NCBI GenBank assembly: GCA_944322555.1
Contig: CALUPJ010000050.1
Span: 1-36,715 of the forward strand
Direction: 5' to 3'
DNA length: 36,715 nt
Source of the DNA: Candidatus Gastranaerophilales bacterium
GTDB lineage: Bacteria; Cyanobacteriota; Vampirovibrionia; Gastranaerophilales; Gastranaerophilaceae
The notes below the pieces were generated by a model. That model had not been told where the DNA came from and ran no database searches. It saw only the letters and a program-made list of their open reading frames with translations. This document shows positions 1 to 36,715 of this stretch, one piece after another; position 1 is the first letter of the stretch, and each line of letters starts with the position of its first letter. Both the position numbers and the translations under genes were made by a program.

Positions 1-183
1 AAAACTATTTCCATATAATCATGTATAAATTAAACCAGAGACATTGTAAAGTAACTTAAACGGGAAGATTTTTAACCCATAAAATAACCTTACTGTCAAA
101 ATTTAAAAATTCAAATAGCAAATTTTATTTTTAGATGTTTTAAATAAGTTGACAAACAGTACTAACATAAAAAAGGAAAAAAT

Positions 184-609
184 ATGAATCTAAACATTAA
201 CTCTGCATCTTCACCAAACTTTGGTATGGCAATTAAAATTGATGAAAACGCTCATAAGGTAATAAAAAAACAAGTATCAAAATTATCACCCAAAAAAGCT
301 GATACATTTTGGGAAAATTTTGATGCGGCAGTCAACAGACAACAAGATAAGCCGGTAAATATACTCATCAGAAAATGCAAGAATAGACAAGCATTAGCAG
401 CTGAAGTTGTTGACGATAATAAAAATGCTCTAAACAATAAAGTATTTTCACAAGGAATCTTAAAACCTAAAGGATTAAAATTCCTAAAAAAAGCTGAAGG
501 ATATGCAGATAATATCAATGAATTAAATACAAAACTTTCAAAATATGAAAAAGCGCTGGAAACAGATTATAACCCACATAATATACAGGAATTAGATATA
601 GAAGCATAA
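184..609 (+). CDS. Small hypothetical protein
   Basis: A 141-residue lysine-rich protein with no signal peptide or membrane segment. I do not recognise a family. Its N-terminus contains SSPNFGMAIKI, a short NFG-type opening that resembles the start of the decayed gene just downstream (YNFAPI), so the two may be distant paralogues; overall similarity is weak. A purine-rich stretch (AAAAAAGGAAAAA) lies directly before the ATG and serves as the ribosome binding site. The C-terminal half (about residues 95-130) is charged and probably helical. A lone TTGACA lies at about 148, but I see no well-spaced -10 box. Codon use is AT-rich like its neighbours. Function unknown; the reading frame is clean. 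Confidence 0.7.
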   Translation: MNLNINSASSPNFGMAIKIDENAHKVIKKQVSKLSPKKADTFWENFDAAVNRQQDKPVNILIRKCKNRQALAAEVVDDNKNALNNKVFSQGILKPKGLKFLKKAEGYADNINELNTKLSKYEKALETDYNPHNIQELDIEA

Positions 610-617
610 TAATATAA

Positions 618-1106
618 ATAAATATATATAATTTTGCACCAATAACTGCAACTAAAGCCGGTCTGGATGCTATTAATAAATATATAGCAAAACATTCAAG
701 AACAAAAAATGATGCTGTTATTTGTCTTGATGAAAATATCTTAGAAAAAACTGACGATAATAAAATATTTAAAAATTGATATCTAAATTTCAAAAATCTT
801 TTAGTCTTTTCAAAAATCAATGATAAAGGGTTTAAAGGACAGGCATTGAATGTTTCATTTCCATATATGACTCCTGATAATAATTCATTTATTTCTGCCA
901 ATCTTCAAGACTTGTTTTTGATTAATGATGCTTGTATAAAAAATAAATCGTATTTATTTGATGAATTGAGAAAAAAAGCTGCAGACTATGAGTTGTTCGG
1001 TCAGGATGAAAAATATCTGCGCCAAAATTCTGTGAATGACAAAGCTCCGACATTGATAGATAAAATAAAGTTCTTGCTAAGAACAAAGTTAAGAAAAGAA
1101 AACTAA
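618..1106 (+). pseudogene. Decayed small gene, no start codon and one in-frame stop
   Basis: One reading frame stays open from 618 to 1106 except for a single TGA at 777-779. The upstream half reads YNFAPITATKAGLDAINKYI and so on, the downstream half ends KIKFLLRTKLRKEN. No ATG opens it: the expected position holds ATA (618-620), preceded by TAA at 615. The downstream half could start at TTG 846, but it has no convincing ribosome binding site there. The simplest reading is a recently inactivated paralogue of the small gene upstream, with a lost start and one nonsense mutation. A sequencing error, or a genuine short downstream ORF of 86 residues, remains possible. Confidence 0.55.
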
Positions 1107-1113
1107 ACCGGTT

Positions 1114-1200
1114 GTAAAAGAACACATAGTTTGATTTCTTGTTACAGATAGTGCATTATTTTAGGTAACTAAAACATGAGTTGAGTAGAAACTCCAACCT
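1114..1200 (+). repeat. Imperfect direct repeat, copy A
   Basis: About 87 bp that recur at 1308-1396. Both copies begin GTAAAAGAACACAT, carry a TACAGATAGT core followed by an ATTATTTT tract, and end in CTCCAACCT. The TACAGATAGT core resembles the GTACGGATAGT core of the repeats next to the two tRNA-Ser genes in this window, so all may belong to one dispersed family. The gene-free stretch 1107-1395 consists mainly of these two copies and their spacer. Confidence 0.75.
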
Positions 1201-1307
1201 AAAAGCTCAAGCTGTTTCCGAGCACCTTTGATTTAAAGTTGTTAGGCAAGTATGTACAACCGACTTTTTATTATTATGGCAATAAACTGGACCTTAAAAT
1301 ACAAGGT

Positions 1308-1396
1308 GTAAAAGAACACATGGTTTGATTATATTTTACAGATAGTTTGATTATTTTGGAAAACTAAAACAGGAGTTTGTGCAGAACCTCCAACCT
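1308..1396 (+). repeat. Imperfect direct repeat, copy B
   Basis: Second copy of the 1114-1200 repeat. It has the better version of the shared core: ACAGATAGTTTGATTATTTT at about 1337. It ends at the stop codon of the minus-strand Dph6-like gene, so it lies immediately downstream of that gene. Confidence 0.75.
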
Positions 1397-2079
1397 CATT
1401 CTAATTCCAAATAACAATATTTATGCAAATCATTTGTGAGTAAATCTTTTTGAGTTTTATTGTATTTGTTAACAATTTTAAAATCTACAGGGGTTTTAAA
1501 TATTGGACCATCAAATACAAATGAATGGTACTCACCATTTTCTCCGCATATATCAAGATTTTTAGGGTAAGTTTCAATAAATTCACGGTCTATAATTTTG
1601 CCAAGAAAAATTTCAGGTAATAATGAATTATTAATACAAACGACAATAGCTTTAAAACCACATTTGATAAATTGATTCATAACTTCTAGGGAAGGCATAT
1701 TCCAAAGTGGGAAATCAGCAGTAATACCTGATTTTTCGCAATTTGATATCCGATTTTTTCTAAGTTCTTCTAAATATATGTCTCCAAAAAGTGATGTTGT
1801 AATTCCTTGTGCTTTAAACCTTTCAACATATTTTCTCATCGCAATATGATATTCTTTTTCTGTCCATTTTTTGCAATATGAAAATAGAGTTAAGGGAAGT
1901 CCTATGCTATCAGCTTGTTTTTTGAGCAGATGAATACCTACATTGTGCATCGGTAAATATCCATCTGAATCAATTACAGAAAATAAGGTTTCTACGCTAA
2001 TAAGAGGTGATTTCATAGCATAATACAAAGCTAAAGAAGAATCTTTACCACTGCTCCAGTTAAAATATGCTTTATCCAT
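1396..2079 (-). CDS. Dph6-like ATP pyrophosphatase (diphthine-ammonia ligase family)
   Basis: A 227-residue protein of the adenine nucleotide alpha-hydrolase fold. The P-loop-like motif SSGKDSSLAL is at residues 9-18, and the family's C-terminal signature CGENGEYHSFVFDGP is near residue 180. Eukaryotic and archaeal Dph6 amidates diphthine on elongation factor 2. Bacteria lack diphthamide, so the bacterial substrate is unknown, and another ATP-dependent amidation or ligation is more likely. The length is usual for short bacterial members. It stands alone between repeat-rich spacers (1107-1395 and 2080-2554), which fits acquisition or rearrangement around it. Family assignment is firm, function is not. 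Confidence 0.85.
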   Translation of the reverse strand: MDKAYFNWSSGKDSSLALYYAMKSPLISVETLFSVIDSDGYLPMHNVGIHLLKKQADSIGLPLTLFSYCKKWTEKEYHIAMRKYVERFKAQGITTSLFGDIYLEELRKNRISNCEKSGITADFPLWNMPSLEVMNQFIKCGFKAIVVCINNSLLPEIFLGKIIDREFIETYPKNLDICGENGEYHSFVFDGPIFKTPVDFKIVNKYNKTQKDLLTNDLHKYCYLELE

Positions 2080-2292
2080 ATAAAGTCGAACCTAAATTAT
2101 TGATATTTCCTAACTCTCTTGACAATTATACAACAAAAATATATTGCTAAAAGCTAGTATGAAGTTAAAATTCTTGTGGATCTGCAAGTCGATTACGCAT
2201 TTTTTTAATTTCAATTTTATTATTCTCAAACTTGATGAAAATTTTTTCGACCTCGTTTTAAATTTTTCTAAAATTTTGCGGAACCGGACTAT

Positions 2293-2319
2293 TCCGAAAT
2301 AATCAAATTATCCGTACAA
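2293..2319 (-). repeat. Single repeat-core copy
   Basis: On the minus strand this reads GTACGGATAATTTGATTATT, a close match to the core shared by the tRNA-Ser-associated repeats. It lies in the gene-free stretch 2080-2554, about 45 bp past the end of the longer repeat at 2361-2497. The rest of 2080-2290 is AT-rich, and I see nothing else in it beyond the presumable promoter of the minus-strand gene ending at 1396. Confidence 0.65.
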
Positions 2320-2360
2320 CTCAAAAACGGTTCGTATCTCACTGATAATATACAAAGCTC

Positions 2361-2497
2361 AATCTATCCGTACAGTCCAGAAAAAGTCCAATTTTCCGGT
2401 TTGATTTTTTTTGGAACACTTAATTTTTCCGACCCAAAATGCGCACACAAAGCCAACTTTACCAAAATAATCTATCTAACCGTACAAATCAACCTGG
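2361..2497 (-). repeat. tRNA-Ser-associated repeat, left copy
   Basis: Read on the minus strand, about 137 bp align collinearly with 35629-35770. Shared blocks in order: TTGATTTGTACGG, a GATTATTTTGG tract, GGTCGGAAAA with ATTAAG, an AAAAAATCAAAC block, TGGACTTTTT, and GGACTGTACGGATAG. Both copies lie downstream of a tRNA-Ser gene in the same orientation relative to that tRNA. The middle portion differs between copies. No open reading frame is shared, so this looks like a non-coding element or an attachment or insertion scar. Confidence 0.75.
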
Positions 2498-2516
2498 ACA
2501 AAAAACTACATATAAA

Positions 2517-2553
2517 ATTGAAGGCGGGGTGCATTCTGCACCCCGCCTTCAAT
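2517..2553 (-). terminator. Strong hairpin downstream of tRNA-Ser(CGA)
   Basis: A perfect 17-bp inverted repeat (2517-2533 against 2537-2553) with a 3-nt loop and a GC-rich core GGCGGGGTGCA. On the minus strand it starts two bases after the tRNA-Ser 3' end and is followed by TTTTATATG. This fits an intrinsic terminator for the tRNA, with only a modest T-tract. Confidence 0.75.
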
Positions 2554-2554
2554 T

Positions 2555-2639
2555 CAGAGAGGATGGGATTCGAACCCACGGTGCATTTCTGCACACAGAC
2601 TTTCGAGGTCTGCACCTTAAACCGCTCGGACACCTCTCT
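2555..2639 (-). tRNA. tRNA-Ser(CGA)
   Basis: The minus strand gives an acceptor AGAGAGG pairing with CCTCTCT, a D-arm TCCGAGCGGTTTAAGG, an anticodon loop CTCGAAA (anticodon CGA, reading UCG), the long variable arm typical of class II serine tRNAs, and a T-arm GGGTTCGAATCCC. Discriminator base is G; CCA is not encoded. Length 85 nt. Confidence 0.95.
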
Positions 2640-2698
2640 ATAATCTATAATAATATAAGAATAACAAAAAATCACCTCTTATAGAAGTTTTTATAAAT

Positions 2699-3181
2699 TT
2701 ATTTATTTATCAGACAATCAACAATTTCCCGAAAAGCTCCCTCGCCTCCACGCGCAGATGTTATTTGAATTCCCTCTACGGATTTTACGGCAGCTACCGC
2801 ATCCGGTACAGTTATGGCATATTTTGCGTACTTTAAAGATTCTAAATCGTTTATATCATCTCCTACATAAACAAATTCATCTTTGCTTAAGTCATACCGT
2901 TCAACAATTGATTTTAAAACTTCCAGTTTTATCCTGATACCTTGATGCACTTCTTCTACATCAAATTTTTTTGAGATTATATCTATTGCCGAATTTCTCT
3001 CTCCGGAAATAATACCGATTCTAAACCCGCGTTTGCGTAAAATAGAAAATGCCATTACATCTTTGAAGTTTAGCTTTCGTGACATACCGCCATCAGGTGA
3101 GATATAGACACAGTTATCCGTCACAACACCATCAAAATCCGTTATCACAAACTTTATTGTATCTGGTAAGCTCAAACTCAT
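2699..3181 (-). CDS. KdsC-like HAD phosphatase
   Basis: A 160-residue cap-less HAD phosphatase of the KdsC family, which removes phosphate from 3-deoxy-octulosonate or nonulosonate 8/9-phosphates. Motif I is DFDGVVTD at residues 15-22 (Asp15 and Asp17 catalytic), followed by the Lys/Asp region and GDDINDLESL as motif IV. The C-terminal GGEGAFREIVD loop is typical of KdsC. Its ATG overlaps the neuB-like stop codon (ATGA), so translation is probably coupled. No kdsA is visible here, so partnership with the NeuB-like synthase (a nonulosonate 9-phosphate) is more likely than Kdo, by analogy with NeuB-linked HAD phosphatases. The precise substrate is not decidable from sequence. Confidence 0.85.
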   Translation of the reverse strand: MSLSLPDTIKFVITDFDGVVTDNCVYISPDGGMSRKLNFKDVMAFSILRKRGFRIGIISGERNSAIDIISKKFDVEEVHQGIRIKLEVLKSIVERYDLSKDEFVYVGDDINDLESLKYAKYAITVPDAVAAVKSVEGIQITSARGGEGAFREIVDCLINK

Positions 3182-4050
3182 TTTATTCGTCTCAATTTAT
3201 CAATTATCGGTAATTCTCTTTTATACACAACTTTAACACCGTCACCAAGCAAAACGGGAGTCTGTCTTATATCTCTTACCATATGATACAGCCCGGCCAT
3301 TTCCAAACTTGCAGCCTGATCTGAACCCCAATTTGTACGATCCGTTGTTATATGTCGTTCCACAACCGCAGCACCCAATGCAGCAGCCAATACAGATGGA
3401 GTTACACCTCTTTCGTGCCCGGAATATCCAATAGGACAGGAAAACTCGTTTTTAAAAGTCTCAATTACCTTTAGATTGGTTTCGTCTGCATTGGAAGGAT
3501 AGGTCGAAGTGCAGTGCAATATAATAAGATTTTCTTCTCCGAGAATATCAACCGCATGCCGTATCTGTTCCATTGTACTCATTCCTGTTGACAGCATAAC
3601 AGGCTTTCCTTTGCTTTTGGTATATTTTAACAAATTATCATCCGTTAAAGACGCTGACGCAATTTTGTAACAGGGAATATTAAATTTTTCCATAAAATCA
3701 ACTGACTGTTCATCCCAGCAGGATGCAAACCAGATTATACCTTTTCTTTTACAATATTCATCGATTTCGCAATATTCTTTTTCGCCGAATTCCAAACCTC
3801 TTTTTAAGTCGCCGTTTGTATTTCCAAATACGCTTTTTCTTTCTCTTGCAAGTTCTTCGGGTGAATATACAATATCAACGGTCCTTTTTTGAAACTTTAC
3901 CGCATCACACCCCGTTGTAACGGCAATATCAATCATTTTTTTTGCCAATTCAACAGAACCGTTATGATTTATTCCTATTTCCGCAATAATGAAACAGGGA
4001 TAGTTGTCACCTATAATCCTATCAGCAATTTTCACACACTTTCTAATCAT
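3178..4050 (-). CDS. NeuB-like N-acetylneuraminate/nonulosonate synthase, lacking the C-terminal SAF domain
   Basis: A 290-residue TIM-barrel synthase that condenses phosphoenolpyruvate with an N-acyl-hexosamine (or its phosphate) to give a nine-carbon acidic sugar. Family motifs are clear: AEIGINHNGS near residue 23, DAVKFQKR near 49, LHCTSTYPS, IGYSGHERG and VVERHITTDR. Typical NeuB proteins are about 340-350 residues and end in an antifreeze-like SAF domain that completes the neighbour's active site. Here the protein stops soon after the barrel (LLGDGVKVVYKRELPIIDKL). The gene begins 9 bp after fliO and overlaps the KdsC-like gene by 4 nt, forming a three-gene unit. Synthase family assignment is firm; the exact sugar is unknown. 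Confidence 0.85.
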   Translation of the reverse strand: MIRKCVKIADRIIGDNYPCFIIAEIGINHNGSVELAKKMIDIAVTTGCDAVKFQKRTVDIVYSPEELARERKSVFGNTNGDLKRGLEFGEKEYCEIDEYCKRKGIIWFASCWDEQSVDFMEKFNIPCYKIASASLTDDNLLKYTKSKGKPVMLSTGMSTMEQIRHAVDILGEENLIILHCTSTYPSNADETNLKVIETFKNEFSCPIGYSGHERGVTPSVLAAALGAAVVERHITTDRTNWGSDQAASLEMAGLYHMVRDIRQTPVLLGDGVKVVYKRELPIIDKLRRIK

Positions 4051-4059
4051 TTCTCCCTC

Positions 4060-4839
4060 TTAACTTAAATATTTTTTATACAACACAAATTCATCAGGAT
4101 CAACTTTATGTTCATTTTCTTCCGTTTTAACTTCGGCTGCAGTTTCTGTGTGGAATAATTTATCGATAATACCGTCGGGATTTTCTTCTTCATAAATTTC
4201 AGAAATTTCAAATCCTTCATTTTCAGGTTCGGAATTCTCTGAGACTTCGTTATTTTCAACAGTTTCTTCTTTTTTTGCAACAACTTTTGTAAATCCGGGA
4301 ATTTCTATTTTAGGAATCTCTATTTTCGGTATTCTTATATTTGGAATTTCAATTTTTGAAAACTCCCCTTCTTTTATTTCGCAGGGCGGATAATTTCCCA
4401 AATCTTTTATTAGATGAATTGAGTTTTGCGATGCACCGATTAGCATCCTTTTCCCATCAAGTTCAACAATATGCAATGTTTTATTATTTCCGAGATTCGT
4501 TGTTGAAATTACTGAAACGGTCTGGCTGTCACCTATCTGTTTTTTTAGGGTATTTAAGCCTAATTTATTAAGCTTTGCATAAATTATACCCGTTGCATAA
4601 ATAAGCAAAACAACAAATAAAAGAGAAAAAGCAATTGATATAAGGTTTGGTTCCTGCCCGACAGCTTGCGTCCCGAGCACATTTGCAGTATCGGCCGTTG
4701 TGGAAACAGAAGAAGCTTGAGCAGCGCTCGCAAGCGGTTCGGGTAAATCAGGCAGTATTTCAAATTTGTCATTCGCAAAACACTGTACTGCGTACAGATA
4801 TGAACTAATACTTAAAAATATTTTTAAAAACTTATTCAT
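4060..4839 (-). CDS. fliO: FliO-like flagellar export component
   Basis: A 259-residue protein with an N-terminal signal-like segment (residues 1-22), one strong membrane helix near residues 67-88 (LISIAFSLLFVVLLIYATG), then the short FliO domain with VISTTNLGNNKTLHIVEL and LIGASQNSIHLIKDLG. FliO helps assemble the FliP-FliQ-FliR export gate. The tail is unusual: repeated IPKIEIP-type units around residues 165-185, then a long acidic stretch. It heads an operon with NeuB-like and KdsC-like genes instead of fliP/fliQ/fliR. The assignment rests on layout and the conserved short domain rather than strong overall identity. Confidence 0.8.
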   Translation of the reverse strand: MNKFLKIFLSISSYLYAVQCFANDKFEILPDLPEPLASAAQASSVSTTADTANVLGTQAVGQEPNLISIAFSLLFVVLLIYATGIIYAKLNKLGLNTLKKQIGDSQTVSVISTTNLGNNKTLHIVELDGKRMLIGASQNSIHLIKDLGNYPPCEIKEGEFSKIEIPNIRIPKIEIPKIEIPGFTKVVAKKEETVENNEVSENSEPENEGFEISEIYEEENPDGIIDKLFHTETAAEVKTEENEHKVDPDEFVLYKKYLS

Positions 4840-4922
4840 TCAACCAACTCGTAAATTTATTACCCCTTTGCTCCGTTTCTGATATAATTGTATCATAAAA
4901 AATCAAAACAGGATAATTTTGC

Positions 4923-6269
4923 ATGCTTATGGAGATAATAAATTTTATTTTTGAAGAAAACAGCGTGTTTTTTATACACGTTCTTAATGTTTTTATCCTG
5001 ATAATGCTTATAGTACTTTTTATTTTTGCAAGACATGCCGGTAAAAAATGGACAAGAGTAAATGATTATCTTGGAGTTCTTACAAAAACAGTAAATTCAA
5101 TAAGATACGGGGATTTGTCAAAAAAAGTGGAAAAAACTGATTTTCCGGGCTCTGAACCTCTGGCTGAAAGTATTAACCGCATGATAGAAACTCTCTATGA
5201 TCGTGAAAACATGATAACAGAGTACCAAAACGAATTGCACAGACAGAACAAATTTCTGGAAGCGGTTATAAATTCTCTTTCTGACGGACTTATAATTATA
5301 GACGAAGAATGTAAAATTTTAAGAGCTACTCCTAAAATAAGCGAATGGTTAGAAATTCCAGGCAAAAAGCTCCTTGGAACCGATATTACGGATTATATAA
5401 TCTTTCCGAAAAATAAAAGCTTTGAACATTTAAAAGATGAAGATGTCTTTGTATACAATGACAGAGCTTCTAATTTTACGGCAAGTACTATGGAACTTAA
5501 ACTTGAAGATAAAAAGAAGCGTTTTATTATAATATTAAAAAATGTAACAGATCAAAGAGAACTCGAAAGTCTGAAAGAAGATTTTGTTGCGACTTTAACA
5601 CATGATTTAAAAGTTCCTATTATAGCTGAAACGAACATGCTTGAACTTTTTCTAAATGAAAGTTTTGGGCCTGTTTCCGAAAAGCAGGAAATTGCGCTTA
5701 AAAATATGCAGGCATCAAACAAAGAACTGCTTGATTTGGTTCAGATTGTACTTGAAACATATAAAATTAAAGACGGTAAAATAAGACTTTATAAAGAGAA
5801 TATAATGCTTAAGGGGTTTATAGAAGAAATTGCGGAAGAAATGCGTCCGATTGCTATGAAAACTCAAAATGCACTTAAAGTTAAACTACCGAGAGATATT
5901 AGAGTGTATGCGGACAGAATACAGCTAAAACGCGTTGTAAAAAATCTTATTCAAAATGCGATATCGTATGGAGAACCGAATTCTCCAATAGAAATAAGTA
6001 TAGGAGAGATTCCGAAATATATAGTCATATCAGTTAAAGACTACGGAGCGGGGATTTCGAAATCCGATATTAATAAAATATTTAACAAATATTTTTCTGC
6101 CGCAAAAAAATTCCGCAAGATAGGAACCGGACTCGGATTATATTTATCGTTACAAATAGTTAAATCTCATGGAGGAGAGCTTACGGTAGAAAGTGAAGAA
6201 GGAGAATATACCGAATTTACAATTAAAATCCCGGCAGTAATAAATAATAGTTTGTTATACGGAGAATAA
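4923..6269 (+). CDS. Membrane-bound PAS sensor histidine kinase
   Basis: A 448-residue histidine kinase. It has one membrane helix (about residues 15-37), a HAMP-like linker (38-95), a PAS-like domain (about 110-210; SDGLIIIDEECKIL), an HisKA dimerisation domain with phospho-acceptor His227 in THDLKVP, and a HATPase_c domain: N-box NLIQNAISYGE, G1 DYGAGIS, F-box NKYFS and G2 GTGLGLYLS. No periplasmic domain is visible. It heads a five-gene unit that also encodes a receiver protein (7172-7552), its probable partner. An extended -10 element (TGATATAAT, near 4881) lies about 40 bp upstream. ATG 4929 is an alternative start. The stimulus is unknown. Confidence 0.9.
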   Translation: MLMEIINFIFEENSVFFIHVLNVFILIMLIVLFIFARHAGKKWTRVNDYLGVLTKTVNSIRYGDLSKKVEKTDFPGSEPLAESINRMIETLYDRENMITEYQNELHRQNKFLEAVINSLSDGLIIIDEECKILRATPKISEWLEIPGKKLLGTDITDYIIFPKNKSFEHLKDEDVFVYNDRASNFTASTMELKLEDKKKRFIIILKNVTDQRELESLKEDFVATLTHDLKVPIIAETNMLELFLNESFGPVSEKQEIALKNMQASNKELLDLVQIVLETYKIKDGKIRLYKENIMLKGFIEEIAEEMRPIAMKTQNALKVKLPRDIRVYADRIQLKRVVKNLIQNAISYGEPNSPIEISIGEIPKYIVISVKDYGAGISKSDINKIFNKYFSAAKKFRKIGTGLGLYLSLQIVKSHGGELTVESEEGEYTEFTIKIPAVINNSLLYGE

Positions 6270-6270
6270 A

Positions 6271-6828
6271 ATGATTTTATATGATACAAAATATCTTCAA
6301 TTAAAAAGTACGCCCTCAAAGTCCGGTAAAGAATGGGTTTATGCGCACAGACCTAATGCAAAGGATGTAGTTGTAATACTTCCCGTTATCAATAATAAAA
6401 AAGTGCTGTTTTTGAAAGAGGAACGTCCTCCGCTTCTGGCGGAAAATATTGCAAAATATTGCATCGGGCTGCCCGCTGGTCTGGTCGGAGATGAAAGATT
6501 GGGAGAAACAATTGAAGATGCAATAAAGGCCGAATTGTTAGAAGAAGCAGGGCTTATGGCCGATAAAATTGAGATAAAAACAAGAAAAACAGCGAGTTCC
6601 GCAGGATGTGTTTCCGAAATTATAACAATCGCAATTGCTTATATAAATAACTATAATGTTGTTGTAAAACCCGCAGATGATGGCGGTGTTATAGTCGAAA
6701 GAATACTTGTTGATATAGAAAAAATTCCCGAATGGCTAAAAGAAAGAGAAGAAGCCGGAGATGCTCTTACAATGTCAACTTTGGGAGCTTTATACTTTCT
6801 GCAAATCAGTAAAAAGGAGAATATATGA
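6271..6828 (+). CDS. Nudix hydrolase, ADP-ribose pyrophosphatase-like
   Basis: A 185-residue Nudix-fold protein resembling NudF/ADP-ribose pyrophosphatases in length and N-terminal layout (FLKEERPPL, then GLPAGLVGDE). The Nudix box region spans about residues 70-95 and ends AELLEEAGL. The usual REUXEE core has Ala where Arg normally sits, while the metal-binding glutamates EE are retained. A downstream element SSAGCVSEI matches the ADP-ribose pyrophosphatase pattern of a Pro/Gly-rich segment after the box. It starts 1 nt after the kinase stop and overlaps aroH by 4 nt. The substrate is probably a nucleoside diphosphate sugar or similar, but the altered box leaves activity uncertain. Confidence 0.85.
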   Translation: MILYDTKYLQLKSTPSKSGKEWVYAHRPNAKDVVVILPVINNKKVLFLKEERPPLLAENIAKYCIGLPAGLVGDERLGETIEDAIKAELLEEAGLMADKIEIKTRKTASSAGCVSEIITIAIAYINNYNVVVKPADDGGVIVERILVDIEKIPEWLKEREEAGDALTMSTLGALYFLQISKKENI

Positions 6829-7175
6829 TTTCAAAAGGAATACGAGGCGCAATAACGATTGATGAAAATACGCCGGAAGCCATTGGCTCTGCTACTATCA
6901 GACTATTAAAAGAAATAACTGAAAGAAATAATATAGAAACGGATATGATTTCTCACGTTATTTTTACTTTAACGGAAGATTTAAATGCAGACTTTCCCGC
7001 AAAATATGCCAGAATTAATTTAAAATGGAAAGATACCGCAATGATGTGTTTCCATGAACTTAATGTTCCGGGTTCTTTGCCTAAATGTTTGCGCGTGCTT
7101 ATTGTAGTAAACTGCGGGGAAGGTTTTATACCGGAATTTGTTTATCTTGAAGGAGCCGAGAAATTAAGAGCATGA
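6825..7175 (+). CDS. aroH: Monofunctional chorismate mutase, AroH type
   Basis: A 116-residue chorismate mutase of the trimeric AroH class (Bacillus subtilis type), converting chorismate to prephenate for Phe/Tyr synthesis. The active-site residues align in number with the B. subtilis enzyme: Arg7 (RGA), Arg63, Cys75, Glu78 (MMCFHE), Arg90 (KCLRVLI), and a tyrosine near 107 (VYLEG). It overlaps both neighbours by ATGA junctions, so it is translationally coupled inside an operon of signalling genes, an unusual setting. A PheA-like protein is encoded 4.5 kb away at 11683. No regulatory domain is fused. Confidence 0.95.
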   Translation: MISKGIRGAITIDENTPEAIGSATIRLLKEITERNNIETDMISHVIFTLTEDLNADFPAKYARINLKWKDTAMMCFHELNVPGSLPKCLRVLIVVNCGEGFIPEFVYLEGAEKLRA

Positions 7176-7552
7176 CAAAAATATTAATAGTAGATGATAT
7201 TCAGGGTTGGCGGGATTATAACAGCAATATTGTTCAGGAGCTGTATGAAAATCCAGAAATCGTTACTGCTGATTCTGCAAAAAATGCTTATGATATTTTA
7301 CTTTCAGGAGAGAATTTTGATGTAATTATTACTGATTTGCAAATGGAAGATGATTTTCTGCCCAAATTTGCGGGTGAATGGCTGATTGAACAAATAAGGA
7401 CTTTCAGTCGTTATATGAATACAAAGATTGTAATTATTTCGGCATCATTTAATGCACGCAGAATTGCAGAGGCTATGCATACGGAATGCATACCTAAATC
7501 TACGGCATTGAAGTGTTTGTCAGCATATAAGGAAGTTCTTGATATTAAATGA
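7172..7552 (+). CDS. Single-domain response regulator (CheY-like receiver)
   Basis: A 126-residue receiver domain with no output domain. The acidic pocket is Asp8-Asp9, the phospho-acceptor is Asp55 (IITDLQM), the switch Ser is residue 90 (IISAS), and Lys109 sits in IPKS. An extra segment follows Asp55 (EDDFLPKFAGEWL), longer than in CheY. Overlaps with aroH and the next gene (ATGA at both ends) place it firmly in the kinase operon, so it is the likely cognate partner of the kinase at 4923. It may act through protein-protein contact. It is probably not the motility CheY, because no other che genes are in the window. Confidence 0.9.
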   Translation: MTKILIVDDIQGWRDYNSNIVQELYENPEIVTADSAKNAYDILLSGENFDVIITDLQMEDDFLPKFAGEWLIEQIRTFSRYMNTKIVIISASFNARRIAEAMHTECIPKSTALKCLSAYKEVLDIK

Positions 7553-8721
7553 AAAAGATTTGTCTTACTATATTAGCTTTATTGTTTTTTGCCTCTTCTT
7601 CATTCGCTGCAGGAGAGAAATATTATGAATATAAAACAAATCTTGATGTAAAATTTATACCTTCCGATAACATTTCCAAATCGGAACGCAAAGAGTATAA
7701 AAAAATTCTCAAAAACGAGAAATACATTACCAAAAAGAAATATGAAAAGGCAGAAAAACTGCTACCGGATTTTATTCCCAATGTTGCCAGATTTATAAAT
7801 ATTTATACCGATAAAAAAGATTTCCCAAAAGCCTTGCAATATGCATTGAAACTTAAAGAACTGGATAAAACAAATCTGTTTCCGCAGCATTCGAAAGACT
7901 ACAGAATAGGAATTTTGTATTCTCAAAACGGAGATTACTTGAATTCAAACAAAATTTTGCACCCTTATATAAAAACAGACTCGTGGGCATTATTTCAGGT
8001 TGCACAGAACTTTTATTACATGCAGGATTTAAAAACTTCCGAACAATATGCCGTAAAAATTACTCCAAAATGCGGGGCTTATTTTTCGGCACAAGAACTC
8101 CTATATACAATATACAATATTACCAAAAATGCTCCTAAAGCGTATACAGCAGCAAAGAATTTAATAAAACTTGACAGAGGAAACCCGCAGAACTATTTAA
8201 AACTGGCAAATGTAACTACAAATAATACAGAGAAACTGATTAACTACTATCGGGCAAAGCGGATTTATTATTCACAGGGGCTAAATGCGGCAGCAGCAGG
8301 TTTAAATGGTTTAATAGCTCCTCTGGAGCAGCAAAAAATTGATAATGCTTATAAAAAACTCTCGACTTTCTGTAAAAAACCTGATTGGAATAAGATAAAA
8401 ACCAGAAACAAAAATTTACTTGCCGATGATATTGAATACTGGGATAACAGACAGACGGAGTTCTTTGAAACAGCAAATGACTGCATTTCAAGATATAAAG
8501 GCAGCAATTTAGCAGCATGTTTTAATGATATAAATATTACACAGGAAAAACTTGATAAAGAACTTTTAGCCGAGAATGCGCGTCGAATAGAAAAAGAGCA
8601 GCGCGAAGCACAAATCATGCTGCTTATGAAACAAAATGCATTACTTGAGGAGCAAAACAGAATGCAATGGATGCGTTATAACTACTATTACCCGAGATAT
8701 TATTACGGCTGGTGGTGGTAA
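7549..8721 (+). CDS. Exported TPR-like protein with aromatic C-terminal tail
   Basis: A 390-residue protein with a clear signal peptide (MKKICLTILALLFFASSSFA, cleavage near residue 20). The body (about 50-270) is helical with TPR-like spacing: YEKAEKLLPDF, FPKALQYALKLKELD, and YTAAKNLIKLDRGNPQ. A coiled-coil-like segment (RRIEKEQREAQIMLL, then QNALLEEQN) follows, and the end is strikingly aromatic: YYYPRYYYGWWW. Last gene of the five-gene unit, overlapping the response regulator by 4 nt. TPR proteins usually scaffold complexes, so an envelope role is plausible. No specific function can be assigned. Confidence 0.85.
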   Translation: MKKICLTILALLFFASSSFAAGEKYYEYKTNLDVKFIPSDNISKSERKEYKKILKNEKYITKKKYEKAEKLLPDFIPNVARFINIYTDKKDFPKALQYALKLKELDKTNLFPQHSKDYRIGILYSQNGDYLNSNKILHPYIKTDSWALFQVAQNFYYMQDLKTSEQYAVKITPKCGAYFSAQELLYTIYNITKNAPKAYTAAKNLIKLDRGNPQNYLKLANVTTNNTEKLINYYRAKRIYYSQGLNAAAAGLNGLIAPLEQQKIDNAYKKLSTFCKKPDWNKIKTRNKNLLADDIEYWDNRQTEFFETANDCISRYKGSNLAACFNDINITQEKLDKELLAENARRIEKEQREAQIMLLMKQNALLEEQNRMQWMRYNYYYPRYYYGWWW

Positions 8722-8796
8722 TCTTAACGACAGTATCTGCACTTTCGCGTTCAAACCGCAAAAAGCGGTTCTCATCTTGTACAGTAAATAAAAAGA

Positions 8797-8815
8797 ATGA
8801 TAACTTTGTTATCAT
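8797..8815. terminator. Bidirectional terminator between TPR gene and tRNA cluster
   Basis: ATGATAAC (8797-8804), a TTT loop and GTTATCAT (8808-8815) form an 8-bp hairpin. The plus strand continues CCTTTTAAT and the minus strand continues TCTTTTTATTT, so it can end both the operon finishing at 8721 and the tRNA transcript. A second small hairpin (AACCGC/GCGGTT, 8754-8770) lies just upstream without a T-tract. Confidence 0.7.
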
Positions 8816-8825
8816 CCTTTTAATA

Positions 8826-8908
8826 TGGGCAGGGGTGGATTCGAACCACCGTACACTCTCGTGAACAGATTTACAGTCTGTCGCCTTTAGCCACTCGGCC
8901 ACCTACCC
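8826..8908 (-). tRNA. tRNA-Tyr(GTA)
   Basis: Acceptor GGGTAGG pairs with CCTGCCC (one T-G pair). Anticodon stem ACAGA/TCTGT encloses loop CTGTAAA, giving anticodon GTA. A long variable arm fits bacterial class II tyrosine tRNA, and the T-arm is GGTGGTTCGAATCCACC. Discriminator A, CCA not encoded, 83 nt. Last tRNA of a three-tRNA minus-strand cluster. Confidence 0.95.
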
Positions 8909-8924
8909 TTATTTAATTTTAAAT

Positions 8925-8996
8925 TGCCTTTGACGGGATTTGAACCCGTGGCCTCTCCCTTACCAAGGGAGTGCGCTACCCCTGCGCCACAAAGGC
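8925..8996 (-). tRNA. tRNA-Thr(GGT)
   Basis: Acceptor GCCTTTG pairs with CAAAGGC. Anticodon stem CTCCC/GGGAG encloses loop TTGGTAA, anticodon GGT, reading ACC/ACU. T-arm ACGGGTTCAAATCCCGT, discriminator A, CCA not encoded, 72 nt. It lies 16 bp from tRNA-Tyr. Confidence 0.95.
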
Positions 8997-9082
8997 TTAT
9001 TATTCCCATCGGAGTTTTCCCGGCAATAATACAGCCCCCTCATCCGATTCGGAGTGATTTCCCTTGCTCCTGCGGGGATAAA

Positions 9083-9154
9083 AGCCGGTAATAGGAATCG
9101 AACCTACAACCTACGGTTTACAAAACCGTTGCTCTACCGTTGAGCTATACCGGC
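9083..9154 (-). tRNA. tRNA-Thr(TGT)
   Basis: Acceptor GCCGGTA pairs with TACCGGC. Anticodon stem ACGGT/ACCGT encloses loop TTTGTAA, anticodon TGT, reading ACA/ACG. T-arm GTAGGTTCGATTCCTAT, discriminator T, CCA not encoded. It is the first tRNA of the cluster in transcription order. The 86-bp spacer to the next tRNA (8997-9082) holds small inverted repeats such as TCCGATTCGGA but no tRNA. Confidence 0.95.
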
Positions 9155-9270
9155 GTCAAGTCCTATGATATATAAAACAAATCTTAATGTCAACTCAAAT
9201 TTTAACTTTACAAAAATTATCGTTATATGATTACCAGATACTCTATACGGATAATTTTATAAATATTTAC

Positions 9271-9298
9271 TAAAGCATATTTATTAATTGTCCGATAA
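9271..9298 (+). promoter_or_regulatory. Sigma-28-like promoter of the flagellar rod operon
   Basis: TAAAG at 9271-9275 and CCGATAA at 9292-9298, 16 nt apart. The established FliA consensus is TAAAGTTT-N11-GCCGATAA, which puts 15 nt between the same blocks. The site is one base longer than ideal but lies 23 bp upstream of the first rod gene's ATG. Two better-spaced copies occur at 15098 and 35076. Confidence 0.6.
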
Positions 9299-9320
9299 AA
9301 TATATAAAAGAGGTACAACT

Positions 9321-10019
9321 ATGCAAATCAACGGCGGTGTAAGATTTTGTGAACAAGGCATGAAAGCCTCCATAAGAGCAATGCATGTTCAAAGTGAAAT
9401 ATTGGGAATGATTAATGAAAATGTTGCTGGTTTTGATAAAGTCGGATATCAAAGGCGTGAACCCGTAGTATCATCGTTTACCGAATATATTGGTGTACAT
9501 GGGCTTTCCAGTACGGTTGACGATCAGGTGGGCCGTATTATGGTATCAAAAAATCCGCTTGATATAACAATGGCTAATAAAGGATATTTTCAAATACAGA
9601 CTCCTCAAGGGGTTCAATTGACCAGAGATGGTCGTTTTAAGTTGGATAAAGACGGAAATTTATTAAATCTGGAAGACAATCCGGTTCTCTCCGATTCCGG
9701 AATGCCCATTAAACTGCCGGTTGTTCCGGACAATCCTTCGCAGGTAATTGTTAATACAAAAGGACAAGTTAGTGTTTATGATAAAAATTCAAACAATTTG
9801 CTTGTAGCCGGTCATCTAGGAATTGTTGACGCTAACGGAATGGCTGTGTTAGATCCTGATGTTAAGCAAGGATATAACGAGTATTCTAACGTTACCATCC
9901 AAAATGAATTTCTCGCGGTAAAACCTGTTGTCAGAAATTTTGAAGCAAATCGCCAGATATTTCTAATAGAAAGTGCAAATTTACAAAAAGTTATAAGCCA
10001 ATTAGGTTCGGCATCATAG
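9321..10019 (+). CDS. Flagellar rod/hook-basal body protein, FlgF/FlgG family
   Basis: A 232-residue FlgF/FlgG-type protein, part of the axial rod crossing the periplasm. Central motifs are characteristic: NPLDITMANKGYFQIQTPQG, then LTRDGRFKLDKDGNL, and a C-terminal coiled-coil segment FEANRQIFLIESANLQKVISQL. The N-terminal rod motif is divergent (INENVAGFDKVGYQR instead of NNLAN-NT-G-K). ATG 9321 is chosen over an upstream TTG (9288) because AAGAGG lies 8 bases before it and because the upstream start would fall inside the promoter. Followed after 10 bp by a second family member. Which of FlgF or FlgG it represents is not clear. Confidence 0.85.
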   Translation: MQINGGVRFCEQGMKASIRAMHVQSEILGMINENVAGFDKVGYQRREPVVSSFTEYIGVHGLSSTVDDQVGRIMVSKNPLDITMANKGYFQIQTPQGVQLTRDGRFKLDKDGNLLNLEDNPVLSDSGMPIKLPVVPDNPSQVIVNTKGQVSVYDKNSNNLLVAGHLGIVDANGMAVLDPDVKQGYNEYSNVTIQNEFLAVKPVVRNFEANRQIFLIESANLQKVISQLGSAS

Positions 10020-10029
10020 GAGGCTATTT

Positions 10030-10743
10030 ATGTATAACATGCAGGCAGTAATAAGAAAAAGTATAAATAATACAACTATGCAGTTTGAAAAGCTTGGTTA
10101 TATAGCAAATAACCTTGCCAATTATAATACAGCTGCTTATAAAACATCCCGTTTTGAACAAATTTTACGTGAAGACGGATATGTAGATGGTGCAATAAGA
10201 ACCAATGCTCTTAAAGGTTCTATCAGAATTAGTACAAATCCGTATGATATAGCAATTGACGGTGAAGGTTATATTCCTGTTGTATCCTCTGATGGAGAAA
10301 TTCAATACACAAGAGACGGTGCTTTAAAAAGAGGTGAAAACGGGTATCTTATGACTGTTGATGACTGGATGGTCGGCGATGGAATAAAAATTCCTGCCAA
10401 TTCTTATAAATTTGAAATAAAACCGAACGGGGACGTTATGAATTATGATAATGCCGGTTCTTTGCCGGAAAAAATAGGTACAATTCCTATTGTTCAATTT
10501 GATTGTCCGGAAGCTCTTGAACAGGGTCATAATAATAAAATGGTATATAATCAGGAATCAGGCGCTCCAAAAATTATCAAAAATACCGATAATGTAAGGC
10601 AATATGCAACTGAGGTTTCTAATACAAATATTTATGATGAACTTAATGATTTGATGAGACTGAATACTTCTATGATTGCCAGTATGAACCTTATGAAAGT
10701 GGCTGATGATATGTATAACAAAGCTATTAATATCAGAGAATAG
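10030..10743 (+). CDS. Flagellar rod protein, FlgF/FlgG family
   Basis: A 237-residue rod protein. The N-terminal signature is better kept than in the preceding gene: IANNLANYNTAAYKTSRFEQ. Central motifs are NPYDIAIDGEGYIPV and YTRDGALKRGENGYL. The C-terminal helix NTNIYDELNDLMRLNTSMIA, followed by NKAINIRE, packs in the rod core. AGGAGG lies upstream of the ATG. The gene is followed by flgB after about 40 bp with a GACAGGAG binding site. FlgG proteins are usually about 260 residues, so this one is slightly short. Two paralogues next to flgB-flgC are consistent with an FlgF/FlgG pair. Confidence 0.88.
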   Translation: MYNMQAVIRKSINNTTMQFEKLGYIANNLANYNTAAYKTSRFEQILREDGYVDGAIRTNALKGSIRISTNPYDIAIDGEGYIPVVSSDGEIQYTRDGALKRGENGYLMTVDDWMVGDGIKIPANSYKFEIKPNGDVMNYDNAGSLPEKIGTIPIVQFDCPEALEQGHNNKMVYNQESGAPKIIKNTDNVRQYATEVSNTNIYDELNDLMRLNTSMIASMNLMKVADDMYNKAINIRE

Positions 10744-10782
10744 TAAAGAGCATTTATAAAAAAAGAAAGACAGGAGCATAAA

Positions 10783-11133
10783 ATGACTTTCACAAGTTTA
10801 GATTCAATGGGAAAAACAAATTTAATGCTGGATTTAATATCGCAAAGACAACGGGCATTAGGCTCTAACGTTGCGAATGTTGATACTCCCGGTTATGTAA
10901 GAAGAGATATTGATTTTTCTCAATACTTAGGCTCTATGAACAGCCCGTTGGAAACCAAACTATCGACAGAGCTCGGGCCTTCCGGAGTTTTGGAAGACAG
11001 AAGGAAACAGGAAATTGATATCGCGGAAGAATTAACGGAAATGCAAAAAAATTCTCTTTTATATACTATGGCAACACGAAGAATGTCAAATATTATAACT
11101 GAAATGCGAACAGTTCTTAATGTAGGTAAATAA
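10783..11133 (+). CDS. flgB: Flagellar basal-body rod protein FlgB
   Basis: A 116-residue proximal rod protein. The rod signature GSNVANVDTPGYVRRDIDFS begins at about residue 27, and the C-terminal helix MQKNSLLYTMATRRMSNIIT packs in the rod coiled coil. FlgB proteins are about 110-135 residues, so the length fits. It comes right before flgC, as in most flagellar operons. It has its own ribosome binding site (CAGGAG) before the ATG. Assigned as FlgB from length, position and signature. Confidence 0.92.
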   Translation: MTFTSLDSMGKTNLMLDLISQRQRALGSNVANVDTPGYVRRDIDFSQYLGSMNSPLETKLSTELGPSGVLEDRRKQEIDIAEELTEMQKNSLLYTMATRRMSNIITEMRTVLNVGK

Positions 11134-11169
11134 TTCTAAAAATTTTTCTCAAAAGAAAGCAGGTGGAAT

Positions 11170-11613
11170 ATGAGTTTAATGGAATCAATAAATATAGGCT
11201 CTAATGCATTAAAAACACACGGTTTACGGCTTGATATACATGCTAAGAATATTGCCAATATTGATACGCCCAACTATGTGAGAAGAATCCCCGTGTTGAA
11301 TGCATCCGAAGATATATCCTTTCACGGACTTATGAACGCCATGAAAGAAGATGTTTTCGGAGTCGGAACTCTTCCTTACCTGCAAGGCGGAGTTGTATTT
11401 AACGGCTGTGTAGAGGATCCTACTGTCGGAGAAAGAATTTATTCTCCCGGTCACCCTGATGCGGATGCTAACGGATATATAAGAGCTTCAAATGTAAATG
11501 CAATGGTTGATATGGCAGATGCTATTATGGCGCAGAGAGCATATGAAGCTAACCTGGCTCTGGTTAATATCTCAAGGTCTATGGCTGCAAAAGCTGTAGA
11601 AATCGGCAGATAG
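11170..11613 (+). CDS. flgC: Flagellar basal-body rod protein FlgC
   Basis: A 147-residue proximal rod protein. N-terminal signature AKNIANIDTPNYVRRIPV, FlgC-specific YSPGHPDADANGYIRASNV in the middle, and C-terminal MADAIMAQRAYEANLALVNI. Length and order after flgB are canonical. FliE, often next, is absent here: the following gene is a PheA-like protein after a 69-bp spacer, so the flagellar operon ends at this point. Confidence 0.93.
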   Translation: MSLMESINIGSNALKTHGLRLDIHAKNIANIDTPNYVRRIPVLNASEDISFHGLMNAMKEDVFGVGTLPYLQGGVVFNGCVEDPTVGERIYSPGHPDADANGYIRASNVNAMVDMADAIMAQRAYEANLALVNISRSMAAKAVEIGR

Positions 11614-11633
11614 AAATATTTAAAATTTTATTT

Positions 11634-11679
11634 AAACTCCGTTTTTTTATATTATAATTATAAATAATATACGGAGTTT
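11634..11679 (+). promoter_or_regulatory. Inverted repeat covering the pheA-like ribosome binding site
   Basis: AAACTCCGT (11634-11642) and ACGGAGTTT (11671-11679) are perfect 9-bp complements around a 28-nt A/T-only loop. The right arm contains the GGAG binding site of the ATG at 11683, so folding would hide it. The loop contains TATAAT-like sequence (about 11653), so a promoter inside the loop is also possible. In that case the transcript would lack the left arm and the hairpin could not form. Confidence 0.5.
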
Positions 11680-11682
11680 ATT

Positions 11683-12528
11683 ATGTTTGAAGAGTTTAAT
11701 GAAGTTATTTGTCTGGGATTGGGCGGTTCCTATTCCGAGATTGCTAAAGATAAGTTATTTAAAACGTATGACTTGTATTTATACCAGCGTTCACTCAATT
11801 CAATAAAAGAATGTATTGACTATGTTGACGAAAACAGCAACGCTATTGCAATATTGCCGATTGAGACCACTTATAAAGGGATTATAAGAGAAACCATTGA
11901 TAATTTGATAATGACAAAAAACCAAAATGTACAAATTCTTGCGGAAACAATTGTTCCCGTGAATGACTGCATACTGTCAAAAACAACTGAGTTTTACAGT
12001 CTCACCGGATTGATAGCTAATCCTAATGCTCTTGCAAAAAGTAAAATTTTTATAAAAGACGAAATGCCAAGACAATTAAATATTGTCGTTGCGGAAAATA
12101 TGGACGAATCAGCCAGATTATTAAATAATTATAATTTAACTTATTCAATAATCGGAACGCATAAAACAGCGGAAATATACAATCTTAACATACTGAGAGA
12201 ACATATTGAAGATAATAAAAACAATAACCGCAGGTTCATTGTTATTGGAGATGCCGATACAAAACCGACAGGACACGATAAAACAAGTATAGTTCTGTTT
12301 TTAAACGACAGACAAGGTGCTCTTCTTGACATTGTTCAGGTTTTTGTAAAATATCATATTAATATTACACAGATAAATTCTAAAATGATGAATAATAATG
12401 CGGAAGAACAGGCTGTATTTATTGATTTCGACGGGCATCACGAGGATGACATTATAAAAGAACTTATCAGAGATTTGGAGCCGCAATGCGAAAGCGTAAG
12501 AATCATAGGCTCTTATGCAAAATTTTAA
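11683..12528 (+). CDS. Divergent PheA-like prephenate dehydratase-family protein with ACT domain
   Basis: A 281-residue two-domain protein: a prephenate dehydratase-like region (about 8-195) and an ACT domain (about 200-280, starting TSIVLFLNDRQGALLDIV). Prephenate dehydratase makes phenylpyruvate from prephenate. Several signatures are altered: GxGTYSE appears as GLGGSYSE, the catalytic TRF triad as RRF (residues 183-185; Thr replaced), the conserved PQALAQC as PNALAKS, and the Phe-binding ESRP of the ACT domain as NSKM. The fold and ILPIETTYKGIIRETIDNL block support the family, but activity and Phe inhibition are doubtful. Length is normal. A terminator follows directly. Confidence 0.8.
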   Translation: MFEEFNEVICLGLGGSYSEIAKDKLFKTYDLYLYQRSLNSIKECIDYVDENSNAIAILPIETTYKGIIRETIDNLIMTKNQNVQILAETIVPVNDCILSKTTEFYSLTGLIANPNALAKSKIFIKDEMPRQLNIVVAENMDESARLLNNYNLTYSIIGTHKTAEIYNLNILREHIEDNKNNNRRFIVIGDADTKPTGHDKTSIVLFLNDRQGALLDIVQVFVKYHINITQINSKMMNNNAEEQAVFIDFDGHHEDDIIKELIRDLEPQCESVRIIGSYAKF

Positions 12529-12561
12529 AAGCAGTAAAGTTTTATTAATTTTACTGCTTTT
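12527..12561. terminator. Convergent bidirectional terminator
   Basis: AAAAGCAGTAAA (12527-12538) pairs perfectly with TTTACTGCTTTT (12550-12561). It overlaps the end of the pheA-like stop codon and lies 15 bp from the minE stop on the other strand. The A/T-rich flanks give T-tracts on both strands. Confidence 0.85.
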
Positions 12562-12575
12562 TATTAAATAATGAC

Positions 12576-13142
12576 TTATGCTTCACTGTTATCGAAAACA
12601 ACATCCTGCGGTTCTTCCGGTCTTTCGGTCTCATTCATGCCCTCAGGATTAGAAACTTTTCGGGATTTCTTTTTAGTTTTCTTTTCCGCCGTCTCTTCTT
12701 CCGATACCGACATTTCCTCTGTTTCAGAGACCTCTTCGGTGACATCCGCGTCTTCTTCTGTATTTTCGGCCCCTTCAGCCTCTTCACAAACTGTTTCGGA
12801 AGATTCTTCCGCGTTTTCTTCATTTAATTTTGCACAAGCAGCTTCAATTTCTTCTTCATCTTTAGCTCTTATAACCGGTATTGAAAGCATTAAAGCCACC
12901 TGATCGCCTTCCTGTTCAAAATTAAGTTCAAGAAGTTCTTTATCCATTTCCACATAACGGGAAAGCAAATCAATCAATTCGCCTCTCATCTGTTCAAGAA
13001 TTTTGGGCGTCAGGTTAGTCCTATCCTGCATCAAGACCAATTTTAGGCGGTTTGTAGCTACTGATTTTGAAGCGTCATTCTGTTCTTCCTGAGGACGGAA
13101 AAACTTTGCCACCGTATTATATATATCAGTAAGAATGCCCAT
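12576..13142 (-). CDS. minE: Cell division topological specificity factor MinE with acidic C-terminal extension
   Basis: A 188-residue protein. Residues 1-95 are a normal MinE: an N-terminal amphipathic segment (MGILTDIYNTVAKFFRP), the anti-MinCD region RLKLVLMQDR, LTPKILEQMRGELIDLLSRY, and LELNFEQEGDQVALMLSIPV. MinE stimulates MinD ATPase and drives pole-to-pole or gradient patterning that keeps the Z-ring at midcell. Typical MinE is 80-100 residues. Here about 90 extra residues follow, very rich in Glu/Ser/Thr, with a short basic patch (KKTKKKSRK). The tail looks disordered. The gene starts 1 nt after the minD stop codon, last in minC-minD-minE. Confidence 0.92.
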   Translation of the reverse strand: MGILTDIYNTVAKFFRPQEEQNDASKSVATNRLKLVLMQDRTNLTPKILEQMRGELIDLLSRYVEMDKELLELNFEQEGDQVALMLSIPVIRAKDEEEIEAACAKLNEENAEESSETVCEEAEGAENTEEDADVTEEVSETEEMSVSEEETAEKKTKKKSRKVSNPEGMNETERPEEPQDVVFDNSEA

Positions 13143-13143
13143 T

Positions 13144-13956
13144 CTACACCTTCGCTTTCAATTTTGCAAACGCGTTCTTAATTTTTGCCATAAAGCCCTT
13201 TGGCTCATCTAAATCAAGGAACGGAACTTCTTCTCCCAGAATTCTTTGAGCGACATTTCTGTATGCCTTGCCTGCAAGAGCATTTTCATCGTTTACGATA
13301 GGTTCACCTTTATTAGTTGAGGTAATAATTCCCGTATCTTCAGGTATAATTCCTATCAGAGGACAGGACAGGATTTCGACAACATCATCGACACTCATCA
13401 TTTCGTTTGATTTTATCAAACTCGGACGGACTCTGTTAAGAAGAAGTTTATAACTCTTTATTTCTTCTTTTGACTCAAGAAGTCCGATAATTCTGTCAGC
13501 ATCACGAATTGCTGACATTTCCGGTGTTGTGACAACGATAGCTTCACTTGCACCGGCAACAGCGTTTTGGAAGCCCTGTTCAATCCCTGCGGGACAGTCC
13601 ACAAGAACAAAATCATTTTCTTCCTTTAATGTATCACAAATCTCTTTTAGCTGTTCTGCCGTGACAGCAGATTTGTCACGGGTTTGGGCTGCTGCAAGAA
13701 GCGACAGGTTAGGATTCTTTTTATCTTTAACCAGAGCTTGTTTCAGCTTGCAGCGTTCTTCTATAACATCGACAATTGTGTATACTATTCTGTTTTCAAG
13801 ACCTAACAACAGGTCTAAATTTCTCAAACCCAAATCGGTATCAATCAGTACAACTTTATACCCGTCTTTTGCAAGGGCGGTTCCTATATTTGCACTAGTT
13901 GTTGTTTTTCCGACTCCGCCTTTGCCGGATGTGATTACTATTACTCGACCAGTCAT
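13144..13956 (-). CDS. minD: Septum site-determining ATPase MinD
   Basis: A 270-residue ParA/MinD-type ATPase. Deviant Walker A motif SGKGGVGKTTTSANIG at residues 10-25, the LIDTDLGLRNLDLLLGLE block near 38-55, and Walker B-like DFVLVDCPAGIEQGF near 115-130. The C-terminal end, MAKIKNAFAKLKAKV, is an amphipathic membrane-targeting helix. MinD binds membranes with ATP and recruits MinC. The minC stop and minD start share one base (TAATG), so the two are translationally coupled. Length and motifs are canonical. Confidence 0.97.
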   Translation of the reverse strand: MTGRVIVITSGKGGVGKTTTSANIGTALAKDGYKVVLIDTDLGLRNLDLLLGLENRIVYTIVDVIEERCKLKQALVKDKKNPNLSLLAAAQTRDKSAVTAEQLKEICDTLKEENDFVLVDCPAGIEQGFQNAVAGASEAIVVTTPEMSAIRDADRIIGLLESKEEIKSYKLLLNRVRPSLIKSNEMMSVDDVVEILSCPLIGIIPEDTGIITSTNKGEPIVNDENALAGKAYRNVAQRILGEEVPFLDLDEPKGFMAKIKNAFAKLKAKV

Positions 13957-14930
13957 TAATCTCTCCTTAACTTTTTATAAATTACTATTTTACCTTCTTC
14001 AATAAGAGCTTCCTCCGGGGTAAACTCATTAGTTTTCTGAACATAAGGAACATTCAGAGTATCGTTGCGTCTTGCATATAAACCGGCTATTCTTAATTGT
14101 ATCGCATTGAGTTTTAATGCTCTGACTTTAGCCGTTATATTACCTAAAGAGCCTGCATGCGCAATCCCTCCCAGTATCCCCCAGACAGTAATATCACCGG
14201 CTGCGACAATCTCACTGCCGGGATGTGCATCGCCGATTATGAAAATATTTCCTTCATAATTAACGGTTTGACCTGAACGCAATGTTTGATTCAGATACAA
14301 TGTAGGAAGAGTTTCCGTATTAACGGAATTTTCTTCTACGCCTTCCGGCAGAACATCGCCGGTGTCAAGCAAAATATATTTACTTGTTTCTTCCGGTTTA
14401 AGCAAACCTTCACTTGTCGCAAGACTCTCAAAATCACCGCCAAAATGCTCCGACGGTATTACTTCCGAAAGCTCCTGCGCAGTTTCTTCTTCATAAATAT
14501 CTTCAATACCTTCTTTGGTTTCAACCGGACTTTGCGGAAGCGGAATATCCGCGTGAATTTCTACGGTTTTTCCTTCTTCTTTAACAATAACCGGCTCTTC
14601 TTCAAGATTTTCTTCCGGCCGGCATACAATCGAGGGAGCTATTTCGCCTGATATTTCCGAAATCGTTATGCCAAGGCTTTCAGCAGAAGCCTGCGTTTGT
14701 TCCGAATGCGTATCCATAATTGCGATTTTTGCATCCATTGACTCTATCAAAGCTTTTATACTCAATAGCTGCGACTGTTTTAAATCCAAACTGCCAAGCT
14801 TTAAACATACATTTTTCCCTTTAACATCGGGATGTTCCATTATTGAACTCAATTCAAAAACAAGCTGGGTAGTGTTCTTAGCATTGCTTAAATCAATAAT
14901 AAAACCATTTTCTACAAAACCTTTTTCCAT
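13956..14930 (-). CDS. minC: Septum site-determining protein MinC
   Basis: A 324-residue MinC. The N-terminal FtsZ-inhibiting domain (about 1-100) is recognisable by fold pattern. A long acidic linker (about 100-215) follows. The C-terminal beta-helix domain (about 215-320) carries LRSGQTVNYEGNIFIIGDAH, GSEIVAAGDITVWGILGG, AHAGSLGNITAKVRALKLN and LRIAGLYAR, typical of MinC binding to MinD. E. coli MinC is 231 residues; the long linker explains the greater length here. First gene of the minCDE unit. The gene-free stretch upstream (14931-15097) should hold its promoter, but I see no clear consensus. Confidence 0.95.
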   Translation of the reverse strand: MEKGFVENGFIIDLSNAKNTTQLVFELSSIMEHPDVKGKNVCLKLGSLDLKQSQLLSIKALIESMDAKIAIMDTHSEQTQASAESLGITISEISGEIAPSIVCRPEENLEEEPVIVKEEGKTVEIHADIPLPQSPVETKEGIEDIYEEETAQELSEVIPSEHFGGDFESLATSEGLLKPEETSKYILLDTGDVLPEGVEENSVNTETLPTLYLNQTLRSGQTVNYEGNIFIIGDAHPGSEIVAAGDITVWGILGGIAHAGSLGNITAKVRALKLNAIQLRIAGLYARRNDTLNVPYVQKTNEFTPEEALIEEGKIVIYKKLRRD

Positions 14931-15097
14931 TTAAAATTCCCAAATAATCTGTCACTGGTTTTAGAATATCTTAAATATTTTTTCATATCAATAAAATGTG
15001 ACGGAATGTTAAAATAGAAAAACAAAAAAATTTTAACAGTGATTATAACCTTTCAGGCTTTATTTTGTAAACTTATGTAACATTTTTTTTAAAATCC

Positions 15098-15124
15098 TAA
15101 AGTTTTTCTGAAAAGTGCCGTTAT
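15098..15124 (+). promoter_or_regulatory. Sigma-28 (FliA)-type promoter
   Basis: TAAAGTTT starting at 15098, 11 nt, then GCCGTTAT ending at 15124. This matches FliA consensus TAAAGTTT-N11-GCCGATAA with exact spacing and two -10 differences. The block before it (AAAATCCTAAAG) is shared with the perfect promoter at 35076. The next plus-strand gene starts only at 15594; the 435-bp inverted-repeat segment lies between. Confidence 0.7.
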
Positions 15125-15139
15125 ATAAATCATTGATGC

Positions 15140-15574
15140 TAATGTAACACAATACATATTCTGTTACATTAGGGGTGTAATTTTACCCCTTAATGTCTTT
15201 TGAATACTGTATTTCGGGATTGTATTTTTCTTTCTCTTTTTTTTGCGGATTAAAAGAGAAAGAAAAATACGAAAAGAAAGAGAAAATACGCTATTGTTTT
15301 CTATGCCCTGACGGGCATTGGGGCAATATTTATAAGCTTTGTTTTACTTTAACCGGTAAACCGGTACTATCAGGCTCGCTATGGATGCTTACGCATCACG
15401 CTCGCCGGTATTGACTGTTTAGTAAAGGACGCAGCTTATAGTATAATGCCTTTCCCTTCTCTTATCATTATTTCAAGGCGGAGGTTTGTTTTTTTGCTGT
15501 ATTTTTATGTTCATGTCTCGCTCCTTATGTGGGTTTTAACCCTAATGTAACAGAATATGTATTGTGCTACATTA
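15140..15574. mobile_element. 435-bp segment bounded by 32-bp inverted repeats (MITE-like or invertible)
   Basis: The ends, 15140-15171 and 15543-15574, are inverted copies with 31 of 32 bases matching. Each end is itself roughly palindromic: TAATGTAACA, a 12-nt centre, then TGTTACATTA. The interior has no credible gene but many foldable pairs: GGGGTG/CACCCC-type hairpin at 15172, a 19-bp stem at 15222-15270, TGCCC/GGGCA near 15303, ACCGGT repeats near 15351, and GATGC/GCATC near 15384. It lies between a sigma-28-type promoter and a small gene. It could be a non-autonomous transposon with a TA target duplication, or an invertible cassette; no transposase or recombinase is present. The 73-residue ORF inside (15193) is not convincing. 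Confidence 0.55.
15222..15270. repeat. Perfect 19-bp stem hairpin
   Basis: Arms 15222-15240 and 15252-15270 are fully complementary around an 11-nt loop. One arm is pyrimidine-rich, the other purine-rich. A shortened variant of the right arm follows immediately (GAAAAGAAAGAGAAAATAC at 15271). It lies inside the inverted-repeat-bounded segment and would block or end transcripts coming from the promoter at 15098, or form a stable RNA structure. Confidence 0.75.
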
Positions 15575-15593
15575 CAACGAAAGGAGTTTCTCT

Positions 15594-15803
15594 ATGACAA
15601 TGATTGGTAAAAGTTTTAATTTGGTAAATGCTGCTTCTACAAAGAAATTAGCTGCTGCTGCAGAAAAAGGCGGAAAAAATGCTGAAAAAACAACCGCAAA
15701 AACTGCTAAAACAGAAGAAAAGGTTACAGTTAATGACTTTAGATTTGATAGTACTAAATTTCTTAAACAATTAAAAAATGCTTTTCTAAGCATCTTTAGA
15801 TAA
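15594..15803 (+). CDS. Small basic protein, unknown, downstream of sigma-28-type promoter
   Basis: A 69-residue protein. The ATG at 15594 is chosen because GAAAGGAG lies 7 bases upstream; an earlier in-frame start would lie inside the inverted repeat. Residues 17-45 are Ala/Lys-rich, and the C-terminal half (VNDFRFDSTKFLKQLKNAFL) is amphipathic. No signal peptide or membrane helix. I recognise no family. The gene follows the inverted-repeat-bounded segment by 19 bp and precedes another unknown gene by 68 bp. If the promoter at 15098 drives it, it belongs to the late flagellar regulon. Confidence 0.7.
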   Translation: MTMIGKSFNLVNAASTKKLAAAAEKGGKNAEKTTAKTAKTEEKVTVNDFRFDSTKFLKQLKNAFLSIFR

Positions 15804-15871
15804 TTACAGTTCTATAAATAGGGAAGATAAATCCCGCAAAATGTACATTAAATAAGAAAGGGTTCTGAATA

Positions 15872-16195
15872 ATGAAGCAATATCTTGATATCAATATGCT
15901 CCAATATACATCAGCTCAAAAAGAGGATGTTAAACAGGATGAGAATAAAAAACCAACTTACAATCTTTCTCAGGGAGATATTGTAAATATATTAAAAGGG
16001 TATGAAAAATACCTTAGATATAGCGAAATTAAAAAGCTTATTCCCGGTATTAGAGATAATACTGAAATGCAGCTTAGCGACGGTACAAAACTGAGATTTG
16101 TAGTACAGGATGAAGCTATTGCAATAGAAGCCAGAACACCGGTAAATGAAAGCTTCTACTGCTATTTTACAAAAGGGACACTTGAGCAGGAATAA
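15872..16195 (+). CDS. Hypothetical protein in the sigma-28-linked locus
   Basis: A 107-residue soluble protein with a good ribosome binding site (AAAGGG). The N-terminal 35 residues are polar and Lys/Asp-rich; residues 35-105 look like a compact domain (SQGDIVNILKGYEKYLRYSE, then MQLSDGTKLRFVVQDEAIAI). No membrane segment and no known motif. It follows the 69-residue gene on the same strand, and a terminator lies just after it, so the pair is probably one transcript. Function unknown; a motility role would be an inference from the promoter only. Confidence 0.75.
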   Translation: MKQYLDINMLQYTSAQKEDVKQDENKKPTYNLSQGDIVNILKGYEKYLRYSEIKKLIPGIRDNTEMQLSDGTKLRFVVQDEAIAIEARTPVNESFYCYFTKGTLEQE

Positions 16196-16213
16196 TAATT
16201 ACCTGAGCTTAAA

Positions 16214-16247
16214 GGGGGGAAGCATATTTTGTACTTCCCCTGTTTTT
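16214..16247. terminator. Convergent terminator
   Basis: GGGGAAG (16216-16222) pairs with CTTCCCC (16234-16240) around an 11-nt loop, followed by TGTTTTTATA on the plus strand. It ends the small-gene transcript. It also lies immediately after the stop of the minus-strand PBP4-type gene. Confidence 0.8.
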
Positions 16248-17574
16248 ATAATCTTATATAAGCTTCTCTTATCAAATAATCTTCCAGCGTTTTCATATCC
16301 GTTATAGTAGAAGTAGTGTCATTTATTATTATACAAAAAACGTATTTGTTGCCGTTTTTAGTTGTTAAAAAACCTGCCAGAGAACTTAAATCACCATGGC
16401 TTCCTGTTTTAGCTTTCAGATTGTTTTTAATGGGAAGCATACGGTGTGTCAAAGTTCCTTCTCCCGGTGACGGAAGCTGCTCCATAACGGGATTGTCTTT
16501 TGTTTTAAACAAAAATTCAGATATAAAATCAGCACTCAGCAGATTGTTTTTTGAAACTCCGCTGGCATCAGTTATTCTTATTTTTGAACTATCAAGCCCT
16601 ATTTTTTGGCAATAAGCATTAAAAACTTTTATCCCGTTTATATCCGTACCTTTGTCATTATAGGCTTTTCCGCCCGCAAGTTTTGATACTGTTTCGGATA
16701 CAAGGTTATTACTGTTTTTTAGCACATCATTAACTGCTAGAGATATTGGATGTGTGACACTCTCAAGCTTTTCGTCCGTATCTTTCAGGGTGTCCGTAAT
16801 AAAGTTCTGTTTCAAATAAACTTTCTTATCGGCTAAAGTATTTGTAAGCTTTATATCAAAATATCTTTTAAGATTATTTACCGGAACATAGATTGTAACG
16901 GGTGTTTTTACAGTTCCTTCCAGAGAAAGAGTATTTGCGGATATGGAATTGTCTCTCGAGACTTTGACATTGTTTGAACTTCCCGTAACGACATTATTAA
17001 GAAAGACCAGAGGATATTTGCCGGGATTAATGACAGAAGCCCTTTCTCCTTTTTCTGCCGGCATAACAGTTATCTTTAACAGGTTTTTGTCCAGATTGTA
17101 TGAATTAAATCTGGGCATCAAAATATTCATATCATCGTCCCACTGCCAGCCTTCGCCCCAGTCCTTTTTTTCCAATACGGAATCATCTATATAAATTCTT
17201 TTTGTATTTAAATCGACATTATTGACAAGTTTTTTTAAATCTTTGCCCGTCAAATAAGGATCTGCTCCCAGTTTAATCAAAAAAGAATCGTCACCTCGTT
17301 TGTAAATCTCCGTCGTAAACTCATAATCTTCGCCCAAAACATCAACAGCAGGTACAAGTGTTAATATTTTTTGTACCGAAGCCGGATGCATAAGCATCTT
17401 TTCATTAAGTTCATAAACGGGTTTTCCCGTATTATAATCTTTTATTGAAATTGCAATCGCATTCTTTTCAATTCCGGATTCATTTATAACAGAGGAAAAA
17501 TCTCTTTTTACAGTCTTTGCATTTACACTTGCGCTCATTAATAATATCAGAAATAATGTTATAAGTTTTTTCAT
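16246..17574 (-). CDS. dacB: D-alanyl-D-alanine carboxypeptidase/endopeptidase, PBP4 (S13) family
   Basis: A 442-residue exported peptidase with a signal peptide (MKKLITLFLILLMSASVNA). The three penicillin-binding motifs are SxxK at residues 66-69 (ASVQK), SNN in the mid region (KNSNNLVSE), and KTG near residue 393 (KAKTGSHGDLSSLAGFL). A large insert between SxxK and SNN matches the domains II and III of PBP4. These enzymes trim or cleave peptide cross-links of peptidoglycan. The gene starts inside the stop-codon region of the nitrilase-family gene (4-nt overlap) and ends a three-gene unit starting at 19036. Confidence 0.92.
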   Translation of the reverse strand: MKKLITLFLILLMSASVNAKTVKRDFSSVINESGIEKNAIAISIKDYNTGKPVYELNEKMLMHPASVQKILTLVPAVDVLGEDYEFTTEIYKRGDDSFLIKLGADPYLTGKDLKKLVNNVDLNTKRIYIDDSVLEKKDWGEGWQWDDDMNILMPRFNSYNLDKNLLKITVMPAEKGERASVINPGKYPLVFLNNVVTGSSNNVKVSRDNSISANTLSLEGTVKTPVTIYVPVNNLKRYFDIKLTNTLADKKVYLKQNFITDTLKDTDEKLESVTHPISLAVNDVLKNSNNLVSETVSKLAGGKAYNDKGTDINGIKVFNAYCQKIGLDSSKIRITDASGVSKNNLLSADFISEFLFKTKDNPVMEQLPSPGEGTLTHRMLPIKNNLKAKTGSHGDLSSLAGFLTTKNGNKYVFCIIINDTTSTITDMKTLEDYLIREAYIRL

Positions 17575-18389
17575 TTTTTTATTACCTCATATGAGTTTTT
17601 AACATCTTTTAATATAGTACATTTTTCTCTGAAATTATACATTTTATCTAAATCTATTTCCGCAAAAATTCCGCCTTCTTTGTCTTCAATTTCGCAAAGA
17701 ATTTTTCCGTCGTAATCTATAATCATAGAATGACCGAGGTTTTCACTTCCGTCGGCAAGCAGCCCGGTTTGTGTTAGTGCAACCACGTAGGATTGGTTTT
17801 CTATCGCTCTTGCCCTGCTTAATGTATCCCAGTGAATTTTTCTTGATTTCGGCCAGGCAGCCATATTAACAAGAATATCTGCTCCGGCTTTCCTGTATGC
17901 CCGGTATATTTCCGGAAACCTTATATCATAGCATACGGTAAGTCCTAATTTAACACCTTCCACATCGGCCATAACTGGATTTGAACCTGCCGTGATATAA
18001 CTGTTTTCAGTGTCGCCGTTGTATGAGTAAAGATGATTTTTATTATAAGTACAAACAACCTTACCGCTTCTGTTGATTACGGGGCAGGTGTTATAAAGCT
18101 TTTCTTCGGATTTATTTACAAAACTTCCGCCGATAATGTTAACTCCGTATTCTTTTGCAATACTACAAAGCATACCTACAGATTCGGCTGTCTCAAGCGT
18201 TTCCGCACAATCAGGCAGCGACGGGCAGTCCCAGCCGACAGTCCAAAGTTCGGGTAAAAAAACGAAATCAACTTTTCCATACTTTTCTAAATTTGCATGT
18301 AATAAATTTTGTACGGATTTAATGTTTAAATTCAAATCTCCGATTGCAGATTCCAACTGTATCGCAAGAAGTTTTATTTTCTTTTCCAT
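17571..18389 (-). CDS. Carbon-nitrogen hydrolase (nitrilase superfamily, omega-amidase-like)
   Basis: A 272-residue member of the nitrilase superfamily with its Glu-Lys-Cys triad: Glu47 in FLPELWTVGW, Lys117 in YNKNHLYS, and Cys153 in TVCYDIRFPE. Members hydrolyse amides such as 2-oxoglutaramate or deaminated glutathione (Nit1/Nit2/YafV group). Full domain length, cytoplasmic. It overlaps the DUF374 gene upstream by 16 nt and the dacB gene downstream by 4 nt. No clear functional link to the neighbours. Superfamily assignment is firm, substrate uncertain. Confidence 0.92.
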   Translation of the reverse strand: MEKKIKLLAIQLESAIGDLNLNIKSVQNLLHANLEKYGKVDFVFLPELWTVGWDCPSLPDCAETLETAESVGMLCSIAKEYGVNIIGGSFVNKSEEKLYNTCPVINRSGKVVCTYNKNHLYSYNGDTENSYITAGSNPVMADVEGVKLGLTVCYDIRFPEIYRAYRKAGADILVNMAAWPKSRKIHWDTLSRARAIENQSYVVALTQTGLLADGSENLGHSMIIDYDGKILCEIEDKEGGIFAEIDLDKMYNFREKCTILKDVKNSYEVIKK

Positions 18390-19036
18390 ATACCGAATTT
18401 GTATACCTCATCAAAAGCTTCCGGCGCTTTGTTTTCTAAATCTTCAAGACTTTTTTGCAATTTAACTCTGGCTTCTTCTTCATCTTCATTAACATAAACA
18501 GGCTCTCCGTATAAATTTATAAGATTTGTTGCCAGTATCGGGCACCGCATCTTGTCCCAGGAAGGAAATTGCGCAAATGTAAAGTTTTTTGAATACCAGT
18601 ATACAGGCACGATTGGTACTCCGGCCATTTTTGCAATCTTAATAATTCCATCTTTTACAATCTTTGCGGGGCCTTTGGGACCGTCTACCATCATTGCACA
18701 ATTTTCTCCTGATTTTAGAATAGAAATCATTTGCATTGTGGCTTCTACGGCACCTTTCTTTCCTTTCGAACCCCGGACGGTTTGGAACCCCCAGCGTTCA
18801 ACAACATCTGCAATAATCTCTCCGTCACGGGAACGGCTGACAAGAACATGAAGCTTCTCTCTGTGACGAATGCCGTGTATGCAAAATTGATGAGCATGCC
18901 ACATTGCATATATACAAGGCATTTTATCGGGATTATTTACCTCTGTTATCCGCGTGAAAAGCTCTTGAAATTTTAATATTCTGAAAACCAGATGTGAAGT
19001 TTTAACAATGTTACTTTTATCAGATAATCTAACCAT
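18374..19036 (-). CDS. Lysophospholipid acyltransferase-like protein (DUF374)
   Basis: A 220-residue DUF374 protein, related to lipid-A and glycerophosphate acyltransferases. Visible motifs: YAMWHAHQF near residue 44, SRSRDGEIIADVVERWGF near 67, RGSKGKKGA near 88, and MMVDGPKGPAKIVKDGII near 115, the family signature. It probably transfers an acyl chain to a membrane lipid at the inner face of the membrane. First gene of the minus-strand unit with the amidase and PBP4-type peptidase. The short divergent spacer to the plus-strand gene at 19080/19194 holds both promoters. Confidence 0.88.
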   Translation of the reverse strand: MVRLSDKSNIVKTSHLVFRILKFQELFTRITEVNNPDKMPCIYAMWHAHQFCIHGIRHREKLHVLVSRSRDGEIIADVVERWGFQTVRGSKGKKGAVEATMQMISILKSGENCAMMVDGPKGPAKIVKDGIIKIAKMAGVPIVPVYWYSKNFTFAQFPSWDKMRCPILATNLINLYGEPVYVNEDEEEARVKLQKSLEDLENKAPEAFDEVYKFGIWKRK

Positions 19037-19079
19037 AGAGCAATTATATCATAAATATGTTATACTTGTGAGGAGGGCT

Positions 19080-19139
19080 ATGGGGGAAATAAAAGAGAAA
19101 AAAAGAAAAAAAGAAAAGCAGGATAGGAATAAAAAGTAA
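19080..19139 (+). CDS. Possible 19-residue lysine-rich leader peptide
   Basis: ATG at 19080 is preceded by GAGGAGGG with a spacing of 3 bases, a very strong Shine-Dalgarno, and by TTATACT about 20 bases upstream as a possible -10. The reading frame gives MGEIKEKKRKKEKQDRNKK, then TAA. The composition may simply reflect a purine-rich stretch, so coding is uncertain. A role as leader for the exported-protein gene at 19194 is possible. Confidence 0.3.
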   Translation: MGEIKEKKRKKEKQDRNKK

Positions 19140-19193
19140 AGTTAGAGATACATAAAAGGTTGCGGGAAATATAAGAGATATAAAGGGTTTGAT

Positions 19194-19790
19194 ATGAAAA
19201 AATTTATTTTAGCGATTTTATTACTGGTACAGACGGCTGTCTTTGCAAATTACAATGATATATACATTGCTAATATCCAATATGATTGGATTAATAAGTC
19301 AGAAGTAGAAAAGGAAGCTATAATAAGTGAAGTCAGGGATATAATATTTGAAACTCCGGTAGAAAAACAAAAAGATTTTAAATCACAATTTAAAGATAAA
19401 CTAAAAGACAAAGAACATGCGGATAATTATCTTGCCGCTTCTGCCGGCTATAAAGAATTCCGCGGAAACAATATATCTGCTTTTTATTATAAAAATATGA
19501 AAAACATTTATATGTATGCCTTGCAAGATAAAAAAGATGTTTCAAAAGCTTATTATTATGATGCATTGGGTAAATTAAGATATATTGATTTTATTTACGG
19601 CGAGTATCCTGATTTTCCATACTATTCAGTTCAATACAGAATTTCAGGCAAGCCTGTGAGTGCAATATATTTTGTATCAAAAGACTGTCAGTATTTATTT
19701 AAACCGGACGGAGAATTTGAAGGAGTATGGTACAAACATAATCTTTACAACAAAGATTCGGAAATTATATTAACGAGGACAACATATTGA
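19194..19790 (+). CDS. Exported hypothetical protein
   Basis: A 198-residue protein with a signal peptide (MKKFILAILLLVQTAVFA, cleavage near residue 18). The mature part is Tyr-rich and mixed alpha/beta: FRGNNISAFYYKNMKNIYMY, then KAYYYDALGKLRYIDFIYGE. The repeated YxxxGxLxYI pattern recalls short beta-strand repeats. I do not recognise the family. Its stop overlaps the TTG start of the PncC/CinA-type gene, so the two are co-transcribed. A periplasmic or surface role is inferred from the signal only. Confidence 0.8.
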   Translation: MKKFILAILLLVQTAVFANYNDIYIANIQYDWINKSEVEKEAIISEVRDIIFETPVEKQKDFKSQFKDKLKDKEHADNYLAASAGYKEFRGNNISAFYYKNMKNIYMYALQDKKDVSKAYYYDALGKLRYIDFIYGEYPDFPYYSVQYRISGKPVSAIYFVSKDCQYLFKPDGEFEGVWYKHNLYNKDSEIILTRTTY

Positions 19791-20263
19791 TAGAAAACGA
19801 AATAGGAAAAATTTTAACCGGAAAAGGGTTACGGATTGCAACTGCCGAATCTTGTACCGGCGGGCTTTTAAGTTCTAAACTCACTGATGTAAGCGGAAGT
19901 TCTCTATATATACATTTAAATTTTGTAACATATTCAAATGAAGCAAAGCAAAAAATACTCGGAGTTAAATCCGAAACTCTCGAAAAGTACGGAGCGGTGA
20001 GTGAAGAGTGCGCTTATGAAATGGCAAGCGGACTATATAATGTAACAGAAGCTGATATTTGTGTATCTACAACCGGAATTGCAGGCCCTACCGGAGGTAC
20101 TGACAAAAAACCGATAGGACTCATGTATTCAACCGTTTATACCCCTAAAAAATATAAAACCTATAAAATCCTGCTTTCTTCGGATATAACACGCATAAAA
20201 ATGAAAGAAGCTTTTACGCAAGAAGTTCTTAAAAATATTCTTGATTTTATCAAAGAGTATTAA
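19787..20263 (+). CDS. pncC: Nicotinamide-nucleotide amidohydrolase (PncC/CinA C-terminal domain)
   Basis: A 158-residue stand-alone CinA C-terminal domain, which deamidates nicotinamide mononucleotide to nicotinate mononucleotide. Motifs: IATAESCTGGLLSSKLTDVS near residues 16-35, YSNEAKQKILGV near 48, GAVSEECAYEMASG near 68, and STTGIAGPTGGTDKKPIG near 92. There is no N-terminal MoCF domain, as in short PncC proteins. Start codon is TTG at 19787, overlapping the preceding TGA (TTGA). It converges on the HD-GYP-like gene with a 4-nt overlap of stop codons. Confidence 0.92.
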   Translation: MIENEIGKILTGKGLRIATAESCTGGLLSSKLTDVSGSSLYIHLNFVTYSNEAKQKILGVKSETLEKYGAVSEECAYEMASGLYNVTEADICVSTTGIAGPTGGTDKKPIGLMYSTVYTPKKYKTYKILLSSDITRIKMKEAFTQEVLKNILDFIKEY

Positions 20264-21018
20264 TTATCATATTTTTCGGCATATTTAACCAGCGCTTTAT
20301 AAATATCCGGTAAAATTTTACCCTCTCTGACTTCTCCGTACAGAATCAAAAGAGCTTCCGTTCTGCTTAATTTACGCCTGTATACGCGGGCCTCCCTGAG
20401 TGCACTGTATTTGTCTGATATAGATATAATCTGAACCCCTGTATCAGAAGATATTTCTTCATCCAATGCGGGGTATCCCGAATGGTTCAAATTCTGATGA
20501 TGATATTTTACAAGTTCCAGTGTTCCGGGTGATATTGACTGTGTTTTCAATAGCTCATAACCTAAAGTAGAATGTATATTCATTATTTCACGTTCTTTCA
20601 GGTTTAGTTTTGCGGGTTTATTTAAAATCTTTGACGGTATTAAGACTTTACCTAAATCATGGAGCATAGCAGCTTCTTTTATTACTGATTCATCGGTATT
20701 TTTACGTATATTTTCCGGTAAAAATGAATATATTCCGCAAGCTATATTGCAGGTCTCATTCATATGACCGCCGGTTAACTCTTTCAAAGTTCCGGTATTT
20801 ATTGACGGTTTTAATTTATATTTCTTTAAAATCCCGTAAATTGACGGATTAAGCTCTATCATATGTTTTACGAGGCATTTATGTAGTTTTTCGTCCTTGC
20901 CTGTATTTAAAAATGTTTTTCCGTCTTCTTCTGAGCAGACAAAATAGCTGTTGTTATTTATTTGAACAGCACCTTTTAAACAAACTTTCTCTTTTTTGGG
21001 GGGATTTAATGTAATCAT
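20260..21018 (-). CDS. HD-GYP-like domain protein
   Basis: A 252-residue cytoplasmic protein. Residues 1-75 form an unrecognised N-terminal region; residues 80-250 form an HD-GYP-like phosphohydrolase: HDLGKVLIPSKILNKPAKL (His120-Asp121), IHSTLGYELL (His149), and YHHQNLNHSGYP (His173, His174, GYP at 181-183). HD-GYP proteins usually degrade cyclic-di-GMP to GMP. The metal-binding residues are mostly present, so activity is plausible. Single gene, converging on pncC. A GGDEF-like protein is encoded nearby at 22655. Confidence 0.88.
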   Translation of the reverse strand: MITLNPPKKEKVCLKGAVQINNNSYFVCSEEDGKTFLNTGKDEKLHKCLVKHMIELNPSIYGILKKYKLKPSINTGTLKELTGGHMNETCNIACGIYSFLPENIRKNTDESVIKEAAMLHDLGKVLIPSKILNKPAKLNLKEREIMNIHSTLGYELLKTQSISPGTLELVKYHHQNLNHSGYPALDEEISSDTGVQIISISDKYSALREARVYRRKLSRTEALLILYGEVREGKILPDIYKALVKYAEKYDN

Positions 21019-21181
21019 AAACTTAACATAAGTTTACAATAAATTATGTTTTTTTACAAGCCGAGTTTGCGTATTTTTTTAATTTTCTGCAAACGCCGTT
21101 AATATTTTATATAAATTGGACAACAGACGGAGTGAAAAAATTTTTCACTATGTATTCTTAAAACATAAAAGGAGAATTTTT

Positions 21182-21715
21182 ATGACAGAAAAAAGATTTT
21201 TAAGTTTTGTACTCACAGAAGGCATACTTCTTGCTGTGTTGGGATTAGGAATGATTATGCTTCCCAAGGTAACAACAATTACATTCGGTCTGATGATGTG
21301 TATAGCATTTGTCGTGTACGGCGGATATAAAGCAATAAACGCTTTTTTAACGCGGAATTATTCCAGACACTTTATTCTGAATATGTTTTTGGGGGTAATA
21401 CTTATGGCTGCGGGGGTATTTATGTTTATGGCGCCGATGTTTAATTTAATGCTTATAACTTCTCTTATAGGTGTATATTTTATTCTGGAAAGCATTTCTT
21501 CTACCGGATTTGCAATACAGAACAAAAACACGCTGTATTTCTGGTGGGTCGATATTCTTGTAGCTTTGATGCAGTTCTTTATAGGATTAATAATTATAGC
21601 AGGACTTCCCGGAACTGCTCTGTGGGTTGTGGGACTGCTTGCGGGGATTAATTTTCTTATATCAGGCATGGCGATGATTAGTATGTATATATCTACAAAA
21701 TATATTTATAATTAA
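21182..21715 (+). CDS. DUF308 (HdeD-like) membrane protein
   Basis: A 177-residue integral membrane protein with about six hydrophobic helices, e.g. GILLAVLGLGMIMLPKVTTI near residue 12 and FNLMLITSLIGVYFILESI. The DUF308/HdeD family includes the E. coli acid-resistance protein HdeD; its molecular function is unclear. ATG 21182 is chosen because GGAG lies 7 bases upstream, whereas an earlier in-frame start at 21116 falls in a region without a binding site. Stand-alone gene. The Lys/Arg-rich loops fit the inside-positive rule. Confidence 0.85.
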   Translation: MTEKRFLSFVLTEGILLAVLGLGMIMLPKVTTITFGLMMCIAFVVYGGYKAINAFLTRNYSRHFILNMFLGVILMAAGVFMFMAPMFNLMLITSLIGVYFILESISSTGFAIQNKNTLYFWWVDILVALMQFFIGLIIIAGLPGTALWVVGLLAGINFLISGMAMISMYISTKYIYN

Positions 21716-21781
21716 GTCTTTTAAATAATACGCCCATTTTGTGATGTTTACTTTAATTTGAGTTTTTTGTAGAATATCACT

Positions 21782-22600
21782 ATGATTGGGAGTGTGTTCA
21801 AAAACATTGTTTTTTTGATTATAAGTACGGTTTTTATAAATCCGGCATTTTGTATTGAGCAGGATTATTCAAAATACAGCGGAAATACAATCATTCAGAA
21901 TGATTTTTCCGAATATATGAAAGGAGTGCAGAGTAAAATTCAAAAAAGCTGGAATCCTCCGGATTCCGCCGAGGACGGATGTGCCGTCGTTATGTTTAAA
22001 ATTACAAGAAGGGGTGATGTTATAAGTTCGACAATTGTACAAAGTTCAAAAAGCGAGCTTTTTGACGAATCAGCTCTGGATGCGTTAAGAAAAGCTTCTC
22101 CTTTTGATAAATTCCCAGCCAATACGGTAAAAGATTCTCTTACTATAAAATATACTTTTAACACCTCTGTTGTTCAAACAGACAGTATGAGAGAGTATGT
22201 AAAAAATGCAGACAAATTTTATAATGTAAATAATCAAACGGCATTAAACTACATAAACAGGGCAATAGAAGAAGTCGAAGGTGATATAAGTTCATATTAT
22301 TTGTATGGCAAACGAAGCAAAATAAAACGTGCATTGGGTGATATAGAAGGGGCTGAAGCAGATTTGACTGAATGTAAAAGACTGAAAGCCAAATTTGACA
22401 GAAAACGTATCATGTCCAGTAAACTTATTGCAGAAATGGAAAATTCCCCGTTTTCATATTTTAATCTGGCGCATTCCTATGAAATAGCAGGTGATTATGA
22501 ACATGCACTACAGGCAATTGATAAAGCAATTGAACTTACGGAACTCAATAACCAGTATAAAAGATACAAAACAGAGCTCAAACAAAAAAGCGGTCTTTAA
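21782..22600 (+). CDS. Exported TonB-C-like/TPR protein
   Basis: A 272-residue protein with a signal peptide (about residues 1-24, ending NPAFC). Residues 40-130 resemble the TonB C-terminal domain: IQKSWNPPDSAEDGCAVVMF, ITRRGDVISSTIVQSSKSEL, and DESALDALRKASPFDKFP. Residues 140-265 hold TPR-like units (YYLYGKRSKIKRALGDIEGA and FNLAHSYEIAGDYEHALQAI). There is no N-terminal membrane anchor beyond the signal and no proline-rich spacer, so it is not classical TonB. Probably a periplasmic envelope protein with unknown partners. The terminator overlaps its stop codon. Confidence 0.85.
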   Translation: MIGSVFKNIVFLIISTVFINPAFCIEQDYSKYSGNTIIQNDFSEYMKGVQSKIQKSWNPPDSAEDGCAVVMFKITRRGDVISSTIVQSSKSELFDESALDALRKASPFDKFPANTVKDSLTIKYTFNTSVVQTDSMREYVKNADKFYNVNNQTALNYINRAIEEVEGDISSYYLYGKRSKIKRALGDIEGAEADLTECKRLKAKFDRKRIMSSKLIAEMENSPFSYFNLAHSYEIAGDYEHALQAIDKAIELTELNNQYKRYKTELKQKSGL

Positions 22601-22606
22601 GACCGC
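22590..22606 (+). terminator. Terminator overlapping the stop codon
   Basis: GCGGTC (22590-22595) and GACCGC (22601-22606) form a GC-rich stem with a TTTAA loop that contains the TAA stop of the TonB-C/TPR gene. The downstream tract CTTGATATTTCTTT is only moderately T-rich. Confidence 0.6.
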
Positions 22607-22654
22607 CTTGATATTTCTTTAAAGGAATTAGCCCTTCCATATTCCTATTTACCC

Positions 22655-23527
22655 TTACATTTCCAAATTCATTTGAGAGAATTGAATAATTTTATTTTTC
22701 CCTCTGTGCTTTGCATTATAAAGTGCATGTTCGGCATATCTTATAACTGTATTTGCATCTTCTTCAACATCCGGCATGCAGGGATACGTTGAAATACCGC
22801 CTGAGACTGTAACCCTGTGCGGTTCTTCTTCTCCGGCAGGAATAAATTCCATTTTTTCTACCTCTCTTCTGAATCTTTCGCCGAATAAGAAAGCATTTTC
22901 TTCCGAAGTATTTGGCAGAACCAGTAAAAACTCTTCATCACCGTATCTTGTAAGAATATCTTCTTTTCTAATCATCGCACTCAGTTTATTTGCAATATTT
23001 CTGAGAAGAATATCGCCCCATTCATAACCGTACATATCATTAACCACTTTAAAGAAATCTATATCAAACAAAATGCATGAAAGCTTAGTTCCATAGCGTT
23101 TTGAACGTGAAATTTCTTCTTCCAGACGCTCCTGGAGGTATTTTCTATTGTGTAAGCCGGTCAAGTCATCCGTTGTAGATACTCTTTCAAGTTTATCTTT
23201 AATAGCTTTAATTTTCAAAAGTGCATTAACCCTGACAATTAACTCGTCCTTTTCAGCGGGATTTTTGATAAAATCATATCCTTCAGCTCGAACAGTAACA
23301 TCTCTTCTTGTCGGTCCGAAGAATAAAATCGGGCAAGGAAATTTGTTCGTCATAAGTGCATCTTTTGCAAGATCTATATTTTCAACAATCATTAACGACG
23401 GGTTAATTACCGCATAATTTTTCATCTGGTCAATTGAAACAACTCTTACATCTGCTTCGTCAATATCAGCCAGTACCGTTTGCAATTCAGGCATAGGTTT
23501 TGTTGAATAAATAACAATATTGCTCAT
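22655..23527 (-). CDS. GGDEF-family protein with altered signature and receiver-like N-terminus
   Basis: A 290-residue protein. Residues 1-105 are receiver-like in layout (IVIYSTKP, SLMIVENID, ILFFGPTRR, YDFIKNP) but lack a clean acidic pocket. Residues 115-285 are a GGDEF domain: DDLTGLHNRKYLQERLE, ILFDIDFFKVVND (Asp155, Asp157) and the signature RYGDEEF at 194-200. The usual motif is RYGGDEF or RYGGEEF, so the second Gly is replaced by Asp. An RxxD inhibitory site (RKED) is present five residues upstream. Diguanylate cyclases make cyclic-di-GMP; the altered loop makes activity doubtful. It could instead bind nucleotide as a sensor. Confidence 0.88.
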   Translation of the reverse strand: MSNIVIYSTKPMPELQTVLADIDEADVRVVSIDQMKNYAVINPSLMIVENIDLAKDALMTNKFPCPILFFGPTRRDVTVRAEGYDFIKNPAEKDELIVRVNALLKIKAIKDKLERVSTTDDLTGLHNRKYLQERLEEEISRSKRYGTKLSCILFDIDFFKVVNDMYGYEWGDILLRNIANKLSAMIRKEDILTRYGDEEFLLVLPNTSEENAFLFGERFRREVEKMEFIPAGEEEPHRVTVSGGISTYPCMPDVEEDANTVIRYAEHALYNAKHRGKNKIIQFSQMNLEM

Positions 23528-23559
23528 AAATCTTCCTCTTATTTAAATTTTAAATATAT

Positions 23560-23593
23560 AAAAGGGGCAGGTTATTACCCCTTACCCCTTTAT
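23560..23593 (-). terminator. Probable terminator of the aminotransferase gene
   Basis: On the minus strand AAAGGGG pairs with CCCCTTTT around a loop of about 20 nt, followed by ATATATTT. It lies about 50 bp downstream of the DegT-family gene and before the GGDEF-like gene. Confidence 0.5.
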
Positions 23594-23641
23594 AATACCT
23601 AATTTTTTATAACTATGCAAGTAGGGATATATTTCCCTTTT

Positions 23642-24760
23642 CTATACCCCGAGTTTTGATTTTTCAAGACAATCTATCAAGGTTGAAGCCACAGTCTTTT
23701 GTTCTTCAAGTGTCAATTCGGGGAACATCGGCAGAGAAATAACCATTTCGGTATCTTTTTCCGTATTCGGAAGCATTCCCTTTGTCCAGCCGAGATGAGC
23801 ATGAACTTTTTGAAGATGAAGAGGTATCGGATAATAAAGCATAGCGCCGATTCCGGCTTCTTGAAGCATTTTGTGTATACTGTCTCTGTTAGGAATTTTA
23901 ACCGTGTACTGGTGATATACACAATAAGTATCAGAAAGTTCTTTCGGGGTTTGAATATCAGGATGTCCCGCTAACAACTCGTTGTATGTTTTAGCATGAG
24001 CACGTCTTAATTTATTCCACTCATCAATATAATTGAGTTTTACTCTTAATATTGCAGCCTGAATTTCATCTAATCTTGAGTTTACTCCGATTTCATCGTG
24101 GTGGTATCTGATAGCACCGCCGTGATTTCTTAAAGCAATAATTCTGTTTTTAAGGTTTTCGCTGTTGACCGTGATTAAACCGCCATCTCCCATACCGCCT
24201 AAGTTTTTGGTCGGATAGAAGCTGTAACATCCGATATCACCGAAAGTACCGACTTTTCTACCTTTGTATTCCGCACCTATTGCCTGACAGCAATCTTCTA
24301 TTACATATAAATTGTGACGTTTTGCAATATCCATAATTGCATCCATATCACAAGGCTGTCCGTATAAGTGGACCGGAATAATTGCTTTGGTTTTCGGAGT
24401 TATTCTTTCTTCTATCTTCTTAGGATCAATATTGAATGTATCAGCATCAATATCAGCAAATACCGGTGTGGCTCCTACGATACCGATAGCTTCCGTTGTT
24501 GCAACAAACGTAAAAGCGGTTGTAATAACTTCATCACCTTTTCCTATATCCAATGCTCTCAAAGCGAGATGAAGAGCATCCGTTCCCGAGTTCAAACTTA
24601 CCGTATAGTTGCATCCTATGTATTTTGCAAGTTCGACTTCCAAAGCTTTAACATTCGGTCCAAGAATATAAGAACCTGAACGCAATACTTCGCATACGGC
24701 TTTTTCTATTTCATTTCCAATTGTTGCGTATTGTCTTTTTGAATCTAAAATCGGTATCAT
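23642..24760 (-). CDS. DegT/DnrJ/EryC1/StrS-family sugar aminotransferase
   Basis: A 372-residue PLP-dependent aminotransferase acting on nucleotide-linked keto-sugars. PLP contacts: SGTDALHLAL near 58-67, Asp156 and Gln159 in IEDCCQAIGAEYKG, and the Schiff-base Lys185 in SFYPTKNLGGMGDGG. C-terminal MLYYPIPLHLQKVH is a family hallmark. Relatives aminate C3 or C4 of UDP- or dTDP-sugars for O-antigens, capsules and flagellin glycans. Single gene with RBS AGGAGG. Together with the NeuB-like and NanE genes it suggests modified amino sugars, though they are not adjacent. Confidence 0.93.
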   Translation of the reverse strand: MIPILDSKRQYATIGNEIEKAVCEVLRSGSYILGPNVKALEVELAKYIGCNYTVSLNSGTDALHLALRALDIGKGDEVITTAFTFVATTEAIGIVGATPVFADIDADTFNIDPKKIEERITPKTKAIIPVHLYGQPCDMDAIMDIAKRHNLYVIEDCCQAIGAEYKGRKVGTFGDIGCYSFYPTKNLGGMGDGGLITVNSENLKNRIIALRNHGGAIRYHHDEIGVNSRLDEIQAAILRVKLNYIDEWNKLRRAHAKTYNELLAGHPDIQTPKELSDTYCVYHQYTVKIPNRDSIHKMLQEAGIGAMLYYPIPLHLQKVHAHLGWTKGMLPNTEKDTEMVISLPMFPELTLEEQKTVASTLIDCLEKSKLGV

Positions 24761-24830
24761 AAAAATCCTCCTATAACTTCCTCTCTATATTATTAAGTTT
24801 AACACACAAAATCCGCACCTTTATATAATC

Positions 24831-25799
24831 TTAACCCAGCCCTAAAATTACGGCTATTGTCAGGAGCAGCGAAAAATAAATCATAAGATTTCTTGATTGA
24901 TAAATTCTTGTCATAAAATTAGGTGCATTCATCATATTTTCCATAGGAAAATGATACCATTTACGGACGGGAATCGAATCAGGATTTATGGTGTATTCTT
25001 CGAGTGACTTATATAAATCAACCGCAAGCGGTATTGTTAAGCATACAATAAATACCTGCCAGTCAAGAATATCAAAAATGCATAGTACAATCAGCGACAG
25101 ATATGAAATTATTAAAAGCCATTTAAGAATTACAAGTGAATTAAACGGTGTTTTAAAAGAATTTGCAATTGTTTTATGCCCCTCTTTTATATCAAAGTTA
25201 AAGTCCATAACGGTATGAATATATAATAGAATTACAGTTACCAGCATTGTAGGTATTGATAAGATAAAAACTTCCGGTGCAATGGTTTTTGTCATAACAT
25301 AATATATTCCGCCGAAAAGAGCAGGACCGTATGCAATTGCTACTGCAAACTCAGATAGTCTTATTTTTGATAAAAAAGAATACGAAATTCCTAATACTCC
25401 GCCGATAATTGCAAAATACAGAACTTCACAGCCGCATTTAAGATAGAAAAATAAGCCTGTTAAACACGCAAATACAGCATAAAATACCGCCAGAGAAAGA
25501 ACTTCCCACTCCTTCATTCTGCCGGAAACTATGTACCGGCATTTTGTTTGCTGAGAATTTTTTAAATATTCCTTTTTATCAAACCCAACCTGCCTGATAA
25601 GAGATTTATAATCAAAATAATCATCAAAAATGTTTGTAGCAAGATGCGCCAGACATATACCTATAAATGCAAGTATTCCGTATACGGAATTGCCTGCATT
25701 AAATAATGAATATACATATACAACAAGCCAGGACATAATTGTCATCGGCAGAGAAAAAACTCTTGAACATTCTAAAATATTTGATAACTTATTCAGCAA
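24831..25799 (-). CDS. UbiA-family prenyltransferase
   Basis: A 322-residue integral membrane protein with about eight to nine hydrophobic helices. The two Asp-rich motifs of UbiA enzymes are present: NIFDDYFDYKS near residues 61-71 and HTVMDFNFDIKEGHKT near 195-210. Members attach an isoprenoid chain to an aromatic ring or other acceptor (MenA and UbiA in quinone synthesis, others in haem or lipid synthesis). The spacer insert after the first motif (IRQVGFDKKEYLKNSQQ) is typical of the divergent MenA-like subgroup. No other quinone genes are nearby, so the acceptor is unknown. Confidence 0.88.
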   Translation of the reverse strand: MLNKLSNILECSRVFSLPMTIMSWLVVYVYSLFNAGNSVYGILAFIGICLAHLATNIFDDYFDYKSLIRQVGFDKKEYLKNSQQTKCRYIVSGRMKEWEVLSLAVFYAVFACLTGLFFYLKCGCEVLYFAIIGGVLGISYSFLSKIRLSEFAVAIAYGPALFGGIYYVMTKTIAPEVFILSIPTMLVTVILLYIHTVMDFNFDIKEGHKTIANSFKTPFNSLVILKWLLIISYLSLIVLCIFDILDWQVFIVCLTIPLAVDLYKSLEEYTINPDSIPVRKWYHFPMENMMNAPNFMTRIYQSRNLMIYFSLLLTIAVILGLG

Positions 25800-25811
25800 T
25801 TATAGTACTCC

Positions 25812-26027
25812 CTATCCGACCAGACCGCCAAAAGCCATTACATCCTCATAAGAGGCTCCGGCTTCAAGCATCTCTTCCGCAGTAAACCCAAACAGCGTAA
25901 TTGTATCGATAACTTCATTTTTTTTATCGATGTTTTTGATGACCAAATCCAGCGCGGATTCTCTTGTCATATATTGAAATTTATCATGAATTCCCTGCTT
26001 AAAGCTTCTACGCTTAGCTTTTCCCAT
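25812..26027 (-). CDS. Small hypothetical protein overlapping the ROK gene
   Basis: A 71-residue protein with a basic N-terminus (MGKAKRRSFKQGIHDKFQYM) and an acidic helical C-terminus (FTAEEMLEAGASYEDVMAFG). ATG 26027 is chosen because it overlaps the ROK kinase end by 14 nt in another frame and a GGGGATAAA sequence lies just upstream, suggesting translational coupling; an earlier start at 26066 would lie deeper in the kinase. No known family. Last gene of the nanE-ROK unit. Confidence 0.65.
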   Translation of the reverse strand: MGKAKRRSFKQGIHDKFQYMTRESALDLVIKNIDKKNEVIDTITLFGFTAEEMLEAGASYEDVMAFGGLVG

Positions 26028-26904
26028 TTTTATCCCCGCTTTCAAAGGCCAGAAGCGCCGCTCCAATCATACCCGAATAATTCCCCGCTTCTGCAAGTTT
26101 TACTAATGTCGGAGCTGTTACAATATCACTGTTTACTTCTTTTTCAATCTTTTTTACATCAGTAAATTGAGCCATTGAACCGGACAGAATAAAACAATCG
26201 GGATCAAATAAATTGGCAAGCCCTTTTATTCCAACGATTATATCATTAATCCAACGATCAAAAATTTCCTGCATTTTAGGATCACCGTTTTTAACCCCTT
26301 CAACAACATCATACGTAGTAACATCAGGGTTATTAAGAGCTTCTTCTGCATCTTTTTTCAGAGCCGTACCTGATGCATATGCTTCAAAACAATCCCAACC
26401 TCCGCAGGTACATTTTCGGCGTTTGTCGGGATACATTTTAAAATGCATTTCTCCTGCTGCTCCGGATTTCCCTTTAAGAATTTTGTTATCAATAATAATT
26501 CCGCCGCCGACACCTGTACCCAGCGTAAGCATTACGGAAACTTTGCTGCCCTTTGAAGCACCGATTTTGTATTCTGCCCAGGCTGCCGCATTTGCGTCAT
26601 TTTCAAGGAAAACTTTTTTGCCGCTTAAACTTTGAAAATCAATAGTGCAGTATCCTTTAACAAGATTTCCGGTTGAACCGATAACAGCCGTATTTTCATT
26701 GTTCACGGCTCCGGCGGTTGATATTGCAATAATGTCGACTTCTTCTTCATATTTAGAAATTTCATTTTTAAGCAGTTTTGTGATGGCATCAATAGTTTTA
26801 GGCGTTTGAAATCTGTTAATTTCGGAGACTATGTTTCCTTTTTCATCAACTATGCCGCTGTATATTTTTGTACCGCCAATATCAAATGCCAGAGCTTTTT
26901 TCAT
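26014..26904 (-). CDS. ROK-family sugar kinase, possible N-acetylmannosamine kinase
   Basis: A 296-residue ROK kinase. N-terminal phosphate motif ALAFDIGGTKIYSG, acceptor region ENDANAAAWAEY, LTLGTGVGGGIIID, and the zinc-binding ROK motif CTCGGWDCFEAYASG (two Cys, Cys, with Gly replaced by Asp). It phosphorylates glucose, N-acetylmannosamine or related sugars. ATG 26904 is chosen because AAGGAG lies 8 bases upstream, three bases after the nanE stop; a TTG at 26922 is less likely. Adjacency to NanE makes N-acetylmannosamine kinase (NanK) attractive, but glucokinase is not excluded. Confidence 0.9.
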   Translation of the reverse strand: MKKALAFDIGGTKIYSGIVDEKGNIVSEINRFQTPKTIDAITKLLKNEISKYEEEVDIIAISTAGAVNNENTAVIGSTGNLVKGYCTIDFQSLSGKKVFLENDANAAAWAEYKIGASKGSKVSVMLTLGTGVGGGIIIDNKILKGKSGAAGEMHFKMYPDKRRKCTCGGWDCFEAYASGTALKKDAEEALNNPDVTTYDVVEGVKNGDPKMQEIFDRWINDIIVGIKGLANLFDPDCFILSGSMAQFTDVKKIEKEVNSDIVTAPTLVKLAEAGNYSGMIGAALLAFESGDKNGKS

Positions 26905-26905
26905 G

Positions 26906-27583
26906 CTAAACTCCTTCTGCAAATCTTTTTGTAATAAGCTGGGGTCTTGTTATTGCGGAACCTATTACAACGCAGTGTGCGCCAAGCGAAAAAGCCTTTT
27001 TAACTTCGTAAGGCTCCCATATCCTTCCCTCCAGGATTACCGGTTTATCCAGTGCTTTGACCAGTTTTTCAAGCAGTTCATAATCCGGACCTGCCGTTGG
27101 CTTTCCCGATTCTGTCGTATATCCCGCAAGAGTAGTAGAAATAAGGTCTGCACCCGCTTTTGCACAGCTTATCCCCTCTTCTTGCGTGGAAATATCTGCC
27201 ATCGCCAATTTGCCTGAGTCGTGAATAAGGTTTATTATATCCTGTACCGTGCAGTTGTCGTGCGAACGTGAGGTTCCGTCAAAAGCTACTATATCAGCCC
27301 CTGCCTCTATAAGTTCTTTTACCTCTTTTAATCCCGGAGTTATATATACAATTTCCTTCCAATTTTCCGGCAGCTTCTCAGGCTTCGTGAGTCCGATAAC
27401 CGGAACTCCGAAACGTTTCGCATTTTTTACATCCCTTGCACCAGCAACTCTCAAGCCTCCGGCACCGCCGTTTATTGCCGATTCCATCATTGCAAGCATA
27501 CATTCTTCTTTGTATAAAGGCTCATCCGGCATTGCCTGCGATGATACAACAATTTTTCCCTTCAAATTTTCGATAATATCCAT
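26906..27583 (-). CDS. nanE: N-acetylmannosamine-6-phosphate 2-epimerase
   Basis: A 225-residue TIM-barrel protein of the NanE family, interconverting ManNAc-6-phosphate and GlcNAc-6-phosphate. Conserved parts: VVSSQAMPDEPL near residue 12, GGAGGLRVAG near 39, VPVIGLTKP, ADIVAFDGTSRS, MADISTQEEG, STTLAGYT, and ILEGRIWEP near 185. Length is normal. First gene of a unit with the ROK kinase. In sialic acid catabolism NanA, NanK and NanE act together. No NanA lyase or sialidase is visible here, so the pair may instead interconvert ManNAc and GlcNAc phosphates for synthesis. Confidence 0.95.
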   Translation of the reverse strand: MDIIENLKGKIVVSSQAMPDEPLYKEECMLAMMESAINGGAGGLRVAGARDVKNAKRFGVPVIGLTKPEKLPENWKEIVYITPGLKEVKELIEAGADIVAFDGTSRSHDNCTVQDIINLIHDSGKLAMADISTQEEGISCAKAGADLISTTLAGYTTESGKPTAGPDYELLEKLVKALDKPVILEGRIWEPYEVKKAFSLGAHCVVIGSAITRPQLITKRFAEGV

Positions 27584-27651
27584 AAAAAGATTTTACCATA
27601 AATAATATTGATAAAAAACAAAAACAAGACTATAATAAGTAAGGGGTGATT

Positions 27652-28608
27652 ATGAACGGAATAAAAAAAGCTGTAATCGTTTTATTATGCAGTATAATTG
27701 CCGGAGTTTTTATTTATTATATAAAAAATAGCAGCACCGAAAATATTAAGCAGGAACCGCCGGAATCGAAAATTTTGACTACAGCGCCGCAGCCAAAACC
27801 GGAACAGAAACCTGTTCCGTCTCCTGTCAAAAAAGAAATACCTTTAAAAAAAACAAATTTGTACGGAAATATCCCCAATAATATGCTTCCTCTTTCCGCA
27901 GTTCCGGTAATTACGGATTTATCGGAAAATATAAAAAAAACAATTGACGAACTTATTGAAAATACACAGGGATTATATTGGATTGAACGAAGCGGAGATA
28001 AAATTTTTGTAATAGCGGAAGTTTCTGAAGATTGTCCGCGCCATGGCATTGAATTTATTGAAATTAATGTAATAACCGGCGAAATTGACAAAGAAACTCC
28101 CGGTGTACACAACGATGAAGGGGAGAGTGATGAGTGGCAATATGATAAAGACACGCAGCTGCCGCTTAAGCATATAAAATATGACAGTGACAAAGATGTA
28201 GAATATACCGAAACCTGGAATTATTCTCAGGAAACCCCCGTAAAATACGAAATGAAAAATTCGGAAGGTAAAACAATCTCCGTAAAAAAAGAGAATATTG
28301 ACGGCGAGGCAGGAATGCGTTCCGAACATATAATATATGACGATGAAGGGAAAATAGACTTAAATATTTCAGTATCGTATGATGGTGCGGATATTACAAG
28401 ATTTACGTATTATAATTCCGAGACACCGGGCGATGGCGTTGTTGTGATGAGCGAATATTCAGACGGTTTAAAATCAAAGGAAACAGTTTACACATCCGAT
28501 TACAAACTTAAAAATACGTACAAAGCAGTATATAAAGACGGAGAGCGGGCTGAAATAACGGTGTATGACGCATCTGAAAAGGAAGTTGAAAAACTTCTAT
28601 CCAAATAA
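27652..28608 (+). CDS. Membrane-anchored hypothetical protein with YD-like beta repeats
   Basis: A 318-residue protein. An N-terminal membrane anchor (IKKAVIVLLCSIIAGVFIYY) is followed by a Pro/Lys-rich linker (about residues 30-65), then an extracytoplasmic domain. The C-terminal half (about 150-310) has repeated short beta units of the YD-like form: SDEWQYDKDTQLPLKHIKYD, then VEYTETWNYSQETPVKYE, and ITRFTYYNSETPGDG. Similar toxin-independent MORN/YD-type repeats occur in envelope proteins, but I do not recognise this family. ATG 27652 follows AAGGGG. Its 3' end overlaps the convergent HEAGH protein gene by about 12 nt. Confidence 0.8.
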   Translation: MNGIKKAVIVLLCSIIAGVFIYYIKNSSTENIKQEPPESKILTTAPQPKPEQKPVPSPVKKEIPLKKTNLYGNIPNNMLPLSAVPVITDLSENIKKTIDELIENTQGLYWIERSGDKIFVIAEVSEDCPRHGIEFIEINVITGEIDKETPGVHNDEGESDEWQYDKDTQLPLKHIKYDSDKDVEYTETWNYSQETPVKYEMKNSEGKTISVKKENIDGEAGMRSEHIIYDDEGKIDLNISVSYDGADITRFTYYNSETPGDGVVVMSEYSDGLKSKETVYTSDYKLKNTYKAVYKDGERAEITVYDASEKEVEKLLSK

Positions 28609-29385
28609 GAAAATATCGTCAGTTTCAACTTTTTTAGGCCGCGTAAATTTTTCCATAATCATGCCTGCAGCACCGACGGCAAGACCTGTAAGCGAAGCGT
28701 GTCCGATATATGTCAAAAGCGCTTTTGCGTATAGCTTTTTCATATTATTAATCAAAGGCTTCGTAAGACCTGAAGCTTTTGCAAGCTTTATACCTTTATA
28801 ACTGGCCATTCCTTCTTCAAAAACCGTCGGAAGCATACAGGCAAAAGCCAGTTTTCCTGCATTATCTCTGATAATATCCAGCCCGTTTCGGGGTGCTTCT
28901 TCAGGTTTTGGGGTAGAAAACAGGGCTATCGTTCCTAAAAGACCTGCTGCGTATCTTCCGGGCCAGCGGAGCTTGCTTAAAAATTTGCCGAGTTTTCCCG
29001 TAATATCATTCATTGCATGCCCCGCTTCATGAAATCCGGCTATGGAGATTTTATCGGTATTTATGACGATTTTTTTTGTCGAAGGCTGATAGTATGCATT
29101 TAATCCGCAGACCTCATCGGACATTCCGCCAAGATATTGTGCGGGAACTATGCTTACGCCTTTTTCAGCAAGGCCCGAAGTTTTGATGGAGTTTTCAAAG
29201 GCATCTTTATATAAATGGTTTTGATTGTGTTCTTTTACAAGCTGTTTGGAAAAAGGCTTGGAAAATGTCGGCATTGCGCTAAGAATTGCACCCGATGCAA
29301 GCGATGCAAGTATATAGCCTTTATAGCTGTTGTTAGAATCTCTTGGTATATATTGATTACCGTTATAGTAGTAGGAATTTACCAT
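28597..29385 (-). CDS. Membrane protein with HEAGH metallopeptidase motif
   Basis: A 262-residue protein. Membrane segments lie near residues 24-40 and 146-158, with a further hydrophobic stretch near 218-236. A zinc-protease HExxH motif is seen at 119-123 (FHEAGHAMND), and Glu190/Glu191 in FEEGMASYKG is a plausible third ligand, as in gluzincins. Before the motif is a beta hairpin (KKIVINTDKIS). I do not recognise a named family; a membrane-associated metallopeptidase is an inference from these residues. ATG 29385 follows GGAG (5-nt spacing). Its opposite neighbour (radical SAM) starts 88 bp away. Confidence 0.75.
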   Translation of the reverse strand: MVNSYYYNGNQYIPRDSNNSYKGYILASLASGAILSAMPTFSKPFSKQLVKEHNQNHLYKDAFENSIKTSGLAEKGVSIVPAQYLGGMSDEVCGLNAYYQPSTKKIVINTDKISIAGFHEAGHAMNDITGKLGKFLSKLRWPGRYAAGLLGTIALFSTPKPEEAPRNGLDIIRDNAGKLAFACMLPTVFEEGMASYKGIKLAKASGLTKPLINNMKKLYAKALLTYIGHASLTGLAVGAAGMIMEKFTRPKKVETDDIFLFG

Positions 29386-29472
29386 ACACACTCCGAAACT
29401 TCACTTATTTATTATAAAACATCGGAATACAAAAAATTGCTAAATTGTTACACTTTGTTATATTATAGTCTT

Positions 29473-32049
29473 ATGAATTGTTTTTTTAGAGATCAGCAGG
29501 AAGCTTTATTTAAGGCAACGAAGCCTTATCAATATGTCGGCGGGGAATTTTTGTCATACAACAAAGATTTTGATTCGGCAAAAGTAAGATTTGCTTTTGT
29601 TTTCCCGGATAAATATGAGATAGGAATAAGTAATCTCGGAGTACGTATAATATATGACAGGGTAAACGGTTATAAAAGTGCTGACGGAGAATCTCCATAT
29701 ATGGCAGACCGAGTTTATGCTCCTGAACCAGATTTTAAACCCGAATTTATTTATGGAGTCGAGTCAAAACATGCTCTTAAAGATTTTGATGGTGTAGGGT
29801 TTTCTTTGCAATATGAACTTTCTTACCCTACCGTCTTGAAAATGCTTGAAATGGGCGGGATTACAATTAGAAACGATGAACGCAGAGAAGAAGAGCCAAT
29901 TATTTTGGCAGGCGGTCCTTGTACGTTTAACCCGCTTCCTTTATCCGAATTTATTGACGTTTTTTGTATCGGTGACGGCGAAGAAATGATGGTTGAAGTG
30001 TGCGAATCTCTGGAACGCACGAAAGGGCTTTCCAGAAAAGAGAAAATAGAAGATTTATGCAAAGTAAAAGGGTGCTGGTCTGCAAATGTTTTACCTGAAA
30101 AAGGAGAAATCTGCGGAGAAAATATTTCCGAATTTCGTACGGTTGAAAAACGAATAGCTCCGCTAACGCTTGAATATACTCCTACTGCTTATCCGATTCC
30201 GTTTTCCAGTTCTGTACATGACAGAGCAATTGTGGAAATTAGGCGCGGCTGCGGCAGAATGTGCAGGTTTTGCCAGCCCGGACATGTTACTTTGCCCGTT
30301 AGAGAACGTTCGGCAGAGGACATTATAAATATAACAAAGAAGCTTGTGGATAATACGGGATACGAAGAATATTCCCTCCTTTCACTTTCGTCAAATGATT
30401 ATTCAAATATAAATGAAGTTATAAAAGAGCTTGCGCTTGATTTTAACAAACGTAAGGTTTCTGTATCTCTTCCAAGTCAGCGCATAGACGGATTTAATCT
30501 TGAGCTTGCAAATCTTATGCAGTCTGTACGAAAATCAGGAATGACGCTTGCTCCCGAAGCAGGCAGCCAGCGTCTCAGAAATTTTATAAAGAAGAATATT
30601 TCCGAAGAACAGATTATAAATACTTCACTTGCACTGTACGAAAACGGCTGGTCAAAAATCAAATTCTATTTTATAGCCGGACTTCCGACTGAAACACTTG
30701 AAGACATGGATGAAATGGCAGAGCTTTTAAGTAAAATCAAATACAGAGCGAAGCTTATCAAGCGTGAAAAAGGTTTAAATCACGGGCTTGAAATAACCTG
30801 TACACTTTCAATATTTGTTCCCAAGCCGTTTACACCATTCCAATGGTGTCCTCAAATGGATTTGGAGGAAGTTACTGAGCACATTCATTATCTTAAAGAA
30901 AAAACAAAGCACATAAAAGGTTTAAAAATAAATTATCACGAGAAGTTTGTTTCACAAATAGAAGCCGTCCTGACACGGGGAGATTCGTCTCTTTGCAAGT
31001 ATATAGAAGCTCTCTATAAGAAAGGTTGTTATCTTGATGCCTGGGGGGAATATTTTGACAAAAATATTTGGGCGCAAACTGCGGAAGAATGCGGATTTTC
31101 GTTGAATGAACTTGCACAGAAAGAGTATTGTCTTGAAGAAGCTCTTCCCTGGGATTTTATAAATACCGGTATAGATAAGAATTGGCTGAAAAATGAATAT
31201 TTAGAAGCTTTTAAACAAGGGCAAAATTTTTATATTCAGCCTACCTGTGAACATAAATGCGTACAATGCGGTGTTTGTCCGTCGCTACACACGCACAAAG
31301 TTATTGCAAAACCTTTCAAAGCTTCTGATAGGGCGCAAGAACTTGTTAATATACAGGCATTTCTCCAAAAGGATGTTCAAGTCTATAAATACAGATTAAA
31401 AATAACTAAAAAGGGGCTTTTAAGATATTTTTCACATCTGGACTGGCAGAATACTTTTCATAAAGTTCTTGCAAGGAGCAAATTGAATGTTGCATATACA
31501 CAAGGATTTAATCCGACAATGAAAGTCTCTATGGGTATTGCACTTCCTCTTTTTGCGGAATCTGAAGGAGAACTTGTCGATATTGAACTTTATGACAACT
31601 TGCAGGCAGAAGATATTAAAAATGTAATAAATTCAAATTTGCCTGATGGTGCCGTAATTATTGATGTACAAAAAACAGACAGACACGCGGAGCCCGTGGA
31701 AATTCAGGCTCAGTGGGCAGAATATCGTATAACCCCATATAATAAATCAAATGATAATTCTCTTTACAATTTTGAAAAATTTCGGTATGATGTAGATAAG
31801 GTTTTATCTTCTGATGAAATTTTGCTCACGAAGAAAAACAAAAAAGGTTTTGAAAAAACAACAGATATTAAAAAATCTATAGGAACACATAGGTTTGAAA
31901 ACGACAGTCTGTTTATATGTCTAAAAACCGGTCAGGGTTCTGACGTCCCTGCTCTCAGAGCGGATGATTTAATGAAGCTTGTTAATGAAAATCAAATCTT
32001 TGATATAACAAGAGTCCGATTCCTGAATGAAAAATTAGATGAGATGTAA
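29473..32049 (+). CDS. Fused radical SAM/DUF2344 protein (TIGR03960 + TIGR03936)
   Basis: An 858-residue two-part protein. Residues 1-600 are a B12-binding-like and radical SAM unit with CGRMCRFCQPG (Cys260, Cys264, Cys267 binding the 4Fe-4S cluster) and LAPEAGSQRLRNFI. A Cys-rich patch (CEHKCVQCGVC) near 592-601 may hold a second cluster. The C-terminal DUF2344 part begins near YRLKITKKGLLRYFSHLDWQ. Such fusions occur next to RNase E/G in many bacteria and are of unknown function, perhaps RNA modification. ATG 29473 is chosen over upstream in-frame starts because homology begins there and no binding site supports the longer form. Confidence 0.92.
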   Translation: MNCFFRDQQEALFKATKPYQYVGGEFLSYNKDFDSAKVRFAFVFPDKYEIGISNLGVRIIYDRVNGYKSADGESPYMADRVYAPEPDFKPEFIYGVESKHALKDFDGVGFSLQYELSYPTVLKMLEMGGITIRNDERREEEPIILAGGPCTFNPLPLSEFIDVFCIGDGEEMMVEVCESLERTKGLSRKEKIEDLCKVKGCWSANVLPEKGEICGENISEFRTVEKRIAPLTLEYTPTAYPIPFSSSVHDRAIVEIRRGCGRMCRFCQPGHVTLPVRERSAEDIINITKKLVDNTGYEEYSLLSLSSNDYSNINEVIKELALDFNKRKVSVSLPSQRIDGFNLELANLMQSVRKSGMTLAPEAGSQRLRNFIKKNISEEQIINTSLALYENGWSKIKFYFIAGLPTETLEDMDEMAELLSKIKYRAKLIKREKGLNHGLEITCTLSIFVPKPFTPFQWCPQMDLEEVTEHIHYLKEKTKHIKGLKINYHEKFVSQIEAVLTRGDSSLCKYIEALYKKGCYLDAWGEYFDKNIWAQTAEECGFSLNELAQKEYCLEEALPWDFINTGIDKNWLKNEYLEAFKQGQNFYIQPTCEHKCVQCGVCPSLHTHKVIAKPFKASDRAQELVNIQAFLQKDVQVYKYRLKITKKGLLRYFSHLDWQNTFHKVLARSKLNVAYTQGFNPTMKVSMGIALPLFAESEGELVDIELYDNLQAEDIKNVINSNLPDGAVIIDVQKTDRHAEPVEIQAQWAEYRITPYNKSNDNSLYNFEKFRYDVDKVLSSDEILLTKKNKKGFEKTTDIKKSIGTHRFENDSLFICLKTGQGSDVPALRADDLMKLVNENQIFDITRVRFLNEKLDEM

Positions 32050-32105
32050 TATGAGTTTGCGGGTTAAACCTCTAAACTCTGTCATATTAGAAAAGGATTT
32101 GAAAA

Positions 32106-33809
32106 ATGAAAGATGCAGTAGCTAACAAAATTATTATAGCCGAGCGTGACAATATTGCTGCGGTCGTAGAAAACGGAAAAGTTGCCGAGTTTTATGTCCA
32201 TAGAGGAGAAATTATCCTCGGTGATGTATATTTAGCCCAGGTAGAAAACATTTTACCCTCTATAGAAGCAGCATTTGTAAATGTGGGTTCTGATAAAATG
32301 GGATTTTTACATGCCCAGGACGTAATGGGGAAAGGCGCTTTGCAGGACAAACTGAAACCGAAACAAAAGATTGTTGTTCAAGTGGTAAAAGAACCTGTAG
32401 GGCACAAAGGGCCTCGTGTTACGACAGAAATATCATTGCCCGGAAGATTTTTGGTGCTTATGCCCAACGAAACAGGAATAAACGTAAGTAAAAAAATAAC
32501 GTCATCCAAAGAAAGAGCAAGATTAAAATCAGTTGTAAATCTGCTTAAACCAGTAGGCGTTGGAGTTATCGTAAGAACAGAAGCTGAAGGACAGACAGAA
32601 GCTGACATTCAGGAAGATTTGGAAATCCTGCTCGAGAAATGGAATAATATTATAACTTCTGCAGAAAGCATGACACCTCCAAGCCTTTTATACAGAGATC
32701 AGGACTTACTTTACAGAGTTATCAGAGAAGCATGTAACGAAGAAACACAGGAAATTATTGTAGACACTGCTTTCGCACTGAACCGTGTGCAAAATATCCT
32801 GCAAAACTGGCATATGAATAAAAATATTAACGTGACATTATATAAAGGTTCCGAACCTTTGCTTGTTGCAATGGATATTCATAAAGAAATTAAAGCGGCT
32901 TTGCAAATGAAAGTGAATTTGCCGTCCGGCGGTTATTTGTTTATCCAGACAACGGAAGCCCTTACGGTAATTGACGTTAACAGCGGTAAGTTTACAAACT
33001 CCGCAACACAAGATGAAACTATCCTTAAAACAAACATCGAAGCCGTACATGAAATAGCTCGCCAGCTAAGGCTGAGAAATATTGGCGGTATGATTATTAT
33101 AGATTTTATTGATATGACTTCCCGCGTAGATAAGCTGGCAATGATGGAAGAGCTGGAAATGGCTATGGAAGCTGATAAAGCTAAACCGCAGGTAGGTCAG
33201 TTGTCTGACTTAGGATTGGTAGAAATGACCCGTCACAGACAAGGGCAGGCGATAAGCGAAATTTTTGCAAAGCGTTGTCCGCATTGTCAGGGTAACGGTT
33301 ATATTATGGAAGATATTAAGTTTGCTTCTGCGACTTCCGAAGGTGAATACCGTGCAAAAGCTGCAAAGATTAAACTTCCAATGGGCGGGAAAAAGAAATT
33401 TAACAATAATAAATTTAATAATAACAAACAGGAAGAAGTTAAGGAACAGCAGAGTCCGATACAGGAAGAAAAACTTGAAACTACTGAAAATCCGTCAATT
33501 ACAGCTCAGGAAACAGCGGTTGAAATAAAAGAAGAAAAGAAAACAAGAAGAACAAAAGGCCGCAATAACAAGAAAATTAAGGAAACTGATGTTGTTTCGG
33601 AAAATATTGCACAGACTGTTATAACAGAAGGTGCAGAAATTGCTCCGGTAATTGCTGAAAGTGCATCGCAGAATTTAGAAGTTGCGGCTCCTGCTGAAAA
33701 TACAGAGGTGAAAGCAGAGGAAGAAAAAACTGTTAAGAAAAGCAGACGACCGAACAGAAATTCTCAGAAACGAACCAGAAAGACTACTAAAAAAGATGCG
33801 GAAGAATAG
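32106..33809 (+). CDS. rne: Ribonuclease E/G
   Basis: A 567-residue RNase E/G family endoribonuclease, which cleaves single-stranded AU-rich RNA and starts mRNA decay and rRNA maturation. S1-like domain about residues 35-110 (GDVYLAQVENILPSIEAAFV). The catalytic metal ligands are Asp290 (TVIDVNSGKF) and Asp333 (IIIDFIDM). The zinc-link is CPHC at 391-394. From residue 410 the tail is low complexity with Asn/Lys and Glu stretches ending in a basic cluster (KKSRRPNRNSQKRTRKTTKK), probably a disordered RNA/protein-binding tail. It follows the radical SAM gene by 56 bp, a conserved pair. Confidence 0.95.
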   Translation: MKDAVANKIIIAERDNIAAVVENGKVAEFYVHRGEIILGDVYLAQVENILPSIEAAFVNVGSDKMGFLHAQDVMGKGALQDKLKPKQKIVVQVVKEPVGHKGPRVTTEISLPGRFLVLMPNETGINVSKKITSSKERARLKSVVNLLKPVGVGVIVRTEAEGQTEADIQEDLEILLEKWNNIITSAESMTPPSLLYRDQDLLYRVIREACNEETQEIIVDTAFALNRVQNILQNWHMNKNINVTLYKGSEPLLVAMDIHKEIKAALQMKVNLPSGGYLFIQTTEALTVIDVNSGKFTNSATQDETILKTNIEAVHEIARQLRLRNIGGMIIIDFIDMTSRVDKLAMMEELEMAMEADKAKPQVGQLSDLGLVEMTRHRQGQAISEIFAKRCPHCQGNGYIMEDIKFASATSEGEYRAKAAKIKLPMGGKKKFNNNKFNNNKQEEVKEQQSPIQEEKLETTENPSITAQETAVEIKEEKKTRRTKGRNNKKIKETDVVSENIAQTVITEGAEIAPVIAESASQNLEVAAPAENTEVKAEEEKTVKKSRRPNRNSQKRTRKTTKKDAEE

Positions 33810-34197
33810 AATTGTAACAATTATACTGTTTTTAATTCTCTGTATACCTGTTCTTGCAGAGGAGCCTGTAATGCCTGCTGCTAATCCTGAAGTTCAGGAG
33901 GAGACTTTTGAACAAATTAAGGCTAACAGTAATGTTGTTCAAGAACAAGCTGCGCAGGAAAAAATCAGTTATAAACAACCCGTTAGTAAACGCAAAATTG
34001 CAAAGAAATTTTTGCTGGCAATGGGCGGTGTTGCAGTCTCCTCTATTCTCCTATTCCTTATTTTGAGCTTGTATAATAAGATTCGAGAAGGATTTGTGAC
34101 TCCGGAAGGTATAGGTGAAAAAGAAGAAACAATGCTTGAAACACCAGATAATACCGTTGATGCGGTAAGAACTTTTCTTGACAAAACAAAATATTAG
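33796..34197 (+). CDS. Small membrane protein of unknown function
   Basis: A 133-residue protein. It has an N-terminal signal or anchor (residues 5-20, IVTIILFLILCIPVLA), an acidic/Gln-rich periplasmic loop, and a second strong membrane helix (about 69-90, LLAMGGVAVSSILLFLILSL) with a cytoplasmic tail. The two-segment pattern resembles FliO-like or small envelope proteins but no motif supports this. Its start overlaps the rne end by 14 nt, so the two are co-transcribed. Function unknown. Confidence 0.8.
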   Translation: MRKNRIVTIILFLILCIPVLAEEPVMPAANPEVQEETFEQIKANSNVVQEQAAQEKISYKQPVSKRKIAKKFLLAMGGVAVSSILLFLILSLYNKIREGFVTPEGIGEKEETMLETPDNTVDAVRTFLDKTKY

Positions 34198-34234
34198 TAC
34201 TTATATACTGCATAGCGCAAATAAAAGGCAATTT

Positions 34235-35047
34235 ATGGAGCAAAGAAATTTTAGTTTTTATATTGTGCCGACACCGATAGGAAATATTCGGGATATTACA
34301 TTTCGAGCAGTGGATATTCTTAATAAGGTTGATATTATTGCCTGTGAAGATACAAGAATAACTCAAAAACTTTTAAATCATTATGATATAAAGACAAAGT
34401 GCATTTCTTATCATAAGTATAATGAGCGTGAACGTATAGATTTTTTTCTAAACGAATTAAGAAATGGTAAACGCATAGCACTGGTTTCTGATGCCGGAAC
34501 CCCCATGATTTGCGACCCGGGAAATGTAATTATAGAAGAGCTTAATAAAAATGGCTTTACGGTCTCTGCTCTACCGGGAGCTTGTGCTGTGACAACTTTT
34601 CTCTCCCAACTGCCCAGAAACAATGAAGAATTTACCTTTATTGGATTTATTCCTAGGAGCGAAAAACAGATAGAAGAAGTTGTTCAAAAGTATTTAAGAA
34701 ATAATCTGGTTTTCTATGAATCTCCGGAGCGTATATTGAAAACTTTGGGGATAATAAGAAATTTACGCGGAGATATAAGAGTCAGCATCGGACGTGAACT
34801 TTCCAAATTGTACGAAGAGGTTAAAACGGACACCATATCCCGACTGTTAGAACATTTTAAAAATGGTATCCGCGGAGAAATTGTATGTCTTATTTATGCA
34901 GACGAAAATCCTGAGACAGCAGAATTGGAACAAAAAATAAGCATTTTAAAATCAAAAGGGTTTAAAGATAAAGAGATTTCCGTAATTTTATCAACCTTAT
35001 ATAACAAAAAAAAAAATGAAATTTATAAACGTTTGCTAGACATGTAA
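34235..35047 (+). CDS. rsmI: 16S rRNA 2'-O-methyltransferase RsmI
   Basis: A 270-residue tetrapyrrole-methylase-fold enzyme that methylates the 2'-O of C1402 in 16S rRNA. Motifs: YIVPTPIGNIRDIT near residue 9, IACEDTRITQKLLNHY near 35, LVSDAGTPMICDPG near 83, LPGACAVTTFLSQ near 108, and FYESPERI near 158. Length typical. ATG 34235 is chosen because AAAAGG lies upstream and the family N-terminus begins there; a TTG at 34178 would overlap the preceding gene. A low-GC run of eight or more A near 35007 may be a frameshift-prone site, but the frame is intact. Confidence 0.95.
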   Translation: MEQRNFSFYIVPTPIGNIRDITFRAVDILNKVDIIACEDTRITQKLLNHYDIKTKCISYHKYNERERIDFFLNELRNGKRIALVSDAGTPMICDPGNVIIEELNKNGFTVSALPGACAVTTFLSQLPRNNEEFTFIGFIPRSEKQIEEVVQKYLRNNLVFYESPERILKTLGIIRNLRGDIRVSIGRELSKLYEEVKTDTISRLLEHFKNGIRGEIVCLIYADENPETAELEQKISILKSKGFKDKEISVILSTLYNKKKNEIYKRLLDM

Positions 35048-35075
35048 ACATTTGTAAAGATTTCTTACAAAATCC

Positions 35076-35102
35076 TAAAGTTTTCCTAAAAAATGCCGAT
35101 AA
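35076..35102 (+). promoter_or_regulatory. Perfect sigma-28 (FliA) promoter
   Basis: TAAAGTTT at 35076-35083, an 11-nt spacer, and GCCGATAA at 35095-35102. This equals the established FliA consensus TAAAGTTT-N11-GCCGATAA at all 16 positions. The gene start (35153) is 50 bp downstream. The 5' leader also holds TTATCGG (35131-35137), complementary to CCGATAA. The preceding bases AAAATCCTAAAG match those of the promoter at 15098. Confidence 0.85.
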
Positions 35103-35152
35103 GTATATTACAAGATTCAGAAAAATACATTTATCGGAAAGGACAAAAGGAT

Positions 35153-35308
35153 ATGTTGAAAAAAATTGCAACCCCAACAAACAATACATTTAGCGGAGTT
35201 GAATTTATATTGAGAGGGGCTAAAAAGCGAAGGACAATGGCAGTATCCAATGCGGTAACAATAAATGCCGAATCCGGGGTTCAGGTTAAACTACAAGCAG
35301 TGAAATAA
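35153..35308 (+). CDS. 51-residue protein behind a sigma-28 promoter
   Basis: A 51-residue basic protein (begins MLKKIATPTNNTFSGVEFIL; ends VKLQAVK). ATG 35153 is chosen because AAAGGA lies 9 bases upstream and the transcript should start about 45 bp before. No signal peptide or membrane helix. No known family; not FlgM-like by inspection. The C-terminal half (VTINAESGVQVKLQAVK) looks beta-rich. The perfect FliA promoter ties it to the late flagellar regulon. A terminator follows at 35407. Candidate for a lineage-specific motility component. Confidence 0.7.
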   Translation: MLKKIATPTNNTFSGVEFILRGAKKRRTMAVSNAVTINAESGVQVKLQAVK

Positions 35309-35406
35309 GAGTGAGAATGAGCTAAACCGGCTGCATTTACACTCAACAGTTTCAGCGGTATGAAAAGGACTGTCTTGGAATAAGATAGTTGAGAGTATAA
35401 AAAGAG

Positions 35407-35435
35407 TCCCGATGTAAAGTCGGGATTTTTATTTT
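35407..35435 (+). terminator. Intrinsic terminator
   Basis: TCCCGA (35407-35412) and TCGGGA (35420-35425) form a GC-rich stem around TGTAAAG, followed by TTTTTATTTT. It ends the 35153 transcript before tRNA-Ser(GCT). The 98 bp between the gene and the stem hold nothing recognised. Confidence 0.85.
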
Positions 35436-35474
35436 GAAAAATAAAATGTTTATGATATTATATGTATATACCGA

Positions 35475-35564
35475 GGAGAAGTGGCCGAGTAGGTTTAAGG
35501 CGGCACCCTGCTAAGGTGTTGTGTGGGCTAACCTGCACCGAGGGTTCGAATCCCTCCTTCTCCG
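35475..35564 (+). tRNA. tRNA-Ser(GCT)
   Basis: Acceptor GGAGAAG pairs with CTTCTCC. D-arm GGCCGAGTAGGTTTAAGG, anticodon loop CTGCTAA giving anticodon GCT (reads AGC/AGU), long variable arm, T-arm AGGGTTCGAATCCCT. Discriminator G, CCA not encoded, 90 nt. A run of eight T follows directly and can act as the terminator tail. Confidence 0.95.
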
Positions 35565-35628
35565 TTTTTTTTGGGGAACTGCTAAACATAAAACGGAAAA
35601 ATCATATTATAAAATTGTCTTTTTACAA

Positions 35629-35770
35629 CCGGTTTGATTTGTACGGATACTTTGATTATTTTGGACAGCCCGCTCTGTGAGGGCGTTTTCAGGTCGGAAA
35701 ATTAAGTTTACCAAAAAAATCAAACTGCCGAAATGGACTTTTTGGGGACTGTACGGATAGTTTGATTTTT
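35629..35770 (+). repeat. tRNA-Ser-associated repeat, right copy
   Basis: About 140 bp aligning with the reverse complement of 2361-2497. Two GTACGGATA cores stand at 35641 and 35751, about 110 bp apart. AAAAAATCAAACT (35715-35727) is complementary to AGTTTGATTTTTT (35758-35770), so part of it can fold. It lies 65 bp after tRNA-Ser(GCT), the same arrangement as at tRNA-Ser(CGA). The rest of the gene-free stretch (35771-36021) is AT-rich with nothing recognised. Confidence 0.75.
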
Positions 35771-36021
35771 TCTTAATATAGCTGGTTTTAGTGTAAAGAA
35801 ACAGGACAATACAGAAAAAGGGAACTTGCCTCAAAGTCCCTCTGTGTAAAGGAATTTTAGAATAATTTAGGGTTACAGAAAAGTCCGGTATGTCCGATTT
35901 GTAGGACTACTATACTCACAAAAATATAAAAAGTAGAAAAGAATATCCCCCAATAGCCTTATTTCTGTAAGGTAACACCCGATAACAAACATAGGACTTT
36001 TGCCGTCAAAAAGTAACATGA

Positions 36022-36093
36022 GTTCCGTAAAAAATATTTTTCTGCCACAAAACGGAACCTTAACGGAACTTTTTTGCGGAACCAAACGGAACC
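36022..36093. repeat. Cluster of CGGAAC iterations
   Basis: Four direct CGGAAC copies (36054, 36064, 36077 and 36088, approximate) plus one inverted copy (GTTCCG at 36022) within 72 bp, directly upstream of the exported protein gene. GCGGAACC also occurs at 2279, near the left repeat. Could be an operator array for the nearby regulator, or replication-type iterons; neither is proved. Confidence 0.45.
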
Positions 36094-36137
36094 ATAAATC
36101 TGTTGTGGTATAATTGAATAAAAGTCGAGGTTATTGT

Positions 36138-36473
36138 ATGAAAAAATTTATTATAATAATGTTCTGTTTATTCTTACCAAGCGTTTGTTTTGCACAAACA
36201 GAACATGGGATTATTACTAACAAAAGAGGGCTAGTTTTACAAGCTTTAGATAATGGAGCATTAGGATATATTTGTCCTAAGTGGGCATTAGATAATGACG
36301 ACTGTCGTTCTGGACAATTTGTATATTTTAATTTCAATCTGGATTTTGTTGACAATCAAAGATTTAGTATTCCTAAAAATTATTATTTTTATGCTGATGG
36401 TGTTTACAAGTATGTAAACAGAGAAAATATTTCAAAAACTGTCCGTAAAATAGAATTATATTCAAAAGATTAA
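36138..36473 (+). CDS. Small exported hypothetical protein
   Basis: A 111-residue protein with a signal peptide (MKKFIIIMFCLFLPSVCFA, cleavage near residue 19). The mature part has two Cys (YICPKW and NDDCRSG) that could form a disulfide. It is beta-rich and ends RKIELYSKD. ATG 36138 is chosen because CGAGG lies upstream and the signal peptide starts there; the earlier start at 36114 is weak. TATAAT lies near 36109 as a possible -10. It converges on the partial regulator with an 18-bp gap. Unknown function, perhaps part of a mobile region. Confidence 0.75.
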   Translation: MKKFIIIMFCLFLPSVCFAQTEHGIITNKRGLVLQALDNGALGYICPKWALDNDDCRSGQFVYFNFNLDFVDNQRFSIPKNYYFYADGVYKYVNRENISKTVRKIELYSKD

Positions 36474-36491
36474 AATTAGTTTAAGATTAAT

Positions 36492-36715
36492 TTAAAGTTT
36501 ATTATTCTTACTCTCAACATGCTCTTTAATAACTTTATAAACATACCTAGTGGTTGTATCACACGCTAAAGCTAATCTATTTACACTCGTTGCATCAAGA
36601 TAATTCTCAATAATATACTGCTTTTTGTATTGTTGATTGCAGTGAGCATGGATTGAAAACTTTTCTCCTGAAGCATTAAACATTAATTTTTTAGTCGCCT
36701 CTAAGCCAATAATAG
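36492..36715 (-). CDS. Partial Mor-like transcription regulator (runs off the window)
   Basis: The C-terminal 74 residues of an open frame that continues past the right edge (in-frame from 36715; starts ...IIGLEATKKLMFNAS). The layout resembles the Mor activator domain of Mu-like phages: an IG..A..L block, then HAHCNQQYKKQYIIENYLDA, and a C-terminal helix-turn-helix (NRLALACDTTTRYVYKVIKE). Mor proteins activate middle genes of phage Mu. This suggests a prophage or mobile region to the right. Assignment is moderate because the N-terminus is missing and the match is judged by eye. Confidence 0.5.
   Translation of the reverse strand, partial: IIGLEATKKLMFNASGEKFSIHAHCNQQYKKQYIIENYLDATSVNRLALACDTTTRYVYKVIKEHVESKNNKL

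Follow-up and report, generated by a model that had tools for sequence, protein, structure and literature searches.

The Hin/fljBA flagellar switch of Salmonella uses a serine recombinase, Hin, and its invertible segment holds the recombinase gene together with an outward promoter. Mpi from Bacteroides fragilis, likewise a serine recombinase, acts on numerous invertible segments that carry promoters and are scattered near genes for surface structures. Small single-domain tyrosine recombinases (FimB/FimE) are found in the fim switch of Escherichia coli, a single locus with the promoter inside the flipping segment. The cwpV switch of Clostridioides difficile (RecV) has its promoter outside the invertible segment and none inside it; where the left repeat meets the interior, an intrinsic terminator is proposed for the OFF orientation, and 195 bp are enclosed by imperfect repeats of 21 bp (PMC2784873).

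Here we describe a 435-bp segment within a stretch of 36,715 nucleotides from Candidatus Gastranaerophilales bacterium (contig CALUPJ010000050.1, positions 1 to 36,715; referred to as the window). It is a non-coding, non-autonomous copy of a family of elements bounded by two inverted 26-bp palindromic sites, designated P; the elements are accordingly called P-P elements. Like cwpV, the window element has its promoter outside, a non-coding interior that is flanked by inverted repeats and separates promoter from gene, and a putative tyrosine recombinase. A terminator at the junction of left repeat and interior in one orientation is a further similarity, here as a sequence-level prediction. In contrast to cwpV, the repeats are palindromes common to dozens of dispersed elements, and some P-P elements carry their own recombinase gene. 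The family shares small single-domain tyrosine recombinases with fim and, in the recombinase-bearing copies, also the promoter inside the flipping segment; elements with a sigma-70-like promoter near one end (the T end, see below) resemble fim-like switches. It differs from fim in its genome-wide distribution and in the sigma-28 promoter. The family is reminiscent of Mpi in that a single recombinase would serve numerous scattered segments, invertible and equipped with promoters, in the vicinity of genes for surface structures, but the recombinase linked here is of the tyrosine type and serine recombinases do not track the number of P sites. The recombinase gene and outward promoter within recombinase-bearing P-P elements correspond to the arrangement of Hin/fljBA, from which they differ in the recombinase type (tyrosine) and the promoter (sigma-28). 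Finally, P-P elements are short, non-coding and multi-copy with inverted or palindromic ends, as are MITEs and REPINs. Unlike these, they are linked to a site-specific recombinase and to flips at fixed sites, and the search turned up neither a transposase as their partner nor a clear duplication of the target. The window element is an inverted-repeat-bounded segment in a regulatory position, as the definition of an inverton has it.

The window element and its setting

The element spans positions 15140..15574 (no strand assigned), with a left arm at 15140..15174 on the plus strand and a right arm at 15540..15574 on the minus strand. The arms are 97% complementary and 365 nt lie between them. 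Each is palindromic in itself (left arm: 15139-15154/15157-15172, 94%) and contains the P core, TGTAACANAATANNTATTNTGTTACA, at 15143-15168 with no mismatch and at 15546-15571 with one; the core had no match in 100 shuffles of the window. P is composed of two 12-bp half sites and a 2-bp centre (TGTAACANAATA-NN-TATTNTGTTACA). The centre dinucleotide is CA in the left arm and TG, i.e. inverted CA, in the right arm, and the inner half of the right arm shows the same C-to-G variant as that of the left arm. Both P sites are proposed recombination sites. A preliminary description of this DNA had reported a 435-bp segment with inverted-copy ends, each of them palindromic, containing a strong 19-bp hairpin and inserted exactly between a sigma-28 promoter and a gene for 69 residues. 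All of these features were recovered; the arms measure 35 nt each.

The element can be divided into an H half (15139..15405, plus strand), which is common to elements of 392-413 bp from other Gastranaerophilales, and a variable T half (15406-15540). The hairpin (15222..15270, no strand assigned) has a perfect 19-bp stem at 15222-15240/15252-15270. It is perfect in 15 of 15 family copies, the window copy included, and five different arm sequences occur among them. Its loop was found in both orientations (AATTCGCAA in L039, TTTTGCGAATT in L040). Perfect inner hairpins together with a two-way loop suggest strand-switching or strong structural selection. Folded as single-stranded DNA, the window element is far more stable than its shuffles (z = -11.5), and no Rfam family exceeded its gathering score for this element.

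The sigma-28 (FliA)-type promoter, TAAAGTTT-N11-GCCGTTA, is located outside the element at 15098..15123 on the plus strand and points into it. It has no mismatch to the pattern, for which 0.38 sites with up to two mismatches are expected by chance per window. Since FlgF/FlgG-like proteins are encoded in the window and the source genome contains about 20 good matches to sigma-28-type promoters, mostly directly upstream of small ORFs, we consider this promoter credible. Beyond the element, an ORF of 69 aa (15594..15803, plus strand) with the ribosome site AAAGGAG is presumably the controlled gene. It is followed in the same direction by an ORF of 107 aa (15872..16195, plus strand), which is possibly co-transcribed; neither had a family match. 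The 107-aa ORF has a single weak relative (28%) among 57 genomes. A search for an orthologous empty site of the window copy was unsuccessful, because minC and dacB, which belong to the flank region here, are far apart or on separate contigs in relatives. The same comparison via the 107-aa gene failed, since this gene is almost without relatives in the genus. Apart from the element, a large sigma-28-type regulon was noticed, in which TAAAGTTTT-N10-GCCG[AT]TA follows a conserved TGTAAANNTTTGTAA stretch; it comprises a site at 35076-35101 of the window and about 20 others in the source genome.

Distribution and orientation of P-P elements

The source genome (1.79 Mb in 142 contigs, G000, with the window as contig C50) contains 16 P sites and no match to a reversed control pattern. 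Further copies of the segment ends, for which the preliminary description had proposed a search, were thus found. Many of the sites lie no more than a few hundred bases from contig ends, where repeats are expected. Within the genus, the counts are 20 in G006, 25 in G010, 19 in G030, 14 in G022, 10 in G011 and 7 in G020, and many relatives contain no P site. The GTDB collection yielded 67 P-bearing stretches, almost all from Gastranaerophilales, and the named P-carrying genomes are nearly all labelled as Candidatus Gastranaerophilales or Melainabacteria MAGs. All genomes compared are assemblies of unnamed or metagenomic origin. From these loci, 51 P-P elements were collected. They range from 151 to 758 bp in several length classes, and their interiors fall into a number of sequence families that are unrelated to one another. 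The window copy is assigned to the class of 392-413 bp, in which about 270 bp of the H half are conserved and the T half is divergent.

Many elements are situated directly upstream of pilin- or pseudopilin-like genes (MKKRGFTLAELLIVLG...), for example at L104, L157, L124, L126 and L153, and these genes form a multi-copy family in P-bearing genomes. The P-P element of 758 bp at L090 (G030:C27) lies between two divergent ORFs and has identical 22-bp outer flanks on both sides, a layout that would lend itself to switching back and forth between the two. In Defluviitaleaceae (L333, G066:C38), a 151-bp P-P segment has a related recombinase gene (37% identity) on one side and, on the other, an ORF that appears to begin like a secreted protein.

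The centre dinucleotides of paired ends are inverted-complementary in 51 of 51 elements, mostly CA/TG or CC/GG, and only two pairs have a self-palindromic centre. A left arm differs from its mirrored right arm by 0.88 mismatches on average, compared to 2.58 with shuffled partners (5000 shuffles, minimum 1.92). These differences are mostly found in the outer half sites; the inner ones are nearly always mirror images of each other. The uniformly inverted centres fit site-specific strand exchange. Integration of a circle into a single P site was dismissed, as it would give directly oriented sites. Inspection by eye revealed no clear direct target-site duplication outside the arms of the 51 elements. 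The flanks beyond P tend to mirror the inner ends of the element. At one site, L122 and L118 read TTG[GGG]GTAAC and TTG[TAC]GTAAC, respectively, with the nucleotides just outside P copying the inner end. It appears as if palindromes had been corrected outward.

Opposite orientations were observed in two comparisons. The first concerns L124 and L153, two paralogous pilin loci of a single genome (BRZ_AT__bin28). Upstream flank and downstream pilin-like gene are common to both, but the 402-bp P-P segment of one is reversed relative to that of the other. The second concerns an orthologous locus of two related genomes, L118 and L122, with a right flank that is 96% identical over 2.9 kb; the element turns its T-type end to this flank in one genome and its other end in the second. 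All four loci are on metagenome-assembled contigs, and the contig of L122 breaks 28 bp inside the element. Flank palindromes of at least 7 nt matched the same end of the element five times and the opposite end five times (0.5 expected, maximum of 4 in 2000 shuffles), with opposite-end matches of 15 nt in L125 and 14 nt in L143. Matches to the opposite end are expected if the elements flipped after the match arose. At an orthologous site, the element is present in one genome (L156) and absent from another (L352); therefore, copies also come and go.

Consequently, the phase variation envisaged by the preliminary description finds good support at the level of the family, through opposite orientations at shared flanks, a matching tyrosine recombinase and a repeated layout. 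Inverted alleles, which it had suggested looking for, exist for family members in relatives (L124/L153 and L118/L122). The window element is predicted to flip in the source species as well. The choice originally offered between a phase switch and a MITE proved to be a false one: the segment is a dispersed repeat copy, and flips are seen in relatives.

Tyrosine recombinases linked to P sites

In four elements (L078, L082, L083 and L097) a gene for a PF00589 tyrosine recombinase of 181 aa is located between the P sites (E 4e-26 to 2e-30); the copy in L078 is broken by a stop/frameshift. The element-borne enzyme comprises the catalytic domain alone, and its nearest solved chain is the XerC-like 4a8e. 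Residues R40, H129, R132, H155 and Y164 are invariant in the alignment of the element-borne proteins and are, by analogy, the putative catalytic residues. An outward sigma-28-type promoter is present between the recombinase gene and the adjoining P site in all four elements. It aims at a gene starting 14 nt past P in L078 and away from the left-hand 488-codon gene in L083. Of 60 recombinase loci, 13 have P at a distance of no more than 1.5 kb and none has the control pattern there; the P-adjacent loci include Firmicutes records (Anaerosporobacter, Clostridium and Defluviitaleaceae). Element-related recombinases match the NCBIfam models of the FimE type (E 2e-16 and 4e-15) and of the FimB type (6e-14 and 5e-13). 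Since the scores of 60 and 52 bits are far below the curated cut-offs of 222 and 221, they are not members of the FimB/FimE subfamilies. Relatives of this recombinase of about 180 aa were found among plasmids (2326 records, rich in Firmicutes) and phages (166 records); among the matches listed, the annotation goes no further than integrase or site-specific recombinase.

In the recombinase tree, the element-borne proteins are set apart from a tight, chromosomal clade B (100/100 support), the loci of which have about 2 kb of conserved DNA in common between genomes. Clade B is carried by G000, G006, G010, G020, G022, G026 and G030. It is present in 7 of 9 P-rich genomes (at least five P sites) versus 0 of 25 P-poor genomes (fewer sites), with a Fisher p of 7e-6 that ignores shared ancestry, and the P-rich genomes may be close relatives. 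None of the other full-length recombinase hits from P-poor genomes belongs to clade B. The P-rich genomes without it are G011, which is 80% complete, and G014. The clade B copy of the source genome (G000:C134) is a fragment of 72 codons truncated at the contig edge, with 75-88% identity to clade B and at most 68% to other members. The occurrence of the recombinase family in all 14 P-bearing genomes was discarded as evidence, because 32 of 38 genus members carry some member of this family; clade B alone discriminates. We infer that the clade-B recombinase acts on P sites. A serine invertase, which the 12+2+12 geometry of the site had brought to mind by its resemblance to Hin sites, was also rejected, as the occurrence of PF00239 genes does not follow the number of P sites, and G011, G022 and G030 lack them. 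No transposase with the same ends was found, and the elements sharing these ends encode only the tyrosine recombinase.

Proposed switch and alternative readings

A sigma-28 promoter points in from outside at 9 of 51 elements, including that of the window, where about 0.15 such flanks are expected, and a gene with a ribosome site lies on the far side in all nine. The window copy contains a terminator-like hairpin, AGGGGTGTAATTTTACCCCT, where the left arm meets the interior (15171..15190, plus strand); it is read in the promoter-to-gene direction only. A second one lies in a conserved block of the H half (15304..15325, plus strand). Throughout the 392-586-bp elements, such hairpins run from H to T in 14 of 15 and from T to H in one of 15. 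Terminators and promoters are pattern matches, the U-tracts of the terminators are weak, and the tests of terminator polarity and sigma-28 promoters were designed after looking at the data. No sigma-70-like site is recognisable at the T (gene-side) end of the window copy. In L143 and L168, which lack an external sigma-28 promoter, a sigma-70-like promoter is present near the T end; others were identified by eye in the L124 group (TTGCAA-17-TATTAT) and in the 180-bp class (TTGCTT-17-TATAAT). In the 392-413-bp class, the four elements with an external sigma-28 promoter all turn their H end to it. This uniformity hints at a fixed orientation rather than free flipping, and may be due to selection or slow flipping.

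Because no gene-side promoter is recognisable and the hairpins are encountered only in the promoter-to-gene direction, we read the window copy as a cwpV-like invertible terminator. It is probably OFF as assembled. A recombinase encoded elsewhere in the genome (here the truncated copy on G000:C134) would join the two inverted P sites and thereby flip the 377-bp interior. The transcript from the outside sigma-28 promoter would have to run through the element before it arrives at the 69-aa gene. As assembled, with the H end towards the promoter, it would meet the hairpins, and the gene is predicted to be OFF or attenuated. In the flipped orientation the hairpins would be absent from the transcript and read-through (ON) is predicted. 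This ON/OFF assignment is deduced from the sequence of the element. Other family members would switch by an outward promoter near one end, which is sigma-70-like or, in recombinase-bearing copies, of the sigma-28 type. On balance, we favour the view that the window segment is a non-autonomous inverton whose palindromic ends are sites of a small tyrosine recombinase and which gates the 69-aa gene.

It is unlikely that the segment is an ordinary MITE, a non-autonomous transposable element that inserted between promoter and gene, keeps its orientation at this locus and has no more effect on the gene than disruption or insulation. Such an origin would agree with a dispersed multi-copy family with inverted ends and many copies at contig ends, with the presence in L156 and absence in L352, and, for a MITE of a DDE transposon, with the terminal inverted repeats. 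However, it does not account for opposite orientations at shared flanks or for the recurrent position between a sigma-28 promoter and a gene in nine elements. Moreover, the ends are accompanied by a tyrosine recombinase instead of a transposase, and a clear target duplication is missing. Some of the remaining evidence could be taken for passive flipping, by replication strand-switching or homologous exchange at long perfect palindromes and without a dedicated recombinase. The inner hairpin loop occurs in both orientations (L039 and L040), hairpins are kept perfect by paired changes, and nucleotides beyond P copy the inner end as palindrome correction would. We nevertheless judge this mechanism to be quite improbable, since P pairs enclose or adjoin recombinase genes, in Firmicutes as well, clade B tracks P number, and the inverted centre dinucleotide in every pair fits site-specific strand exchange.

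The very stable fold and the 19-bp hairpin, perfectly compensated in 15 copies, would also be expected of a structured 5' leader or a small RNA, selected for its RNA structure and unrelated to switching. There is hardly any room for this explanation: the same ends enclose unrelated interiors of 151-758 bp, both orientations occur beside the same gene, and no Rfam family reached its gathering score. Beyond these readings, one may tentatively consider a new class of mobile switches, in which small cassettes of a single-domain tyrosine recombinase gene and an outward sigma-28 promoter, framed by the palindromic P sites, and stripped derivatives of them, insert between promoters and genes throughout the genome and flip there, with one enzyme for both processes; at present this idea is rather doubtful.

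In the open-access literature searched, we found neither a description of the P-P family nor a paper on phase variation in Gastranaerophilales (Melainabacteria). This uncultured gut lineage thereby gains what is probably a genome-wide system of switches, whose site, enzyme and targets can be named, the targets being pilin-like genes and sigma-28-dependent small proteins. A candidate role is also provided for a widespread, largely unannotated family of integrase-like proteins of about 180 aa, which is found by the thousands in Firmicutes-rich plasmid records and also in phages. Should the enzyme be responsible for spreading the elements as well, it would unite phase switches with mobile elements, which as a rule are treated separately.
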